Shown piece by piece: positions 1-57,797 of a stretch of 57,797 bases of DNA. Position 1 is the first letter of the stretch. Each line of letters opens with the position of its first letter. A program made the position numbers and the translations under genes. Under the pieces are notes generated by a model. It saw nothing but the letters and a program-made list of their open reading frames with translations. It had not been told where the DNA came from and ran no database searches. The DNA lies in contig NZ_NCSM01000088.1 in the NCBI RefSeq assembly GCF_002224125.1, forward strand, positions 1 through 57,797, read 5' to 3'. Source of the DNA: Streptomyces sp. NBS 14/10. Lineage in GTDB: Bacteria; Actinomycetota; Actinomycetes; Streptomycetales; Streptomycetaceae.

Positions 1-187
1 TGCTCACCCTCACCCTGCGCCACCTGGAACGCGACGGCATCGTCACCCGCACCGTCCGCCGCGCGTCGAATACGAGCTGACCGCGCTCGGGGAGAGCCTG
101 CGCGGAACGGTCTACGCCCTCGCCCGGTGGGTCACCGACCACAACGACGAGATCGAAACCGCGCGCCACCACTACGACGCGCGCTGA
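1..187 (+). pseudogene. 3' end of an HxlR-family winged-helix regulator, frameshifted
   Basis: The window opens inside this gene. Read from base 3 it gives LTLRHLERDGIVTRTV, the recognition-helix and wing region of HxlR-type regulators. The family then continues with a short Pro-rich turn and VEYELT, but here the frame runs to a stop near base 80, while VEYELTALGESL appears in another frame from base 65 and ends at the TGA at 185-187. About a dozen bases that would encode the family's YPTV-type turn seem to be missing, and the frame is lost with them. Either the gene is a pseudogene or the deletion is a sequence error. The 5' part lies outside the window. Confidence 0.6.
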
Positions 188-228
188 CCCGGACTACCGA
201 TGAAGCGGGTCGGCCGCCACACCGGCCG

Positions 229-525
229 TCACCGGGGTGTGATGCCGCTGAAAGCGATGTCGAGGAGGCGCGCGCCCGCCTCGGGGGCCGACTCGGCCGC
301 GGTCGCGATGGCGTTGGCCATGATGAACAGTTCGGCCGGTTTCACGTCCGCTCGGGCGGCGCCACCGAGTGTTCCGACGTCGGCGGAGTACACCTCGACC
401 AGCAGGGCGTCGCGGGTGGGGAAGTGCCGGTAGAGGGTGGCGTTGCCGACGCCCGCGCGGCGTGCGATGTCGCCCAACGGGACGTCCGGACCGTGCTCGG
501 AGACTGCTTCGCGGGCGACGGCCAC
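229..525 (-). pseudogene. TetR-family regulator fragment with internal deletion
   Basis: Reading on the minus strand gives a TetR helix-turn-helix: LGDIARRAGVGNATLYRHF followed by PTRDALL. After only about 15 more residues it jumps to a short C-terminal piece (ELFIMANAIATAAES and LLDIAFSGITPR). A normal TetR protein has about 190 residues, so most of the ligand-binding domain is gone. The first helix and start codon are also cut: at about 525 the antisense reading passes into the snoaL-like fragment. A piece that looks like the missing N-terminus lies at 926-1044, so a tetR gene (or two paralogues) has been split here. Confidence 0.6.
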
Positions 526-529
526 CAGC
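500..529. repeat. 30-bp direct repeat, left copy
   Basis: Bases 500-529 recur at 935-964 with about four mismatches. On the minus strand both encode the first TetR helix (LVAVAREAVS here, LVAAAREAVS there). The two copies bracket the snoaL-like fragment and mark the junctions of the rearrangement. Confidence 0.75.
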
Positions 530-925
530 TACGCCGCCGGAGTCGACAAGAAGGACCCCGAGCTGCTGCTGTCCGCGTTCCACCCCGACGGGCGGCTGAG
601 CGACCCGTACAACGACGCCACACAGGTCGGACACGACCAGATCCGGGGCGTTCTCGGCATGCTGGCGAAGTTCGTGACGACGTACCACATCGTCGGAAAC
701 ACCCGCTACGACATCGACGGCGACACAGCCACCGGCGAGGCCTACTGCCTCGCGCACAAGATCCTGCCGGACGCGCAGGCCATCGTGGGCGCCGTCCGCT
801 ACCAGGACAAGTACAGCCGCCGCAACGGCGAATGGCGGCTCGACGACCGCACCGTGATCATCGACTGGACCCGCACCGACACCGTGAGCCTGAACGCGGC
901 CGGCACCGAGATCGTCGGCGCCTGA
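526..925 (+). pseudogene. SnoaL-like (NTF2-fold) protein lacking its N-terminus
   Basis: The plus-strand frame gives SYAAGVDKKDPELLLSAFHP and later YHIVGNTRYDIDGD and GEWRLDDRTVIIDWTRTD, ending at the TGA at 923-925. This is the pattern of the SnoaL-like polyketide-cyclase/dehydratase family, which normally starts with about 20-30 more residues. Here the frame continues 5' into antisense tetR sequence without a credible start or ribosome-binding site, so it is probably a headless fragment. An in-frame fusion starting further upstream is possible but unlikely to be functional. Confidence 0.6.
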
Positions 926-1044
926 GCGCGGGCCGAGACCGCTTCGCGGGCGGCTGCCACCAGCAGCCCGCGGTCGCGGCGGGTGTCGACTCGCAGCACA
1001 GGCCCCGCGCGCCCGGAAGGCCGCTTACGCGCGACCTTCACCAA
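926..1044 (-). pseudogene. N-terminal piece of a TetR-family regulator
   Basis: From an ATG at 1044 the minus strand reads MVKVARKRPSGRAG and then DTRRDRGLLVAAAREAVS, a typical basic TetR N-terminus and first helix. The frame is then lost at the snoaL-like fragment. Helix 2 and the HTH seen at 229-525 would continue it naturally, so the two pieces may be halves of one gene or of two paralogues. Confidence 0.5.
935..964. repeat. 30-bp direct repeat, right copy
   Basis: This is the partner of the repeat at 500-529; see that entry. Confidence 0.75.
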
Positions 1045-1343
1045 CTGATCGGGGAATCCTCCGCACAGGCCTGCCGTCGAGCCAACCGGAGATTCCCCGA
1101 TCTCCTCTCACACATCGTGATGACCAAGGAGCCATCAATGACGATGCAGCGCCTCAACCACGCCGTGCGAGCGATTCGGCGCGGACACCCTGGGCGGAAT
1201 CGGCGTCTCCGTGCCGGTAGCGCGCTGAACAGGCGGGACAGGCCCCCAGAGTCATCTATACACCGCGTTTATACCCGCCGTGTATAGTCCGAGCCGTTCA
1301 AGACCACCCGGCACTGCCGGCAGCACGTCAGAAAGGCTCGTCC
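1045..1343. other. Gene-free stretch upstream of the TPR/prenyl synthase operon
   Basis: I see no complete gene. A short frame from the ATG at 1138 (MTMQRLNHAVRAIRRG) is preceded by a purine-rich GGAG and may be the start of a gene that was lost by the rearrangement to its left, but it has no recognisable continuation. The right end of the stretch carries the inverted repeat at 1256-1287. Confidence 0.5.
1256..1287 (+). promoter_or_regulatory. Inverted repeat overlapping a promoter-like TATAGT
   Basis: The arms CTATACAC (1256-1263) and GTGTATAG (1280-1287) are perfectly complementary over 8 bp with a 16-bp spacer. The right arm contains TATAGT (1283-1288), which would serve as a -10 hexamer about 55 bp before the ATG at 1344. 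An operator for a dimeric repressor covering the operon promoter fits; the regulator is unknown, though broken TetR and HxlR genes lie just upstream. Confidence 0.5.
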
Positions 1344-2438
1344 ATGTACGCCAAGGCCTTAGCTCCCGAGTACCAAGGCGCCCTCAGCTCCCTCTCGGTG
1401 AACTCCTCCCTGACCGACGTCCTCGCCGAGGGGACCGACCGGCTGCGCGCCGCCGAACAGGCGGGCTCCCAGCGGGAGGCCGCGCGCTCGGGGCTCGCCG
1501 TGGCGGAGGCGCACCGGCGGCTGGGCCATGTCGAGGAGGCCGACCGCGCCTGGAAGGCGAGCTACCGCGCCGCCCGCTCGGCCGGTGACGTCGGCGCGAT
1601 GGCGTGGGCGGTGTGGAGCGGCGGCACCCTCGCCCGGCAGCGGGGCTCGCTCGCCCTGGCCCGCCGGCTGCTCGCCCTCGCCGCCGAGCTGGGCAAGCGC
1701 GGCGACGACGTGGTGGCCCGGGGCTACTCGCTGGCCGGGCTCGCGGAGACCGGCCGCATCCAGGGCGACTACGAGGCCGTGCACGCCCTCCACGAGCAGC
1801 TGCTCGCCGAGGCCCGCAAGCGCGGCGAGGCCCGGCACACCGTCTGGGCGTTGGAGGGCATCGCCCAGATCCACCGGAACACCGGCTCGTACGACACCGC
1901 CTTCGCGATGTTCGAGGAGGCCGCCACCATCGCCGCGCAGGCCGACGACCAGCGCGGCCGGGCGTGGGCGCTGCGCGGCATGGCCGACATCGTGTCCCTG
2001 CGGGACAAGGACGTGGACCGGGCCCTGGCGCTGCTGTCCGAGGCGGAGCTCGTCTGCCGCGAGATGAAGCTGACCAGCGCGCTGGCCTACAACCTCAAGA
2101 TGCGCGGCAACGTCCTCTTCCGCGCCGCACGTTACGTACCCGCCCGGGAGTGCTACGAGACGGCGCTGGCCGAATTCCGCGCCATGAGCGAGCCGCGCGG
2201 CACCGCGCTGTCCCGTCTGGGGCTGGCCAAGACGCTCGCCCGACTGGGGCAGGACCCGGCGCGCACCGCCGCGGAACTGGACGACCTGCGGGGAGAGCTG
2301 GACCGCATCGGGCTGCGGCACGCCCGCGAGATGGTCGACGCGGCGTACGAGGAGCTGGGCATATCGCGAACCGGTGCGCAACCCGCACCCGCCATACCCG
2401 GCGCGCGAAAGGCCCAAGAGGCGGTGGGCGTCCGATGA
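1344..2438 (+). CDS. Tetratricopeptide-repeat protein
   Basis: The 364-residue protein is almost entirely alpha-helical, built of TPR-like units rich in Ala, Leu and Arg. Clear repeats include ARSGLAVAEAHRRLGHVEEA, SLAGLAETGRIQGDYEAVHA, ALEGIAQIHRNTGSYDTA and ALRGMADIVSLRDKDVDRA, spanning about residues 45-300. There is no signal peptide, membrane segment or enzymatic motif, so a cytoplasmic scaffold or adaptor is the best guess. Its stop codon overlaps the start of the prenyl synthase (ATGA at 2435-2438), which implies translational coupling and a role beside the isoprenoid enzymes. A regulatory or assembly role for the downstream enzymes is inference. Confidence 0.8.
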   Translation: MYAKALAPEYQGALSSLSVNSSLTDVLAEGTDRLRAAEQAGSQREAARSGLAVAEAHRRLGHVEEADRAWKASYRAARSAGDVGAMAWAVWSGGTLARQRGSLALARRLLALAAELGKRGDDVVARGYSLAGLAETGRIQGDYEAVHALHEQLLAEARKRGEARHTVWALEGIAQIHRNTGSYDTAFAMFEEAATIAAQADDQRGRAWALRGMADIVSLRDKDVDRALALLSEAELVCREMKLTSALAYNLKMRGNVLFRAARYVPARECYETALAEFRAMSEPRGTALSRLGLAKTLARLGQDPARTAAELDDLRGELDRIGLRHAREMVDAAYEELGISRTGAQPAPAIPGARKAQEAVGVR

Positions 2439-3568
2439 CCGCGCCCACGCCCCTGCTCCCGCGCCCGACCACCACCCCACCCGTCCCCGCTTCCGCGGCG
2501 CAGACCCTCGCCCGCTGCCGGAGCCTCGTACTCCCCGCGCTGACCGCGGCCGTGGACCGGCTCCATCCGTACCCGGGCGAGATGGCCGCCTTCTCCTTCG
2601 GCTGGTGCGAGGTGGGCGGCACCCCGGCCGCCGGACGGCCCGGCGCCGACAAGAGCGGCGGCAAAGGCGGCGGCAAAGGCGTACGCCAGGCCCTGGCCGT
2701 GCTCGGCGCGGAGGCGGCGGGCGCGCCCGGGGCGACCGCGGTCGCCGGGGCGGTCGCCGTCGAGCTGATCCACGCCTTCTCACTTCTGCACGACGACATC
2801 ATGGACGGCGACGAGACCCGGCGCCGGCGCGCTTCCGTATGGAAGGCGTACGGCACCGGCCCCGCCGTGCTGGCCGGGGACGCGCTGTTCGCCCTCGCGG
2901 TGCAGACGCTCGCCGAGTCGCACGGCCCGCACGGCGGCGCGGCGATCCGGCAGCTGTCGGGGGCGCTGGGCGACCTGGTGCGCGGTCAGGCGGAGGACCT
3001 GCTGTTCGAGTCCCGCCCCTGGACCGGGCCCGACGCGGTCCGCACCGCCGAATACCGTGCGATGGCCGAGGGGAAGACCGGGGCGCTGCTGGGCTGCGCC
3101 GCGGCCCTCGGCGCCCAGCTCGCGGGCGCTCCGGAGCCGGTCGTCACCGCGCTGGACCGGGCCGGGCGCCACGTCGGGGTGGCCTTCCAGGCCGTGGACG
3201 ATCTGCTCGGCATATGGGGCGATCCACGGGTCACGGGCAAGCCCGTGCACGGTGATCTGCGCCGGAGGAAGAAGACGCTGCCCGTACTGGCGGCCCTGGC
3301 CGCGGACGGCCCGGCCGCCCGCGAACTCGCCACGCTCCTCACCGGCAACCTGGACGCCGATGCCCCGGACGCCGACGCCCCGGACGACGCGGCCGTCCAC
3401 CGCGCCGCCGAACTCGTCGAGGAGGCGGGCGGGCGCGCCGCCACCCTCGCCGAGGCCCACCACCACCTGGACGCCGCCCGCGCCCAGCTGGCCTCCGTCC
3501 CGCTGGCCCCGACCGCGGCCGCCGAACTCCTGGCCCTGCTGCCGTTCCTCGTCGACCGCGCGCTGTAA
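2435..3568 (+). CDS. Polyprenyl diphosphate synthase (GGPP/FPP-synthase type)
   Basis: This 377-residue member of the trans-isoprenyl diphosphate synthase family condenses isopentenyl diphosphate with allylic diphosphates. The first Asp-rich motif, DDIMD, is at about 120-124, and the second region, DDLLGIWGD, at about 255-263, followed by KPVHGDLRRRKKTLPV. The usual GGKRxRP substrate site appears as GGKGVRQAL near residue 79, after a Gly/Lys-rich insertion. An extended Pro/Thr-rich N-terminus of about 25 residues precedes the catalytic fold. I recall similar long-headed synthases in Streptomyces being described as cargo of family 2 encapsulins, but no shell gene is in this window. It overlaps the TPR gene by 4 nt. 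Product chain length cannot be read from the sequence. Confidence 0.88.
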   Translation: MTAPTPLLPRPTTTPPVPASAAQTLARCRSLVLPALTAAVDRLHPYPGEMAAFSFGWCEVGGTPAAGRPGADKSGGKGGGKGVRQALAVLGAEAAGAPGATAVAGAVAVELIHAFSLLHDDIMDGDETRRRRASVWKAYGTGPAVLAGDALFALAVQTLAESHGPHGGAAIRQLSGALGDLVRGQAEDLLFESRPWTGPDAVRTAEYRAMAEGKTGALLGCAAALGAQLAGAPEPVVTALDRAGRHVGVAFQAVDDLLGIWGDPRVTGKPVHGDLRRRKKTLPVLAALAADGPAARELATLLTGNLDADAPDADAPDDAAVHRAAELVEEAGGRAATLAEAHHHLDAARAQLASVPLAPTAAAELLALLPFLVDRAL

Positions 3569-3698
3569 CGGTCCGGTGTGACGGACCGCCACCCCTTTGG
3601 CCCGCTGTGCGCGCGGCGCCGGGCCGCCTCACCCATGCTGGCCGGGAGAAGGCCGCTGAGCTGGTGTGGAAGGACTGGTGTGGAAGGGACGGGGCCCG

Positions 3699-3983
3699 AT
3701 GAGGCTTGTCGTCGATCTCAACCGATGCCAGGGGTACGCCCAGTGCGTCTTTCTGGCGCCGGACGTGTTCTCCCTGAAAGGGGAGGAGGCACTGCGGTAC
3801 ACCCCTTACGTCGACGACGCGCGCCGTGAGCAGGTGGCCGCCGCGGTGGCCGCCTGCCCGGTCCAGGCGATCCTGACGGACGACGTGATCGACGACGCGA
3901 TGGACGACGTGGGCGACGTGGACGACGTGGGCGACGACATGACGGGCGACCCGCTCCCGGCGGCCTTCGATGTCCACCACTGA
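3699..3983 (+). CDS. 3Fe-4S ferredoxin with acidic tail
   Basis: The 94-residue single-cluster ferredoxin belongs to the type that feeds bacterial P450s. The cluster ligands are C10, C16 (CQGYAQC) and C53 (CP); the fourth cysteine of 4Fe-4S ferredoxins is absent, which indicates a [3Fe-4S] centre. The ATG at 3699 is chosen because MRLVVDLNRCQGYAQC matches the family N-terminus; the upstream codons of the frame would add unusual residues. The last 35 residues are an Asp/Val/Gly run (DDVIDDAMDDVGDVDDVGDD), which is longer and more acidic than usual and comes from a small tandem repeat. The 3' end overlaps the reductase start by 14 nt, so electron flow reductase to ferredoxin to P450 (5452-6711) is the natural reading. 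Confidence 0.9.
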   Translation: MRLVVDLNRCQGYAQCVFLAPDVFSLKGEEALRYTPYVDDARREQVAAAVAACPVQAILTDDVIDDAMDDVGDVDDVGDDMTGDPLPAAFDVHH

Positions 3984-5400
3984 CGAACGCGCCGCGAGCC
4001 CCGCCCGCCGCCCCGACGACAGCCTGGCGCGGCTGCGCCGCGAGGGGCGGATCGTGATCGTCGGCGCCTCCCTGGCCGGGCTGCGGGCCGCGGAGACCCT
4101 GCGCGAGGAGGGCTTCGCCGGTTCGCTCACGATCATCGGCGACGAGCCCGACCGGCCGTACGACCGGCCGCCGCTGTCCAAGCAGGTGCTGGTGGGCGGC
4201 GCGGCCGCGGACCGCACCACGCTGCCCCGGCGCCGGGCGATCCGGGCCCACTGGCGGCTGCGGACCGCCGCCACCGGTCTTGACCTGACGGCCCGCCGGG
4301 TGCGCCTGGCCGACGGCGACGAGGTGCCGTACGACCGGCTGCTGATCACCACCGGGGCCCGCTCCCGCCCCTGGCCGCACCCCGCCGAGGCCGAGCTCGA
4401 CGGCGTCTTCGTACTGCGTACCCGCCGGGACGCGGAACGGCTGGGGCGGCGGCTGATGGCCGGGCCCCGGCGGGTGCTGGTCATCGGCGCGGGCTTCACC
4501 GGTTCGGAGATCGCGTCCGCCTGCCGGGAGCTGGGGCTGCCCGTCACCGTCGCCGAACGCGGCCCGGCACCGCTGGTGGGCGCCCTGGGCGGGGTGATCG
4601 GCCAGGTCGCGGCGGAGCTGCAGCGGGAGCACGGCGTCGATCTGCGCTGCTCGGTCATGGTCACCGCGCTGGAGGGCGACGCGGCGGGGCGGCTGCGGCG
4701 CGCCCATCTGTCCGACGGCACCGCCCTCGACGTGGACCTGGCCGTGGTCGCGCTCGGCGCCGTACGCAACACCGAGTGGCTGGACGGGTCGGGGCTCGGC
4801 GCCGGACCCCGGGGCGTCGCATGCGACGCGGGGTGCCGGGCGTTCGACGTCCGGGGCCTGGTCACCGACGACGTGTTCGTGGCCGGGGACGTCGCCCGGT
4901 CCCCGCATCCGCTCTTCGGCTATCAGTTCCTGTCCCTCGACCACTGGGGCAACGCCGTCGCGCAGGCCGAGGTCGCGGCGCACAACATGATCAGCCCCGG
5001 CCCGGACCGCCGCCCCCACCTGTGGGTCCCCGCCTTCTGGTCGTCGCAGTTCGGGGTGAACATCAAGTCGATCGGGGTGCCCTCGATGGGGGAGGAAATC
5101 CTCATCGCCCAGGGGTCGCTGGCCGAGCACAGCTTCGCCGGCGTCTACGGCTGCCAGGGCCGCGTCGTCGCCGCCGTCACCTTCGACCAGACCAAGTGGC
5201 TGGACTTCTACCGGCAGCAGATCGAGACGGCCGCGCCCTTCCCGCCGCCCTTCCGCTCCGTGGACCGCCGGCCCGACGGACTGCGCCCGGTGCCCGCCGA
5301 ATTCCCCGACCCCTCCCTGCCGTCCCACGGACCGACCGTGACCCTCAGCGGCTACTCGCCGACCGAACGGCGGATCGTCTTCACCCCCGCCCGGGCCTGA
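3970..5400 (+). CDS. NAD(P)H:ferredoxin reductase, FAD-dependent
   Basis: The 476-residue protein has the pyridine nucleotide-disulphide oxidoreductase fold of ferredoxin/putidaredoxin reductases. An N-terminal FAD-binding GxSxxG appears as VIVGASLAGLRAAETLR at about 31-47, followed by YDRPPLSKQ, typical of the family. A second Rossmann motif, VLVIGAGFTGSEIASACREL, near residue 170 binds NAD(P)H, and FVAGDVA near 300 closes the FAD site. A C-terminal domain after about 400 carries the reductase dimer/ferredoxin interface. The gene overlaps the ferredoxin by 14 nt and precedes the P450, so it most likely supplies electrons to that pair. The N-terminal 25 residues before the flavin domain are a low-complexity extension. 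Confidence 0.9.
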   Translation: MSTTDERAASPARRPDDSLARLRREGRIVIVGASLAGLRAAETLREEGFAGSLTIIGDEPDRPYDRPPLSKQVLVGGAAADRTTLPRRRAIRAHWRLRTAATGLDLTARRVRLADGDEVPYDRLLITTGARSRPWPHPAEAELDGVFVLRTRRDAERLGRRLMAGPRRVLVIGAGFTGSEIASACRELGLPVTVAERGPAPLVGALGGVIGQVAAELQREHGVDLRCSVMVTALEGDAAGRLRRAHLSDGTALDVDLAVVALGAVRNTEWLDGSGLGAGPRGVACDAGCRAFDVRGLVTDDVFVAGDVARSPHPLFGYQFLSLDHWGNAVAQAEVAAHNMISPGPDRRPHLWVPAFWSSQFGVNIKSIGVPSMGEEILIAQGSLAEHSFAGVYGCQGRVVAAVTFDQTKWLDFYRQQIETAAPFPPPFRSVDRRPDGLRPVPAEFPDPSLPSHGPTVTLSGYSPTERRIVFTPARA

Positions 5401-5451
5401 CGGGCCCCAGCCCGGGCCTGACGGGCCCGCCACCCGGAAGGACTCTCCGTC

Positions 5452-6711
5452 ATGACGTACGGCACCTATCTGCGGAAGATCACCGACCCCGCCAACCGCG
5501 CCGACCCCTACCCCCTCTACGCCGAGCTGCGGAAGACGCCCGTGCTGCGGGACGAGGGCGGCCCGTACCTCGTCAGCACGTACTGGGAGATCCACGGCCT
5601 GCTGCACGACCCGCGGCTCAGCTCCGACCCCCGTAACCTCGACCCGGACGCCGCCGCCGCGCTCGCCGCGACCGAGGAGGCGGACGACCCGACCCTGCCG
5701 CCGAGCTTTCTGCGGCTCGACCCGCCCGAGCACGACCGGCTGCGCCGGATCGCGACGTACCCCTTCGGGCCGCCGCACACCCCGCGGCGGATCCACGACA
5801 TGCGCGGCGAGCTCGCCCGGATCGTCACCGACCTCATCGACGACTTCGAGGGCCGGGGCGAACGGGTCGACCTGGTCGACGACTTCGCGTACCCCTTCCC
5901 GGTGACCGTGATCTGCCGGCTGCTGGGGGTGCCCCGCGCGGACGAACCGCTCTTCCACGCCTGGGCCGACACCATGCTCACCAGCCTCGACCCCGCCGCC
6001 GCGGACGCGAACATCGCCGACCGGCGCCGGGCCGTCCGGCAGGCCCGTGTCGAACTGGGCATGTACCTGTCCGAGCTGATCGAGGACCGCCGCCGCGCAC
6101 CGGGCGAGGACATGCTCTCCTCACTCATCCACGGGGACGGCCCCGACGGCCGGATGAGCCACGCCGAACTGGTCAGCACCGCCGTACTGCTGCTGATCGC
6201 CGGGCACGAGACGACCGTCAACCTGATCGCCAACGGAATGCTCACCCTGCTGCGCCACCAGGACGTCCTCAAGCGGCTGCACGACGACTCACGCCTCGCC
6301 GTCCCGCTGGTGGAGGAGGTCCTGCGCTACGAGCCCCCGGTCCAACTGCTGCCGCAGCGCACCCCGCTCACCGATATCGACATCGCGGGCGTCACCATCC
6401 CCAAGGGCGCGGCCATCTGGCTGGTCCTGGCCTCCGGCAACCGCGACCCGAAGCGCTTCCCCGACCCCGACCGGTTCGACCCGGACCGCAAGGACAACCA
6501 GCACCTGGGCTTCGGCAGCGGCATCCACATCTGCTACGGCGCGCCGCTGGCCCGGCTGGAAGGCCAGATCGCGCTGGCCGAACTCGCCCGCCGGCTGGAG
6601 AACCCCCGGCTGCTGGAGGACCCGCCCCCGTACCGCCACAACGCGGTGCTGCGCGGTCCGCGCCACCTGCCCGTCGGCTTCGACGGCGTACGCCCGGCCC
6701 GGGAGCCCTGA
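5452..6711 (+). CDS. Cytochrome P450
   Basis: This 419-residue soluble bacterial P450 has the oxygen-binding I-helix motif AGHETT at about 250-255, the ExxR motif EEVLR at about 288-292, and the heme-binding loop FGSGIHICYG with the axial Cys at about 361. The start ATG follows a purine-rich AAGGACT. It ends an operon with its ferredoxin and reductase and is separated from the reductase by 51 bp containing an imperfect duplication of GGGCCTGACGGGCCC-like sequence. The substrate is unknown; the adjacent prenyl synthase suggests an isoprenoid-derived one (inference). No terpene cyclase is present in the window. Confidence 0.92.
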   Translation: MTYGTYLRKITDPANRADPYPLYAELRKTPVLRDEGGPYLVSTYWEIHGLLHDPRLSSDPRNLDPDAAAALAATEEADDPTLPPSFLRLDPPEHDRLRRIATYPFGPPHTPRRIHDMRGELARIVTDLIDDFEGRGERVDLVDDFAYPFPVTVICRLLGVPRADEPLFHAWADTMLTSLDPAAADANIADRRRAVRQARVELGMYLSELIEDRRRAPGEDMLSSLIHGDGPDGRMSHAELVSTAVLLLIAGHETTVNLIANGMLTLLRHQDVLKRLHDDSRLAVPLVEEVLRYEPPVQLLPQRTPLTDIDIAGVTIPKGAAIWLVLASGNRDPKRFPDPDRFDPDRKDNQHLGFGSGIHICYGAPLARLEGQIALAELARRLENPRLLEDPPPYRHNAVLRGPRHLPVGFDGVRPAREP

Positions 6712-6737
6712 ACGCGGCGCTGGCGCACGCGGATGCG

Positions 6738-6774
6738 GACGCGGCCGCGGATGGGGTTCAGCCGCGGCCGCGTC
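6738..6774. terminator. Bidirectional hairpin between P450 and photolyase
   Basis: A perfect 13-bp stem (6738-6750 with 6762-6774, core GCGGCCGC) has an 11-nt loop. It lies between convergent genes and overlaps the last codons of the photolyase gene. There is no T-run, as is common in high-GC actinobacteria. Confidence 0.65.
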
Positions 6775-8707
6775 TGAAGCGGTCCGCCGCCTCGGCGAGG
6801 TCCACGATCGGGTCGGGGTACGCGAGGGCGGCGCGGTCCGGACCGGGCAGCCGCCAGGGACGGTGCACGGCCGGGCCCTGGACGGCGGCGAGTTCGGGCA
6901 CCCAGCGGCGTACGTACTCCCCTTCGGGGTCGTGGCGCAGCGCCTGGGTCAGCGGGTTGAGAATCCGGTTGGGGCGGGTGTCGGTGCCGGTGCCGGCCAC
7001 CCACTGCCAGTTGAGCTGGTTGTTCGCGATATCGCCGTCCACCAGCAGGGCGAGGAAGTGCCGGGCACCGGTGCGCCAGTCGATGTACAGGGTCTTCGCC
7101 AGAAAGCTCGCCGCCACCAGCCGCGCCCGGCCCGGCATCCAGCCCTCCCGCATCAGCTGGCGCATCGCCGCGTCCACCACCGGATAGCCGGTCAGCCCCG
7201 CGCACCAGGCCGCGACCTCGTCCGCGTCATGGCGCCAGCGGTCGTGCCGCGGGCGGTAGTCGCGGTGGGCGGCGTCCGGGCGCGCGGCCAGCACCTGGTG
7301 GTGGAAGTCCCGCCAGGCCAGCTGACGTACGAACGCCTCGGCCCCCGGACCGCCCGCGTCCAGCGCCCGGCGCGCCACCTCCACCGGCGACAGACAGCCG
7401 AAGTGCAGATAGGGGGAGAGCCGGGAGGTGGCGTCCCCGGCCAGGTCGTCCTGCCGCCCGGCGTAGTCCGCCAGCGGCCCCGCCGCCCACCGCCGCAACC
7501 TGCGACGGGCCGCCGTCTCACCCCCGGCGGGCAGATCGGGGGAGGCCGCACCCGGGGCCAGGGACGCCGCGGTGGGCAGGGCGACGGACCGGACCGAGGG
7601 CACGCGAACCACGCGCGGCGCGCGGAGCGGGGCGCGCCACGGCTCGCTGCGCCAGCGGCGGTAGTACGGCGTGAACACCGCGAAGTGGTCCTTGCGCGGG
7701 GCTCCGCCCGAGGTGCCGTGGTCCTCGGCCGACTCGCTGTGGCCCTGGCCCGGCCGGCCGGGGCCCTTGCTGGGCTTGCCGTGGTCCTGGCCCGGCCGGC
7801 CGGGGTCCTTGCTTGGCCGGCCGCGGCCCTCGCTTGGCTGGCCGTGGTCCTGGCCCGGCCGGCCGTGGCCCTTGTCCGGCTGGCCGTGGTCCTGGCCCGG
7901 CTGGTCGGGGCCCTTGTCCGGCTGGCCGGGGCGCCCGCCCCACGTGCCGTGGTCTCCGCCCGACGTGCCCGACTCGCCCGACTCGCCCGACTCGCCCGAC
8001 TCGCCCGACGTGCCGTAATCCCTGCCCGACCCGCTGTGCCCCTTGCCGGACGTGCCGTAGTCCTCATCCGGCTTGCCCCGGCCATGGCCCGACACGCCGT
8101 GGCCATAGCCCGGTTTGCGACGCCCCTCGCCCGTCCTGCCTCGGCCCTCACCCAACTCGCCGCGCCCCTCACTCGACGTACGGCGGCCCTCGCCCGACTC
8201 ACCCCGGCCATCGCCCGGCAGGCGACGCCCCTCGCCCAACTCGCCACGCCCAACGCCCGACGCACCGCGGCCGCTGCCCGAGGGCACGAGCACACCGGGC
8301 GCGACCACCGTCACCGCGCCCTCGTGCACCCGCAGCTCGCGCCGCTCGCGCGCCAGCGCCGCGCGCAGTCGCGCCTCGCGCCGCGCCGCGTAAGCGCTCG
8401 CGCCGCCCGCCACGTGCACCGCCCCGGCCCCGACGCGCGCCGCGACCCGGCAGGTCTCCTGGACCACCTCGCCCCGCCGGACCACGAGCCGTCCGCCGCG
8501 CGCCCGCAGCGCCGCGTCGAGGTCGGCGAGGCAGTCGGCGAGAAAGGCGGCCCTGTTGGGCACGACGAAATCCGCGTCCCGTATCCCGGAATCGATGACG
8601 AACAGCGGCACCACGCTCTCCGCCTCCCGCAGCGCGCCGTCCAGCACGGGGTTGTCGTGCACCCGCAGATCCGCTGTGAACAGGGCGACGCTCACGCGCA
8701 CCGGCAC
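6758..8707 (-). CDS. Deoxyribodipyrimidine photolyase with ~195-residue Gly-rich insertion
   Basis: The protein is a class I CPD photolyase/cryptochrome. The N-terminal alpha/beta antenna domain is seen in ALFTADLRVHDNPVL (residues 8-22), and the FAD domain in RLSPYLHFGCLSP, then RQLAWRDFHH, GYPVVDAAMRQL, GWMPGRARLVAASFL and NNQLNWQWVAGTGTD. Family members have about 440-470 residues; this one has 649 because residues 143-338 are an insertion of GxGRGxxGEGR and GRPGQDHGQPSKG repeats, placed in the linker between the antenna domain and the VFTPYYRRW start of the FAD region. The catalytic segments look intact. It is convergent with the P450 and followed upstream by the SDR gene, which it probably joins in an operon (24-bp gap). 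Light-regulated Streptomyces carotenoid loci also pair photolyase with isoprenoid genes. Confidence 0.92.
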   Translation of the reverse strand: MPVRVSVALFTADLRVHDNPVLDGALREAESVVPLFVIDSGIRDADFVVPNRAAFLADCLADLDAALRARGGRLVVRRGEVVQETCRVAARVGAGAVHVAGGASAYAARREARLRAALARERRELRVHEGAVTVVAPGVLVPSGSGRGASGVGRGELGEGRRLPGDGRGESGEGRRTSSEGRGELGEGRGRTGEGRRKPGYGHGVSGHGRGKPDEDYGTSGKGHSGSGRDYGTSGESGESGESGESGTSGGDHGTWGGRPGQPDKGPDQPGQDHGQPDKGHGRPGQDHGQPSEGRGRPSKDPGRPGQDHGKPSKGPGRPGQGHSESAEDHGTSGGAPRKDHFAVFTPYYRRWRSEPWRAPLRAPRVVRVPSVRSVALPTAASLAPGAASPDLPAGGETAARRRLRRWAAGPLADYAGRQDDLAGDATSRLSPYLHFGCLSPVEVARRALDAGGPGAEAFVRQLAWRDFHHQVLAARPDAAHRDYRPRHDRWRHDADEVAAWCAGLTGYPVVDAAMRQLMREGWMPGRARLVAASFLAKTLYIDWRTGARHFLALLVDGDIANNQLNWQWVAGTGTDTRPNRILNPLTQALRHDPEGEYVRRWVPELAAVQGPAVHRPWRLPGPDRAALAYPDPIVDLAEAADRFRRGRG

Positions 8708-8731
8708 TCACCACCCCGCTCAACCGGCCGC

Positions 8732-10291
8732 TCAGCCGGGCACGGCCGCGTGCGCCTCGGCCCGGGCGGCGACGTTCCGGGCCATGCCGTCGAAGACCAG
8801 ACCGCCGCAGGCCGCGCCGCCCCAGCCGCAGAGTCGGCCGGTCAGCCCGTGCGGCTCGAAGACGGCGTGCTGCCGGTACACCGCGCCGCCCGCCCCGTCC
8901 TCGCCCACCGAGATCTCCAGCCAGGCCGGTCCGGGCAGCGGCAGTTCGGACCGCAGCCGCAGCCGCCGCCGCGGCTCCACCTCCTCGACCCGCCAGAAAC
9001 GCAGCCGGTCCCCGGCCCGCAGCGGGGCGGCCTCCCGGCGGCCCAGGTGCAGACCCACCCGGCCGACCACCGTGTCCAGCCAGCCGCACAGCGCCCAGGC
9101 GGGCGGCAGGGACTGCCAGCGTTCCCCGCGCGCGATTCCCTCCACCGTCTGCCAAAGTTCCTCCGGTGCCGCGTCCACCACCCGCTCGCGGTGGTCGACG
9201 CGGCGGCTGCCGCCCGCCCAGGGCGGGTCCGTCGGCAGCGGATCGCTCGGCTCGGGCATCGGCTCGGGCTGCGCCGCATGCGACCGCAGTGCCAGCCGTA
9301 GCGCCTGGTCCAGGGGGAGCGGACCGTTCGAAGGGCAGTCCAGCAGGCTGGCCGAAGGACCGGCCGAAGGCATCGGCACATAGCGAGCGATATCCCCCTC
9401 CCCGCAGACCACTTCATGCCGTAGCGACTCCACCAACGGGCGGGCGAGGGCGCCCGGTACGGGCGTGACCAGGCCGACCCACAGACTGGAGAGGCGTGGG
9501 GTGAGCACCGGCACGGGGATCACCAGCCGCCGCGGCAGCCCGGCGACGGCCGCGTACCGCCGCATCATGTCGCGGTAGGTGACCACGTCCGGCCCGCCGA
9601 TGTCGAAGGCGCGGTTCACCTCGTACGGCAGTCGGGCGCAGCCCACCAGCAGCCGGAGCACATCGCGGACGGCGATCGGCTGGGTCCGGGTGCGCACCCA
9701 GCGCGGGGTGACCATCACCGGGAGCCGTTCGGTCAGATGGCGCAGCATCTCGAACGAAGCCGAACCCGAGCCGATGATCACACCGGCCCGCAGTACGGCC
9801 GTGGGCACCCCCGACGCCAGCAGCACACGGCCCACCTCGGCCCGCGAGCGCAGATGGGGCGAGAGGTCACGCTCGGGCACCTCGGACGGGGTCAGCCCGC
9901 CGAGGTAGACGATCCGCCGGACCCCGGCGGCGCGCGCCTGTTCCCCGAAGTTCCGGGCCGCCCGGCGGTCGGTCTCCTCGAAGCCGGGGCCGGTCCCGAG
10001 CGAGTGCACCAGGTAGTACGCGACGTCCACGCCCTCCATCGCCGCCCGTACGGACCGCGCGTCCAGGACGTCCCCGCGCGCCTGCCCCACCCGCTCCGCC
10101 CAGGGCTGCCGGCGCAGCTTGTCGGGCGAGCGGACCAGACAGCGCACCGGATGCCCGGCCGCCAGCAGTTCGGGCACCAGTCTGCTGCCGATGTAGCCGG
10201 TCGCCCCGGTGACCAGGCAGCGCGGCGGCGGGGACGAGGGATGCGACGCGGACGACGCGGACGACGGGTCGAGATTGCGGTGATCTGCCAT
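8732..10291 (-). CDS. SDR-family NAD(P)-binding protein with DUF2867 domain
   Basis: The 519-residue protein begins with an NmrA/SDR-type Rossmann domain: CLVTGATGYIGSRLVPELLA at about 23-42, then YYLVHSLG, YLGGL and AVLRAGVIIGSGSASFE. From about residue 330 it carries a second domain of the DUF2867 (START-like) kind, with ELWQTVEGIARGERW, RLRFWRVEEVEPRRRLRL and YRQHAVFEPHGL. I chose the ATG at 10291 because the longer frame runs through the divergent promoter region. The Streptomyces light-induced protein LitQ is, as I recall, of this type and sits with photolyase and carotenoid genes; assignment as LitQ is not certain. It is probably co-transcribed with the photolyase. Confidence 0.75.
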   Translation of the reverse strand: MADHRNLDPSSASSASHPSSPPPRCLVTGATGYIGSRLVPELLAAGHPVRCLVRSPDKLRRQPWAERVGQARGDVLDARSVRAAMEGVDVAYYLVHSLGTGPGFEETDRRAARNFGEQARAAGVRRIVYLGGLTPSEVPERDLSPHLRSRAEVGRVLLASGVPTAVLRAGVIIGSGSASFEMLRHLTERLPVMVTPRWVRTRTQPIAVRDVLRLLVGCARLPYEVNRAFDIGGPDVVTYRDMMRRYAAVAGLPRRLVIPVPVLTPRLSSLWVGLVTPVPGALARPLVESLRHEVVCGEGDIARYVPMPSAGPSASLLDCPSNGPLPLDQALRLALRSHAAQPEPMPEPSDPLPTDPPWAGGSRRVDHRERVVDAAPEELWQTVEGIARGERWQSLPPAWALCGWLDTVVGRVGLHLGRREAAPLRAGDRLRFWRVEEVEPRRRLRLRSELPLPGPAWLEISVGEDGAGGAVYRQHAVFEPHGLTGRLCGWGGAACGGLVFDGMARNVAARAEAHAAVPG

Positions 10292-10442
10292 GCCGGACTC
10301 CGTGACTACAAGACTCCGTGACCGGTGCCTCCCCCAAGCCATGCTCCGGGCCTCCGCCGGGCGGCGCAACCGCCGGGCGCGTGGAGTGGCCGCCCGCCGA
10401 AGGGCGTCGGAGGATGAGAGCAAGCGATGTTTGGAGGGCACG

Positions 10443-10799
10443 GTGTTCGAGGCCGATGACATCCGAAAATGGCGCGACCATGACGTGGTGGACAGCTCCA
10501 GCCGCAAGATCGGCACGTTGGAGTCGATTTACGTGGACACCGCCACCGATGAACCCGCCTTCGCGACGATCACGGTCGGCATGCCGACCCGACGGCGGCT
10601 GGTGTTCGTACCGCTCGACGGCGCGAAGGTGGGCCCGGACTATCTCAAGGTCACGTATCCCAAGAACCTGGTGCGGGACGCCCCGTCCATCGGAACCGAT
10701 GACGTGCTGCCCGCCACCGAGGAAGAGGCGGTCTTCAAGCACTACGAGCTGAGCTATCAGCCGGGCGCCGGCGGTGAGCGACGGCTGGCCCGTCCCTGA
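10443..10799 (+). CDS. PRC-barrel domain protein
   Basis: The start is GTG at 10443, placed 6-9 bases after GGAG. The 118-residue product has a PRC-barrel-like core: IRKWRDHDVVDSSSRKIGTL, ESIYVDTATDEPAFATITVG, RRLVFVPLDGAKVG and LKVTYPKNLVRDAPSI. Such small beta-barrel proteins occur widely in Streptomyces with unknown or stress-related roles. There is no membrane segment. It is followed after 24 bp by a 55-residue membrane protein, probably in the same transcript, and is divergent from the SDR gene. Confidence 0.8.
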   Translation: MFEADDIRKWRDHDVVDSSSRKIGTLESIYVDTATDEPAFATITVGMPTRRRLVFVPLDGAKVGPDYLKVTYPKNLVRDAPSIGTDDVLPATEEEAVFKHYELSYQPGAGGERRLARP

Positions 10800-10823
10800 C
10801 CACTGTGCCCAGGAGAGGGTGAG

Positions 10824-10991
10824 ATGGCGCTGTTCCTGCTGCTGCTCCTGGTGGCCGTCGCCCTGGGGATCACCGGCGCGGTCGTCAACGGGCTGCTCTA
10901 TCTGCTGATCATCGGCGCGGTCGTCTTCCTCGCCGACATGGTCTTCCTCGGCACACAGCTACGGCACAGCGGCAGGCGCCCGGTCCGCTGA
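10824..10991 (+). CDS. Small two-helix membrane protein
   Basis: A 55-residue protein starts MALFLLLLLVAVALGITGAV, preceded by AGGAGAG at a good distance. A first hydrophobic segment covers residues 2-20 and a second (LLYLLIIGAVVFLADMVFLG) residues 24-43; the tail is basic. It looks like the small hydrophobic proteins (DUF-type) that accompany PRC-barrel genes in streptomycetes. The function is unknown. The minus-strand TPP riboswitch reads into this gene in antisense. Confidence 0.7.
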   Translation: MALFLLLLLVAVALGITGAVVNGLLYLLIIGAVVFLADMVFLGTQLRHSGRRPVR

Positions 10992-11035
10992 CGCTTTTCG
11001 CTGGTCTCACTGAGCCGACCCCGGGCACGACAAAA

Positions 11036-11254
11036 CCTGCGAGGTGGGCTCCCTTCGCCGGCATTGTCCGGATCAGGTTGTTGGAGGTCGCCTTCCGGTC
11101 TCCCCGACCTTCCGGCCTCTCAGCCCGACCATCTAGGACGCGCCCTCTCCGGAGAACCTCTCCGTTCCGAAGAACCGAAGTCCTTCTTCCTGAAGTACCG
11201 ACGTTCTCTTTCCTGAACGTGTCTCCGGTCGAGCTCCCTCGCTCGCCCCGCAGG
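11036..11254 (-). promoter_or_regulatory. TPP (thi-box) riboswitch, orphan and with extended P3 arm
   Basis: On the minus strand the conserved 3' half reads ACCTGATCCGG then ACAATGCCGGCGAAGGGAG, the hallmark of thiamine-pyrophosphate riboswitches, and the 5' half carries GGGCTGAGAGG at about 11117-11127. The closing P1 stem can be drawn from 11246-11254 with 11036-11044 (9 pairs, one G-U). Between P1/P2 and CTGAGA lies about 100 nt of small hairpins, so the P3 region is enlarged. Downstream on the minus strand there is no gene for over 700 bp: the next sequence is the antisense of the small membrane and PRC-barrel genes. No thiamine gene is in the window. Identity of the aptamer is strong; what it controls is unknown. 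Confidence 0.82.
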
Positions 11255-11457
11255 CTGTTATTTACGTTACTCCCGCACCTTCTGCGCGACTAGTCCCGGT
11301 CAAACATTTTTTCCTGATTTGCCGACTTTTTCGCTCCACTGTCCCCCTCGGGGCGCCCCCAGGAACGGCCCCGGCATGGGCGCGGAGCGGGCGACAGCCA
11401 TCCGGCACTCCCGCGCCTTGGCTGCGCCGGGTGCCGCTTGCCCGGTAGGCTTTCCGT
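11255..11457. other. Intergenic stretch beyond the riboswitch
   Basis: Together with the riboswitch this makes a 466-bp stretch without a protein gene. An AT-rich patch (11255-11340, with TTATTTACG and CATTTTTTCC) is unusual for the surroundings and could hold the promoters for the minus-strand riboswitch and for the plus-strand gene at 11458. I cannot assign hexamers with confidence. Confidence 0.4.
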
Positions 11458-11754
11458 GTGATCTTCAAGCGCATCGGAAACGGTCGGCCGTACCCCGACC
11501 ACGGCCGGGAAAGCACCCGCCAGTGGGCGGATGTCGCCCCACGCCCGGTACGTCTTGACCAGTTGGTCACCACGAAGCAGCAGCTCGACCTCGAGACGCT
11601 GCTCGCGGAGGACTCGACGTTCTATGGGGATCTCTTCGCCCATGTCGTGAAGTGGCAGGGCGATCTGTATCTCGAGGACGGGCTGCACCGTGCCGTGCGC
11701 GCCGCGCTCCAGCAGCGCCAGGTGCTGCACGCGCGCGTCCTGGAACTCGGCTGA
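11458..11754 (+). CDS. Conserved streptomycete protein, VapB-antitoxin-like annotation
   Basis: A 98-residue protein starts with GTG at 11458 (VIFKRIGNGRPYPDHG). It contains RQWADVAPRPVRLDQLVTT and QLDLETLLAEDSTFYGDL, then HVVKWQGDLYLEDGLHRAV. I recall near-identical proteins beside LytR_C and upp genes in Streptomyces, sometimes labelled VapB-family antitoxin. No toxin gene is adjacent, and the sequence does not show an AbrB or ribbon-helix-helix motif, so I treat that label as unproven. It probably is a core gene co-expressed with the LytR_C protein 136 bp downstream. Confidence 0.75.
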   Translation: MIFKRIGNGRPYPDHGRESTRQWADVAPRPVRLDQLVTTKQQLDLETLLAEDSTFYGDLFAHVVKWQGDLYLEDGLHRAVRAALQQRQVLHARVLELG

Positions 11755-11890
11755 CCGGCCGACGACCGCACGACGCCGCCCACTCGCCGCACACCTGTCC
11801 GACGGGTCCGTTGGCCCTTTCGGGTTGGGCTGTGTGGCAACCATTGATCATTTAGTAGGCATCGTCACCAAGCGGCACTACGCTGCGGCT

Positions 11891-12586
11891 ATGAGCATGC
11901 TCACCCCTCCCGGCATGGGCGGAAAGTACCGCATCACGGGCAACCGTTACCCGCGTATGCGCCGACCCCGAGGCCGCCGTCGGCTCGTATTCGCCGCGAT
12001 GGGTACGGTCGTCGCCCTCGGCCTGGTCGGCTGGGGAACGCTCCAGCTCATCGACGTGTTCTCGGGCGGCGACGACGACAAGACGGTGCGTGCGGCGCGG
12101 GGCACGGCGGACTGCAAACGCGAGCCCGCCAAGGGCCAGGGCCAGAACAAGGCCGACAAGGCTGACAAGACCGGCAAGGCCTCGCGTACGGCCCAGCAGG
12201 CCCCGAAGTCGCTGCCCAAGCCCGCCGAGATCACCGTCAACGTCTACAACGCCACCCCGCGCACCGGGCTGGCCAAGGACACCGCCGACGAGCTGCGGAA
12301 ACGCGGCTTCAAAATCGGCAAGGTGGGCAACGCGCCCGCCGCGTACGACAAGAAGGTCAAGGCCCCCGGCATACTGCTCGGCGCTCCGGCGGCCACGGAC
12401 GGGCCCTTCGACGTACTCGCCACACAGCTCGACGGCGCCCAGACCAAGAACGACGCGCGCTCGGGCAAGGACGTCGACCTGATCATCGGGACCGCGTTCA
12501 AGGATCTGGTCAAGGAGAAGGACGCCGTCAAGGCGATGGCCGCCCTGGCCACACCGAAGCCGTCGTCCTCAGCCCCGACCTGCTGA
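11891..12586 (+). CDS. LytR C-terminal domain membrane protein
   Basis: The 231-residue protein has a short basic cytoplasmic head (about residues 1-30), one membrane helix (RRLVFAAMGTVVALGLVGWG, about 31-50), a Lys/Ala-rich linker (about 65-110) and a C-terminal LytR_C domain. The domain starts at EITVNVYNATPRTGLAKDTA, runs through ELRKRGFKIGKVGNAP and ends near residue 220. The domain occurs in extracytoplasmic proteins linked to cell-wall polymer attachment, though LytR_C alone is not the LCP catalytic domain. It converges with upp across a clear terminator. The short Ser/Pro tail is ordinary. Confidence 0.85.
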   Translation: MSMLTPPGMGGKYRITGNRYPRMRRPRGRRRLVFAAMGTVVALGLVGWGTLQLIDVFSGGDDDKTVRAARGTADCKREPAKGQGQNKADKADKTGKASRTAQQAPKSLPKPAEITVNVYNATPRTGLAKDTADELRKRGFKIGKVGNAPAAYDKKVKAPGILLGAPAATDGPFDVLATQLDGAQTKNDARSGKDVDLIIGTAFKDLVKEKDAVKAMAALATPKPSSSAPTC

Positions 12587-12606
12587 CGCCTCCCGGCCCG
12601 CCGCTC

Positions 12607-12640
12607 CGGCCCGCCGTTCAAAAGGCTCATCGGCGGGCCG
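12607..12640. terminator. Bidirectional terminator between LytR_C gene and upp
   Basis: CGGCCCGCCG (12607-12616) pairs perfectly with CGGCGGGCCG (12631-12640) around a 14-nt loop. Between it and the upp stop codon is a small tandem repeat (two copies of ACTGAGGCCGCTCAG-like sequence, 12655-12688). Confidence 0.7.
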
Positions 12641-12684
12641 CGCCGCTCAGAGGCCACTGAGGCCGCTCAGGCAACTGAGGCCGC

Positions 12685-13320
12685 TCAGCCGGCCGTCCCG
12701 TACATCCGGTCCCCGGCGTCGCCGAGCCCGGGGACGATGTATCCGCTCTCGTTCAGCCGCTCGTCGACCGACGCGGTGACCACCGTGACGGGCGCGCCCG
12801 CCAGCTCGCGCTCCATGGTCTCCACGCCCTCGGGCGCGGCCAGCAGACACAGGGCGGTGACATCGTCGGCGCCACGGGCTATCAGCTCCCGGATCGCCGC
12901 GACGAGCGTCCCGCCGGTCGCCAGCATCGGGTCCAGCACATACACCTGACGGCCGGAGAGGTCCTCGGGCATCCGCGTCGCATACGTCGACGCCTGCAGC
13001 GTCTCCTCGTCGCGGATCATGCCCAGGAAGCCGACCTCGGCGGTCGGCAGCAGCCGCACCATGCCGTCCAGCATCCCCAGGCCCGCCCGCAGGATCGGCA
13101 CCACCATGGGGCGCGGATAGGACAGCCGCACCCCGGTCGTCGCCGTCACCGGGGTCTCGATGTCGACCTGGTCGGTGCGCACGTCCCGGGTCGCCTCGTA
13201 GGCGAGCAGGGTGACCAGTTCGTCGGCGAGCCGCCGGAAGGTGGGGGAATCGGTGCGCTTGTCGCGCAGCGTGGTGAGTTTGTGCGCCACCAGCGGGTGG
13301 TCGACGACATGGATCCGCAT
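12685..13320 (-). CDS. upp: Uracil phosphoribosyltransferase
   Basis: The 211-residue enzyme makes UMP from uracil and PRPP (pyrimidine salvage, cytoplasmic). The family N-terminus [20 protein letters not shown] sets the start at 13320. The PRPP-binding loop is seen in [11 protein letters not shown], and the uracil site in [18 protein letters not shown] at the C-terminus. Length matches the family (about 208-211). Its place beside a tRNA-deaminase-associated gene and tadA is a conserved Streptomyces arrangement. Confidence 0.95.
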
Positions 13321-13657
13321 GGCATCGACAGTAACCGAGCGCCCCGACACCCACGCCGCCCGGCCGCGCTTCCGGCCCCTCCCCGGCTCCTCCCGGCGGC
13401 ATGTCGGACAACCCCCCGGCGGTATGCCGGCCAACCCGGATGCACCAAGTGCCACACCTGCGAACCTTCCGCTGGTGAGGCCCGTAACAGTCCCCCTACC
13501 GGTCCGTTTCGGTCCGCGTGAGTTACATCTCTTTGGACTGGTGCACGACGCAGCGCGGAAGACCTCTCGCGAAGCGAAGGTTTCTGTCACGATGCCGATT
13601 GGGGTGGGGCACTGTCCCGCCCGCCCCAGCACGCCTATGACCAGTGGGAGAGTCACG
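13321..13657. other. Divergent intergenic region between upp and the tadA-associated gene
   Basis: The 337-bp stretch should contain the two divergent promoters. I see no coding frame with credible codon use and no clear operator. A GGGAG sequence at 13646-13650 is the ribosome-binding site of the GTG start at 13658. Confidence 0.5.
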
Positions 13658-14176
13658 GTGTACTTCGCCGCATTGCTCGCGCGCACCGCAGAAGGGTGGG
13701 AAGCGAGCGACACAGAGCTCGATGACGTGGAGACCCTGACAGATCTGATCGAGCTGGCCCGTGAGGCCTCAGACGACGACACGGTGCTGGCCTTCATCGA
13801 GCACGAAGACGCGTGGTTCGGCGTCGTCCGTGTGGACGGCGAGGAGGACCCGCACATCTATGTATCGGACGCCGCCGCGGCCGCCCGCAGCTCGTACGGC
13901 CAGATGCTCACTGACGAGCTGCTCGGCCGGGGCGCCGACGAGGACCTGGACAGCCTCGTCGACCTGGACGGCACCGAGGACGGTGAGCCCGACGCGAACG
14001 ACGACGAGGACGCCGACCCGGACGCGCCGGTCCCGGCGGGCCCGCTCGGCGACGCCGACATCCTCGCCGACCTCGGCATGAGCGAGAAGGAGCTGAAGGG
14101 CCTGGACGGGGACGCGCTCGAATCCATCGCCGACATGCTGGGCTGCAGTATGGAGGGGCTGGAGGCGGTGCGCTGA
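13658..14176 (+). CDS. tRNA adenosine deaminase-associated protein
   Basis: The start is GTG at 13658, seven bases after GGGAG; the longer open frame upstream lacks the family's beginning. The 172-residue acidic protein reads [58 protein letters not shown] and ends in a small helical domain ([20 protein letters not shown]). Proteins of this family lie directly upstream of tadA in actinobacteria. A very acidic linker (about residues 100-135) precedes the end domain. The exact biochemical role is unknown; association with TadA is inferred from conserved gene order, here a 25-bp gap. Confidence 0.85.
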
Positions 14177-14201
14177 CCGCTCCGTCGCCCACACTGGTGC
14201 C

Positions 14202-14708
14202 ATGACCGATCCGCTGTCCGGCCTCCTCTCCGGTCCCGCCCCCGACCCCCTCCGCGACCCCTGGCGCGCACCGATGCGCCTCGCGCTGGAGGAGGCGGCG
14301 CGGGCGCCGGAGACGGGCGACGTACCGGTCGGCGCCGTCGTGCTGGGCCCGGACGGCTCCCCCCTCGGTCACGGCCGCAACGAGCGCGAGGCCCACGGCG
14401 ACCCCACAGCTCACGCCGAGGTCCTCGCGCTCCGCGACGCCGCCGGCCGCCTCGGCAGCTGGCGCCTGACCGGCTGCACCCTCGTGGTCACCCTCGAGCC
14501 CTGCACCATGTGCGCGGGCGCGATCGTCCTGTCCCGCGTGGACCGCGTGGTCTACGGCGCCACCGACGACAAGGCCGGCGCCGTCGGCTCCCTCTGGGAC
14601 GTCGTCCGCGACCGCCGCCTCAACCACCGCCCCGAGGTCGTCCCCGGCGTCCTCGCAGACCAGTGCGCCGCCCTCCTCACCGCCTTCTTCCGCGCCCCCC
14701 GCCCCTAA
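14202..14708 (+). CDS. tadA: tRNA-specific adenosine deaminase TadA
   Basis: The 168-residue zinc deaminase converts A34 to inosine in the tRNA-Arg(ACG) anticodon. Zinc ligands and proton shuttle are visible as HAE (71-73) and PCTMC (100-104, Cys101 and Cys104). VPVGAVVL precedes the active site, and VVYGATDDKAGAVGSLWDVV follows it as in the family. It has an N-terminal extension of about 20 residues. The only recognisable tRNA-Arg(ACG) material in this window is in the broken copies at 48.1 and 54.4 kb. Confidence 0.93.
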   Translation: MTDPLSGLLSGPAPDPLRDPWRAPMRLALEEAARAPETGDVPVGAVVLGPDGSPLGHGRNEREAHGDPTAHAEVLALRDAAGRLGSWRLTGCTLVVTLEPCTMCAGAIVLSRVDRVVYGATDDKAGAVGSLWDVVRDRRLNHRPEVVPGVLADQCAALLTAFFRAPRP

Positions 14709-14750
14709 CCGATTTCGGAGCACGGCCAACCGTCCGCTAAGCTCTCTCTC

Positions 14751-14837
14751 GGTAGCGTGTCCGAGCGGCCTAAGGAGCACGCCTCGAAAGCGTGTGAGGG
14801 GGCAACTCCTCCGTGGGTTCAAATCCCACCGCTACCG
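14751..14837 (+). tRNA. tRNA-Ser (anticodon CGA)
   Basis: The acceptor stem GGTAGCG pairs with CGCTACC (14830-14836), discriminator G14837. The anticodon loop is CTCGAAA with anticodon CGA, reading UCG. A long class II variable arm (GGGGCAACTCC) and GGTTCAAATCC T-arm are present. CCA is not encoded. Confidence 0.95.
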
Positions 14838-14851
14838 CTCTGAAGTACAAA

Positions 14852-14889
14852 GACAAGGGCCCCGACCTGATCAGGTCGGGGCCCTTGTC
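14852..14889 (+). terminator. Terminator of tRNA-Ser
   Basis: A perfect 38-bp palindrome (19 bp per arm, 14852-14870 and 14871-14889, core GGGGCCCTTGTC) starts 15 nt after the tRNA. Folded with a small loop it is a very stable hairpin. Confidence 0.85.
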
Positions 14890-15049
14890 GCGCTCCGGGT
14901 CGTTTTCCGTCTCGTCTTCCGGGTCGTTTTCCGTCCCGATACCGTCCCATTACCGTCGCAGTCCGGGCCCCGCGAGCCGTTCACCGGCCGCGACGGGGTG
15001 TCTCCTCCTACGCTGTGGCCACCGCCACATCACGCTTCTGGGGGGACTG

Positions 15050-15757
15050 ATGTTTCGACAAGCGGTACCGACACCTGGGATCACTGAAGAGAGGGCGGCG
15101 ACTGCCCGCCCCCCACGGACGCGCCGACTGCTCGCCTGGGCGTTGGATTTCGCCCTGGTCGTGGCAGTGGCCGTGCTGCTCGGCTGGTTCACCTTCCACC
15201 GGATCAGCGCCGAAGTGAGCGATGTGACGAGCCTTGCCGAAACCAGCGCTTGGCAGGTCATCACCTCGAACGGCGACTTGGCGGGGGCGGGCCAGGAAGT
15301 CGGGGAGTCGCTGTGGCGGCATGCGGTGACGGCCGTCCAGCAGGGCTTTGCCGCGCTGGTCGGGTTCACCTTCGCCTACCACTTCCTCTCGCTGGCCGTG
15401 CTGGGCCGCACCCCGGGCCAGGCGCTGACGGCCCTGTGCGTCGTCCGGCGCCGTGACGGCGGGCGGCCCGGGCGGGGCCAGGCCGGGGTGCGCGCCGCCG
15501 TGACCGCGCTGGTCGATGTCGGCTGGTACGCGCTGGCCTGTTGCCTGCTGGCCGGGGGCGCGGTCGCGCTCTCGGTGCTGTGCTGGGTCGTCGCCGTGGC
15601 CTTCTTCGCGCTCAACGCGGCGCTGGCGCTCATGGGCTCCCGGAGGTCGCTGGCCGACCGGCTGGGTGGCGTCACGGTCACCAGCGCCTGGCAGGTCCGC
15701 GCCGCGCTCAGCCGACTCGGCGGTGCGGTGCGGCGGCGCGGCCAGCCGGGGTTTTAG
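15050..15757 (+). CDS. RDD-family membrane protein
   Basis: The 235-residue protein starts at ATG 15050 after GGGGGA. It has the RDD-family signature: a basic RRLLAWALDFALVVAVAVLL at about 25-45 with the conserved Arg and Asp, a second helix near 100-120 (LVGFTFAYHFLSLAVLGRTP with the family GxTPGQ-like LGRTPGQAL), and a third hydrophobic region (ALACCLLAGGAVALSVLCWV, AVAFFALNAALAL). The C-terminal SLADRLGGVTVT is also typical. RDD proteins are small polytopic membrane proteins, some reported as ion exporters; the substrate here is unknown. Confidence 0.85.
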   Translation: MFRQAVPTPGITEERAATARPPRTRRLLAWALDFALVVAVAVLLGWFTFHRISAEVSDVTSLAETSAWQVITSNGDLAGAGQEVGESLWRHAVTAVQQGFAALVGFTFAYHFLSLAVLGRTPGQALTALCVVRRRDGGRPGRGQAGVRAAVTALVDVGWYALACCLLAGGAVALSVLCWVVAVAFFALNAALALMGSRRSLADRLGGVTVTSAWQVRAALSRLGGAVRRRGQPGF

Positions 15758-15790
15758 CCGCCGCCCTGCCCTCGACACGCGGCTCAGGTG

Positions 15791-16015
15791 CTACGCCGCG
15801 GGCCAGTCGTCGGGGCCGCCGCCGTGCCACTCGATGAGCTGCGGGTCGTCGATGGGGGCGTCCTCCGTGATCAGGCCCGCGCGGCGCAGTACGCCGCGCA
15901 GTTCATCGGCGCTGACGACGACCCCGACGTCAGCGCCGTCGATCATGACGCGGCGGCGCCCGTCGAGCGGCTCGTCCACCACCACCCGGGGCCGGTCCCT
16001 GGTCTTGTCCTCCAT
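15791..16015 (-). CDS. Small conserved hypothetical protein
   Basis: A 74-residue acidic protein (MEDKTRDRPRVVVDEPLDGR, then VMIDGADVGVVVSADELRGV and IEWHGGGPDDWPA). Predicted as a soluble alpha/beta protein with no membrane segment. It lies 52 bp downstream of the amidohydrolase on the same strand and may share its transcript. I recall similar short proteins in Streptomyces but no function. Confidence 0.6.
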   Translation of the reverse strand: MEDKTRDRPRVVVDEPLDGRRRVMIDGADVGVVVSADELRGVLRRAGLITEDAPIDDPQLIEWHGGGPDDWPAA

Positions 16016-16067
16016 AGGACCAGCGTCGCCATGACTGGCGCCGTCCGCACCTCGAACCCCAGGAGCG

Positions 16068-17300
16068 TTAGCCCACCCGGGCTCGGTCCTTGTCGAAGTC
16101 CAGGTCGAGCATCCGGATCGCGTTGCCCCGGAGGATCTTGTAGACGGTCTCCGGCGGCAGCCCGGCCACATGGTCGGCCGCGACCCGCTTGGTGTGCGGC
16201 CAGGTCGAGTCGACGTGCGGATAGTCGGTCTCGAAGGTCGCGTTGTCCACGCCGACGGTGTCCAGCGAGGCGACGCCGTGCTTGTCGCGGAAGAAGCAGC
16301 AGAAGATCTGCCGGTAGTAGTACGTGGACGGCGGCTCCGGGATCAGATCGCGCACCCCGCCCCAGGCCCGGTGCTCCTCCCAGACGTCGTCCGCGCGCTC
16401 CAGGGCGTACGGAATCCAGCCCATCTGGCCCTCGGCGTATGCGAGCTTCAGCCGCGGGAAGCGCACCAGGACGCCGCTGAAGAGGAAGTCCATCATCGAC
16501 GCCATGGCGTTGTTGAAGCTCAGGGCCGCCTGGACGGCCGGCGGGGCGTCCGGTGAGGCGGCGGGCATCTGGGAGGACGACCCGATGTGCATGCACACGA
16601 CCGTGCCCGTCGCCTCGCACTCGGCGAAGAACGGGTCCCAGTAGCCGCTGTGGATGCTCGGCAGCCCCAGGTAGGTGGGGATCTCGCTGAACGTCACGGC
16701 GCGCACGCCCCGCGCCGCGTTCCGGCGGATCTCCTGGACCGCCAGCTCCACGTCCCACAGTGGGATCAGGCACAGCGGGATCAGCCGCCCGCCGCTGTCC
16801 CCGCACCACTCCTCCACCATCCAGTCGTTGTACGCCCGGACGCAGGCCAGGCCGACCTCCTTGTCCTCGGCTTCGGCGAAGGTCTGGCCGCAGAAGCGCG
16901 GGAAGGTCGGGAAGCACAGCGAGGCCTCCACATGGTTCATCTCCATGTCCGCGAGCCTGGCCTTGGGTTCCCAGCAGCCGCGCCGCATCTGGTCGCGGGT
17001 GATGCCTTCGAGGGTCATCTCGTCGCGCGAGAAGCCGACCGCCGCGATGATCCGCTTGTACGGGAAGAGCAGCCCCTCGTACCGCCACCAGTCGGTCGGC
17101 GGGCCGTCCGGGTCGGTGGTGATCCGGTACTTGCCGCCGATATAGGCCAGCTCGCCGATTCCGGCGGTCATGGGCTTGGGGCCGCGGTCCCGGTACTTGG
17201 CGGGCAGCCAGGTGTCGAAGAGGTGCGCGGGCTCGATCACATGGTCGTCCACGCTGATGACCATGGGCAGTTCGGTTGCGCCGTTCGTCTCGCCAGTCAT
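16068..17300 (-). CDS. Amidohydrolase-family protein (amidohydro_2, TIM barrel)
   Basis: The 410-residue protein starts at ATG 17300 after GAGAGGAC. It opens with VISVDDHVIEP, the divalent-metal DxH of the ACMSD-like amidohydrolase_2 group, and continues with CFPTFPRFCGQTF, GVRAVTFSEIP, CMHIGSSSQMP (metal His), LKLAYAEGQMGWIPYALERAD (AEGxxGW, typical of this group) and FETDYPHVDSTWP (acidic metal ligand). Such enzymes are hydrolases or decarboxylases of ring compounds; the substrate is unknown. It is preceded by a gene-free region toward hsp20. Confidence 0.85.
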   Translation of the reverse strand: MTGETNGATELPMVISVDDHVIEPAHLFDTWLPAKYRDRGPKPMTAGIGELAYIGGKYRITTDPDGPPTDWWRYEGLLFPYKRIIAAVGFSRDEMTLEGITRDQMRRGCWEPKARLADMEMNHVEASLCFPTFPRFCGQTFAEAEDKEVGLACVRAYNDWMVEEWCGDSGGRLIPLCLIPLWDVELAVQEIRRNAARGVRAVTFSEIPTYLGLPSIHSGYWDPFFAECEATGTVVCMHIGSSSQMPAASPDAPPAVQAALSFNNAMASMMDFLFSGVLVRFPRLKLAYAEGQMGWIPYALERADDVWEEHRAWGGVRDLIPEPPSTYYYRQIFCCFFRDKHGVASLDTVGVDNATFETDYPHVDSTWPHTKRVAADHVAGLPPETVYKILRGNAIRMLDLDFDKDRARVG

Positions 17301-17470
17301 GCCGTCCTCTCCCCTGGTGTCCGGGCGGGGCCGGACACCCACTCATCTGACGGTCCGTCAGCTGGAGGGTACGGAGTAAGGCATCAACCAGCAAGAGAAA
17401 CAGCGGCTCGCTGCTTACGGCTCACCGCATACGGGGCTCGCCGCTTACGGCTCGCTGCATTCGGCTCGCC

Positions 17471-17962
17471 TTACGACTCGCCGCCGGTGATCTCGACGTG
17501 GCGGGGCTTGGTGGCCTCCGCCTTCGGGACGGTCAGGCCGAGGATTCCGTCGGCCAGCTTGGCGCTCACCTTGCCGGTGTTCACATCGCCGGGCAGCGTC
17601 ATACGGAACTCGAACCGCCCGGTGCGGCGCGTGCTGCGGCGCAGCACCCCGGGGCGCTCCGGCTCCTTCAGCTCACCGGAGACGGTCAGCACGCGCTCGC
17701 GGACCTGGATGCCGATGTCCTCCCGGCGGGCGCCGGGCAGCTCGAGCTCGACCGTGTAGGCGTCGCCGCCCTCGGCCACCTCGACCGGCGGCATCCACGC
17801 CCGTTCCGCCGCGGCGGGCGGCGCGGCACCACCGACGGTGGATTCCAGCAGCGTGCCCATCTGGTCGAAGAGCTCGTCGAACTCCGCCATCGGGTTCCGC
17901 CATCTGGAGAGCCGATGTTCGACCGGCAAACCGGCTCGCCCTCGTCGTACGGGCACGCTCAT
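17471..17962 (-). CDS. Small heat-shock protein, Hsp20 family
   Basis: The 163-residue ATP-independent holdase chaperone has an alpha-crystallin domain running from about residue 55 to 150: MPPVEVAEGGDAYTVELELP, GARREDIGIQVRERVLTVSG and the C-terminal ADGILGLTVPKAE. The start at 17962 (MSVPVRRGRAG) is chosen because Streptomyces Hsp20s begin with such a M-x-PVRR leader; a later Met (MAEFDEL) is the alternative. Divergent from the universal stress protein gene across 84 bp, which suggests shared stress control. Confidence 0.9.
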   Translation of the reverse strand: MSVPVRRGRAGLPVEHRLSRWRNPMAEFDELFDQMGTLLESTVGGAAPPAAAERAWMPPVEVAEGGDAYTVELELPGARREDIGIQVRERVLTVSGELKEPERPGVLRRSTRRTGRFEFRMTLPGDVNTGKVSAKLADGILGLTVPKAEATKPRHVEITGGES

Positions 17963-18005
17963 CCCCGGTCACCTTCCCTTCTCGGCCCACTACTACGGAC
18001 ATTTG

Positions 18006-18028
18006 CCTCATATCTAGACTAAGTGAGG
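18006..18028. promoter_or_regulatory. Imperfect palindrome between hsp20 and usp
   Basis: CCTCA (18006-18010) and TGAGG (18024-18028) are inverted around a TCTAGA centre. The element lies just before the usp ribosome-binding site and could bind a stress regulator of the divergent pair. It does not match the HspR (HAIR) sequence. Low certainty. Confidence 0.25.
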
Positions 18029-18046
18029 TGGCAGGAAGGAGTCCCG

Positions 18047-18928
18047 ATGAGTGGCGGCGGCCCCGTTGTGGCCGGAGTCGACGGTTCCGAGCCCAGCCTG
18101 GCGGCGGCGGAGTGGGCCGCCCGGGAAGCGCTGGACCGAGCGGTTCCGCTGCTGCTCCTGCACGCCTCCCCGCCGCTTCCGCCCCGGATCTCCCCGGTGC
18201 CGGGCGAGGACGCCTGGGGATACGTCGGCGAGCAGATGATCCGGCAGGCCGCGGCGGACCTCGCCGAGCGCCGTCCGGGCCTGGAGGTGACCGGCGAGCA
18301 CGTCGCCACGGCCGCGGACGAGGCCCTGCTCACGGCGGCGGGGAGCGCCGGGCTCTTGGTCGTGGGGGCGCGCGGCTGGGGCGGCTTCGACGGGCTCGCG
18401 GTGGGGTCCGTGGCGCTGCGGGTGGCGACGGCCGCCGACTGCCCGGTGGTGACGGTTCGGGAAGGTCCCACGGACAGGGAAACAGACCGGGAAGCGGAGG
18501 TCGTGGCCGCCCTCGACGTGCAGGGCCAGTTGGCCGAAACCGCCGACTTCGCCTTCCGCGCCGCCCTGGCGCACAGGGCCCGGCTGCGCGTGGTGCATGC
18601 GTGGGCCCTGCCCGCCGCCGCCCCCTCCGCCTGGATGATCGGCGTCCTCGAAGAGGACCGCGGCAGGTGGGAGGACCAGGAGAGCCAGGCGATGTCCGAC
18701 GCCCTGCGGCCCTGGCGTACGAGATATCCGCAGGTCGAGGTCTTCCCGGACATCGTTCTGCTCAACCCGGCGCAGGCGCTGGTCAGATCGTCCGCGCGGG
18801 CGCTGCTGCTGGTCGTCGGCCGCCGTACGGCCGACCGGGTCGCCGAGCGGCACCTGGGGCCGATCGCCCACGCCGTACTGCACCACGCCCACTGCCCGGT
18901 CGCGGTGGTCCCGCACGCGCCTCTTTGA
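18047..18928 (+). CDS. Universal stress protein, tandem UspA domains
   Basis: The 293-residue protein starts at ATG 18047, eight bases after AGGAAGGA. Two Usp domains: residues about 4-147 (VVAGVDGSEPSLAAAEWAAR) and about 153-290. The first holds the complete nucleotide-binding pattern G-x2-G-x9-G-S (GARGWGGFDGLAVGS). In the second the equivalent GRRTADRVAERHLGP has lost the second Gly and the final Ser, so only the first domain is expected to bind ATP. Divergent from hsp20. Confidence 0.92.
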   Translation: MSGGGPVVAGVDGSEPSLAAAEWAAREALDRAVPLLLLHASPPLPPRISPVPGEDAWGYVGEQMIRQAAADLAERRPGLEVTGEHVATAADEALLTAAGSAGLLVVGARGWGGFDGLAVGSVALRVATAADCPVVTVREGPTDRETDREAEVVAALDVQGQLAETADFAFRAALAHRARLRVVHAWALPAAAPSAWMIGVLEEDRGRWEDQESQAMSDALRPWRTRYPQVEVFPDIVLLNPAQALVRSSARALLLVVGRRTADRVAERHLGPIAHAVLHHAHCPVAVVPHAPL

Positions 18929-18938
18929 GGGCTCGGTT

Positions 18939-18960
18939 CTCCCCCAGCTACCGCTGGGAG
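18939..18960. repeat. Dispersed Streptomyces intergenic hairpin
   Basis: CCCAGC-TACC-GCTGGG with flanking CTCC/GGAG forms a short hairpin just after the usp stop, followed by GTGCCCCC. I recall this same sequence scattered between genes in many Streptomyces genomes. It may act as a transcription terminator. Confidence 0.55.
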
Positions 18961-19015
18961 GTGCCCCCGGGGGCGCTACAGCCCCTGTCGACGGTCGACC
19001 GTGCTCGGCCCTTCG

Positions 19016-19055
19016 CGCGGCGGAGCCGACTGTATCGATCTGCGGCTCCGCCGCG
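19016..19055. terminator. Bidirectional terminator between usp and pfk
   Basis: A perfect 13-bp stem (19016-19028 with 19043-19055, CGCGGCGGAGCCG arm) has a 14-nt loop and lies between two convergent genes. Confidence 0.7.
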
Positions 19056-19177
19056 TGGCGATTGCAGCCTCAGGGCCTCCGCGCGCTCTCCACTTTCACA
19101 GTGACATCAGCGCCTCCGGCGCGGGCGGCCGCGCCCCTTCGGCTCACTCGCCAGGGCTGGCCAGCAGAACGCCGGCA

Positions 19178-20203
19178 TCAGCCGAAGAAGACGCCGAACT
19201 CCGCGTAGAGGGCCGGGTCCACGCCCTTGGTCCCCACCGTGACCTCGGACAGCGGCACGCGCACGATGTCCGTGCCGCGCAGCGCGACCATCGTGCCGAA
19301 GTCCCGCTCGCACACCGCGTCGATCGCGCGCAGCCCGAACCGCGTCGCCAGCCAGCGGTCGAAGGCGCTGGGGGTGCCGCCGCGCTGGATGTGTCCGAGG
19401 ACCGTGGTGCGGGCCTCCTTGCCCGTGCGCTCGGAGATCTCCCGCGCCAGCCACTCCCCGATGCCGGACAGCCGCACATGGCCGAACTCGTCGAGCGAGG
19501 AGTCCTTCACCACCATCTGCCCCTCCTTCGGGACCGCCCCCTCGGCCACCACGACGATCGGGGCGTACCGGATCTTGAAGCGGTTCTCCACCCATTCGCA
19601 GACCTGGTTCACGTCGAACGGCTGCTCGGGGATGAGGATGACGTTGGCTCCGCCCGCGATGCCCGAGTGCAGCGCGATCCAGCCCGCGTGCCGGCCCATC
19701 ACCTCGACGACCAGCGTCCGGGTGTGCGACTCGGCGGTGGTGTGCAGCCGGTCGATGGCCTCGGTCGCGATGTTGACCGCGGTGTCGAAGCCAAAGGTGT
19801 AGTCGGTACCGGCGACGTCGTTGTCGATGGTCTTGGGCACGCCGACCATGTCGATCCCCTCGCCCGCCAGCACCGCGCCGACCCCGAGCGTGTCCTCGCC
19901 GCCGATCGCGATGAGCGCGTCGACCCCGTACGCCTCCAGGTTCTCCCGCACCCGGGCCGCCCCGTCCTCGCTCTTGAGCGGATTGGTCCGGGAGGAGCCG
20001 AGGATGGTCCCGCCGCGCGGGAGGATGCCGCGTACGGCGGGGATGTCCAGCGGCACGATCCCGCCCTCCAGGGCGCCGCGCCAGCCGTCCCGTACGCCGA
20101 CGAATTCGAAGCCGCACTCCTGTACGCCCTTGCGGACGATCGCGCGGATCGCCGCGTTGAGGCCCGGGCAGTCGCCACCGCCGGTCAGCACGCCGACCCT
20201 CAT
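19178..20203 (-). CDS. pfkA: 6-phosphofructokinase
   Basis: The 341-residue glycolytic enzyme phosphorylates fructose 6-phosphate. The start at 20203 gives MRVGVLTGGGDCPGLNAAIR, the conserved N-terminus. Other motifs are IGGEDTLG (phosphate-donor site), PKTIDNDVAGTDYTFGFDTA (catalytic TIDND), EVMGRHAGWIA and LGHIQRGGTPSAFDR. This sequence type (GGED with PKTIDND) belongs to the actinobacterial group III enzymes, where both ATP- and PPi-using members occur; Streptomyces relatives are mostly ATP-dependent. Streptomyces carries several paralogues, so which one this is cannot be told. Confidence 0.93.
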   Translation of the reverse strand: MRVGVLTGGGDCPGLNAAIRAIVRKGVQECGFEFVGVRDGWRGALEGGIVPLDIPAVRGILPRGGTILGSSRTNPLKSEDGAARVRENLEAYGVDALIAIGGEDTLGVGAVLAGEGIDMVGVPKTIDNDVAGTDYTFGFDTAVNIATEAIDRLHTTAESHTRTLVVEVMGRHAGWIALHSGIAGGANVILIPEQPFDVNQVCEWVENRFKIRYAPIVVVAEGAVPKEGQMVVKDSSLDEFGHVRLSGIGEWLAREISERTGKEARTTVLGHIQRGGTPSAFDRWLATRFGLRAIDAVCERDFGTMVALRGTDIVRVPLSEVTVGTKGVDPALYAEFGVFFG

Positions 20204-20356
20204 CTGAGCCCCCTTCCCCTTCGCTGCCCTTCTCTTTCCAGAATCCACCTTTATGCCGGAGACACGAATCGATTAGTAGGACTGATGAGACCACTGCGCC
20301 AAACGTGTGGATAGACTCACGCGACTGCACAGGGGCCGCAGGGGAGGCAGCACGAG

Positions 20357-20521
20357 ATGGCACAGGCGAAGAAGGTCGCGCTCTACATGCTCATCGTCTT
20401 CGTGCTGTATACGATCATCAACAGCCCAGCTCGCGCGGCCGACCTGGTCCAGGTGGGCTTTGAGGGGATATCCGACGCCGCCAAGAGTGTCGGCGAGTTC
20501 ATGACAGAACTGGTCAACTGA
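20357..20521 (+). CDS. Small secreted or membrane-anchored protein
   Basis: A 54-residue protein starts at ATG 20357, after GGGGAGGCAGCACGAG. It has a short basic start (MAQAKK), a hydrophobic segment (VALYMLIVFVLYTIINSP, residues 7-24) followed by ARAA, and an amphipathic acidic tail (DLVQVGFEGISDAAKSVGEF). It may be a cleaved leader or a single-pass anchor. I recall similar small conserved proteins in Streptomyces but no known role. It lies between divergent pfkA and the sigma-factor pair. Confidence 0.65.
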   Translation: MAQAKKVALYMLIVFVLYTIINSPARAADLVQVGFEGISDAAKSVGEFMTELVN

Positions 20522-20676
20522 CCGACGGACCCATCCAGCCCCCTCTCACCCACACCCCCCTTCGAACACCCGGCAACCCCACCACCAACACGTAGTAATG
20601 CGGTGCTTGCACACAGTGCACATGTCTTGTGATGCTATGACCGCTTTGCCGGGTGAGTACATCGTGAAGGGGTGGC

Positions 20677-21510
20677 GTGACCGTGTCGGCCCGTACCGCG
20701 CCAAGAACGCCGCCCCAGGGCGACGGCGGCAGCGACAGCGGCAGAAGCCGCGGGGCGGACGCCAGGGCGCTCACCCAGGTGCTGTTCGCCGAGCTCTCCT
20801 GCCTGACGCCCGGCACCCCCGAACACGCGCGCGTACGGGATGCGCTGATCGAGGCCAATCTGCCGCTGGTGCGCTACGCCGCGGCCCGGTTCCGCAGCCG
20901 CAACGAGCCGATGGAGGACGTGGTCCAGGTCGGCACGATCGGCCTGATCAACGCGATCGACCGGTTCGACCCGGAGCGCGGCGTGCAGTTCCCGACCTTC
21001 GCCATGCCGACCGTGGTCGGCGAGATCAAGCGCTACTTCCGCGACAACGTCCGCACCGTCCATGTGCCGCGCCGGCTGCATGAGCTGTGGGTGCAGGTCA
21101 ACGGCGCGACCGAGGATCTGACGGTGCTGCACGGCAGATCCCCCACCACGGCCGAGATCGCCGAACGGCTCGGCCTCGGCGAGGACGAGGTGCTGGCCTG
21201 CATCGAGGCCGGGCGCTCGTACCACGCGACCTCACTGGAGGCCGCCCAGGAGGGCGACGGGCTGCCGGGGCTGGTCGACCGGCTCGGCTACGAGGATCCG
21301 GCGCTCGCCGGAGTCGAACACCGCGATCTGGTGCGGCACCTCCTCGTCCAACTGCCGGAGCGCGAGCAGCGCATCCTTTTGCTCCGTTACTACAGCAATC
21401 TGACTCAATCTCAGATCAGCGCCGAGCTCGGCGTCTCGCAGATGCATGTCTCCCGGCTGCTGTCCCGCAGCTTTGCCAGGCTCAGGTCCGCAAACCGGAT
21501 CGAGTCATAA
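20677..21510 (+). CDS. RNA polymerase sigma factor, SigB/SigF/SigG subfamily (first of pair)
   Basis: The 277-residue sigma factor starts at GTG 20677. Region 2 reads [20 protein letters not shown] and [16 protein letters not shown]; region 3 includes [20 protein letters not shown]; region 4 has [20 protein letters not shown] then [20 protein letters not shown]. This is the stress- and sporulation-type SigB family (Streptomyces SigF, SigN, SigH and relatives). It is followed 188 bp later by a second, clearly paralogous factor. In S. coelicolor the neighbouring pair SCO4034/SCO4035 (SigN/SigF) occupies an equivalent place, but I cannot say which copy corresponds to which. No anti-sigma gene is adjacent. 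Confidence 0.92.
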
Positions 21511-21698
21511 CCGGGACGGGGGACCCTTCCCTCACTCCTTCCGGGCAGTAATGTCGACATGGCGCTACAGCGTGTTGCCGACATGTGACATTCTGCAGGA
21601 ACCGCGTTTGCCGCGGCCTCACCTCCGGTATTCAGGGGGAGGCTGCGTTCGACGCGACGAGCGCAGCCGGGATCCGTCCGCGACCCAAAGGGGGTGGC

Positions 21699-22529
21699 AT
21701 GTCCGTAGAACTGGGCAGCTCGAAGGTGCTCACCAACGACGCACCGCACGTGCTCGACGACGGCGACGCCATCGACACCCGCACCCTCTCCCGCTCCCTG
21801 TTTCTGCGGCTCGCCGCGCTCGACCGGGACAGCGTGGAGCACACCTACGTACGTGACACCCTCATCGAGCTGAACCTCCCGCTGGTGCGCTATGCGGCGG
21901 CCCGCTTCCGCAGCCGCAACGAGCCGATGGAGGACATCGTCCAGGTCGGCACGATCGGTCTGATCAAGGCGATCGACCGGTTCGACTGCGAGCGGGGCGT
22001 GGAGTTCCCGACCTTCGCCATGCCGACCGTCGTGGGCGAGATCAAGCGCTTCTTCCGCGACACCAGCTGGTCGGTGCGGGTGCCGCGGCGGCTCCAGGAG
22101 CTGCGCCTCGCCCTCACCAAGACCAGCGACGAGCTGTCCCAGAAGCTCGACCGCTCCCCGACCGTCACCGAGCTCGCCACCGCGCTCGGCGTCTCGGAGG
22201 AGGACGTGGTCGACGGGCTGGCGGTGGGCAACGCCTACACCGCCTCCTCGCTCGACTCCCCGTCCCCCGAGGACGACGGCGGCGAGGGGTCGCTGGCCGA
22301 CCGGCTCGGCTACGAGGACAGCGCGCTCGAGGGCGTGGAGTACCGGGAGTCCCTGAAGCCGCTGCTGGCCAAACTCCCGCCGCGCGAGCGCCAGATCATC
22401 ATGCTCCGCTTCTTCGCCAATATGACGCAGTCGCAAATCGGCGAAGAGGTCGGGATCTCCCAGATGCATGTCTCACGGCTGCTGACGCGGACTCTGGCGC
22501 AGCTGCGGGAAGGGCTCATCGCCGACTGA
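21699..22529 (+). CDS. RNA polymerase sigma factor, SigB/SigF/SigG subfamily (second of pair)
   Basis: The 276-residue factor starts at ATG 21699 after GGGGGTGGC. It has region 2 ([20 protein letters not shown]), region 3 (VRVPRRLQELRLALTKTSDE) and region 4 ([40 protein letters not shown]). The protein is closely similar to the preceding one in region 2.1-2.4 and 4.2, and differs in the N-terminus and region 3, consistent with tandem duplication followed by divergence. Region 2.4 and 4.2 similarity predicts overlapping promoter recognition. The 188-bp gap should hold its own promoter. Confidence 0.93.
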   Translation: MSVELGSSKVLTNDAPHVLDDGDAIDTRTLSRSLFLRLAALDRDSVEHTYVRDTLIELNLPLVRYAAARFRSRNEPMEDIVQVGTIGLIKAIDRFDCERGVEFPTFAMPTVVGEIKRFFRDTSWSVRVPRRLQELRLALTKTSDELSQKLDRSPTVTELATALGVSEEDVVDGLAVGNAYTASSLDSPSPEDDGGEGSLADRLGYEDSALEGVEYRESLKPLLAKLPPRERQIIMLRFFANMTQSQIGEEVGISQMHVSRLLTRTLAQLREGLIAD

Positions 22530-22640
22530 GACGCCGGTAACGCGTCAGCGGTGACGCACCGCTGACGCGCCGTCATCGGGCCGGTGCCCGGCTGTCGCAT
22601 GACCCTGTACATCTGATGGGTCGTCAGCCACACTGGCCCG

Positions 22641-23501
22641 ATGCGATACGCGTGGAGCCGGACAACGGGCCGCCGGGGCACGGCGATCGCCTCCTCGGCG
22701 GCCGCGCTGTGCCTGGGCGCGCTGCTCAGTGGCTGCGCCGGCGGCGACGACGGATATCTCGCGGCCGAAGCGGCCGGGCCGAACGAACCCAGTGCCACGT
22801 CCACACCGTCCGGGGGCGGCGTGAAGCTGGTGCCGCTCGACGGCGACGGCAGGGCACAGGGCTCCGGCCGCGACGGGGAGCGGCGCTCTTCCGGGTCCGG
22901 GGACACGAAGACCTCGGGCGCGCCGGACGCCTCGTCCGGGCGGGACGGGGCCGCCGCGACGGGTAGGCCCGGCAAGTCCCCGGGGAGAACGCCGGGGCGG
23001 ACCGGCGCCGACGGCGGCGACCGAACCGGCGGCACCCATGACGGCACCGGCGGCGGAAGCGGCTCAGGCGGCTCCGGGCCCGCCGGCGGCTCTGGCGGCT
23101 CAGGCGGCTCGGGAAGTACGGACGACCCTCAGTCCACGCCCGGCTCACCCTCCACCCCGAGCGGCCCCGCCGTGCTGAAGATCGGCGATCTGGTGCGCGC
23201 GGCGGCCGACGACCGCTGGTGCGAGAAGGTGACCGTCGAGTTCCGCAACACCGGGGGCACCCCTGTGACCTCGGGAACGATCACCTTCGCGACCCACATC
23301 ATCGACATCCTCGGCATCGACTGGGCGACGATCGAGTCGAAGCGCAGCCTGCCGGTGCCGATTCTGGCGGGCGGGAAGAAGGAGAAGACCTGGGAAGTGT
23401 GCGTGGACGACTGGCGGGTGCCGATCGGCATGCACATCGAGACCCAGGACGCCTCCGTGACCTGGCCCAAGAACCAAGCCGGGGACCAAGCCAAGGACTA
23501 G
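22641..23501 (+). CDS. Lipoprotein with Gly/Ser-rich linker
   Basis: The 286-residue protein has a lipoprotein signal peptide ending LCLGALLSGCAGG, with the lipobox Cys at about 32. A long low-complexity stretch (about 60-165; Gly, Ser, Pro, Arg) then spans the wall. The folded C-terminal domain of about 115 residues (VLKIGDLVRAAADDRWCEKV, VEFRNTGGTPVTSGTITFAT, KEKTWEVCVDDWRVPIGMHI) looks like an immunoglobulin-like beta sandwich with two Cys that could form a disulphide. Exported and lipid-anchored; function unknown. Convergent with the 70-residue protein downstream. Confidence 0.75.
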   Translation: MRYAWSRTTGRRGTAIASSAAALCLGALLSGCAGGDDGYLAAEAAGPNEPSATSTPSGGGVKLVPLDGDGRAQGSGRDGERRSSGSGDTKTSGAPDASSGRDGAAATGRPGKSPGRTPGRTGADGGDRTGGTHDGTGGGSGSGGSGPAGGSGGSGGSGSTDDPQSTPGSPSTPSGPAVLKIGDLVRAAADDRWCEKVTVEFRNTGGTPVTSGTITFATHIIDILGIDWATIESKRSLPVPILAGGKKEKTWEVCVDDWRVPIGMHIETQDASVTWPKNQAGDQAKD

Positions 23502-23521
23502 GCCCGGGACCAGGTCGAGGA

Positions 23522-23734
23522 TTAGGCCAGGGCCAGCCAGGCGACCCCGGCGACGACGGCGATCGCGACGATCACGCCGACGATCACACCGATGCGCGGG
23601 CCGCCGGAGGAAGAGGGAGCGGCCGCTCGCTGCTGCTGCCGCCGCCCGCCCTCGTCATCGACAAAGGCCCGGAACATCTGGGTCGAGCCGGCCGGGTCGT
23701 AGTTGCCCTCAGGACCTTGGGGGTTGTTCGCCAT
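23522..23734 (-). CDS. Small C-tail-anchored membrane protein
   Basis: A 70-residue protein with a Gln/Gly-rich cytoplasmic part (MANNPQGPEGNYDPAGSTQM, FRAFVDDEGGRRQQQ) and one C-terminal membrane helix (IGVIVGVIVAIAVVAGVAWL). No enzymatic motif. Its arrangement, convergent with the lipoprotein, is compact (20-bp gap). Confidence 0.65.
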   Translation of the reverse strand: MANNPQGPEGNYDPAGSTQMFRAFVDDEGGRRQQQRAAAPSSSGGPRIGVIVGVIVAIAVVAGVAWLALA

Positions 23735-23890
23735 GGCCCAGGACCCTAGCGAATGAGCGCATTCCCGCACACCCCCGGGCCCCACCGCTCCCAAACAGCC
23801 CGCCCGCACCACCGGCGGGCCGCTTGACCGCCCCCTGGGTGAGCCTTTGCGGGCAATTTACTCTGCGAAGCCCGATTTAATTTGCCTGCA

Positions 23891-23923
23891 GCAACTAACC
23901 AACCTATGGTTGCCCTAAGCAAC
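23891..23923 (+). promoter_or_regulatory. Probable MarR operator
   Basis: GCAAC (23891-23895) and GTTGC (23909-23913) form an inverted pair with AACC/GGTT extensions, and a third GCAAC follows at 23919-23923. They lie 30-60 bp before the marR start. Autoregulation by the MarR protein fits. Confidence 0.5.
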
Positions 23924-23952
23924 TGATAGTTCCCGACAGTCCTGGAGTCGCC

Positions 23953-24438
23953 ATGGCCGCACAGAGTCAGTACGAGGAGCTGGCACGGCAACTCAGCGCC
24001 ATCGGCACCGTCAAACGTGGGCTGTCGCGCGTCCTCCCTCCTGACTGCGCTGCCGGCTCGGCCATCGTCCTGATGTTGCTCAACCGCTTCGGCGAAATGC
24101 GCATGAGCAAACTGGCCGAGCTGCTCGACATCGATATGTCGGTCACGAGCCGCCATGTCGCACACGCCGCCGAGCGCGGCTGGATCGACCGGAAGCCGGA
24201 TCCACAGGACCGGCGGTCCCGGCTGCTGAGCCTCAACGCCAGCGGCGAGAAGCTGCTCAACGAGGTTTCCGAGCGCTATACGCAGGCACTCGCCGCCTGT
24301 CTGAGCGACTGGTCCGACGACGACGTCGGCCGCCTCAACGAACTACTCGCCCGGCTGCGGACGAGCTTCGGCGACACCAGGTCCCGGGTTCCCCAGCTCC
24401 TGGACGAGAGCACTACCCGTACACCAACGCAACGATAG
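23953..24438 (+). CDS. MarR-family transcriptional regulator
   Basis: The 161-residue winged-helix repressor: LVRFGEM-like LLNRFGEMRMSKLAELLDID, MSVTSRHVAHAAERGWIDRK (recognition helix) and DPQDRRSRLLSLNASGEKLL (wing with DxRxxxxxLT-type signature) are all clear. It is followed 7 bp later by the MFS exporter, so it most likely represses itself and the pump and responds to a small ligand of the pump. Start at ATG 23953 fits the family length. Confidence 0.9.
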   Translation: MAAQSQYEELARQLSAIGTVKRGLSRVLPPDCAAGSAIVLMLLNRFGEMRMSKLAELLDIDMSVTSRHVAHAAERGWIDRKPDPQDRRSRLLSLNASGEKLLNEVSERYTQALAACLSDWSDDDVGRLNELLARLRTSFGDTRSRVPQLLDESTTRTPTQR

Positions 24439-24445
24439 GAACTCC

Positions 24446-27076
24446 ATGGCAACGACCACACCGGACGGCGGTGTGCGGGGACCCGCGGGGCACCCCGCCC
24501 ACGCCAAGCACGGCGGCGGAGGCCACCGTGGTCACCAGGGCCACGGCTCCGACTCGACGGCTCCGATGACCCACCGGCAGATCATGGAGGCGCTGTCCGG
24601 GCTGCTGCTCGGCATGTTCGTCGCGATCCTCTCCTCGACGATCGTCTCGAACGCCCTCCCCGAGATCATCGCCGACCTGCACGGCAGCCAGTCCTCGTAC
24701 ACCTGGGTGGTCACCGCCGCCCTGCTGTCGATGACCGCCACCACCCCGCTGTGGGGCAAGCTCTCCGACCTGTTCAGCAAGAAGCTCCTCGTCCAGATAT
24801 CGCTGGTCATCTATGTGGCCGGCTCCGTGGTCGCGGGACTCTCGCAGAGCGCGGGCATGCTGATCGCCTGCCGTGTGGTGCAGGGCATCGGAGTGGGCGG
24901 TCTGTCGGCCCTCGCCCAGATCGTGATGGCCGCGATGATCTCCCCGCGCGAGCGCGGCCGCTACAGCGGCTACCTCGGCGCGACCTTCGCGGTGGCGACC
25001 GTCGGCGGTCCGCTGCTGGGCGGCGTGATCACCGACACCTCCTGGCTCGGCTGGCGCTGGTGCTTCTACGTCGGTGTGCCGTTCGCCGTCATCGCGCTGA
25101 TCGTGCTGCAGAAGACCCTGAAGCTGCCGGTCGTCAAGCGTGAGGTCAAGGTCGACTGGGGCGGTGCCTTCTTCATCAGCGCCGCGGTCTCGCTGCTGCT
25201 GATCTGGGTCACCTTCGCGGGTGACAAGTACGACTGGGTCTCCTGGCAGACGTACGCCATGGTCGGCGGCGCCATCGCCCTCGGACTGATCTTCATCCTG
25301 ATCGAGAGCAAGGCCAGCGAGCCGATCATCCCGCTGCGGCTGTTCCGCAACAAGACGATCGCCCTGGCATCGCTCGCCTCGCTGTTCGTCGGTATCGCGA
25401 TGTTCGCCGGGACCGTCTTCTTCAGCCAGTACTTCCAGCTGGCGCGGGACAAGACGCCGACCATGTCCGGTGTGCTGACCATCCCGATGATCGGTGGTCT
25501 GTTCGTCTCCTCGACCGTCTCGGGCCAGGTCATCACCAAGACAGGCCGCTGGAAGGCGTGGCTGGTCACCGGCGGTGTGCTGGTGACCGCGGGCCTGGGG
25601 CTGCTGGGCACCATGCGGTACGACACGCCCTACTGGCACCTGGCCATCTTCATGGCGCTCATGGGCCTCGGCATCGGCATGATGATGCAGAACCTGGTCC
25701 TGGCCACCCAGAACCAGGTGGCCCCGCAGGACCTGGGCTCGGCCAGTGCCGTCGTCACCTTCTTCCGCTCCCTGGGCGGTGCCGTCGGCGTCTCGGCGCT
25801 CGGCGCGGTGCTCGGCAACCGCGTCACCGACTACGTCAAGGACGGCCTGACCGAGCTCGGCCCCAAGGGCAAGGCACTGGCCCAGAACGGCGCCGGTGGC
25901 GGCGCGATCCCCGACCCGGACAAGCTCCCGGAGCCGCTGCGCACCATCATGGAGAGCGCGTACGGACACGGCATCGCGGATGTCTTCCTGTACGCCTCGG
26001 GGGCCGCGCTGCTGGCCTTCTTCGTCACGCTGTTCATCAAGGAGGTTCCGCTGAAGACCCGGTCGGGTGCCCAGGCTTCTTCCGACGAGGCCGCCCAGGC
26101 CGCGGCCCCGGCGGACCAGGACCTGGCGGCGAGCGCCGCGGGCGCCACCAGCCCCGCGGCAGCCATCGAGCAGCTCGAACCCGCCCTCGTGGGCGCGCCG
26201 GCCGCTGATTCGTCCGACATATCGTCGGAGTACGCCCTGGCGGACGCGGCCGCCACGCAGCGGCTTGCCGCGTACGCCTCCGCCGGAGACGGCGGCGCCG
26301 GCCACCACCCCCGGCAGGGCGTGCACGGCTTCGTCCGGAACGCCGACCGCAGCGCGGTCGCGCGCGCCGCGGTCACGCTGATCTCGCTGAACGGGCGGCA
26401 GCTGGGCCGTTCCGTGGCCCATGTGGACGGCTCGTACGCCCTGGACGCACCGGGCTCCGGCACCTACGTCCTGATCGCGGCCGCCGACGGCCACCAGCCG
26501 CAGGCGTCGACCGTGGTGGTCGGCGACGAACCGCTCGCCTTCGACGTCGTACTGGCGGCGACCAGCGGCCTGGCGGGCAGCGTGCGCGGCGCCGCCGACG
26601 GACTGCCGGTCGAGGCGGCGATGGTCGTGGTCACGGATGTCCGCGGCGAGGTGCTGGCCACCGGGAAGACCGGTGAACAGGGCGACTTCAGCTTCGAGGA
26701 GCTGGTCCCCGGGACCTTCACGGTCGCGGTGAACGCCGCCGGCTTCCGGCCCGCCGCGCTGCCCGTCGAGGTCGGCGCCCAGGGCCTGACCCGGGTCGAG
26801 ATCGCGCTGCAGGCCGGTGCGCGGGTGCAGGGCGTGGTACGGGCCGGAGCCGACCGGCGGCCGCTGCCCGACGCGCGGGTCACGCTGGTGGACGCCGCCG
26901 GGAACGTGGTCGCCACCGCGACCACCGGGGAGGACGGGGCGTACGCCTTCACCGACCTGAACGCGGGCGACTACACGGTCATCGCGAGCGGCTACCCGCC
27001 GGTCGCGGGCGCGCTGACGGTCCAGGGGCAGGGAGTCGACGGACACGACGTCGAGCTCGCCCATCCTGTCGACTAG
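24446..27076 (+). CDS. MFS drug exporter (DHA2) fused to carboxypeptidase-regulatory-like repeats
   Basis: An 876-residue fusion. Residues 1-40 are a His/Gly-rich cytoplasmic head (HAKHGGGGHRGHQGHG). Residues about 45-545 form a 14-helix DHA2-type drug:H+ antiporter, with motif A as GKLSDLFSKK and motif C-like GGPLLGGVITD. After a linker (about 545-625) come three tandem beta-sandwich repeats of the carboxypeptidase-regulatory-like type: GVHGFVRNADRSAVARAAVT, SGLAGSVRGAADGLPVEAAM and ARVQGVVRAGADRRPLPDAR, each ending with DGSYAL-, GDFSFEEL- or GAYAFTDL-like turns and a Y/F-TV-I core. Usual DHA2 pumps stop near 500 residues. The pump is expected to be in the plasma membrane, with the repeats facing the cytoplasm if the helix count is 14. 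Confidence 0.9.
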   Translation: MATTTPDGGVRGPAGHPAHAKHGGGGHRGHQGHGSDSTAPMTHRQIMEALSGLLLGMFVAILSSTIVSNALPEIIADLHGSQSSYTWVVTAALLSMTATTPLWGKLSDLFSKKLLVQISLVIYVAGSVVAGLSQSAGMLIACRVVQGIGVGGLSALAQIVMAAMISPRERGRYSGYLGATFAVATVGGPLLGGVITDTSWLGWRWCFYVGVPFAVIALIVLQKTLKLPVVKREVKVDWGGAFFISAAVSLLLIWVTFAGDKYDWVSWQTYAMVGGAIALGLIFILIESKASEPIIPLRLFRNKTIALASLASLFVGIAMFAGTVFFSQYFQLARDKTPTMSGVLTIPMIGGLFVSSTVSGQVITKTGRWKAWLVTGGVLVTAGLGLLGTMRYDTPYWHLAIFMALMGLGIGMMMQNLVLATQNQVAPQDLGSASAVVTFFRSLGGAVGVSALGAVLGNRVTDYVKDGLTELGPKGKALAQNGAGGGAIPDPDKLPEPLRTIMESAYGHGIADVFLYASGAALLAFFVTLFIKEVPLKTRSGAQASSDEAAQAAAPADQDLAASAAGATSPAAAIEQLEPALVGAPAADSSDISSEYALADAAATQRLAAYASAGDGGAGHHPRQGVHGFVRNADRSAVARAAVTLISLNGRQLGRSVAHVDGSYALDAPGSGTYVLIAAADGHQPQASTVVVGDEPLAFDVVLAATSGLAGSVRGAADGLPVEAAMVVVTDVRGEVLATGKTGEQGDFSFEELVPGTFTVAVNAAGFRPAALPVEVGAQGLTRVEIALQAGARVQGVVRAGADRRPLPDARVTLVDAAGNVVATATTGEDGAYAFTDLNAGDYTVIASGYPPVAGALTVQGQGVDGHDVELAHPVD

Positions 27077-27097
27077 AGGGCCTGAAAGACCCCCGGA

Positions 27098-27131
27098 GCC
27101 GGGGCGCGGCAGAGCGGAGACGCGCCCCGGC
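27098..27131 (+). terminator. Terminator after the MFS gene
   Basis: GCCGGGGCGCG (27098-27108) pairs perfectly with CGCGCCCCGGC (27121-27131), leaving a 12-nt loop, 22 bp after the stop codon. Confidence 0.65.
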
Positions 27132-27360
27132 CCCGGCCGGGACGGCGCCGGAGCGCCGGTCCTGGAACCCGGATCCCGGCGGCGGTGTATAGCAGGTGAG
27201 AGCGAGCCTGCCAGGCAGGGGACGGCCTGACACCGCCGTCCGGGGTCCGGCGCACGACCACACACACGACCAAGCCACAGACGCACAAGCCACAAACGCA
27301 GACGGCACAGACGAGACAGCCCCGACAGAAACGGGAGCGGGAGCGGGAGCGAGAGGCGGC

Positions 27361-28236
27361 ATGACGACCACTGCAGCAGAAACGGGCGGAAGCGCGAGCG
27401 GAGGGCTGCGCGCCCGGATCCGTACGCGCGACGGCTGGGCGGTGCAGCACGCCGTTCTGACCGTCACGGATATGACGGGCGCTCAGGTGCTGCGCGCCCA
27501 GGCCGACGAGGACGGCGCGGTGCGCACCCACGAGCCGCTGACACCCGGGCCGTACACGGTCATCGCCACCGCCGTGGGCTATGCCCCCGCCGCCTCGACC
27601 GCGATCGTCACGGCCTCGGGCCGCGTCGAGCTCGGCACGGTGGTGCTGGCCCGGCAGGGCGGGGTGGAGCTGCCGCCGCCCGGCGCGTGGACGATCGACC
27701 CGGCGCATTCGACGGTGGGGGCCGTCGCACAGCATCTGGGCATCTCCAGCGTGCACGGCCGGTTCACGGAGTTCAGCGGGCGTATCGACATAGCCGAGGA
27801 CATCGAGAAGTCCGGTGTCGAGGCGGTCATCCAGGCCGCGAGCATCGACACGGGAAACGGTATGCGGGACGGCCATCTGAAGTCGGCCGACTTCCTGGAT
27901 GTGGAGCGCTTCCCGGTCCTGACGTACCAGAGCACGGGGCTGACCCCGGCCGGCGCCGACCGCTGGACGGTGCACGGCAAGCTGTCCCTGCACGGCGTGA
28001 TACGGGAGGTCGACCTGGACCTGACGTATCTGGGGACGGGCCCCGACCCATGGGGCGGGGTGCGGGCGGCCTTCCGCGCGACGGCGCAGCTGCGGCGCGA
28101 GGACTTCGCGATGAACTACAACCAGGTGGTCGCGGCGGGCATCGCCGCCATCGGCACGACGCTGCGGGTGGAACTCGACATACAAGCAATTCAAGGGGGC
28201 CAGGCCGTACAGGGCACGGAGCTGCCGAGCGCCTGA
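27361..28236 (+). CDS. YceI-family protein with N-terminal carboxypeptidase-regulatory-like domain
   Basis: The 291-residue protein starts at ATG 27361. Residues about 12-95 repeat the fold seen in the neighbouring exporter's tail (LRARIRTRDGWAVQHAVLTV, GAVRTHEPLTPGPYTVIATA). Residues about 108-285 are a YceI lipocalin-like domain: WTIDPAHSTVGAVAQHLGIS, VHGRFTEFSGRIDI, DGHLKSADFLDVERFPVLTY and DFAMNYN near the end. YceI proteins bind isoprenoid-type lipids such as polyprenyl chains. There is no signal peptide, so it is probably cytoplasmic. A shared domain with the pump suggests partnership (inference). Confidence 0.88.
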   Translation: MTTTAAETGGSASGGLRARIRTRDGWAVQHAVLTVTDMTGAQVLRAQADEDGAVRTHEPLTPGPYTVIATAVGYAPAASTAIVTASGRVELGTVVLARQGGVELPPPGAWTIDPAHSTVGAVAQHLGISSVHGRFTEFSGRIDIAEDIEKSGVEAVIQAASIDTGNGMRDGHLKSADFLDVERFPVLTYQSTGLTPAGADRWTVHGKLSLHGVIREVDLDLTYLGTGPDPWGGVRAAFRATAQLRREDFAMNYNQVVAAGIAAIGTTLRVELDIQAIQGGQAVQGTELPSA

Positions 28237-28250
28237 GGCGCCAGCCTCAG
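28233..28250. terminator. Hairpin across the yceI and tetR stop codons
   Basis: CTGAGGC (28233-28239) and GCCTCAG (28244-28250) form a 7-bp stem with a 4-nt loop, overlapping the ends of both convergent genes. Confidence 0.4.
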
Positions 28251-29044
28251 TCCTCGCCGTCTCCGCCGTCGCGGAGGGCCTCGATGCCGGCGATCGCACA
28301 GTCCAGGGCGAAGGTGAAATCCCGCTCGCGCATCTCCTGGACGGTGCCGCCGCATCGGGCCTCCATGAGCGCCCGTGATTCGTCGAACTCCGGACGGCCC
28401 TCGATGGCCGCCATCGTCTCGGCGAAGAGCTCGTCCTGGCTCATGCCCACGGCCCGGGAGCGGGCGGCGAAGCGGCCCTCGATGGTGCTGAAGCCGTAGA
28501 CGAACTGGAAGACGAGGGCCAGCGCGCCCGGCACCTGTGACGCGGGCAGGCCGCTGTCGCGCACCACGCGCTGCACGGCGGTGGAGAAGACCATGGCGTT
28601 CGGCCCGATGTTCATGTACTCGCCCATCAGCGGGGACAGCCAGGGGTGGACGACCAGCAGCCTGCGGTATTCGGACGCGATCTGGCGCAGCTGATCGCGC
28701 CAGTCCCGTGCTCCGGTCTCCAGGTGCTCATAGCCCTCGACGGGCCCGAGGCTCCCCGCGGGGAGCGACATCTCGCCCATCGCCGCGTCAAGGGCGAGTT
28801 CGAGCAGTTGGTCCTTGGTCTCGACGTACCAGTAGACCGACATGGCGGTGACCTCCAGCTCGGCCGCCAGCCGGCGCATCGAGAACCCGGCCAGCCCCTC
28901 GGCGTCCAGCAGCCGGACCGTGGCCGCGACGATCTTCACATGGTCGAGCCCGGCCGGCTGCTGCTCCGCCTTGCGCTTCGGGGCCTTGCGTTCGGAGAGC
29001 CAGATGCTGGTCCGCGGACGGATGACACGGCTGCCTGTTGCCAT
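28247..29044 (-). CDS. TetR-family regulator (TetR_C tetracycline-repressor-like C-terminus)
   Basis: The 265-residue protein has an N-terminal HTH: KIVAATVRLLDAEGLAGFSM, RRLAAELEVTAMSVYWYVET, with the YWYVETKDQLLELALD end typical of the TetR/AcrR branch that includes the tetracycline repressor. The C-terminal part (WRDQLRQIASEYRRLLVVHP and VQRVVRDSGLPASQVPGALA) matches the TetR_C ligand pocket type. It is encoded 77 bp downstream of, and in the same direction as, the 508-residue MFS exporter, so it likely controls that pump. The palindrome at 30661-30707 is a candidate site. Confidence 0.88.
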   Translation of the reverse strand: MATGSRVIRPRTSIWLSERKAPKRKAEQQPAGLDHVKIVAATVRLLDAEGLAGFSMRRLAAELEVTAMSVYWYVETKDQLLELALDAAMGEMSLPAGSLGPVEGYEHLETGARDWRDQLRQIASEYRRLLVVHPWLSPLMGEYMNIGPNAMVFSTAVQRVVRDSGLPASQVPGALALVFQFVYGFSTIEGRFAARSRAVGMSQDELFAETMAAIEGRPEFDESRALMEARCGGTVQEMRERDFTFALDCAIAGIEALRDGGDGED

Positions 29045-29121
29045 GGCGCGCTCTCCTTCTTCCCTGCACCAGGGCCGCGCGGCTGGAGACGCGCGGCCGG
29101 TGGCGTCTTACGTACCCGATG

Positions 29122-30648
29122 CTATGCCGCCACCCCGGCCTCCTGTGATCGTTCGGCCCGGCGCAGCAGCACCGCAGTCAGCACACCGCCCGCCAGCACG
29201 GCCGCCGAGCCGACCAGCTGGCTGGTCTGCACACCGGAGGCGAAGGCGTCCGCGACGGAGGCCCGGTCCGCGTCGGTGTGCGCGGCGGCGTAGGCGGCCG
29301 GGAGCGAGCCGGCCCCGGCGGCGGCCGCGGGCAGCAGGGCGCCGAACCGGGAGTTGAGGATGGCGCCGAGGACGGCCACACCCAGGCCGTTGCCGAACTC
29401 GGTGAGCGTGCCGTTGACGCCCGCGCCGACCCCCGCCTTCTCCGGCGGGATCGCCGACATGATGGCCGTGGCCATCGCGGGCATGGAGACCGCGATGCCC
29501 GCCCCCATCACGACCAGTCCGAGGAACATCCCGCCGTAGCCGTCCGCGCCGAGCGTCGCGATGAGGGCAAGTCCCGCCGCCAGCAGACCCATTCCGCAGA
29601 GGATGGTGGCCGGGGTGCCGAACTTGGTCAGCAGCCGGGCGCCGACGCCCGAAAGGTTCAGCACGACGATCACCACCGCGAGCGGGGCGGTGCGCAGGCC
29701 CGCGCCCAACGCGTCGTATCCGAGCACGAACTGCAGATGCTGGGTGAGCAGGAAGAGCGAGCCGCCCATGCCGAAGGCGACGAGGATGCCGCCCCCGACG
29801 GCCCCCACGAAGCGGCGGTCGCGGAAGAAGTGCATATCCAGCATCGGGTACGGGATCCGGCGCTCCCACAGCGCGAAGCCGGTCAGCACCACCACGCCCA
29901 CGAAGGCCGACAGCAGCACCCGCTGGGACGTCCAGCCGTGCTCGGGCCCCGAGATGATCGCGAAGACGACGCCGGTCATGCCGATCGTGGACAGCAGCGC
30001 GCCGAGCAGATCGGGCCGGTCGCCGGTCGGGTTCTTCGACTCCGGCACCAGCCAGACGACGGCGGCGAGGCCGAGCAGCGCCACCGGGAGGTTGATCAGG
30101 AAGATCGAGCCCCACCAGAAGTGTTCGAGGAGCGTGCCGCCGATCAGCGGGCCCGCCGCGAACCCGAGCGAGCTGACCGCGCCCCATACGCCGATGGCCT
30201 TGGGGCGTTCGCCCTCGTCGAAGACCTGCACGACCACGGCGAGCGTGGTGGTCATCAGCAGCGCCCCGCCGATCCCCATGCCCGCGCGGGCGGCGATCAG
30301 CTGCTGCGGCCCCTGCGCCAGCGAACCGGCCAGTGAGCCGATCCCGAACAGGGCGAGCCCCGCGACGAGCATCTTCTTCCGGCCGTAGCGGTCAGCGGCG
30401 TTGCCCGCGGTGAGCAGCAGCCCGGACTGGACGAGCGAATAGGCGTTGATCATCCACTGGATGTCGGCCGTGGAGGCGTCCATCTCCTCGGTGAGGGAGG
30501 GGATCGCGACGTTGAGGATGGTGTTGTCGAGGAGCACGGTGAGCTGGGCGAGGCAGATGACGCCGAGGATCAGCCAGCGCTGGGGGTGTCCGCCGGTCTG
30601 CCGGCTGGGCGGGGTATCGGACGTGGGGTCGGCGGTCTGCGCCGTCAT
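29122..30648 (-). CDS. MFS multidrug exporter, DHA2 family
   Basis: The 508-residue 14-helix antiporter has LAQLTVLLDNTILNVAIPSL (helix 1, with the D-x-T-x-V/I-N motif of drug:H+ antiporters), GNAADRYGRKKMLVAG (motif A) and GFAAGPLIGGTLLEHFWWGS (motif C). Length matches DHA2. Toxic compound efflux is the likely role; the substrate is unknown. It precedes the tetR gene and has an operator-like palindrome in its promoter. Confidence 0.92.
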   Translation of the reverse strand: MTAQTADPTSDTPPSRQTGGHPQRWLILGVICLAQLTVLLDNTILNVAIPSLTEEMDASTADIQWMINAYSLVQSGLLLTAGNAADRYGRKKMLVAGLALFGIGSLAGSLAQGPQQLIAARAGMGIGGALLMTTTLAVVVQVFDEGERPKAIGVWGAVSSLGFAAGPLIGGTLLEHFWWGSIFLINLPVALLGLAAVVWLVPESKNPTGDRPDLLGALLSTIGMTGVVFAIISGPEHGWTSQRVLLSAFVGVVVLTGFALWERRIPYPMLDMHFFRDRRFVGAVGGGILVAFGMGGSLFLLTQHLQFVLGYDALGAGLRTAPLAVVIVVLNLSGVGARLLTKFGTPATILCGMGLLAAGLALIATLGADGYGGMFLGLVVMGAGIAVSMPAMATAIMSAIPPEKAGVGAGVNGTLTEFGNGLGVAVLGAILNSRFGALLPAAAAGAGSLPAAYAAAHTDADRASVADAFASGVQTSQLVGSAAVLAGGVLTAVLLRRAERSQEAGVAA

Positions 30649-30660
30649 GACTCTCCTTGC

Positions 30661-30707
30661 GCGCTTATACGGTGTACGGGCCCGGGGCGTCGTACACCGT
30701 ACAGCGC
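30661..30707 (-). promoter_or_regulatory. Operator palindrome overlapping the MFS promoter
   Basis: TACGGTGTACG (30668-30678) and CGTACACCGTA (30691-30701) are a perfect 11-bp inverted repeat with a 12-bp spacer; GCGCT/AGCGC arms (30661-30665, 30703-30707) extend it. On the minus strand TATAAG (30669-30664) lies inside and would be the -10 box about 16 bp before the ATG. Binding here would block RNA polymerase. The adjacent TetR is the obvious candidate. Confidence 0.6.
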
Positions 30708-30748
30708 TTCCCCTACGGCGTACAGGAGATTTCCGGAGAGGGAACGCG

Positions 30749-30791
30749 AACGGGCCGACGGCAGAGGGAAATCCTCCGCCACCGGCCCGTT
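30749..30791 (-). terminator. Hairpin between the MFS gene and the GT39 gene
   Basis: AACGGGCCG (30749-30757) pairs with CGGCCCGTT (30783-30791), with inner stem pieces GGC/GCC and GAGG/CCTC closing the loop. It follows the GT39 gene end (minus strand) by about 40 bp and is likely its terminator. Confidence 0.6.
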
Positions 30792-30828
30792 GACCTGCGA
30801 CATTCAGCCGATCATCTGGGTGTCTTGA

Positions 30829-33102
30829 TCACTTCGACGCCTTCTGGGTCAGGTCGTAGAGGGTGGTGCCGTCGACCGTCACCTTCTTGAAGCTGGCCTG
30901 GACCCACGAGCTGATCTTGGACGAGGTGCCGTTCCCGCCACCGGGGCCGCCCATGCCGCCGCCCATACCGCCCGAGCTGATGAAGTAGTGGATCTTCCCC
31001 TGCTTCACATATGCCTTGAACTGCGCGAGGGTCGGGGACGGGTCGCTGCCGTTGAAGCCGCCGATGGCCATCACCGGGTCCTCGGTGGCGAGTTGGTAAC
31101 CCGCGGCGTTCTGCGAGCCGATCGCCGCGGCCACCCAGGTGTAAGAGTCGGCGTTCTTCTCCAGCGCGGCCTTGACCTTGGAACTGACGCTCGGGCCGTC
31201 CAGCAGCCCGCCCATGCCGCCCCCGCGCCGGCCGCCTTCGCCCATGCCGCCGGGCATCATGCCCTGCCGGTTGCCCTGCTGGCCCTGGCTTCCGCCGTTC
31301 TGCTGGGACTGGCCGCCACCCGGGAAGCCACCGCCGGGGAAGCCACCGTTCTGACCGCCGTTCCGGCCGCCCTGCTGGCCGCCGCCGGGGATCACGCCCT
31401 GCTGGCCGTTCTGCCCCGTACCGTTCTGCCCCGTGCCCGTGCCGTTCTGGCCCTGGGGGTTGCCGTTCCGCATCCCCGGCGGGCCGCCGTTGGCGCCGCC
31501 CGGGAAGCCGCCCGGGAAGCCGCCCGGACGGCCGCCGCCGGGGCCGCCCATGCCGCCCGACACCGCGGGACCGGCCGTGACGATCGAGCCGCCGTGCGGT
31601 GTGTCGACCGTGCTGAGCGTGTACGCGATGGGCCCGGCCAGCGACGCCGCGAGGCCGAGGCCCGCCACGCCCAGCGCCAGCCGCCCGCCCAGCCGCGCCG
31701 CGACCAGCAGCCCGGCCGCCGCGGCGAGCCCGGCGATCAGCACCGCCCAGCGCAGCCAGGGGTGCCAGTCGGAGGAGCGGTTCAGCAGCACGTACGACCA
31801 GATGGCCGTCACCGCGACCGTGGCGGCGAGCACCATCGACGCCGCGGCGGTGGACCGCCGCTCCCACAGCATCGCCGCGCCCATGCCCACGATGGCCGCG
31901 ATATACGGCGCGAGCGCGATGTTGTAGTACTGGTGGAAGATCCCGGACATGAAGCTGAAGGTGGCGAAGGTCATCAGCAGCGCCCCGCCCCACACCAGGA
32001 ACGCCGAACGCTGGGTGTCCGTGCGCCTGGCCCGCCAGGTCAGCCAGATCCCCGCGAGCAGCAGGATGAAGGCCGCGGGCAGCAGCCAGGCGATCTGACC
32101 GCCCATATCGGAGCTGAAGAGCCGGTCGATACCGGTCTCGCCCCACTGGCCGCCGCCGTTCCGGCCGCCGCCGCCACCGCCGACGCTGCCGGTCTCGTTG
32201 CCGTTGATCCGGCCCAGGCCGTTGTAGCCGAAGGTGAGCTCCAGGAAGCTGTTGTCCTGTGAACCGCCGATGTACGGGCGCGAGGACTTCGGCCACAGCT
32301 CGACGATCGCCACCCACCAGCCGCCGGCGACGACCATCGCGAGCCCGCCGAGCAGCAGTTGGCCGATCCGCTTCCCGAGCTTCGCGGGCGCGCACACCGC
32401 GTACACCAGCGCCAGCGGCGGCAGGATCAGCCACGCCTGCAGCGTCTTGGTCAGAAACCCGAGCCCGAACCAGACCCCGGCCAGCACCAGCCACTTGGTG
32501 CGGGCGTCCTCCAGCGCGCGCAGCACGCAGTAGACCGCCGAGACCATCAGCAGGCACAGCAGCGCGTCGGGGTTGTTGAACCGGAACATCAGCGCCGCGA
32601 CCGGGGTCACCGCCAGCGTCGCCGCGGCGATGAGACCGGCGGCCGCGCTGAACCGGCGCCGTACCGCCGCGTAGAGCACAGCGACCGTCGCCACACCCAT
32701 CAGCGCCTCGGGGACCAGGATCGCCCAGGAGCTGAGGCCGAACACCCGCACCGACAGGGCCATCGGCCACAGCGCGGCCGGGGGCTTGTCGACGGTGATG
32801 GAGTTCCCGGCGTCGGAGGAGCCGAAGAAGAACGCCTTCCAGCTCTCGCTGCCCGCCTGCACGGCGGCCGAGTAGAACTGGTTCGCATAGCCGGACGCGC
32901 CCAGGCTCCACAGATAGAGCACGGTGGTGACGGCCAGCAGACCCCACAGGGCGGGCCGCGCCCAGCGCGGGTCCTCGGGCCGGCCGCGCCACGCCCGGGC
33001 CAGGCGCGAGCCCTCCGGGGCCGCCGGCCGCGCGGGGGTCGCGGCCGGGAGAGCCGGGGGCGGCGGCCCCGCTGCGCGGAAGCCCTGGTCGTACGTCGTC
33101 AT
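30829..33102 (-). CDS. GT39-like membrane glycosyltransferase with extracellular Gly/Asn-rich region
   Basis: The 757-residue protein has an N-terminal Pro/Ala-rich head, then about 11-12 membrane helices (about 50-520) of the ArnT/PMT clan: YANQFYSAAVQAGSESWKAF, SITVDKPPAALWP (the DKPP loop of lipid-linked sugar transferases) and NNPDALLCLLM. After the last helix comes about 130 residues of Gly/Asn/Gln/Pro repeats (GGFPGG, QNGTGQNG), then a folded C-terminal domain (SSKVKAALEKNADSYTWVAA, GGFNGSDPSPTLAQFKAYVK). It should move a sugar from a polyprenyl-phosphate carrier to an acceptor outside the membrane. It overlaps the GT2/GtrA gene by 4 nt, which supplies the likely donor. Confidence 0.88.
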   Translation of the reverse strand: MTTYDQGFRAAGPPPPALPAATPARPAAPEGSRLARAWRGRPEDPRWARPALWGLLAVTTVLYLWSLGASGYANQFYSAAVQAGSESWKAFFFGSSDAGNSITVDKPPAALWPMALSVRVFGLSSWAILVPEALMGVATVAVLYAAVRRRFSAAAGLIAAATLAVTPVAALMFRFNNPDALLCLLMVSAVYCVLRALEDARTKWLVLAGVWFGLGFLTKTLQAWLILPPLALVYAVCAPAKLGKRIGQLLLGGLAMVVAGGWWVAIVELWPKSSRPYIGGSQDNSFLELTFGYNGLGRINGNETGSVGGGGGGRNGGGQWGETGIDRLFSSDMGGQIAWLLPAAFILLLAGIWLTWRARRTDTQRSAFLVWGGALLMTFATFSFMSGIFHQYYNIALAPYIAAIVGMGAAMLWERRSTAAASMVLAATVAVTAIWSYVLLNRSSDWHPWLRWAVLIAGLAAAAGLLVAARLGGRLALGVAGLGLAASLAGPIAYTLSTVDTPHGGSIVTAGPAVSGGMGGPGGGRPGGFPGGFPGGANGGPPGMRNGNPQGQNGTGTGQNGTGQNGQQGVIPGGGQQGGRNGGQNGGFPGGGFPGGGQSQQNGGSQGQQGNRQGMMPGGMGEGGRRGGGMGGLLDGPSVSSKVKAALEKNADSYTWVAAAIGSQNAAGYQLATEDPVMAIGGFNGSDPSPTLAQFKAYVKQGKIHYFISSGGMGGGMGGPGGGNGTSSKISSWVQASFKKVTVDGTTLYDLTQKASK

Positions 33103-34478
33103 CGGGTGTTCCTAGAGTCGTGGTCGGTCAGGTTGAGGTCGCTCAGGGCGAGGTCGGTGGCGGTCCCGTGCTCCCCGTCCTGCTGGCTCTCCGACGGGAA
33201 GACCCAGGCCCGGAAGAGCAGGAAGCGCAGGACGGTCGCGGCGAGGTTGGCCGCGATCAGGACGGCGAGTTCGGTGCTGTGCGCCGGGGTGCCGGAGGCG
33301 GCGGCGTCCAGCGCGGCCAGGGAGCCGCTGGTCAGGGCGAGGCCGATGCCGAACACCACAAGACCCTGGGCCTGGTGACGCATCGCCCGGTCCCGGCCGC
33401 GTACGCCGAAGGTGAGCCTCCGGTTGGCCGCGGTGTTGCCGAGCGCCGACAGCAGCAGGGCCAGCGCGTTGGCGAACTGCGGGCCCGTGCCCAGCCGGAA
33501 GAGGGAGTAGAGCAGCAGATAGACGAGCGTGCTGAGCGCGCCCACCACGCAGAAGCCGACCAGCTGCCGGGCCAGTCCGCCCGGGACCCCGCTCAGCCCG
33601 CGGTCGCGCGGATCGTCCCCGAAGGGGCGGCGCAGCCGGTCCAGCGGCAGCGCGCCGGTGGCCAGCGCGCGCCCCACCCGCCAGACGCCCTTGAGGTCTT
33701 CGGTGGCCGTCTTCACGATGTGGACCGTGCTGTTGGGGTCGTCGACCCAGTCCACCGGCACCTCGTGGATGCGCAGCCCGGCCCGCTCGGCCAGCACCAG
33801 CATCTCGGTGTCGAAGAACCACCCGGTGTCCTCGACCAGCGGCAGCAGCCGCTCGGCGACGTCCTTGCGGATCGCCTTGAAGCCGCACTGGGCGTCGGAG
33901 AAGCGGGCGGCCAGGCTGCCGCGCAGGATGAGGTTGTACGCGCGCGAGATGAACTCCCGCTTGGTGCCGCGCACCACGCGCGAGCTGCGCGCCAGCCGCG
34001 ATCCGATCGCCAGGTCGGAGTGGCCGGAGATGAGCGGGGCCACCAGCGGCAGCAGCGCGTTCAGGTCCGTGGACAGATCGACGTCCATGTACGCCAGCAC
34101 CGGCGCCTGCGACATCGACCAGACCGTGCGCAGCGCGCGCCCGCGGCCCTTCTGCTCCAGCCGGACCGCGATGACCTCGTCGATGGCGTCGTCGAGGTAG
34201 GCGGAGATCTCCGGGGTGCGGTCCGTACTGGCGTTGTCCGCGATGGTGATGCGGAAGGCGTACGGGAAGGTGCGGGCCAGGTGGTCGTGCAGCCGCCGCA
34301 CGCACCGCTCGAGGTCGGCCTCCTCGTTGTACACGGGGACCACGACGTCGAGCACCGGCTGGCTCCGGCCGACCGTCACATGCGCGCGAGCGGGCAAGGT
34401 CTGCAGGGGTGTCTCGGGCGGTGCCTCGAGAGGTGTGTGAGTTCGCATGGGGACGACATTCGCGAGCGGCGCTGTCAT
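33099..34478 (-). CDS. Polyprenyl-phosphate glycosyltransferase (GT2) with GtrA-like domain
   Basis: The 459-residue protein has a GT2 catalytic domain at about 30-270: LDVVVPVYNEEADLERCVRR, IADNASTDRTPEISAYL and AYMDVDLSTDLNALLPLV (DxD metal site), RGTKREFISRAYNLI and FDTEMLVLAERAGLRIHEVP. From about 320 it has four membrane helices of the GtrA family (VGFCVVGALSTLVYLLLYSL onward). Such fusions make and probably flip undecaprenyl-phosphate sugars. The start at 34478 forms an ATGA overlap with the kinase stop; a downstream Met (34448) is the alternative. The gene is in an operon with the two-component system and GT39. Confidence 0.9.
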   Translation of the reverse strand: MTAPLANVVPMRTHTPLEAPPETPLQTLPARAHVTVGRSQPVLDVVVPVYNEEADLERCVRRLHDHLARTFPYAFRITIADNASTDRTPEISAYLDDAIDEVIAVRLEQKGRGRALRTVWSMSQAPVLAYMDVDLSTDLNALLPLVAPLISGHSDLAIGSRLARSSRVVRGTKREFISRAYNLILRGSLAARFSDAQCGFKAIRKDVAERLLPLVEDTGWFFDTEMLVLAERAGLRIHEVPVDWVDDPNSTVHIVKTATEDLKGVWRVGRALATGALPLDRLRRPFGDDPRDRGLSGVPGGLARQLVGFCVVGALSTLVYLLLYSLFRLGTGPQFANALALLLSALGNTAANRRLTFGVRGRDRAMRHQAQGLVVFGIGLALTSGSLAALDAAASGTPAHSTELAVLIAANLAATVLRFLLFRAWVFPSESQQDGEHGTATDLALSDLNLTDHDSRNTR

Positions 34479-36211
34479 GGCTGTGTGGTCAGCCTGTGGC
34501 GTGGCTGTGAATGGGTTACGGAGTGGTGAACGGCCTGGTGGACGGGTTGGTGGCCGGGCTGGGGGCCGGACCGGTTGCCGAACTGGTGGACCGGCTGCTG
34601 CCCGGCCTGGCCGACGGGCAGGTGGACGCCGAAGACGGTGTGGCCCGGCACGCTGTCCACCGTCACCTGGCCGCCGTGCGCCATGACCACGGCATGCACG
34701 ATGGCAAGGCCGAGCCCCGTGCTCCCGGCGCCACGCGCACGCGAGGCGTCGCCGCGGGCGAAGCGTTCGAAGACATGCGGCAGCAGGTGCGGCGGAATAC
34801 CCGGCCCGTCGTCCTCGACCTCCAGGGACACACAGGGCGCGGCATACGGAGCAGCCGCGTACGGGCCGCGCCACAGCACGCGCGCGGTGACGGTCGTCCC
34901 GGGGGGAGTGTGCGTACGGGCGTTGGCGAGCAGGTTGACCAGGACCTGGCGCAGCCTGGCGTCGTCGCCGTATACGACCGCGGGGTCGTCGGGCAGTTCC
35001 AGGCGCCACTTGTGGTCCGGCCCGGCCGCCCGGGCGTCGCTGACCGCGTCGACGACCACGGGCGACAGATCCACCTCCGCGCGCTCGACGGGACGGCCCG
35101 CGTCGAGGCGCGCCAGCAGCAGCAGGTCCTCGACCAGGCCGGTCATCCGCGCCGCCTCGGACTCGACCCGGCCGAGGGCGTGGCGGGTGTCGGGCCCGAT
35201 CTCCTCGCGGCCGCGTCTGGTCAGCTCGGCGTAGCCGCGGATCGAGGCGAGCGGGGTACGCAGCTCATGGCTGGCGTCGGCGACGAACTGGCGTACCCGC
35301 GTCTCGCTCTCCTGGCGGGCCGCGAGCGCCGACTCGACGTGCCCGAGCATGCGGTTCAGGGCCGCGCCGACCTGGCCGACCTCGGTGCGCGGATCGGCCT
35401 CGGACGTCGGCACCCGTTCGTGCAGGGCCACCTCGCCGCTGTGCAGCGGAAGTTCGGAGACGCGGGTGGCGGTGGCCGCCACCCGGCGCAGCGGGCGCAG
35501 CGAGATGCCGACCATGGCGGCGCCGGCGATCCCGGCGGCGACCAGCCCGGCTGCGGTGACGCAGATCTCGGCGAGGATGAGGGTGTCGACGGTGTTCTGC
35601 GCCTCGGCCGTCGAAATGCCGACGAGGAAGTCGCCATGGCCTCCGATGACGTACTTGACGCGGTACTCGCCCTTGCCGGGGATGTCGACCGTGTGCTCGC
35701 CCCCGTCCCGCGCGACCTCACCCAGCACCTTCAGTTGAGCGGCCGTCAGATAGCTGCCGGAGATCTTGGGCTCGCCCGTGCTCGACTCGTGCTGACGGCT
35801 GATCGCGCCGTCGCTCAGGACGCCGCCCTCGACCTCCGCGGCGACGGTCCCCATCGGCTGGCCCGGCCCGGCGACGACATCGCGGATGTCCTCCCGCCCC
35901 TGGCCGCCGAGGCGCGGACCCTTGATGTCGTCGAAGGGCGGGCCGGCTATGCGCATGGCGACGCCGGAGAGCTGCTTGTCCACCTGGTCGTACAGATAGG
36001 TGTGGAGGGCGATCGTGGTGACCGCGCCGATGACGGCGCAGACGACGGCGATCAGCGCGACCGCGGAGACGACCAGCCGGGTACGCAGCGACCACGGCCT
36101 GCGGCGACGGCGCGCGGACCGCCGACCGGACGGCGAAGGCGCGGGCGATGACTGAGGCACGGGGGACGGCTGAGGCACGGCGGGCACACCGGCGGCAGGG
36201 GAGAACGCCAC
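34475..36211 (-). CDS. Sensor histidine kinase
   Basis: The 578-residue membrane kinase has two transmembrane helices (about residues 43-65 and 215-240) flanking an extracytoplasmic sensor domain of about 150 residues, a HAMP segment (SLRPLRRVAATATRVSELPL), a HisKA domain with the phospho-acceptor in ASHELRTPLASIRGYAELTR (about 310), and an HATPase domain with NLLANARTHTP (N box), EDDGPGIPPHLLPHVF (G1/F box) and GSTGLGLAIVHAVV (G2). The C-terminal 50 residues are a Gln/His/Pro-rich tail (GHQPVHQ repeats) not usual in the family. It is 12 bp downstream of its response regulator and overlaps the GT2 gene by 4 nt. Confidence 0.93.
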   Translation of the reverse strand: MAFSPAAGVPAVPQPSPVPQSSPAPSPSGRRSARRRRRPWSLRTRLVVSAVALIAVVCAVIGAVTTIALHTYLYDQVDKQLSGVAMRIAGPPFDDIKGPRLGGQGREDIRDVVAGPGQPMGTVAAEVEGGVLSDGAISRQHESSTGEPKISGSYLTAAQLKVLGEVARDGGEHTVDIPGKGEYRVKYVIGGHGDFLVGISTAEAQNTVDTLILAEICVTAAGLVAAGIAGAAMVGISLRPLRRVAATATRVSELPLHSGEVALHERVPTSEADPRTEVGQVGAALNRMLGHVESALAARQESETRVRQFVADASHELRTPLASIRGYAELTRRGREEIGPDTRHALGRVESEAARMTGLVEDLLLLARLDAGRPVERAEVDLSPVVVDAVSDARAAGPDHKWRLELPDDPAVVYGDDARLRQVLVNLLANARTHTPPGTTVTARVLWRGPYAAAPYAAPCVSLEVEDDGPGIPPHLLPHVFERFARGDASRARGAGSTGLGLAIVHAVVMAHGGQVTVDSVPGHTVFGVHLPVGQAGQQPVHQFGNRSGPQPGHQPVHQAVHHSVTHSQPRHRLTTQP

Positions 36212-36223
36212 GATCCGGCTCGC

Positions 36224-36961
36224 CTACTCGCCCGGCTTGATCAGATACCCCGCGCCGCGCCGGGTGTGGATCATCGGGCTGCGCCCCGCGTCGATCTTCC
36301 GGCGCAGATAGGAGATATAGAGCTCGACGACGTTGGCCTGGCCACCGAAGTCATAGCTCCACACCCGGTCGAGGATCTGGGCCTTGCTGAGCACACGGCG
36401 CGGATTGCGCATCAGATAGCGCAGCAGCTCGAACTCGGTCGCGGTCAGATGGATCTCCTGACCGGCCCGCGAGACCTCGTGGCTGTCCTCGTCCAGGACC
36501 AGGTCGCCGACGGTCAGCAGCGACTCGCTGCGCGCCGCCGCGGCCCCCGACCTGCGCAGCAGACCGCGCAGCCGGGCGACGACCTCCTCCAGGCTGAAGG
36601 GCTTGGTGACGTAGTCGTCGCCGCCCGCGGTCAGCCCGGCGATCCGGTCCTCGACCGCGTCCTTCGCGGTCAGAAAGAGCACCGGCACCTCGGGAAGCTC
36701 GTTGCGGACCCGCCCCAGCAGCGTGAGCCCGTCCATGTCGGGCAGCATGATGTCCAGGAGGACGGCGTCCGGGCGCAGCTCGCGGGTGATCCGCAGCGCC
36801 TCCGCGCCGTTCCCGGCCGTCCGCACCTCCCAGCCCTCGTAGCGCAGCGCCATCGAGAGCAGGTCGGCGAGGGCCGACTCGTCGTCCACAACCAGCACCC
36901 GGACGGGGCTCCCGTCGGGTCGGAGCAGTTCGGAACGCCCATGGGGCGAGGTCGCCTTCAT
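36224..36961 (-). CDS. OmpR/PhoB-family response regulator
   Basis: The 245-residue protein: receiver domain about 20-135 (VRVLVVDDESALADLLSMAL, phospho-acceptor Asp70 in AVLLDIMLPDMDG, Lys in DDYVTKPFSLEEVVARL) and a winged-helix Trans_reg_C domain about 150-243 (LTATEFELLRYLMRNPRRVL, QANVVELYISYLRRKI, HTRRGAGYLIKP). The start at 36961 gives the standard length; the longer frame upstream lies in the promoter region, which carries two CTGAGAATCC-like repeats (37017-37028 and 37081-37096). It heads the operon with kinase, GT2/GtrA and GT39, and so probably regulates surface glycan assembly. Confidence 0.93.
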   Translation of the reverse strand: MKATSPHGRSELLRPDGSPVRVLVVDDESALADLLSMALRYEGWEVRTAGNGAEALRITRELRPDAVLLDIMLPDMDGLTLLGRVRNELPEVPVLFLTAKDAVEDRIAGLTAGGDDYVTKPFSLEEVVARLRGLLRRSGAAAARSESLLTVGDLVLDEDSHEVSRAGQEIHLTATEFELLRYLMRNPRRVLSKAQILDRVWSYDFGGQANVVELYISYLRRKIDAGRSPMIHTRRGAGYLIKPGE

Positions 36962-37162
36962 GGTTCTCACCCTCGGGCGGGCGCCTGAGAGCTCCCTTTC
37001 GGCTGTCTGTGAATAGCCTGAGAATCCTGTGTGGTCCCCGTACGGCCGGTGAGGCCGCATCGGACCCCCGCTCAGACCCGCTCAGGTGAGAATCCCGTGC
37101 CGAATCGACGTACGGCCGCGCGGCGAGGAACAACCGGATGCCACCTCCGGTTGAATGCCTCC

Positions 37163-38125
37163 ATGGCCTCTCACGACGCACAAGGCAATACGCCCGGGAC
37201 GACGTCAAGCACGCCGCCCAGCACCACGCCCGGCACGCCCGGCAGAGCGCTCGCCACCACACTGGGCAGGACGGGCATCTGGACCGGCGCCCTCCGCACC
37301 ACCGACCCCGCCGACCACGGCGCGATCAGGGACGCCGCGGCCGAGGTGGACGAGCTGGGGTACGGAGCGCTGTGGCTCGGCGGCAGCCCCTCGCCGGACC
37401 AGGCCGCCTTCCTCCTGGAGGCGACCTCCCGGACCACGGTCGCGACCGGCATCCTCAGCATCTGGAGCCATGAGGCGGCCTATGTGGCCGAGCGCCACGC
37501 CGCCCTCGACGCGGCTCACGGCGGCCGCTTCCTGCTCGGCCTCGGGGTGAGCCACGGTCACATGGTCAAGCAGTACGCCCGCCCGTACACGGCGATGCGG
37601 GAGTACCTGGACGGCCTCGACGCCGCGCCGACCCCGGTCCCGGCCTCCCGACGGGTGCTGGCCGCCCTCGGCCCGAAGATGCTGCGGCTGTCCCGCGACC
37701 GCGCGGCCGGTGCCCATCCATACCTGGTCACACCCGAGTTCACCGCCGAGGCCCGCGAAATCCTGGGCGCCGGCCCCCTCCTCGCCCCGGATCTCAAGGT
37801 CGTCCTCGAACCGGACCTCGACCGCGCCCGAGCCACCGCCCGCGGCTATCTCTCCGTCTACCTCCCGATGCCCAACTACACCAATAACCTCCTTCGCTTG
37901 GGCTTCACCGAGGACGACTTCCGCGACGGCGGAAGCGACCACCTCGTCTCGTCCGTCTTCGCCCTGGGCGACGCCGAGGCGATCCGCCGCCGCGTCGACG
38001 AGTACCTGGCGGCGGGCGCGGACCACCTGGCGGTCCAGGTCGTGACCGACGACCCCATGAACAACATCCCACTGGCCGAGTGGCGCACCCTGGCCGAGGC
38101 CCTGCCGCTCGGCCACGGCGGCTGA
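37163..38125 (+). CDS. LLM-class F420-dependent oxidoreductase
   Basis: The 320-residue TIM-barrel protein has TGIWTGALRTTDPADHGAIR, ELGYGALWLGG, LLEATSRTTVATGILSIWSH, ERHAALDAAHGGRFLLGLGV (typical of the TIGR03620-like branch) and SHGHMVKQYARPYTAMREYL. These enzymes use F420H2 or FMN; the short branch is mostly F420-linked in actinobacteria. The start at ATG 37163 begins after a Thr/Pro-rich head of about 30 residues that may not fold. Substrate unknown. The response regulator gene is divergent and not obviously related. Confidence 0.85.
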   Translation: MASHDAQGNTPGTTSSTPPSTTPGTPGRALATTLGRTGIWTGALRTTDPADHGAIRDAAAEVDELGYGALWLGGSPSPDQAAFLLEATSRTTVATGILSIWSHEAAYVAERHAALDAAHGGRFLLGLGVSHGHMVKQYARPYTAMREYLDGLDAAPTPVPASRRVLAALGPKMLRLSRDRAAGAHPYLVTPEFTAEAREILGAGPLLAPDLKVVLEPDLDRARATARGYLSVYLPMPNYTNNLLRLGFTEDDFRDGGSDHLVSSVFALGDAEAIRRRVDEYLAAGADHLAVQVVTDDPMNNIPLAEWRTLAEALPLGHGG

Positions 38126-38160
38126 TCCCCGGCACGTCCCCGGCTTTTCGGCTCGCGGTC

Positions 38161-38191
38161 GGGGCGGGCCCACCCCCGTCGGGCCCGCCCC
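38161..38191 (+). terminator. Terminator of the LLM oxidoreductase gene
   Basis: GGGGCGGGCCC (38161-38171) pairs perfectly with GGGCCCGCCCC (38181-38191) around a 9-nt loop, 35 bp after the stop. Confidence 0.75.
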
Positions 38192-38470
38192 GGCCGCCGC
38201 CAGGTCAGTGACGACCACTGTGCAAACAGCATGGCACCCCCCACTGACAATCGCCCTGACCTGCCACTTCGCCACCCCCAAGGCTCAGTTGGCAAACCCC
38301 GGACACCCGGGCGGCGCGCGTCACGGCCCCGTCTCAGGCTCGCTGCGGGTTGGCATCGGCACCCAAGACGTCTTTTGTCGCGACCATGATGATCTGCAAT
38401 ACAAGATCACCGCGTTCTTCTCGACGACGAACCGCGGCCGGCAATCGACCACCGCAAAGGGACCGTCCAC
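38192..38470. other. Leader region of the first duplicated lipoprotein gene
   Basis: With the terminator this makes a 345-bp stretch without a gene. The last 100 bp (TTTTGTCGCGACCATGATGA) resemble the leader of the second lipoprotein gene (TTTGTCGCGGCCATGATG at about 39341-39358), so the two promoters appear to have been duplicated with the genes. No other frame looks coding. Confidence 0.5.
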
Positions 38471-39103
38471 GTGCTCAACCGCTCCGCCCTACCTCCCCGC
38501 CTCGCCGCCCTCGCCTGCGCGGCCGGCCTCGCCCTCCTCGCCATCGGCTGCGAGGACGACGACGCCCCCGGGGAGGGCGCCGGGCGCGGGCCGGGCCCCG
38601 CGACTTCGGCGGACGGGGCGCTGAACGGCGACGGCGGCAGGGCCCTCGCGCTCGGCAGGGCCACCGCGATCACGTACAAGGGCGGCTCGGACAACGTCCG
38701 GGGCACCCTGAAGGTCGCGGCGGAAAGCGTGGTGAAGGGCTCCCGGGCGGATCTGCCCAAGGCTTCGCTCCAGGGCGCGGAGCGGCAACTCCAGCCGTAC
38801 TACGTGACCATGACCTTCAAGAACATCGGCGACGCCGCCATCCATTACCCCTTCCTGAACACCCCCACCAGCCTGGAGGACGGCGGCGGCGCGCCCCAGG
38901 AGGTCCTGATCACCGAGGACGACGGGGTGAAGCGGTGCTCCGGCAAGGACCCCGACGACTTCGGGACGGGCGACACCGCGACCCTGTGCAAGGTCTTCCT
39001 GCTGCCCAAGGGCGCCACCCCGGCCACCGTCACGTACGCCACGGGGGGCGGCACCGAGAGGCCGGCGTCCTGGCAGGTCCCGCAGTCATCCGCTCGGTCG
39101 TGA
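38471..39103 (+). CDS. Lipoprotein, first of a tandem paralogous pair
   Basis: The 210-residue protein starts at GTG 38471 after AAAGGGA. The signal peptide (LAALACAAGLALLAIGC) ends with a lipobox Cys at about 27. A short Gly/Ala linker precedes a beta-rich domain with LALGRATAITYKGGSDNVRG, VVKGSRADLPKASLQGAERQ, LQPYYVTMTFKNIGDAAIHY and DPDDFGTGDTATLCKVFLLP; this is an immunoglobulin-like (DUF4352-like) pattern with two Cys that could pair. The second copy at 39456 is about 50-60% similar by eye. Exported and lipid-anchored; function unknown. Confidence 0.8.
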   Translation: MLNRSALPPRLAALACAAGLALLAIGCEDDDAPGEGAGRGPGPATSADGALNGDGGRALALGRATAITYKGGSDNVRGTLKVAAESVVKGSRADLPKASLQGAERQLQPYYVTMTFKNIGDAAIHYPFLNTPTSLEDGGGAPQEVLITEDDGVKRCSGKDPDDFGTGDTATLCKVFLLPKGATPATVTYATGGGTERPASWQVPQSSARS

Positions 39104-39108
39104 ACGGC

Positions 39109-39140
39109 CGAGGGCCCGGCACTGATGTGCCGGGCCCTCG
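39109..39140. terminator. Shared terminator of lipoprotein gene and tRNA-fMet
   Basis: CGAGGGCCCGGCAC (39109-39122) pairs perfectly with 39127-39140 around TGAT: a 14-bp stem, 4-nt loop. It sits between the plus-strand gene and the minus-strand tRNA. Confidence 0.85.
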
Positions 39141-39146
39141 TATGAG

Positions 39147-39220
39147 TAGCGGGGACAGGATTTGAACCTGCGACCTCTGGGTTATGAGCCCAGCGAGCTA
39201 CCGAGCTGCTCCACCCCGCG
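39147..39220 (-). tRNA. Initiator tRNA-Met (anticodon CAT)
   Basis: The minus strand gives a 74-nt tRNA from CGCGGGG (39220-39214) to CCCCGCTA (39147). The anticodon loop is CTCATAA, and the anticodon stem has the three G-C pairs (GGG/CCC) of initiators. The first pair is C1-U72, a mismatch, also an initiator mark. CCA is not encoded. Confidence 0.93.
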
Positions 39221-39455
39221 TCGGTAGGTGTAACTCTACGTCATTCCGAGCGGCCAGGGAAATCCGTTACCTCCGCCGGTTACTTTGCAACGGCGTGGTC
39301 TCAGCCTCGCTTCGAGTGGATCATCACCTCTGGCCTGGCGCTTTGTCGCGGCCATGATGTGTGCACGGCACAACGAGGGCCTGGCGTATCCGGCCCGCCA
39401 CGACGACATCAGCTCAGACGAACTCAGACGATTTCAACTCAACGGGGACCGATTT

Positions 39456-40082
39456 ATGCGTATCCGATCCACGCGTAACCGCACCGCCGTCGCCGCTCTG
39501 TGTGCGGCCGGCTTCGCTCTCGTCGCGACCGGCTGCAACGACAACCTCGCCCAGGACGGCGGCAGCACCGAAGCGCCCTCCAAGGCCCCGAAGAAGCCGT
39601 CCGCCACCCCCAGCAAGGCGCTCGACTCCGACGCGGGCAAGACCCTCGCCCTCGGGGAGTCCACCCCGATCACATACAAGCGCTCGGACAAGACGGGCGC
39701 CTTGAGGATCACGGCGAAGAGCGTGGTGAAGGGCGCCCAGTCCGACCTGGACAAGGTCGCCCTCAAGGCCGAGGAGCGGAAGCTGCAGCCTTACTACGTG
39801 ACGATGAGCTTCAAGAACATCGGCAAGGACTCGATCCACTACCCCTTCCTGATCAGCCCCACCAACCTGCGGGACAGCCGCGGCGAGGACGGGAAGTCCC
39901 TCGTCACCCTGGACGGCGACGTCGCCAAGTGCCCCGGCGAGGACCCGGACGACTTCAACGCGAACGACACCGCCACGCTCTGCAAGGTCTTCCTGCTGCC
40001 CTCGGGTGAGACGCCGTCGGTCGTCTCGTACACGGGCGACTTCGACAAGGAGCCGGTGTTCTGGAGGGCGAAGGAGGACTGA
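39456..40082 (+). CDS. Lipoprotein, second of a tandem paralogous pair
   Basis: The 208-residue protein starts at ATG 39456 after AACGGGGACC. The signal peptide (VAALCAAGFALVATGC) has the lipobox Cys at about 27, then a Lys/Pro/Ser linker. The domain parallels the first copy: LALGESTPITYKRSDKTGAL, VVKGAQSDLDKVALKAEERK, LQPYYVTMSFKNIGKDSIHY and EDPDDFNANDTATLCKVFLL. The two genes flank tRNA-fMet, so the duplication spans it or the tRNA entered between them. Function unknown. Confidence 0.8.
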   Translation: MRIRSTRNRTAVAALCAAGFALVATGCNDNLAQDGGSTEAPSKAPKKPSATPSKALDSDAGKTLALGESTPITYKRSDKTGALRITAKSVVKGAQSDLDKVALKAEERKLQPYYVTMSFKNIGKDSIHYPFLISPTNLRDSRGEDGKSLVTLDGDVAKCPGEDPDDFNANDTATLCKVFLLPSGETPSVVSYTGDFDKEPVFWRAKED

Positions 40083-40106
40083 CGGGCGCAGCGACTCCGA
40101 ACCCGT

Positions 40107-40143
40107 GGGAGGGCCGGCTCCGGACACCGGAACGAGCCCTCCC
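40107..40143. terminator. Bidirectional terminator
   Basis: GGGAGGGC (40107-40114) pairs with GCCCTCCC (40136-40143); an inner TCCGG/CCGGA stem strengthens it. It lies between the convergent lipoprotein and quinone-oxidoreductase genes. Confidence 0.65.
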
Positions 40144-40175
40144 GCACGCCACGAGCAGCACGGGTAACGCCCGTA

Positions 40176-41144
40176 TCAGGGCACCATCAGCACCCGGCCG
40201 AGCTGAGCCCGCTCCTCGATCATCCGGTGGGCCGCGGCCGCCTCGGCGAGCGGGAATCGCGCGTGTACGACGGTGCGCAGCCGCCCCGCCGCGAAATGTC
40301 CGGCCACCTCCGCCATATCCTCACGCGCCAGCTCGGGGCGGGCCGCCCGCCAGGCCAGCAGGGAGAACCCGGCCACCTGCTTCAGCGCGACCAGCGCCAT
40401 GACCCCGACCTCCCCCAGATCCCCGCTCGCCGCCCCGTATTCGACGTCCCGGCCCAACGGGGCCAGCAGTTCGACGGTCTGATGCAGGATCGGCCCGCCG
40501 ACCGACCCCACGGCCAGGTCCACACCGCCCGGTACGGCCTTCCGTACCTGGTCCGGCCAGTCGTCGTCGGTGTAGTCGACGACGACATCGGCGCCCAGCT
40601 CCCGGACGAAGTCGAATTTGGCGGGTGAGCCCACGGTGGCGACGACCGTGCCGGCCCCCAGCACCCGCGCGAGCTGTACGGCGAGATGGCCGATGCCGCC
40701 GGCGGCCGAGTGCACCAGCACGCTCTCGCCCTCCGCGAGCCGCCCCAGGCGCAGCACCCGCAGGGCCACCGGCGCCCCCATCGGCAGCATGCTGGCCGCC
40801 CCCGCATCAAGCCCCTCGGGCACCGGGGCCAGCCAGGCCGCGTCGGCGACGACCTGCTCCGCGAACGCGTCCTCGACGAGCGTCGCCACCCGCTCTCCCA
40901 CCCGCCCCTCGTCGACCCCGGGCCCCACGGCCGCGACCCTGCCCACCACGTCCCCGGTGACCGTGCCGGGCAGCGGCCACGTGAAGATCCCCTCTCCTCC
41001 GCGCCGGAACTTGGTGTCGACGAAGTTGGCACCGATCGCCTCGACGCGGATGAGCACCTGTCCCTCACCCGGAGCGGGAGTGTCCGCTTCCTCGATCCGC
41101 AGCACCTCGGGACCGCCGTACTCGTAATAACGCACACGTCGCAT
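40176..41144 (-). CDS. NADPH:quinone oxidoreductase-like (zinc-free MDR family)
   Basis: The 322-residue medium-chain dehydrogenase/reductase: GroES-like N-terminal domain (VLIRVEAIGANFVDTKFRRG, GTVTGDVVGRVAAVGPGVDE), then a Rossmann domain with VLVHSAAGGIGHLAVQLARV and a catalytic loop DLAVGSVGGPI. The zinc-ligand cysteines of alcohol dehydrogenases are missing, as in the quinone reductase branch. It is divergent from a TetR gene across two matching operators and is presumably controlled by it. Its substrate is unknown. Confidence 0.88.
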   Translation of the reverse strand: MRRVRYYEYGGPEVLRIEEADTPAPGEGQVLIRVEAIGANFVDTKFRRGGEGIFTWPLPGTVTGDVVGRVAAVGPGVDEGRVGERVATLVEDAFAEQVVADAAWLAPVPEGLDAGAASMLPMGAPVALRVLRLGRLAEGESVLVHSAAGGIGHLAVQLARVLGAGTVVATVGSPAKFDFVRELGADVVVDYTDDDWPDQVRKAVPGGVDLAVGSVGGPILHQTVELLAPLGRDVEYGAASGDLGEVGVMALVALKQVAGFSLLAWRAARPELAREDMAEVAGHFAAGRLRTVVHARFPLAEAAAAHRMIEERAQLGRVLMVP

Positions 41145-41165
41145 GCTGAAGCCCTCCCCAGAGAA

Positions 41166-41222
41166 CTGGACCGCTGGTCAACTTATCCAGCATCGCGACC
41201 GTACTGGACCATCGGTCCAGTT
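41166..41222. promoter_or_regulatory. Two TetR operators in the divergent promoter
   Basis: ACTGGACC-ATC-GGTCCAGT (41204-41222) is a perfect 8-bp inverted repeat. ACTGGACC-GCT-GGTCAACT (41166-41184) is a second, imperfect copy, 38 bp away centre to centre. They lie between the qor and tetR start codons, in the right place for autoregulation and control of qor. Confidence 0.75.
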
Positions 41223-41291
41223 GTCCACGCGGGACACGTGACACCATGCGGGACAGGCCGGAAACACGGCCGTGCGAGAGGAGAGGACTCA

Positions 41292-41915
41292 ATGACCGGG
41301 GGCCGTCGTGAACGCGCGGACGCCGCACGGAACCGGCGGGCCATCCTGTGCGCGACCGAAGAGCTGCTGGACCGGTACCGGCCCGAGCAGATCTCCATGG
41401 AGCAGGTCGCCGCCGCGGCGGGCGTCGGCAAAGGCACTGTGTTCCACCGATTCGGCAACCGCATGGGCCTCATGCGCGCCCTCATGGAGGAACGCGCTCT
41501 CACCCTCGGCGAGTCCGTCGCCACAGGCCCGCCGCCCCTGGGTCCGGGCGCACCCCCGCGCGAGCGCCTGCTGGCCTTCCTCGACGCCATGGTCGACGTC
41601 GTCACCCGTAACAAGGGCCTCATCGCCGCGCTCGACCACGCCATGACCACCGCACCCAAGCCCGCCGAGGACTCCCCGGCCGACCAGGACGCACACCCCG
41701 TCTACACCGCCTGGCACCGCCACATCAGCACCCTCATCGCCGAGGAACGCGCCGACCTGGACGCCGAGCTCCTGGCCCACATCCTGCTGAGCGCCCTGCA
41801 CAGCGACCCGATCCTGGCCCTCCTGCGCCGGGGCGAAGGCCACCGCCTCACCGCGAGCCTCCACACCCTGGCCTCGGCCGCCCTGGACGCCGCGCTCCCC
41901 GAGCCCCCGGGATAA
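41292..41915 (+). CDS. TetR-family regulator
   Basis: The 207-residue protein has an N-terminal HTH (RAILCATEELLDRYRPEQIS, MEQVAAAAGVGKGTVFHRFG) with the FxRFGNRxGLM end of the TetR/AcrR class, then a helical ligand domain (LLAFLDAMVDVVTRNKGLIA, HRHISTLIAEERADLDAELL). ATG at 41292 follows GAGAGGA. It is divergent from qor and starts an 8-bp-spaced operon with the isochorismatase-like gene. The two 19-bp operators upstream fit a dimer of this protein. Confidence 0.9.
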   Translation: MTGGRRERADAARNRRAILCATEELLDRYRPEQISMEQVAAAAGVGKGTVFHRFGNRMGLMRALMEERALTLGESVATGPPPLGPGAPPRERLLAFLDAMVDVVTRNKGLIAALDHAMTTAPKPAEDSPADQDAHPVYTAWHRHISTLIAEERADLDAELLAHILLSALHSDPILALLRRGEGHRLTASLHTLASAALDAALPEPPG

Positions 41916-41922
41916 TCCCCGC

Positions 41923-42564
41923 ATGACCGCCCCAGCGTCGCCCGCCCAGGCCCTGATCGTCGTGGATGTCCAATCGGCCTTCGTCTCAGGCCCGGCCGCG
42001 GTGCCCGACGCGCCGCGGGTGCTTGAGCGCATCGAGGACCTGACAGCCAGGGCACGTACGGCGGGCGCGCTCGTCGTCCACCTTCAGAACGACGGACCGG
42101 CAGGCGCGGCCGACGAGCCGATGACACCGGGCTGGGAGCTGTGTCTGCCGGTCCGCGAGGGCCAACGGGAGGTCGTGATCCGCAAGTCGGAGGACGACGG
42201 CTTCGAGGACACACCCCTCGGCGAACTGCTCACCGGCATGGGGATACAAGCCCTGGCCGTATGCGGGGTGATGTCGGAGATGTGCGTCAGCGCGACCGCG
42301 CGTACGGCGCTGGTGCTGGGATACCGCGTGGTCCTCCCGCACGACGCCCATGCGACGTATGACATCCCGGCGGCGGCGGGCATCAGCGATGTGGTTCCGG
42401 CCGCGATGGTGTCGCGGGTCGCCGAATGGGCCTTGGGCGATGAGGTCGAGATCGTCCCGCGCGCCGCCGACGTCGCGTTCGAGCGCCCCGCGCGCGAGCG
42501 CGCGGCCTCACTGAGCCCGGTACACCAGCAGATACCGCCAGAACAGCAGCCGGCGCAGCGTTGA
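41923..42564 (+). CDS. Isochorismatase-like cysteine hydrolase
   Basis: The 213-residue alpha/beta hydrolase-like protein has the catalytic triad of the family: Asp15 (LIVVDVQ), Lys88 (VIRKSEDDGF) and Cys121 (GVMSEMCVSATA). The cis-peptide region GVMSEMCV and DAHATYDI are typical. Such enzymes hydrolyse nicotinamide, isochorismate or related small amides and vinyl ethers. It is 8 bp after the tetR gene and is probably co-transcribed. Its last 57 bases overlap the end of the convergent methyltransferase gene. Confidence 0.88.
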   Translation: MTAPASPAQALIVVDVQSAFVSGPAAVPDAPRVLERIEDLTARARTAGALVVHLQNDGPAGAADEPMTPGWELCLPVREGQREVVIRKSEDDGFEDTPLGELLTGMGIQALAVCGVMSEMCVSATARTALVLGYRVVLPHDAHATYDIPAAAGISDVVPAAMVSRVAEWALGDEVEIVPRAADVAFERPARERAASLSPVHQQIPPEQQPAQR

Positions 42565-43092
42565 ACCCGGCAGCAGGCGGGCGGATTCGCGGCGGGTCTC
42601 GGCGTACGTCAGCGGGGGCGGCCAGACCATCGGGATCCGCACGGACGGGGCGGGGTGGCGCCTGTCGAGGAGTCGGTTCACCTTGAGGATGGACATCGCG
42701 GGAAAGGCCCATACGGCGTCGGCCGCCGATCTGATCGGGTAGAGCCCCAGCACCGCCAGCACACCCCGGGGCGCGAGGGCCTTCCGTAACGTCAGCACGG
42801 AGTCGAACGGCATGTGGTGGAGGCTGGCGATGCACGAGATGAAGTCGTAACGCGCCTCGGGTAATTGCGCCTCGCGCACATCGACCTGCCGGTACCACGG
42901 CCCACCCCCGGCCGCCCGCGCCGCCTCGACGACATCTGCGTCGGCGTCTACCCCCTCGACATCCAGCCCCCTCTTCGCGAGCGACCGCGCGAACCGCCCC
43001 GTCCCACACCCGACATCCAGTGCCGCCCGCGCCCCGCTGGGCACTTGTTTCAGCAGCAGCGGGTGGTAGTGATCGTTGTAGTTCACATTCAT
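42508..43092 (-). CDS. Class I SAM-dependent methyltransferase
   Basis: The 194-residue protein has the SAM-binding motif I LDVGCGTGRFARSLAKRGLD at about 25-44, an acidic post-I GVDADADVVE and FISCIASLHHMPF. The start at 43092 (MNVNYNDHYHPLLLKQVPSG) is usual for this small family; the longer frame upstream passes through low-quality sequence. The substrate is unknown. Its 3' end overlaps the isochorismatase-like gene by 57 nt on the other strand. Confidence 0.85.
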   Translation of the reverse strand: MNVNYNDHYHPLLLKQVPSGARAALDVGCGTGRFARSLAKRGLDVEGVDADADVVEAARAAGGGPWYRQVDVREAQLPEARYDFISCIASLHHMPFDSVLTLRKALAPRGVLAVLGLYPIRSAADAVWAFPAMSILKVNRLLDRRHPAPSVRIPMVWPPPLTYAETRRESARLLPGSTLRRLLFWRYLLVYRAQ

Positions 43093-43307
43093 ACGGCTCA
43101 CTCCCTCATCGGACGCCCCTGCGAACCGAAGCGGCTCACCCCCACCTCCATCCCCGCCCCCGGCAGACCGGAACCCGTTGAGGCGCGGCCCGACCGGGTG
43201 ACGCCGCGCCCGCGAACGGGTGATTCGGGTGGTTTTCTCGTTGTCGGGTGGAAGGAAAAAGGTGGCATTCATGCGCGAACAGGACGCATGAGCACCAGGG
43301 AGGAAAG

Positions 43308-43886
43308 ATGCCGATACACGCGAGCGCATTCGTGCGCGGCGGCGCCGTCCTGGCCACCGCCGCGGCGACCGTCGCCATGCTGGCCACCCCTGCCCAAACC
43401 ACCGAAGCCGGAGCCCACGGAGGGGGGACGGGCGGCGGGAAAGAGGCCGAGACCAAGCAGATCGCGTCCTCGGTCCTGGACGCGGACGAGAACATCAAGT
43501 TCACCCTGACCGCGATCCGGTCCGCCAAGGACCCGCTGAGGGCCTCCGTCCGTCTGAAGGCGTTCGTCCGGGAGCACGGCCAACTCGTGCTGTCGGACGA
43601 GGTACGGGTCGGTGAGGTGGACGGCTGGTTCTGGTTCCCGGTCACCGGCCCGCACGCGATCTGCGAGTTCTCTACGGCGAGCACCAACCCCGCGCCCATC
43701 ACCACCAGCCTGCTGATCACCCCGGCGATCGGCTGCTCACCGCCCCAGCACTTCGAGCTGGAGGACGGCAAGTTCGAATCCGACGACCACGGCACACGGA
43801 CCCCGCACGGCGGCGTACGCACCGGCGCCGGCGGCATGGCCGAACGCCCTGCCGCCCACCTGAGCCAAGGCGCGTCGGGCCGCTGA
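43308..43886 (+). CDS. Secreted protein of unknown function
   Basis: The 192-residue protein starts at ATG 43308, eight bases after GGGAGG. It has a signal peptide (about 1-30, AVLATAAATVAMLATPAQTT), then a short Gly-rich linker and a beta-rich domain: QIASSVLDADENIKFTLTAI, SVRLKAFVREHGQLVLSDEV and GWFWFPVTGPHAICEFST. Two Cys (ICEF, GCSP) may form a disulphide. The tail after about 150 is disordered. Found in Streptomyces as a conserved exported protein, as far as I recall without known role. Confidence 0.7.
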   Translation: MPIHASAFVRGGAVLATAAATVAMLATPAQTTEAGAHGGGTGGGKEAETKQIASSVLDADENIKFTLTAIRSAKDPLRASVRLKAFVREHGQLVLSDEVRVGEVDGWFWFPVTGPHAICEFSTASTNPAPITTSLLITPAIGCSPPQHFELEDGKFESDDHGTRTPHGGVRTGAGGMAERPAAHLSQGASGR

Positions 43887-43888
43887 AC

Positions 43889-43932
43889 CGAGGTCCGGCT
43901 CGGCAGCTCCTTTTCCCCCGAGCCGGACCTCG
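43889..43932. terminator. Bidirectional terminator
   Basis: CGAGGTCCGGCTCG (43889-43902) pairs perfectly with CGAGCCGGACCTCG (43919-43932), a 14-bp stem with a 16-nt loop containing TTTT. It sits between convergent genes. Confidence 0.8.
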
Positions 43933-43948
43933 TCCGCACCCGACCGGC

Positions 43949-44449
43949 TCAAAGCTCCGGGAAGGGCCGCGGATTCTCCATGACCCACAACAACTTCCGC
44001 GCTGCTTGAGCCTCTTCCGGCCGTACGGATGAGGCAATGCCCTCGACGACCGGCCGTCCCGCGCACACCGCTGCCCTGGCGGCCTTCTCCCAGCCGGGCT
44101 GTTCCTGGAAGCTCGTACTCTTCGGGCCGCGCACCGCCGCGGCGGCGGAGTGCCATTGCTCCGTGCGGCAGATGCTCTCCAGCAGATCCAACAGCTCGGC
44201 CTTGCACGGCACATACGGAGCCCCGGCCAGTTCAAGGAGAAAAGGGACCGTCGCGGCCGTCGCCTCACCCACGACGAACCCCAAAGCACAGACGAGGTCA
44301 CCGAGTTCGTCGATCGCGAGACGGGCGGTGTCCTCACCTCCGTACGCAATCCGTGAGAGCAACGGCGGAATACCGACGGCGGGCCTCTGCTGTGCGTCGC
44401 TCAATTCCCCCCAGCGGACCCCCGAGACCCCTTTCAGGACACTTCCCAT
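43949..44449 (-). CDS. HEAT-like repeat protein of unknown function
   Basis: The 166-residue protein starts at ATG 44449. It is helical: LLSRIAYGGEDTARLAIDEL, VCALGFVVGEATAATVPFLL, LAGAPYVPCKAELLDLLESI and EEAQAARKLLWVMENPRPF. This matches short HEAT-type proteins found near toxin, polymorphic-toxin immunity or unknown genes in Streptomyces. No toxin gene is recognisable beside it, so an immunity role is only a possibility. Confidence 0.6.
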   Translation of the reverse strand: MGSVLKGVSGVRWGELSDAQQRPAVGIPPLLSRIAYGGEDTARLAIDELGDLVCALGFVVGEATAATVPFLLELAGAPYVPCKAELLDLLESICRTEQWHSAAAAVRGPKSTSFQEQPGWEKAARAAVCAGRPVVEGIASSVRPEEAQAARKLLWVMENPRPFPEL

Positions 44450-44688
44450 GCGCCGCCCCCTGTCGCCCCGATCCACCCGGCTGGGCTAAATCATACCCAC
44501 CCACGCCTGTCCTCTTTCAGTAAATCGCCATTGCACTCGATTAGCGTGTCGGGCAACGCCGCCAAGGTCACCCTCCTGTTACTCTGCGGCTCCCAGAGAT
44601 CGCCCATAAAGGATTGAATACGCCAGATGGCAGACAGGATTTTCCTTGGCTGAATGCTGGCGTGGCCCCGGTCGGGAGGACACGGACT

Positions 44689-46182
44689 GTGCAGGATTTT
44701 CCTCGTCGCGGACTTCTCAAGGCGACGGCGGCCGCCGGCGTCGGCGCCGTCGTTCTTCCAGGCATTACGGCCGCAGAAGCCCCGAGCGCGAGCGCCGCAG
44801 CCAAAGGAATCACCGGCACGAAATGCAAGCCGGCCAAACTGACCGGCCGCATCGTCCGCCCCAACGACCCCGGGTACGCCGACGCGAGCCTCGGCTGGGA
44901 CGAGCTCTTCGTTCACTATCCGCTGGTCATCGTCTACGCCCAGAACACCCGGGACGTGGTCAACGCCCTCACATGGGCGCGCCAGCACGATGTCGCGCTG
45001 CGGGTACGGAGCGGCGGCCACAGCCTTGAGGGCTGGTCGAATGTGGACAACGGCATCGTGATCGACGTCAGCGAGTTGAAGTCGACCCACATCGATACCG
45101 GTTCGTGTACCGCGACCGTCGGCGCCGGGCTCAACCAGTTGGAAGCGGTGACCACGCTCGCGAAGAAGGACCTCGCCGTAACGACCGGAACGGAGGGCAG
45201 CGTAGGCCTGTCCGGCGCGACGCTCGGCGGCGGCTTCGGCTTCCTCACCCGCTATCTCGGCATGGCCTGTGACAGCCTGATGGGGGCCGAGATCGTTGTC
45301 CCGTCGGGTGCCGACTGCGCCAAGGTGATCCATGCGGACCTGCACAACCACTCGGATCTCCTCTGGGCACTCCGCGGGGCGGGAAACGGCAACTTCGGGA
45401 TCGTCACCTCACTCACCTATAAGGTGGCTACGCTGAAGAGCGTCGCTTATGTGACGGCAACATGGGACGGCCTCAAGGACCTGCAGAGGATCTTCGACGC
45501 ATGGCAGCGTACGGGGCCGAGCGCCGATAACCGCCTCGGAACCCAGCTCGAGATCCACCGAAACCAGATCCTGTTGTTCGGGGTTCTCGCGGACGGCTCG
45601 GCGGCAAAAGCGAAGGAGCTGCTGGCCCCGATCCTGAAGATCGGCAAGCCCGAGGTCTCGGTGCAGGTCGGTAACTGGGGCGACGTATATGCGGGATTCC
45701 AGATTCCGACCGAGGATGAGCCCGCCAACTGGAAGTTCTTCTCACAGTTCACCACCGAGCCGTTCCCGAAGAAGGCGATCAGCCTGATTTGCTCATTCAT
45801 GCGCGACGCCCCCACGGATGACAGCAACTTCTTCACCCAGGCATTCGGCGGAGCGGTGAAGAAAGAGCCCCGCGGCGGCACGGCGTTCCCGCATCGCAAC
45901 GCACTTTTCTATTCAGAGCCCGGTGCGGGCTGGGGAACTCGTGGAGAGCCGGGCAGCGGCGACAAGCTCACCCCGGTGGCCCAGGCATGGATCGCCGAGT
46001 TCAGCCAGGCGCTGCGGCCGTACGTGAACGGCGCCTACGTCAACGTGCCGAACATCGGAATGCAGGATTGGGAAACCGCCTACTGGGGATCCAACTTCGA
46101 CCGACTGCGCAAGATCAAGGCGAAGTACGACCCGCACAACGTCTTCCAGTACGAGCAGAGCATCCCGCCCGCGTCACGCTGA
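44689..46182 (+). CDS. Tat-exported FAD-binding oxidoreductase (BBE type)
   Basis: The 497-residue protein starts best at GTG 44689, eight bases after GGGAGGA; an upstream TTG (44614) is open but has no ribosome-binding site. The N-terminus (FPRRGLLKATAAAGVGAVVL) is a Tat-type signal. The FAD_binding_4 domain (about 55-220) has SGGHSLEGWSN with the His that forms a covalent flavin link; the Cys found in bicovalent members, usually before the LGGGFG loop, is absent here (GSVGLSGATLGGGFGFL). The C-terminal BBE motif is YWGSNFDRLRKIKAKYDPHN. Such enzymes oxidise sugars, alkaloids or phenols outside the cell. Codons are slightly less GC-rich than the neighbours. Confidence 0.88.
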   Translation: MQDFPRRGLLKATAAAGVGAVVLPGITAAEAPSASAAAKGITGTKCKPAKLTGRIVRPNDPGYADASLGWDELFVHYPLVIVYAQNTRDVVNALTWARQHDVALRVRSGGHSLEGWSNVDNGIVIDVSELKSTHIDTGSCTATVGAGLNQLEAVTTLAKKDLAVTTGTEGSVGLSGATLGGGFGFLTRYLGMACDSLMGAEIVVPSGADCAKVIHADLHNHSDLLWALRGAGNGNFGIVTSLTYKVATLKSVAYVTATWDGLKDLQRIFDAWQRTGPSADNRLGTQLEIHRNQILLFGVLADGSAAKAKELLAPILKIGKPEVSVQVGNWGDVYAGFQIPTEDEPANWKFFSQFTTEPFPKKAISLICSFMRDAPTDDSNFFTQAFGGAVKKEPRGGTAFPHRNALFYSEPGAGWGTRGEPGSGDKLTPVAQAWIAEFSQALRPYVNGAYVNVPNIGMQDWETAYWGSNFDRLRKIKAKYDPHNVFQYEQSIPPASR

Positions 46183-46210
46183 CCGACACTCTGCCGCGAC
46201 TTCACCCACC

Positions 46211-46260
46211 CCAGAGGCCCCTTCCGCTGCCCGGAAGGGGCCTCTGGGCTGGGGCGCGCT
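46211..46260 (+). terminator. Terminator followed by a tRNA acceptor-end remnant (copy A)
   Basis: A 16-bp stem (46211-46226 with 46232-46247, core AGAGGCCCCTTCCG) is followed by CTGGGGCGCGCTCGG, the same arrangement as at 48063 and 54328. There only the acceptor end of the tRNA is recognisable, then the sequence differs. It terminates the flavoenzyme gene and may be the edge of an old insertion. Confidence 0.6.
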
Positions 46261-46382
46261 CGGCGGCCAGTCTGACATCGGACGTTAGGGGGACGTTAGT
46301 CATACAGCGGCAGATCATCAGCGGCGGCCGACAACCTTGTTCTCACGCACCTGAAGCACCACGTCGAGAAACGGGGAAGAAC

Positions 46383-46685
46383 ATGTCGCACCGCACCACC
46401 CTCCGCCACGCCCGCAAGGCCGCCGCCGCCATGTTGATCGCCGTCGCCGCGTTCGGGCTCACCGCCTGCCAGGACGGCGACACCGGCAACTCATCCTCAC
46501 CCTCCGCCTCCGCGAGCGCCCCGCAGTCCCCCGGCACTCCGTCGGGCACCCCGTCGGGCACCCCCAAGAAGCCCGACACGAAGTGCACGGATCAGATCAA
46601 CTACGCGGGAGACCCCAGGTCCAACGCCGACATCAACTCCATCGGCGAGGAGACCGGCTACTGCCCGCCGGTCCAGCCTCAGTGA
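46383..46685 (+). CDS. Small lipoprotein
   Basis: The 100-residue protein: signal peptide with MLIAVAAFGLTACQDG (lipobox Cys at about 29), a Ser/Pro/Thr linker (GTPSGTPSGTPKKPD) and a short C-terminal region with CTDQINYAGDPRSNADINSI and TGYCPP; the two Cys may be bridged. It is preceded by a purine-rich GGGGAAG. Function unknown. It lies between copies A and B of the terminator/tRNA repeat. Confidence 0.65.
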   Translation: MSHRTTLRHARKAAAAMLIAVAAFGLTACQDGDTGNSSSPSASASAPQSPGTPSGTPSGTPKKPDTKCTDQINYAGDPRSNADINSIGEETGYCPPVQPQ

Positions 46686-46848
46686 CTTCTCGCAGTGCCT
46701 GCATGCAGACACCGCATGGCCGAGTCACGCATCCGGCTCTGCCTGACGTGCGCCGCCTCATCCAGTCCGGTTTCGTAATGGTTGGCAACTTTCTGTGACC
46801 GTCGTGAGGCCGCAGGACGGCCGCACGACGCCGAGGAGGTACGACCTG

Positions 46849-47985
46849 ATGAGGCTTGTTTCCGCTTCGCGTCTCGCGGCAGTGGCCGTGGCCGCAGCGA
46901 CAGCGATCATGACGGTGGGCCAGACGGCATCCGCCTGGTCGGCGGACAGGGACGGAAGACCGTTCCTCAAGCCGCTGCACACCGTCTCGACCGTCGCTTC
47001 GACGGTTCCGGCCAACGGCGACCTGAACCCGTACGGCACCGCCCTGGTCAAGAAGAGCACCGGTGACCTGCGGCGCGGCAACGTACTGGTCAGCAATTTC
47101 AACAACGCCGCGAACGAGCAGGGCACGGGGACCACTCTCGTGCAGGTCAGCCCCAAAGGCAGGACCAAACTGTTCGCCGAGATCGACCCGGACAACCTCC
47201 CTGGGCCGTGCCCGGGCGGCGTGGGGCTGACCACCGCACTGTCCATCCTGCCGGGCGGCTGGGTGGTGGTAGGCAGCCTGCCCACGGCCGACGGCACATC
47301 CGACACGGCGCAGGCCGGGTGCCTGATCGTGCTGGACAGCGACGGAGATGTCCGGGAGACCTTCAGCGGCCAGGGGATCAACGGCCCCTGGGACATGACC
47401 GCGAAGAGCCACGGCAAGAAGACCGATCTGTTCGTCACCAACGTGCTCAACGGCACGGTCGCCGGCGGCGGCGACATCGTGCGGCGCGGCACCGTGCTGC
47501 GGATCACCCTGCGCACCCACGACAAGCGGCCGCCGACCCGGATCGCCACGACCAAGATCGGTTCGGGCTTCGCCGAGAAGACCGACCCGGCGGCCCTCGT
47601 GATCGGACCGACGGGCGTCGGCCTGCGCGACGGCACGCTCTACGTGGCGGACACCGTCGACAACCGCATCACCGCGATCCCGGACGCCCTGACCCGCGAC
47701 ACCAGCGCCGGCACCGGCCGAGTGGTCACCACCGACGAGCACCTCAACGGCCCGCTCGGCATGGCGATCACCCCGAAGGGCAACATCCTCACCACCAACG
47801 GCGGCGACGGCAACATCGTGGAGACCACCCCTCGCGGCGACCAGGTGGCCGTCCGCACCCTCGACACCAGCGGCAACCCGCCGGGCGCGGGCGCACTGTT
47901 CGGCCTCGCGATCGCCAAGGACCCCGACCGGGTCTACTTCGTCAACGACGCAACCAACACCCTGAACCTGCTGAGCCGGCCCTGA
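46849..47985 (+). CDS. Secreted beta-propeller-like (NHL-type) protein
   Basis: The 378-residue protein starts at ATG 46849, eight bases after GAGGAGG; the upstream GTG (46795) is not preceded by a ribosome-binding site. A signal peptide (about 1-28, ending TASAWS) is followed by NHL/SMP-30-like propeller blades: YGTALVKKSTGDLRRGNVLV, GGVGLTTALSILPGGWVVVG, INGPWDMTAKSHGKKTDLFV, TGVGLRDGTLYVADTVDNRI and LNGPLGMAITPKGNILTTNG. These six or so repeats suggest an extracellular binding or hydrolase-like fold. Function unknown. It ends with a strong terminator. Confidence 0.8.
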   Translation: MRLVSASRLAAVAVAAATAIMTVGQTASAWSADRDGRPFLKPLHTVSTVASTVPANGDLNPYGTALVKKSTGDLRRGNVLVSNFNNAANEQGTGTTLVQVSPKGRTKLFAEIDPDNLPGPCPGGVGLTTALSILPGGWVVVGSLPTADGTSDTAQAGCLIVLDSDGDVRETFSGQGINGPWDMTAKSHGKKTDLFVTNVLNGTVAGGGDIVRRGTVLRITLRTHDKRPPTRIATTKIGSGFAEKTDPAALVIGPTGVGLRDGTLYVADTVDNRITAIPDALTRDTSAGTGRVVTTDEHLNGPLGMAITPKGNILTTNGGDGNIVETTPRGDQVAVRTLDTSGNPPGAGALFGLAIAKDPDRVYFVNDATNTLNLLSRP

Positions 47986-47989
47986 CCCA

Positions 47990-48020
47990 CTTGCGCGGGG
48001 CTGCTCCAGCCCCGCGCAAG
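47990..48020 (+). terminator. Terminator of the propeller gene
   Basis: CTTGCGCGGGGCT (47990-48002) pairs perfectly with AGCCCCGCGCAAG (48008-48020), loop GCTCC. Confidence 0.8.
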
Positions 48021-48062
48021 CCCAGGCTCACCGCTCGGCAGGACTGATGTCAGCACACACGT

Positions 48063-48097
48063 CAGAGGCCCCTTCCGATGACCGGAAGGGGCCTCTG
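48063..48097 (-). terminator. Terminator of the tRNA-Arg remnant (copy B)
   Basis: CAGAGGCCCCTTCCG and CGGAAGGGGCCTCTG arms form a 15-bp stem with a 5-nt loop. It lies downstream of the tRNA fragment on the minus strand, just as at 54328-54361, and resembles the stem at 46211. Confidence 0.75.
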
Positions 48098-48106
48098 AAC
48101 TGGGGC

Positions 48107-48150
48107 GCGCTCGACAGGATTCGAACCTGCAACCTCTTGACCCGTAGGTT
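48107..48150 (-). pseudogene. 3' half of tRNA-Arg(ACG), likely attachment-site copy (B)
   Basis: The minus strand reads from the anticodon loop (CTACGGG) through the 3' anticodon stem TCAAG, the variable loop AGGTT and the T-arm GCAGGTTCGAATCCTGT to the acceptor end CGAGCGC. The 5' half is missing: upstream of the loop the sequence becomes GAAC instead of the complement CTTGA. Such 3' tRNA halves are made by integration of tyrosine-recombinase elements. Copy B has a G where copy C has A after ACG. Confidence 0.75.
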
Positions 48151-48232
48151 CGGGCAGGCGCCCGGTGCAGTTCGGGACGACCCTCTGATGTGGTGCTCAG
48201 CGCGAGCTGTCAGCGGACGTTGTGTGCCGCCG

Positions 48233-48265
48233 CTGATGTCAGTACTGATGTCAGTACTGATGTCA
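48233..48265. repeat. 12-bp tandem direct repeats beside tRNA fragment B
   Basis: CTGATGTCAGTA occurs twice and CTGATGTCA once more (2.75 units). A shorter TTGATGTCAG pair lies at the matching place beside copy C (54493-54516). Phased repeats next to a core site are typical arm-type binding sites of integrases. Confidence 0.55.
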
Positions 48266-48353
48266 CCATCCGCTGTCCGATCCGCCAGCAATCGCCATGG
48301 CTCCTACGCTGTCCCTGGGACACGCGGTCAGCCGGACCCCTAGCATCTTCGCC

Positions 48354-48815
48354 ATGCAGATCGGCGAAGCAAGCGGGCTTGTGGAAGAAGCGCCATACGT
48401 ACGGTTCCAGAGCACAGCCCAAAATGGGCGCGGATACTTCACCGGCGTATTTGGACTGGTCAATGGCCTGGCAAGGGACGGGAAGCTGACCGCTGAGCAG
48501 GAGCGCTTCAGACGGACCAACAATGACTGGTACGACGCGGCCTATCCTGACCCCTCCTCCGTCGATCCGACGGTCTACGACCGTGAGCTTCACCCCGGGG
48601 CCGCTGCCTGGTTCAAGTGCACCTCGCGGGACCTGATCAAGCGAGTAGACGGCTACTTGGAGATCCTTGCCGCTCACGGGATCGGGTGCCGCATGATGCG
48701 ATCGTCGGATCCAGGAAGGATCGTCTACGAGGACGAGTACCAAATCGTCGTCGTTCCGCATGGGGCTGGACCGATCCAGCCGAGTCCGTCGGCCATACAC
48801 GACGGGTATGCGTAG
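48354..48815 (+). CDS. Hypothetical protein of the tRNA-flanked island
   Basis: A 153-residue soluble protein starts at ATG 48354 (MQIGEASGLVEEAPYVRFQS; an upstream Met would add 19 residues). Other segments are GLVNGLARDGKLTAEQERFR, NNDWYDAAYPDPSSVDPTVY and KRVDGYLEILAAHGIGCRMM. Predicted alpha/beta, no membrane segment or signal. I do not recognise the family. It is less GC-rich than the core genes and lies inside the region bounded by tRNA fragments. Confidence 0.6.
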   Translation: MQIGEASGLVEEAPYVRFQSTAQNGRGYFTGVFGLVNGLARDGKLTAEQERFRRTNNDWYDAAYPDPSSVDPTVYDRELHPGAAAWFKCTSRDLIKRVDGYLEILAAHGIGCRMMRSSDPGRIVYEDEYQIVVVPHGAGPIQPSPSAIHDGYA

Positions 48816-48827
48816 CGAGCGTGCGGC

Positions 48828-49669
48828 TCATAGCCCCCGTCCCGGCTGCTGATCTGCAATCGCCTGCTCTGCCATGAGGCGCACGTATAGACCATGCGGC
48901 TGCACACCAACCAGCCGGAACCCACTGGGGACCAGCTCCGGCCCCACCGCGCTCGCTGTGGTCGGCCTCGATGACGGCGAAGTCCTCGGCACGTCGATGA
49001 TCACGCGGTCGACAGCATCGGCAAGCAACTGGGCCGCTTCGTTTGCGCCGCCCTCAATCAGCACCGAACGTGCGCCTGCATCGACCAAGGTGCCCAGTGC
49101 CTTGCCAGGGACGTCTCCGAGCGGTCCGCTGGGCGCGCGGAAAACCTCTGTCCCATGGCCTCCTGGCACGCCTTCCTCAATCGTCCCGTCTCGCCGTATC
49201 GCCAGCTCGTGCGTGCGGCGGAGCTCGGTCAAGACCTGCACGCCGTGGTCCTCGTCGGCGTCAACGGTGTACGCCCACGTGATGTGCGGCCTTCCCGTGC
49301 GCAGCGAGTGCAGCCACGGGCCGAGCACAAGCAACGCTTCCTGCTCAAGAACGCCCCGCGCCACCTCGATGCCGGCATGTTCCAGCACCGCCGCGCCACC
49401 CTCCCCACGTGACATGGGGTCCATGACGGCCATCAGGACGCGGGACACCTTCGCGTCGATCAGTGCCTGTCGGCACGCGGCGGGGTCCGACCGTGTTGGT
49501 TGCACGGCTCCAGCGTCACGACGGCCGTTCCGCCCTCGGCCCGCTCCCCCGCTGCGGTGAGCGCGTTCACCTCCGCGTGGTGGTTTCCCTTGCGGAGGTG
49601 GTATCCCTCGCCGACAGGTACGCCGTCGCCGTCACGGTCGAGGATCACGCATCCAGCGGGCGGGTCCTG
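48828..49669 (-). pseudogene. ribD: RibD-like deaminase/reductase, frameshifted and N-terminally truncated
   Basis: On the minus strand the first part (49669 to about 49470) reads GCVILDRDGDGVPVGEGYHL, NHHAEVNAL (zinc His/Glu) and TLEPCNQHGRTPP (zinc Cys), the CMP/dCMP-deaminase domain of RibD. Then the frame shifts by two bases at CCGCCGCGTGCC near 49480. The rest (to 48828) continues in another frame: CRQALIDAKVSRVLMAVMDP, then the reductase domain with HITWAYTVDADEDHG and VLIEGGANEAAQLLADAVDR. The expected first 25-30 residues are also missing, because a TGA (49670-49672) precedes QDPPAGCV. An intact copy would act in riboflavin or a riboflavin-like synthesis. Confidence 0.75.
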
Positions 49670-49672
49670 TCA

Positions 49673-50014
49673 GCGTGAGGCTGGCTGCATGAGGACCACG
49701 TCGCCGGCTGGCGGGCCGCCCAGGGTGGCTTTCGGCGGCTTGTGTGTGCCGTCGTTGCCGTCGAGATTGCCGTCGTCTCCGAGCCGCAGGCATCACCTGC
49801 AAGCGATGGTTGCGCGAGACGAGACCCACGCCTGACCGGTCTCGTTTCCACACCCCTCGCACCCGCCACCACAGTGAGGGCAGCCGTGAGTTCTCGAATG
49901 CCCGCCATGTAGGCAGCGCCATACGGCTGAACCGCACCCGACACGACGCCCGTCACCCCAGCGGTGAGCGGACGACGTGGATAACTGGGTTCGCCAAACA
50001 ATCACATGAGTCAC
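49673..50014 (-). pseudogene. Small zinc-knuckle ORF split by an in-frame stop
   Basis: The minus-strand frame 50014 to 49793 ends HGCPHCGGGCEGCGNETG then QAWVSSRATIACR and a TGA. The same frame continues without other stops as LGDDGNLDGNDGTHKPPK and TLGGPPAGDVVLMQPASR until the TGA at 49670-49672, after which the ribD-like frame starts. The two CxxC pairs look like a zinc knuckle and the tail is protein-like, so the first TGA may be a nonsense mutation. I do not know the family. Beyond 50014 to the hairpin at 50126 I see nothing that looks coding. Confidence 0.35.
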
Positions 50015-50125
50015 CCGCCCTCATATTGTGGCCTCGACACGTGCCCGGCGCGCCGGGGGCGCGGGGAGGTCGCGACAGCCCGCACGCGGGTGGGGTTTGT
50101 CTCGGACGCCGCCGTCACCAGGCGT

Positions 50126-50155
50126 CCGAACGGGTCGGCTCACCGACCCGTTCGG
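50126..50155 (+). promoter_or_regulatory. Perfect hairpin that covers part of a ribosome-binding site
   Basis: CCGAACGGGTCGG (50126-50138) pairs with CCGACCCGTTCGG (50143-50155) around CTCA. The last GG of the stem belongs to GGAGG (50154-50158), the ribosome-binding site of the ATG at 50163. It could be a terminator for upstream reading or an element that hides the start site. Confidence 0.6.
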
Positions 50156-50162
50156 AGGTTTG

Positions 50163-51824
50163 ATGCACGTATCCCGTGCCTTGCGTTCGATCGTTGCCGT
50201 CGCCTCGGTGGGAGCGGCGTTGCTGGCCTCCCCGGCGTGGTCCACCACGCCCACCGCCAGAGCGGTACTGAAGACGGTCGACCACACGCAGGCCACTCGG
50301 TCCCCTGACTCCGGCCCCGCGGTGCACCATGACACCTCGCCACCGTTGCGTGAGCTGTCGCAAAGACCCAGACAGCTCCGGCGCGCTTCCGACCCCACGC
50401 CCCCCGGAAAGGGACCGCACCCGCCCTCCACCAAGGCCGCCGGACCCGACCGGGTGGTGCAGAAGCGCAACGGGAGCCGGGGGCGGATCCGGCTGGGCGT
50501 CAGTTTCGAGGGGATCCGGAAGGGCGGGGGTACCCCTCCTGACCCCAATTCCTCGGTAGGCTCTCGCCAGATCGTAGAGATCACCAACTTCAAACTCGCG
50601 GTGTACTCCAAGTCCGGCGCCACGCTACTGGGACCGCTGACGACCCAGACCCTGTTCAGCGGGTTCGGCGGACCGTGCGAGACCGCTTCGACCGCCTCCC
50701 TCGGGGACCCCGAAGTCCGCTGGGACTCCCTGGCCCACCGCTGGATCATCAACCAGTTCGCCAGCGACCCCGTAAGCAATACGAATCGACTGTGCGTGGG
50801 TGTCTCCCGCACTGCGGATGCCACCGGCGAGTACTACCGCTACGACTTCGGATATCAGAACCTCCCCGACCACCCGAAGTTCGCGGTGTGGCCGGACGCC
50901 TACTACGTGACCGCCACCGCCGCCGGGTCGCTCTTCGAGGCGTGCGCCTGGGACCGGCACAGGATGCTGCGCGGAGCCGACGCCGACCAGCAGTGCTACA
51001 CCCTCCCGGCAGCGACCATCCCGCTCGGCTCGGACCTCGACGGCAAGACCCCACCCCCGCCAGGCGAGCCCAACCTGCTGATCAACCTCGGCCCCACCGA
51101 CGACACGCTGCAGTACTGGCGGTTCCACGTCGACTGGACAGACCAGACCCGCACCACCCTCACGGGCCCGCAGGAGCTGAAGGTCGCCCCCTACACCCGG
51201 GCCTGCGAGAGTACCGATCCCACCCGCTGCGTCCCCCAGGCCGGCACCACCCAGAAACTGGATTCGCTCTCCTACTCTCCTATGTACCGGTTCGCCTACC
51301 GCAACTTCGGCGACCACCAGTCCCTGGTCGTCAACCACGCGGTCGACGCCCGCGGCGGCGTGGGCGTGCGCTGGTACGAACTGCGGCTGCGCCACGGCCG
51401 ACCGGTCGTCCACCAGCAGAGCACCTACGCTCCGGACTCCACGTACCGGTGGATGGGCTCCGCAGCCCAGAACAAGAGGGGCGACATCGCCCTGGGATAC
51501 TCACAGTCGTCCTCCCGGACCCATCCCTCGATCCGCGTAACCGGACGCCTGGCGCACGACCCACGGGACCTGATGACGTTCCACGAAACCACCGTGTGGA
51601 CCGGCGCAGGCTCCCAGACCGGGAGCAACCGCTGGGGTGACTACACCTCCATGGCGATCGACCCGGTGGACGACTGTACGTTCTGGTACACCAACCAATA
51701 CCAACCGGCCAATGGCACCGGAAACTGGAACACCCGTATCGCCTCCTTCCAGCTCTCCGACTGCCACGCCCACCATCACCGCCAAGGCCACAGCCGCCGG
51801 CACGGCCACCACCGTCACGGGTGA
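50163..51824 (+). CDS. Secreted protein with C-terminal His-rich tail
   Basis: The 553-residue protein starts at ATG 50163, after GGAGG. A signal peptide (SIVAVASVGAALLASPAWST, residues about 9-28) is followed by a basic linker and, from about residue 105, an all-beta domain: IRLGVSFEGIRKGGGTPPDP, VEITNFKLAVYSKSGATLLG, DPEVRWDSLAHRWIINQFAS, HPKFAVWPDAYYVTATAAGS and RWGDYTSMAIDPVDDCTFWY. Repeated WxxD- and DYTSxAIDPxD-like segments suggest a beta-propeller as in secreted sialidase- or BNR-type proteins. The C-terminus is CHAHHHRQGHSRRHGHHRHG, a plausible metal-binding tail. It lies next to the arsenic operon; a link with metals is inference. Confidence 0.75.
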   Translation: MHVSRALRSIVAVASVGAALLASPAWSTTPTARAVLKTVDHTQATRSPDSGPAVHHDTSPPLRELSQRPRQLRRASDPTPPGKGPHPPSTKAAGPDRVVQKRNGSRGRIRLGVSFEGIRKGGGTPPDPNSSVGSRQIVEITNFKLAVYSKSGATLLGPLTTQTLFSGFGGPCETASTASLGDPEVRWDSLAHRWIINQFASDPVSNTNRLCVGVSRTADATGEYYRYDFGYQNLPDHPKFAVWPDAYYVTATAAGSLFEACAWDRHRMLRGADADQQCYTLPAATIPLGSDLDGKTPPPPGEPNLLINLGPTDDTLQYWRFHVDWTDQTRTTLTGPQELKVAPYTRACESTDPTRCVPQAGTTQKLDSLSYSPMYRFAYRNFGDHQSLVVNHAVDARGGVGVRWYELRLRHGRPVVHQQSTYAPDSTYRWMGSAAQNKRGDIALGYSQSSSRTHPSIRVTGRLAHDPRDLMTFHETTVWTGAGSQTGSNRWGDYTSMAIDPVDDCTFWYTNQYQPANGTGNWNTRIASFQLSDCHAHHHRQGHSRRHGHHRHG

Positions 51825-51998
51825 CACCCGGGGCGGACGGCGCACCACCGTCCGCCCCGGACCCGCCGGCTGCGCTTGCCCCTTGACGACGTCGACCTCC
51901 CAGGGCTCCTTGCCGGGGCAGTGGACCCAGACCTTGTCCTGATCGCGGCCATTCGATGCAAGGTTGTGCGCTGGATCGAAAAACGTCAATATAGAAGC

Positions 51999-52403
51999 AT
52001 GTCGAAACAAGCGCTTGTGGTGCTCGGTGAAGATGGCGTTGACGAGTGCTGCCCAGGACTGCTGACCGCCCCGCTGGACGAAGCGCAGTCCGTCGAACTG
52101 GCGAAGGTGTTCAAGGCACTGGGTGATCCGGTCCGCCTACGTCTGCTGTCGATGATCGCCTCTCGGGCGGGAGGTGAGGTGTGCGTATGCGACCTGACCC
52201 CCGCCTTCGACCTGTCGCAGCCGACGATCTCGCATCACCTGAAACTGCTTCGGCAGGCCGGGCTGATCGACTGCGAGCGTCGCGGCACGTGGGTTTACTA
52301 CTGGCTGCTGCCGGAGATGACGGACCGGCTTTCCGGGATCCTCACCCGCCCCGCCGGTCAGCCGCTGCCGGAGCATACGGGGACCCCGGGAGACGCCTCA
52401 TGA
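51999..52403 (+). CDS. arsR: ArsR/SmtB-family repressor
   Basis: The 134-residue repressor starts at ATG 51999. Winged-helix: KVFKALGDPVRLRLLSMIAS, CVCDLTPAFDLSQPTISHHL (recognition helix, with the CVCD pair that binds As(III) or Sb(III)) and LLRQAGLIDCERRGTWVYYW. An extra Cys pair, DECCPGLL, lies near residue 16, which may add to metalloid binding. Its TGA overlaps the acr3 start (ATGA), so it is the first gene of the arsRBC operon and should repress its own promoter in the absence of arsenite. Confidence 0.92.
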   Translation: MSKQALVVLGEDGVDECCPGLLTAPLDEAQSVELAKVFKALGDPVRLRLLSMIASRAGGEVCVCDLTPAFDLSQPTISHHLKLLRQAGLIDCERRGTWVYYWLLPEMTDRLSGILTRPAGQPLPEHTGTPGDAS

Positions 52404-53512
52404 CTGCCGAGCCCTCAACCACACCGGTCGCCGCGCGACTGTCGTTCGTCGATCGCTTCCTCGCGGTGTGGATCCTGCTCGCGATGGCCGCCGGCCTGGG
52501 CCTGGGGCGGCTCGTTCCCGGCCTGGGCGATGCCCTGGCGAAGGTGACCGTCACCGGTGTCTCCCTGCCGATCGCGCTCGGCCTGCTGGTGATGATGTAC
52601 CCCGTGCTGGCCAAGGTCCGTTATGACCGCCTCGACACGGTCACCCGGGACCAGCGTCTGCTGATCCCCTCGCTCGTGCTGAACTGGGTCCTCGGCCCGA
52701 TGATCATGTTCGCGCTCGCCTGGCTGCTCCTGCCGGACCTGCCGGAGTACCGGACGGGCCTGATCATCGTCGGCCTGGCCCGTTGCATCGCGATGGTCAT
52801 CATCTGGAACGACCTGGCCTGCGGCGACCGCGAAGCCGCTGCCGTCCTCGTCGCCCTCAACTCCGTCTTCCAGGTGATCGCCTTCTCCGCACTCGGCTGG
52901 TTCTACCTCACGGTGCTGCCCGGCTGGCTCGGCCTGGAACAGACCGATCTTGATTTCAGCGTGTGGGAGATCGCCCGTAGCGTGCTGATCTTCCTGGGTA
53001 TCCCCCTGGTGGCAGGCTTCCTCTCTCGGCGCCTCGGCGAGAGGGCTAGGGGCCGGGAATGGTACGAGACGAAGCTCATCCCGCGCATCGGTCCCTTCGC
53101 CCTCTACGGGCTGCTGTTCACGATCGTCGTCCTGTTCGCCCTCCAAGGCGACGCGATCACCTCTCAGCCCATGGACGTGGCGCGGATCGCGGTGCCCCTG
53201 CTGGTGTACTTCGCCGTGATGTGGACCGGGTCCATGGCACTGGGCAAGGCCGTGGGCCTGGACTATTCGCGCTCGACCACGCTGGCGTTCACGGCTGCGG
53301 GCAACAACTTCGAGCTTGCCATCGCCGTCGCCGTCGCCACCTTCGGCGCCTCCTCCGGGCAAGCCCTGGCTGGAGTCGTCGGCCCGCTGATCGAGGTTCC
53401 CGTGCTGATCGGGCTCGTCTACGTAGCCCTGGCCGCCCGTCGCTACTTCTCCCAACCCACTGCCATCGCTGCCCAGAGCACACCCGCCGAGGAAGATTCC
53501 GCCCGTGTCTGA
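52400..53512 (+). CDS. acr3: Arsenite efflux permease Acr3
   Basis: The 370-residue, about 10-helix permease of the ACR3 (BART) superfamily starts at ATG 52400 (MTAEPSTTPVAARLSFVDRF). The key motif GLARCIAMVIIWNDLACGDR holds the Cys needed for As(III) transport, and FTAAGNNFELAIAVAVATFG near the end matches the second conserved helix. It extrudes arsenite with the proton gradient. It overlaps arsR (4 nt) and arsC (8 nt). Confidence 0.93.
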   Translation: MTAEPSTTPVAARLSFVDRFLAVWILLAMAAGLGLGRLVPGLGDALAKVTVTGVSLPIALGLLVMMYPVLAKVRYDRLDTVTRDQRLLIPSLVLNWVLGPMIMFALAWLLLPDLPEYRTGLIIVGLARCIAMVIIWNDLACGDREAAAVLVALNSVFQVIAFSALGWFYLTVLPGWLGLEQTDLDFSVWEIARSVLIFLGIPLVAGFLSRRLGERARGREWYETKLIPRIGPFALYGLLFTIVVLFALQGDAITSQPMDVARIAVPLLVYFAVMWTGSMALGKAVGLDYSRSTTLAFTAAGNNFELAIAVAVATFGASSGQALAGVVGPLIEVPVLIGLVYVALAARRYFSQPTAIAAQSTPAEEDSARV

Positions 53513-53930
53513 TCCCGAGAAGCCGTCCGTGTTGTTCGTCTGCGTCCACAACGCGGGCCGCTCCCAGATGGCCGCGGCTTTCCTCACCCACATCGCGGGC
53601 GACCGCATCGAAGTCCGCTCCGCCGGTTCGGCACCCGCCGAGCACGTCAACCCCGCCGTAGTGGAAGCAATGGCGGAAGTCGATGTCGACATCGCGGCAG
53701 AGATCCCGAAGGCGCTGACGGCCGAAGCCGTGCAGACGTCGGACGTGGTCATCACCATGGGCTGCGGCGATGCCTGTCCGTACTTCCCCGGCAAGACCTA
53801 CCTGGACTGGAAGCTCGATGATCCAGCCGGGCAAGGCGTCGCGGCGGTGCGGCCGATCCGGGACGAGATCCGGACCCGCGTTCAGAGCCTCGTCAGCCAA
53901 CTGACTGGCCCTGCTGATCGCCGGCAATGA
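53505..53930 (+). CDS. arsC: Arsenate reductase, low-molecular-weight phosphatase type
   Basis: The 141-residue enzyme starts at GTG 53505 (SDPEKPSVLFVCVHNAGRSQ). The CX5R loop C13-VHNAG-R19-S20 is the active site; a later Cys pair (MGCGDACP) and the DPAGQG acid loop complete the family. It reduces As(V) to As(III) for export by Acr3. The reductant in Streptomyces is probably mycothiol or thioredoxin; the sequence does not decide. Confidence 0.92.
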   Translation: MSDPEKPSVLFVCVHNAGRSQMAAAFLTHIAGDRIEVRSAGSAPAEHVNPAVVEAMAEVDVDIAAEIPKALTAEAVQTSDVVITMGCGDACPYFPGKTYLDWKLDDPAGQGVAAVRPIRDEIRTRVQSLVSQLTGPADRRQ

Positions 53931-54327
53931 GGCTCGACGCTGGTTGACGAGACGCGTGAGTACGGTACGTGGGCGGATTGGCTGAGGGCGCCGTGATCGC
54001 TCAGGGTCGGGACTACCGCGAAACGTTCCAAGTCTTCCGCCCCGGTTTGATCCGTCCGAAGAGCGGGAGAAGCGGGCTCAGGCCGGCCAGCCCGAGCACT
54101 TTGATGACAGCGATCTGTACGCGGATGTCCGTCCGACGCTGACGGCGCGACGGGATGCCGTTCTATGGGTGGGCATCGCGGACAGCGAGACCGTAGCCGA
54201 GTTGCCGGACCTGGTTGCCAAGCGGCAACAGTCCGGACGACGTTGACGGCCCGAGCGGCGCCCTGGTCGCCGTCTGATCGAAGCGCATGGCGGTTGCCGT
54301 CAACCACCGCCGTCAACCGGTAACGCC
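53931..54327. other. Gene-poor stretch with a possible ORF remnant
   Basis: There is no complete gene. One plus-strand frame from about 54061 to the TGA at 54244-54246 reads EREKRAQAGQPEHFDDSDLY and RRDAVLWVGIADSETVAELP, which has protein-like composition but no start codon; a second frame before it (VIAQGRDYRETFQVFRPGLI, from about 53995) may be the other half. Together they could be a decayed small gene. Confidence 0.35.
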
Positions 54328-54361
54328 AGAGGCCCCTTCCATCACTGGAAGGGGCCTCTGA
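54328..54361 (-). terminator. Terminator of the tRNA-Arg remnant (copy C)
   Basis: CAGAGGCCCCTTCCA and TGGAAGGGGCCTCTG form a 15-bp stem with a 4-nt loop (TCAC). It is the same element as in copy B. Confidence 0.8.
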
Positions 54362-54369
54362 GCTGGGGC

Positions 54370-54410
54370 GCTCGGCAGGATTCGAACCTGCAACCTCTTG
54401 ATCCGTAGGT
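54370..54410 (-). pseudogene. 3' half of tRNA-Arg(ACG), likely attachment-site copy (C)
   Basis: The minus strand reads CTACGGATCAAGAGG, then GCAGGTTCGAATCCTGC and CGAGCGC. It differs from copy B at only a few positions, and the same GAAC replaces the expected 5' stem. The flanks on both sides resemble those of copy B for roughly 150 bp. Confidence 0.78.
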
Positions 54411-54492
54411 TCGGGCAGGGGCCTGGTGCGGTTCTCGATGGCGGCCCGGCCTGGTGTTCGCGGTGAGCCGTTGATAGGCGCCGTGAGCCGTC

Positions 54493-54516
54493 GTTGATGT
54501 CAGTGTTGATGTCAGG
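54493..54516. repeat. Short direct repeats beside tRNA fragment C
   Basis: TTGATGTCAG occurs twice (about 54493-54516), corresponding to the 12-bp repeats near copy B. The IS701-type element begins 16 bp further on. Confidence 0.5.
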
Positions 54517-54532
54517 AGACTGTCCCCCCTAG

Positions 54533-54561
54533 TACTCCAGCTGTAGATCGCGATCTTGCTG
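54533..54561. repeat. Left terminal inverted repeat of the transposon
   Basis: 29 bp beginning TACTCCAGCTGTAGATC. It is matched in inverted form at 56774-56802 with one mismatch. CTAG precedes it (54529-54532). Confidence 0.88.
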
Positions 54562-54609
54562 GTTGGGGCTGGTCCGGGAACAGGTGCGGCCACCGTTGAT
54601 CATCGGTGT

Positions 54610-55922
54610 GTGAAGACAGAAGATCAGTCGGTGGCCGCAGGTCACAGCATAGATCCTGGCCGCTGGCAGGAAGCGTTCGAGGTCCTGATGGGTCGTATCG
54701 CGGGACGGTTCGGTCGGGTGGAACCCCGACGCCGAGTACGGGCGTTCGTGCTGGGGCTGCTGTCGGACCTGCCGCGCAAGAACTGCTGGACGCTCGCCGA
54801 GCATGCCGGGGACGCGAGCCCGTACGGTCTGCAGCACCTGCTGTCGAGGGCCAGATGGGATGCCGACGCAGTACGCGACGACGTCCGCGGCTTCGTCGTC
54901 GAGAACCTGCACCACCAGGACGCGGTGCTGGTCGTGGACGAGACCGATGACCTGAAGAAGGGCACGCACACCGTGGGCGTGCAGCGCCAGTACACCGGCA
55001 CCGCCGGACGCATCGAGAACAGTCAGGTCGCCGTCTACCTCGCCTACTCCACCCCGCACGGGCACGCGGCGATCGACCGCGAGCTGTATGTCCCGCGTTC
55101 CTGGACCGAGGATGCGGCCCGTTGCCGGGCAGCCGGGATCCCCGACGCCGTCGGCTTCGCCACGAAACCCACCCTCGCCGCCCGCATGATCGGCCGTGCA
55201 CTGGACGCCGGTGCCCTCGTGTCCTGGGTGGCCGGCGACGAGGTCTACGGAGGTAACCCCGCTTGCGAACCGACCTGGAGAGACGCAAGATCGGCTACGT
55301 ACTCGCCGTCGCCTGCGACCACCAGATTCCCACCGGCGCGGGCAAGCTCCGCGCCGACGCCCTGGTCAAGAAGCTGCCGAAGCGGGCCTGGCAGAAACTC
55401 TCCGCCGGCGCCGGAGCCAAAGGGCACCGCCTCTACGACTGGGCCCTGGCCGACATCGCCGACGACGGACCCGGCCACCGCCAGTTGCTCGTCCGCCGCA
55501 ACCGGCGCACCCGTGAACTCGCCTTCTACCGCTGTTACTCAGCCACCCCGGTTCCGCTGTCCACCTTGGTGCGGGTCGCTGGGCGCAGATGGACGGTCGA
55601 GGAGACGTTCGAGGCCAGCAAAGGCTTGGCCGGTCTGGATGAGCACCAGGTCCGCCGTTGGACTTCCTGGCACCGTTGGGTCACCCTCGCCATGCTCGCG
55701 CACGCCTTCCTCGCCGTGACCGCAGCCGTCGAACGCCGAGACCACCCAGCGGCCGAGGACCTGATCCCCCTGAGCGGCAACGAAATCCAGCATCTGTTTG
55801 CGGCACTGATCAACCCGGTCCACGACCTCGCGCACCGACTTCGCTGGTCGCGGTGGCGACGTCGCCATCAGGCCCGCGCCCGCACCTCCCACTACCGACG
55901 ACAAGCAACCACTCAACTGTGA
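54610..55922 (+). pseudogene. IS701-family transposase (DDE), frameshifted
   Basis: The start is GTG 54610 (VKTEDQSVAAGHSIDPGRWQ). The catalytic Asp residues are seen in AVLVVDETDDLKKGTHTVGV and SWVAGDEVYGGNP, and the Glu in RWTVEETFEASKGLAGLDEH. After VYGGNP (about 55260) the frame changes by -1 at a run of four C; the rest (RLRTDLERRKIGYVLAVACD, LVRRNRRTRELAFYRCYS) runs in the new frame to the TGA at 55920-55922. A fifth C would restore one protein of about 437 residues. The shift may be a mutation, a sequencing error or a programmed -1 slip on CCCC. Confidence 0.85.
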
Positions 55923-56140
55923 CCTGCCGCAGAGTCATGAGGTGAGGGCGAGGCGCTACGGGAGTGGTGCCGTCGCGTCAGGCCACCCGGTACGATCGGT
56001 GGCGGCCTGGTGCAGCCGGCCGCTCGCGCCTCTCAGGGTTGGGTGAATGCACCGTGGGTCGCCTCGCCTCGGCTCACTGAACGCGGCACCGGCCGACAAC
56101 GCGAGCATCGGCAGGACGGGCCGCGTGGAAAGCCGACGCG

Positions 56141-56692
56141 ATGACGTCCCCTACCACTGACCACGCCAAGAAACTCGCCAGACTCCTGCGCGAGGACCTC
56201 GCCACAGCGGGAATCGAGATCCCGCACAGCCTCGCACTCGAACTGATCGCCCACCAGCTCGGCACCAAGGACTGGAACGTGCTCGCCGCCCTGACGAGCC
56301 GCGCAGGACGCCCTGCCGCACCGGACATCAGCCCAGGTGTGCCGATCCTGCGCGTCATGTCCGTCGCGCAGGCACTGCCGTTCTACCGTGACTTTCTGGG
56401 CTTCGCCCTGGACTGGGAGCACCGGTTTGAGCCCGGGATGCCGCTGTATGTGCAGGTATCGCGCTCAGCAGCCGTGCTGCACCTCTCCGAACACCACGGC
56501 GACGGCACCCCCAACAGCGTGGTCTGGATCCCGGTGCGCGATGTCTCCGCCCTGCACAAGGAATTGCTCGCCCGACCGAACGCGCCCGTTCGTCCCGGAA
56601 TCGATCTGGACGCCCCCGGAGGGCCGACACTGCAGGTCATCGACCCATACGGCAACATCCTGAGATTCGCGCAGCCGCCATCCGCACAGTAG
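56141..56692 (+). CDS. Glyoxalase-superfamily protein (VOC fold with helical N-domain)
   Basis: The 183-residue protein starts at ATG 56141. Residues about 8-50 form a helical domain (AKKLARLLREDLATAGIEIP, HSLALELIAHQLGTKDWNVL) that I recall as the Glyoxalase_8-type N-terminal unit. Residues about 65-180 are a VOC domain: PILRVMSVAQALPFYRDFLG, FALDWEHRFEPGMPLYVQVS, VLHLSEHHGD and LQVIDPYGNILRFAQP, the pattern of bleomycin-binding and glyoxalase-like proteins. It could bind a drug or an electrophile. It lies inside the inverted repeats of the IS701-type element, so it moves with it. Confidence 0.85.
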   Translation: MTSPTTDHAKKLARLLREDLATAGIEIPHSLALELIAHQLGTKDWNVLAALTSRAGRPAAPDISPGVPILRVMSVAQALPFYRDFLGFALDWEHRFEPGMPLYVQVSRSAAVLHLSEHHGDGTPNSVVWIPVRDVSALHKELLARPNAPVRPGIDLDAPGGPTLQVIDPYGNILRFAQPPSAQ

Positions 56693-56773
56693 TCGCCCCC
56701 GGCAGAGCGCGCCGCAGCACGCCGTGCGCTCTGCCGACACGATCCTTCACACGGAAATTCCGCAAAGCGACGG

Positions 56774-56802
56774 CAGCAAGATCGGGATCTACAGCTGGAG
56801 TA
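56774..56802. repeat. Right terminal inverted repeat of the transposon
   Basis: Inverse of the left repeat with one mismatch (28/29). TTAG follows it (56803-56806). Confidence 0.88.
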
Positions 56803-56806
56803 TTAG

Positions 56807-57168
56807 CATGGTTTCGAAATGATCTCTGAATGCTGTGGCCGAGGCTCGCGGCTATGAGCCGATCAATCCGATGGGCGCTGGACCGGCTGGCTGATTCGGT
56901 GTTCGGCGACTCTGGGAGCCGTATCACCTCTGCCAAGACTCTTGGCTGACAAGTTCTCTAAATGGCTCGACTGCCCCTGTGTGGTCTGGCTTTGTTGTAC
57001 CCGGAGGTTTATCCGGATACGTGCCCTACGGCGACGTTGGATGTCGAGTCAGGCATGCCCTCGGCAGTGCAAGTCTAGGCGCCTCGGATGCGCGCCGCTA
57101 AGCTGTGCCGGATCGTCAACGCCCCTTGCTGTAGTGGCAGTTGGCACGAGAAGCACGGGGGTATCGCC
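56807..57168. other. Non-coding stretch right of the transposon
   Basis: The 362 bp show no gene with credible codon use. GC is lower than in the core region and no hairpin stands out. The stretch before 57169 should include the promoter of the membrane protein gene. Confidence 0.45.
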
Positions 57169-57633
57169 ATGGATAAACCGCTTGTCACGATCTCGCAGCT
57201 CGCGCTAGCGCACAACCTAGGCACGACTTCCAAGACAAAGGGCAGCACCACGACATACACCACTACCTTCGCCATGCACCCGATCCCGGCAGACCGCCCA
57301 ACATCCGGATCGGTGACCGTGAAAGTTCCCTGCGGCACCTGCGGCGAAACCGCCCTAGTCAAGATCGATGACGCGAAAACCACTGAGGTTACGCTCGGAA
57401 AGAAGAAAGGCCAATACACCGGATGTACGGCTCTGGGCAGTCTTCTAATCATGGGTGCCCTGCCCGCGATGTTTGGTTCCGTCGTGCTGGGCTTTCTCTT
57501 GATCCTGGCGAGTATCGCGGTCTTTGCGGTGGCTGGTCCGGGATCGTCCTACAGCGGCCTAGAGGTGGTCGGCACCGAATCAGGCACAGGACGGAAAGCT
57601 CATTCGATACGGCATCGAGCTAACAACCGATAG
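57169..57633 (+). CDS. Hypothetical membrane protein with a CGTCGE motif
   Basis: The 154-residue protein starts at ATG 57169 (MDKPLVTISQLALAHNLGTT), after GGGGGTA. The N-terminal half is polar and beta-rich (TSKTKGSTTTYTTTFAMHPI, PTSGSVTVKVPCGTCGETAL), with CGTC as a possible zinc or disulphide site. Then come two hydrophobic segments (GCTALGSLLIMGALPAMFGS and VVLGFLLILASIAVFAVAGP) and a short basic tail. GC and codon use are lower than in the core genes, which fits horizontal origin. Family not recognised. Confidence 0.55.
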   Translation: MDKPLVTISQLALAHNLGTTSKTKGSTTTYTTTFAMHPIPADRPTSGSVTVKVPCGTCGETALVKIDDAKTTEVTLGKKKGQYTGCTALGSLLIMGALPAMFGSVVLGFLLILASIAVFAVAGPGSSYSGLEVVGTESGTGRKAHSIRHRANNR

Positions 57634-57646
57634 CTTCACTACTGAA

Positions 57647-57660
57647 CCCGCTACGGCGGG
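57647..57660 (+). terminator. Short hairpin after the last complete gene
   Basis: CCCGC-TACG-GCGGG (5-bp stem) followed by GCCTTT. A weak intrinsic terminator 14 bp after the stop codon. Confidence 0.4.
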
Positions 57661-57669
57661 GCCTTTCCC

Positions 57670-57797
57670 ATGCCCAGAGAGGAACACCAACAGCGACCGA
57701 ACAGATACCGCGTGTCTCGGGCTCCCGGACTGGCCAACGGCCATCCGGTTGGTACGAGCGTCCCAGCGGCCGTCAAGGGATGCTTTCAGAATGCTGG
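57670..57797 (+). CDS. Possible start of a gene cut by the window end
   Basis: An ATG at 57670 opens a frame (MPREEHQQRPNRYRVSRAPG, then LANGHPVGTSVPAAVKGCFQ) that stays open to the last base. There is no ribosome-binding site in front and the composition is undistinguished, so it may be chance. Confidence 0.2.
   Translation, partial: MPREEHQQRPNRYRVSRAPGLANGHPVGTSVPAAVKGCFQNA

Follow-up and report, generated by a model that had tools for sequence, protein, structure and literature searches.

A probable passenger-carrying IS701-family insertion sequence of Streptomyces and the pseudoknotted leader RNA of its PF20066-VOC gene

The window analysed here is the whole stretch of 57,797 nucleotides of contig NZ_NCSM01000088.1 of Streptomyces sp. 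NBS 14/10. It contains an element of 2270 bp, with the order terminal repeat, IS701 transposase, VOC gene, terminal repeat, whose boundaries and transposase are as follows.

54529..54532, no strand: left 4-bp flank CTAG, of the YTAR target type (from the sequence; YTAR-type flanks occur in most of the family)
54533..54561, plus strand: left terminal inverted repeat, 29 nt (from repeat comparison; its core TACTCCAGCYGTAGATCGYGATC is conserved in the family)
54556..55719, plus strand: 5' portion of the IS701 transposase, which is frameshifted (NF033540, 260 bits at residues 42-239; alignment with the copy in genome G141; one-frame homologue in locus L152)
55263..55922, plus strand: 3' portion of this transposase, in a different frame (NF033540, 151 bits at model positions 198-362)
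56774..56802, minus strand: right terminal inverted repeat, 29 nt (from repeat comparison)
56803..56806, no strand: right 4-bp flank TTAG (from the sequence)

The initial annotation had described 29-bp terminal inverted repeats that agree at 28 of 29 positions, with CTAG and TTAG outside them, and this is borne out: together with their flanks (54529-54561 and 56774-56806) the repeats span 33 nt and are 94% alike. The claim that such near-identical ends point to a recent insertion is unsupported, because the repeat core is conserved family-wide and the likeness of the ends is thus uninformative on recency. The two flanks differ by one base, and there is no exact duplication. A search for the empty site with the right flank gave no match at E values up to 1e-10 in 391 other genomes.

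As for the two genes said to lie between the repeats, the IS701 region and a 183-codon VOC open reading frame are there, while the transposase is not intact. Its homology in the ORF at 54556-55719 continues until about 55265 and then drops out of frame, the gene being divided into two ORFs by a one-base shift near 55262-55275; with scores of 260.3 and 151 bits against a cut-off of 150, both pieces fall within the NF033540 model of the IS701 family. Some IS families use programmed frameshifting, and the transposase might on that ground be regarded as functional; we consider this barely credible and reject it, as the gene is open in relatives, lying in one frame in L152 and in 35 of the 56 cargo-bearing relatives (at least 425 aa), and is also broken in G141, at places other than the NBS 14/10 frameshift. 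With its transposase frameshifted, the NBS 14/10 element would therefore now be able to move only if a transposase were supplied in trans.

The remainder of the element is occupied by the passenger gene and its surroundings, all on the plus strand.

55991..55996, plus strand: -10-like box TACGAT just 5' of the leader (TAnnAT in most aligned actinobacterial relatives; a putative promoter)
56003..56140, plus strand: structured leader RNA (covariation, model matches, no Rfam match)
56009-56014/56048-56053, plus strand: leader helix P1
56022-56028/56100-56106, plus strand: leader pseudoknot
56082-56087/56120-56125, plus strand: leader helix P2
56092-56096/56108-56112, plus strand: leader helix P3
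56127-56132, plus strand: GGAAAG, likely ribosome-binding site
56141..56692, plus strand: passenger gene, 183 aa, with an N-terminal three-helix PF20066 domain and a VOC (Glyoxalase_7) domain (profile matches, domain analysis)
56700..56736, plus strand: terminator-like hairpin 3' of the gene, with 16-nt arms (inverted-repeat search, coordinates)

The protein scores above the gathering thresholds of both PF19581 (Glyoxalase_7; 120.3 bits, threshold 23.6) and PF20066 (Glyoxalase_8; 52.1 bits, threshold 23.7), the latter over only the first 56 of 143 model positions. Its C-terminal domain is similar to ZbmA (5cj3, E = 1.9e-5). The likeness to bleomycin-type VOC binders such as BLMA and ZbmA is limited to the sequence of this domain, the passenger protein having an extra N-terminal one, and the cut-offs of the bleomycin-type families are missed: the score is 28.7 bits against an NCBIfam cut-off of 140 for the BLMA bleomycin-binding family, far below it, and 20.6 against 280 for another. 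These scores set back the reading of the gene as a plain glyoxalase or drug-resistance gene; drug protection by the VOC protein is a possibility. Strong host selection on the passenger was likewise considered and set aside: between two copies of the element dN/dS is 0.39 for the VOC gene, higher than, and not below, the 0.21 of the transposase.

Further copies of the transposase and VOC unit were found. The one in G141 is complete, 94% identical over the element, and lies at an unrelated site between TTAG and TTAG; a third full copy, in Streptomyces sp. AC550_RSS872 (L152, NZ_JAGMUL010000098.1), is 95% identical, has an open transposase of 455 aa, and is flanked by TGAG and TTAG. The flanks are thus unequal in both NBS 14/10 and L152, and neither shows a clean duplication. 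A partial fourth copy lies at a contig end in Streptomyces sp. 8K308 (NZ_SMKC01000512.1). In the three full copies, 1 kb of flank on each side shows no mutual similarity, and high-identity matches to the cargo DNA are confined to 2 of 392 same-genus genomes, within the element both times. The proposal that the VOC gene is a passenger within one IS, and not part of a composite, is upheld by these copies, since both genes lie between the same repeats in G141 and AC550_RSS872, and partly in 8K308; a gene with no role in transposition is thus enclosed by the repeats of the transposase in NBS 14/10, G141 and L152. Relatives ending just past the transposase with their own repeat, which the initial annotation had named as evidence against a passenger, do exist (L058/L059, 1415 bp, about 88%), and leave the passenger reading unrefuted because they are cargo-free relatives. 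Two loci, L164 and L153, have the VOC gene and a downstream repeat-like sequence with no transposase; the VOC gene tree does not separate an older, pre-capture status from a decayed one for this pair.

These data lead us to regard the NBS 14/10 element, with a probability of roughly 0.88, as a passenger-carrying IS701-family IS ('transporter IS') that holds a complete expression unit with a leader RNA. The outer inverted repeats, of about 29 bp each, would be the substrate of the DDE transposase, so that all the DNA they enclose would enter YTAR sites as one unit; judging from the unrelated sites and from sister elements present as identical multiple copies, transposase and passenger do appear to move together. 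The passenger would be a whole expression unit, comprising the promoter-like box, the pseudoknotted leader, the PF20066-VOC gene and the terminator-like hairpin. As to its origin, an IS beside a gene may have used, in place of its own, an outer inverted repeat beyond the gene that came from a decaying second IS copy, a step to which direct relics in sister elements point; the bypassed inner repeat would then erode.

A classical composite transposon, with two IS701 copies around the gene and the second one hidden, is an improbable description of the present element. It would account for the relics of a second copy at the cargo end of the L060/L061 and G025 elements. At the cargo end in NBS 14/10, however, there is only the 29-33 nt repeat left, as in most of the 60 paired relatives, and no stretch above about 40 bp of IS sequence is seen at the right end of the same-cargo copies. 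The right end is thus a terminal repeat alone, and the element is not bounded by two IS copies; it may descend from a composite, but is not one in its present form. Nor is the element a mobile insertion cassette, which has no transposase between its repeats: here a broken one is present. Still less probable is a chance neighbourhood, in which a piece of an IS701 element and a chromosomal VOC gene unrelated to it lie between repeat-like sequences and were never co-mobilised, for although the NBS 14/10 flanks are not identical and compact relatives stop right after the transposase, in the three further copies (one contig-cut, one with the exact TTAG/TTAG) the order of the two genes and the outer repeat are the same, no high-identity match to the cargo DNA lies outside element copies in the 392 genomes, and the G141 copy refutes this reading unless a large syntenic block is involved, the G141 flanks sharing nothing detectable.

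The family was examined in a sample of 81 loci picked by similarity to the NBS 14/10 transposase, in 60 of which both ends could be paired, 21 remaining unpaired by the criteria used; because of this choice and of the 21 unpaired loci, the cargo frequencies that follow are not a genus-wide rate. Extra DNA is present in 56 of the 60 paired elements (46 on the left, 9 on the right, 1 on both sides), so that the view of IS701 elements as normally containing nothing beyond the transposase is untrue for the sampled clade. The cargo falls into 25 clusters (GNAT, VOC, NUDIX, LysE and others). Identical 4-bp flanks are found in 38 of the 56 cargo-bearing elements and in 41 of all 60, against 20.2 +/- 2.7 expected, with a maximum of 30 in 2000 permutations. 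The pairing of ends preferred matching flanks wherever several choices existed; among the 55 elements with no such choice, 38 have identical flanks against 18.7 +/- 2.6 (permutation maximum 30).

Sister elements with other passengers are shown to have multiplied as identical units inside single genomes: there are, in G091, three copies of 1942 bp with 100% identity (flanks CTAG, TTAG and CTAA), two identical copies in G108, five copies in two size classes, more than 99% alike within each, in G290, and three identical 2065-bp copies in G025. Some elements also retain relics of their formation, namely 127 bp of the left end of a second IS in L060/L061, 185 bp from the right end of an IS in inverted orientation in the G025 elements, and the inner repeat in L114 and L097. 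Such remains of second IS copies suggest recruitment of an outer repeat as the way in which cargo is gained; with passengers present in most of the sampled elements whose ends were paired (56/60), they outline, in concrete and testable form, how a plain IS could become one that carries genes.

It is of interest to compare this clade with known systems. The mobile insertion cassettes MIC231 reportedly belong with the IS231 subgroup of the IS4 family. The subgroup, in the portion of the description cited, resembles the present clade in its modular build, additional DNA that encodes varied passengers lying after the left repeat and ahead of the transposase gene (PMC2266710); the IS701 clade extends such modularity beyond the IS231 group, where it was described. 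Relative to IS231 and MIC231, as far as that portion goes, the present elements belong to another IS family with other ends, have 4-bp instead of 10-12-bp duplications, carry cargo on either side, and retain a transposase: all the repeat pairs opened in G025, G290 and G091 contained one, the other repeats listed for 14 genomes being only partly opened, so that transposase-less cassettes are possible there. The term transporter IS (tIS), for IS members with passenger genes, comes from a review of the IS6 family, the relevant part of which reports a single IS6-family member, versus 56 of 60 paired IS701 elements with cargo in 25 clusters here (PMC7986276). With the IS701 family (NF033540) the present elements share the transposase family, the 4-bp flanks and YACT at the ends; the published size, in the entry cited, is 1400-1550 bp with one ORF, a range outside of which the 2270-bp NBS 14/10 element falls (PMC2266710).

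The 140-nt leader between the promoter-like box and the passenger ORF, a structured RNA overlooked in the initial annotation, folds with a pseudoknot and shows strong covariation. In the full structure, which was hand-chosen with the pseudoknot in place of the default RNAalifold fold, 93.8% of 1317 cells are paired and 23 of 27 pairs have changed on both sides, versus 26-38% with slid partners. For the pseudoknot itself, which the search model did not include, 96.7% of 336 cells are paired, with changes on both sides at 5 of 7 pairs. The stability of the single-sequence fold is not unusual (z = -1.0). Searches of Rfam 15 yielded just a chance-level snoRNA outside the leader (E = 9.3) for the NBS 14/10 stretch at E values up to 10, no match up to E = 1 for two leaders from Hyphomicrobiales, and, for 8 loci at the gathering threshold, a single TPP element located elsewhere than the leader. 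P2 ends directly next to the ribosome-binding site, and the leader therefore probably controls translation. It is very improbable that the conserved sequence before the gene acts as coding sequence or at the DNA level, as an upstream ORF or an operator would, and not as an RNA: sequence conservation across the actinobacterial loci is indeed high, but lengths differ from genus to genus by 1, 2 or more bases, breaking any frame and excluding an upstream ORF, and compensatory changes are found in all five helices, including the pseudoknot outside the model.

Among VOC homologues that have the PF20066 domain at the N terminus, the leader precedes 58 of 63 (45 of 50 when the 13 model-training sequences are excluded), and it precedes none of the 15 readable ones that lack this domain. 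In Hyphomicrobiales it precedes 27 of 29 PF20066 genes, most of these without a VOC domain, and is lacking at the other 2; the leader is conserved between Actinomycetota and Pseudomonadota. In 17 whole genomes, with 150 first-look candidates scored per genome, all 17 matches at E values up to 0.1 lie before genes with the same N-terminal domain (that of Cellulomonas being read by eye). This search overlooked G690 and G693, whose loci do match, and a phylum-wide search, with 10 candidates scored per genome, found the leader in only 1 of 296 genomes (G000); PF20066 is itself rare in the phylum-wide set (2/198), and few matches are therefore expected. Given the sparse matches and the two overlooked genomes, absence of the leader at the genome level means little.

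Overall, the leader probably regulates genes of the PF20066 domain class. Since it accompanies the N-terminal domain and not the VOC domain, its likely trigger would be either the N-terminal domain or a small molecule tied to this gene class. There is close to an even chance that it is a metabolite-binding riboswitch and not a target for the N-terminal domain of the encoded protein: its compact pseudoknotted fold adjoining the ribosome-binding site, common to Actinomycetota and Pseudomonadota, is what one would look for in a riboswitch, while riboswitches usually serve several gene families and all 17 matches in the 17 genomes precede genes with one shared domain. Autoregulation by the encoded protein may instead operate through the leader. 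Ribosomal-protein leaders are autoregulatory leader RNAs, and by analogy the present one is a pseudoknotted leader before genes with one common domain; it differs in that the encoded protein is not ribosomal, that no Rfam family matches, and that it is known here by gene association only. Our tentative proposal, to which we give distinctly less than even odds, is that the three-helix PF20066 domain is an RNA-binding regulator of its own pseudoknotted leader, an undescribed pair across Actinomycetota and Pseudomonadota, and that in Streptomyces an IS701 element, of a clade recurrently capturing single small genes by way of the end of a decayed neighbour, took this pair with its VOC effector and now spreads it as a self-regulating cassette. 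The passenger has in any case led to a covarying RNA structure with no Rfam 15 match, tied to one domain across two phyla, and the function of PF20066, named just 'Glyoxalase_8', and the signal behind the VOC genes are made directly testable.

The association in Hyphomicrobiales was also seen by pattern matching. A first pattern of the leader core was too strict, recognizing 14 of the 29 PF20066 loci. The relaxed pattern recovered 26 of the 29 loci and gave 20 further matches, both strands counted, in 96,564 bases; in L291 and L293 its first-listed match is a chance one that adjoins the real one, and L277 was counted from its model match and the stricter pattern.

The element is bounded by inverted repeats of 33 nt (94% match), as read directly from the sequence between 54529 and 56806; the 29-nt repeats agreeing at 28 of 29 positions and the CTAG and TTAG flanks described in the initial annotation are both present. 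Profile searches place the following features between the repeats, except for the missing base, which comes from alignment to a second copy:

IS701-family transposase region, model match split over two frames (positions 2-199 and 198-362)
near 55262-55275, one base missing from the transposase
56141-56692, VOC (glyoxalase-superfamily) ORF, 183 codons

Of the DDE transposase claimed in that annotation, the IS701 transposase region is therefore real, while its frame is broken and does not form one ORF. Nor can a recent insertion be read from the near-identical ends, because members of the family share a conserved repeat core, which hence is no clock.

The proposal that the VOC gene is a passenger holds well, as the gene, the transposase and both ends are found travelling together in copies with unrelated flanks. 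Among 392 genomes of the genus the full element occurs in two, that of the window and a second one (G141), and the cargo DNA alone (55930-56770) has a full-length match in the same two; 91 genomes have some cargo match at E ≤1e-3, the other listed matches spanning at most 174 of 841 bp. In G141 the copy lies between two TTAG flanks in unrelated surroundings; its transposase is broken too, at sites different from those in the window copy, and therefore the two copies decayed independently, with both VOC ORFs open. Querying named genomes with the VOC protein gave 375 relatives, of which the best 80 were taken as loci, and the transposase was looked for in 18 of these 80. Among them were a third full copy, from Streptomyces sp. 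AC550_RSS872, with 95% identity, an open transposase of 455 aa and TGAG/TTAG flanks, and a partial copy cut off by a contig end in Streptomyces sp. 8K308. A comparison of 1 kb of outer flank from each of the three full copies detected no similarity, and therefore gene, transposase and both ends move jointly. Relatives ending just past the transposase, which the initial annotation would have counted against a passenger, do exist as compact, cargo-free forms (L058 and L059, 1415 bp, CTAG/CTAG).

The VOC gene is also found apart from the transposase. In Streptomyces sp. HD (L164) the homology begins at the cargo junction and takes in the gene (with a frameshifted ORF), the ~140-nt leader that precedes it, and a downstream repeat-like sequence; L153 has the gene and repeat-like sequence without the leader; L162, as well as L154-L161 and L163 from other genera, have gene and leader with neither repeat nor transposase. 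The tree gives L151, L153 and L164 no placement relative to one another.

The same arrangement recurs with other cargo. We examined 81 loci, the window and 80 around the top transposase matches (G141 included), and could pair the ends in 60; the other 21 were left out because the contig stopped short, an end was lost or had diverged, or the two ends lay too far from each other. Only 4 of the 60 are compact; 56 hold about 0.5-1.5 kb of extra DNA, on the left in 46, on the right in 9 and on both sides in 1, and in 35 of these 56 the transposase is open over 425 aa or more. The 4-bp flanks are identical in 41 of the 60 (20.2 ± 2.7 with shuffled partners), a count to be read knowing that pairing favoured matching flanks wherever several ends were possible; in the 55 elements with one candidate end per side, 38 have identical flanks against 18.7 ± 2.6 (maximum 30 in 2000 shuffles). 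By DNA similarity the cargo falls into 25 clusters; of the 24 tested (all but that of L134), 17 have a Pfam match above the cut-off and 7 have none.

Cargo types with a Pfam match above the cut-off
PemK-like: largest cluster, 19 elements; above cut-off in 1 of 2 members tested
Glyoxalase_7/8: cluster of the window element
Glyoxalase_6
TetR plus glyoxalase
GNAT: four clusters
SMI1/KNR4
Pentapeptide
Mycothiol transferase
MDMPI_N
Chloramphenicol-phosphotransferase-like
NUDIX
LysE
PNPOx
HxlR plus DoxX

Identical copies of whole elements are present within single genomes (three in G091, two in G108, three in G025), and G290 has five copies in two size classes; judging from such copies, the sister elements with other cargo have multiplied as units.

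Insertion sequences carrying passengers are already known under the name tIS (PMC7986276); the element is of this known kind in a new variant form. The IS231 group of the IS4 family is modular, and in 2008 such modularity was described as unobserved in other IS families, with no systematic search made (PMC2266710). No publication on IS701 passengers came up among the matches listed in the open-licence literature, nor in passages of PMC11092175.

Relics of four kinds in the anatomy of these elements may indicate how cargo is gained: an outer repeat would be recruited by the IS, the gene in between would become cargo, and the inner end would erode. L060 and L061 have 127 bp of an IS left end on the cargo side and, past the cargo, a second IS start at reference position 53. 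The elements of G025 have as their cargo-side end 185 bp matching their own right end in inverted orientation (82%). In L114 an entire IS, inner right repeat included, is followed by a GNAT gene and an outer repeat; the flank of this outer repeat agrees with the left one (CTAA/CTAA), while the inner flank does not. L097 likewise has an inner left repeat, with outer flanks that differ at one base. Among the other elements with left cargo, the inner boundary ranges from reference position 3 to 69, as erosion of the inner end would lead one to expect.

The leader is conserved 5' of the VOC start codon in relatives from several actinobacterial genera. Between the window genome and G141, the stretch separating transposase and VOC gene has changed at 7 of 211 positions, below the synonymous dS of 0.10-0.15. 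A TAnnAT-like box lies directly upstream of the leader, and TTGAC is found there in several proteobacterial relatives; judged from its sequence, the passenger forms a complete expression unit. A pseudoknotted structure, chosen by hand, was scored on an alignment of 15 sequences; the search model R1 was built from the same 15, with the pseudoknot left out. At E ≤0.01, R1 found 55 of the 61 sources chosen for the search (its own 15 sequences included), many of them Hyphomicrobiales and one a member of the Rhodanobacteraceae. In the alignment of these 55 sequences, 96.7% of the 336 pseudoknot cells are paired (16-47% with slid partners), and 5 of 7 pairs show changes on both sides. The full structure, whose nested helices were fitted and carry less weight, is paired in 93.8% of 1317 cells (26-38% with slid partners), with such changes at 23 of 27 pairs. 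Folded on its own, a single leader sequence shows no remarkable stability (z -1.0). The leader has no match in Rfam 15, and no paper on it or on PF20066 was found among the matches listed in the open-licence literature; the main texts of PMC2864571 and PMC6429828 do not contain the words glyoxalase, bleomycin or lactoylglutathione. We regard the leader as a candidate new regulatory RNA family.

The distribution of the leader follows the N-terminal PF20066 (Glyoxalase_8) domain of the VOC protein, a part predicted with good confidence as three helices. The domain was called from the residue at which VOC similarity starts (a start of at least 38 counting as domain not shown), and is present at 63 of the 80 VOC loci and not shown at 17. 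R1 finds the leader (E ≤0.05) at 58 of the 80, 13 of them model sequences; all 58 are among the 63 with the domain (45 of 50 without model sequences), counts which are not independent as the loci share descent. It is found at none of the 17, of which 15 are readable, L174 and L175 being cut by a contig end just 5' of the gene, where no leader could have shown. Five of the 63 have no match at this threshold, namely L153, L171, L173, L196 and L211, of which L171 has a weak match (E 0.21) and the core pattern. Searching 17 whole genomes gave 17 matches at E ≤0.1 in 15 of them, all preceding a gene with the same N-terminal domain; two lie away from the starting locus, before a full-length PF20066 protein in Mesorhizobium and before a second VOC gene in Cellulomonas (partial match, the domain judged by eye). 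The search misses some, since the two genomes lacking a match do carry the leader at VOC loci L178 and L199. PF20066 itself has 38 matches in 33 of 121 Hyphomicrobiales genomes; of 29 taken as new loci, 22 have the leader by model (E ≤0.01) and 27 with the core pattern added, and L273 and L274, where none was found, seem on reading to follow another gene closely. The domain is matched over its whole length at 19 of the 29, 17 with the leader; 18 of the 19 genes read in one frame and show PF20066 as their only domain. From this distribution we conclude that the leader belongs with the N-terminal domain, and propose that it may mediate autoregulation through that domain; that the leader is a riboswitch is about as likely.

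Several minor observations were made along the way. In the window's own genome, G000:C60:20981-21572 is a decayed relative of the window IS; the other IS matches listed there are partial, and a helper transposase is not obvious among them. L116 (G196:C8, TTAG/TTAG) has passengers on both sides: a left-hand one of the common PemK-like cluster and, at the right, a PNPOx gene. L141 (G025:C1:3380610-3384341) is a fourth copy of a 2065-bp element, with an insertion of ~1.67 kb in its cargo. The cargo genes of L073/L074 and L087 are related (197 aa, with no match to Pfam for L073 and L087) yet face opposite ways in different elements, suggesting that they were captured independently or inverted. At G193:C1:10161619-10161666 two repeats stand back to back, 2 nt apart and pointing outward, with no transposase match within the surrounding 4.4 kb. 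An IS701 match on a Streptomyces sp. 604F plasmid (NZ_CP026489.1, 174280-175649) lies where the annotation includes an aminoglycoside phosphotransferase family protein, possibly a further passenger. Finally, two stretches resembling a tRNA 3' end (window 48107-48148 and 54368-54409, 2 mismatches between them; two further copies in contig C2 of the same genome) enclose a 6.3-kb segment with ArsR, ACR3-type and ArsC-like ORFs (51876-53930, named by reading the sequences); because they bracket this segment, an integrated island may have them as its attachment sites, and the transposon may have landed beside it.
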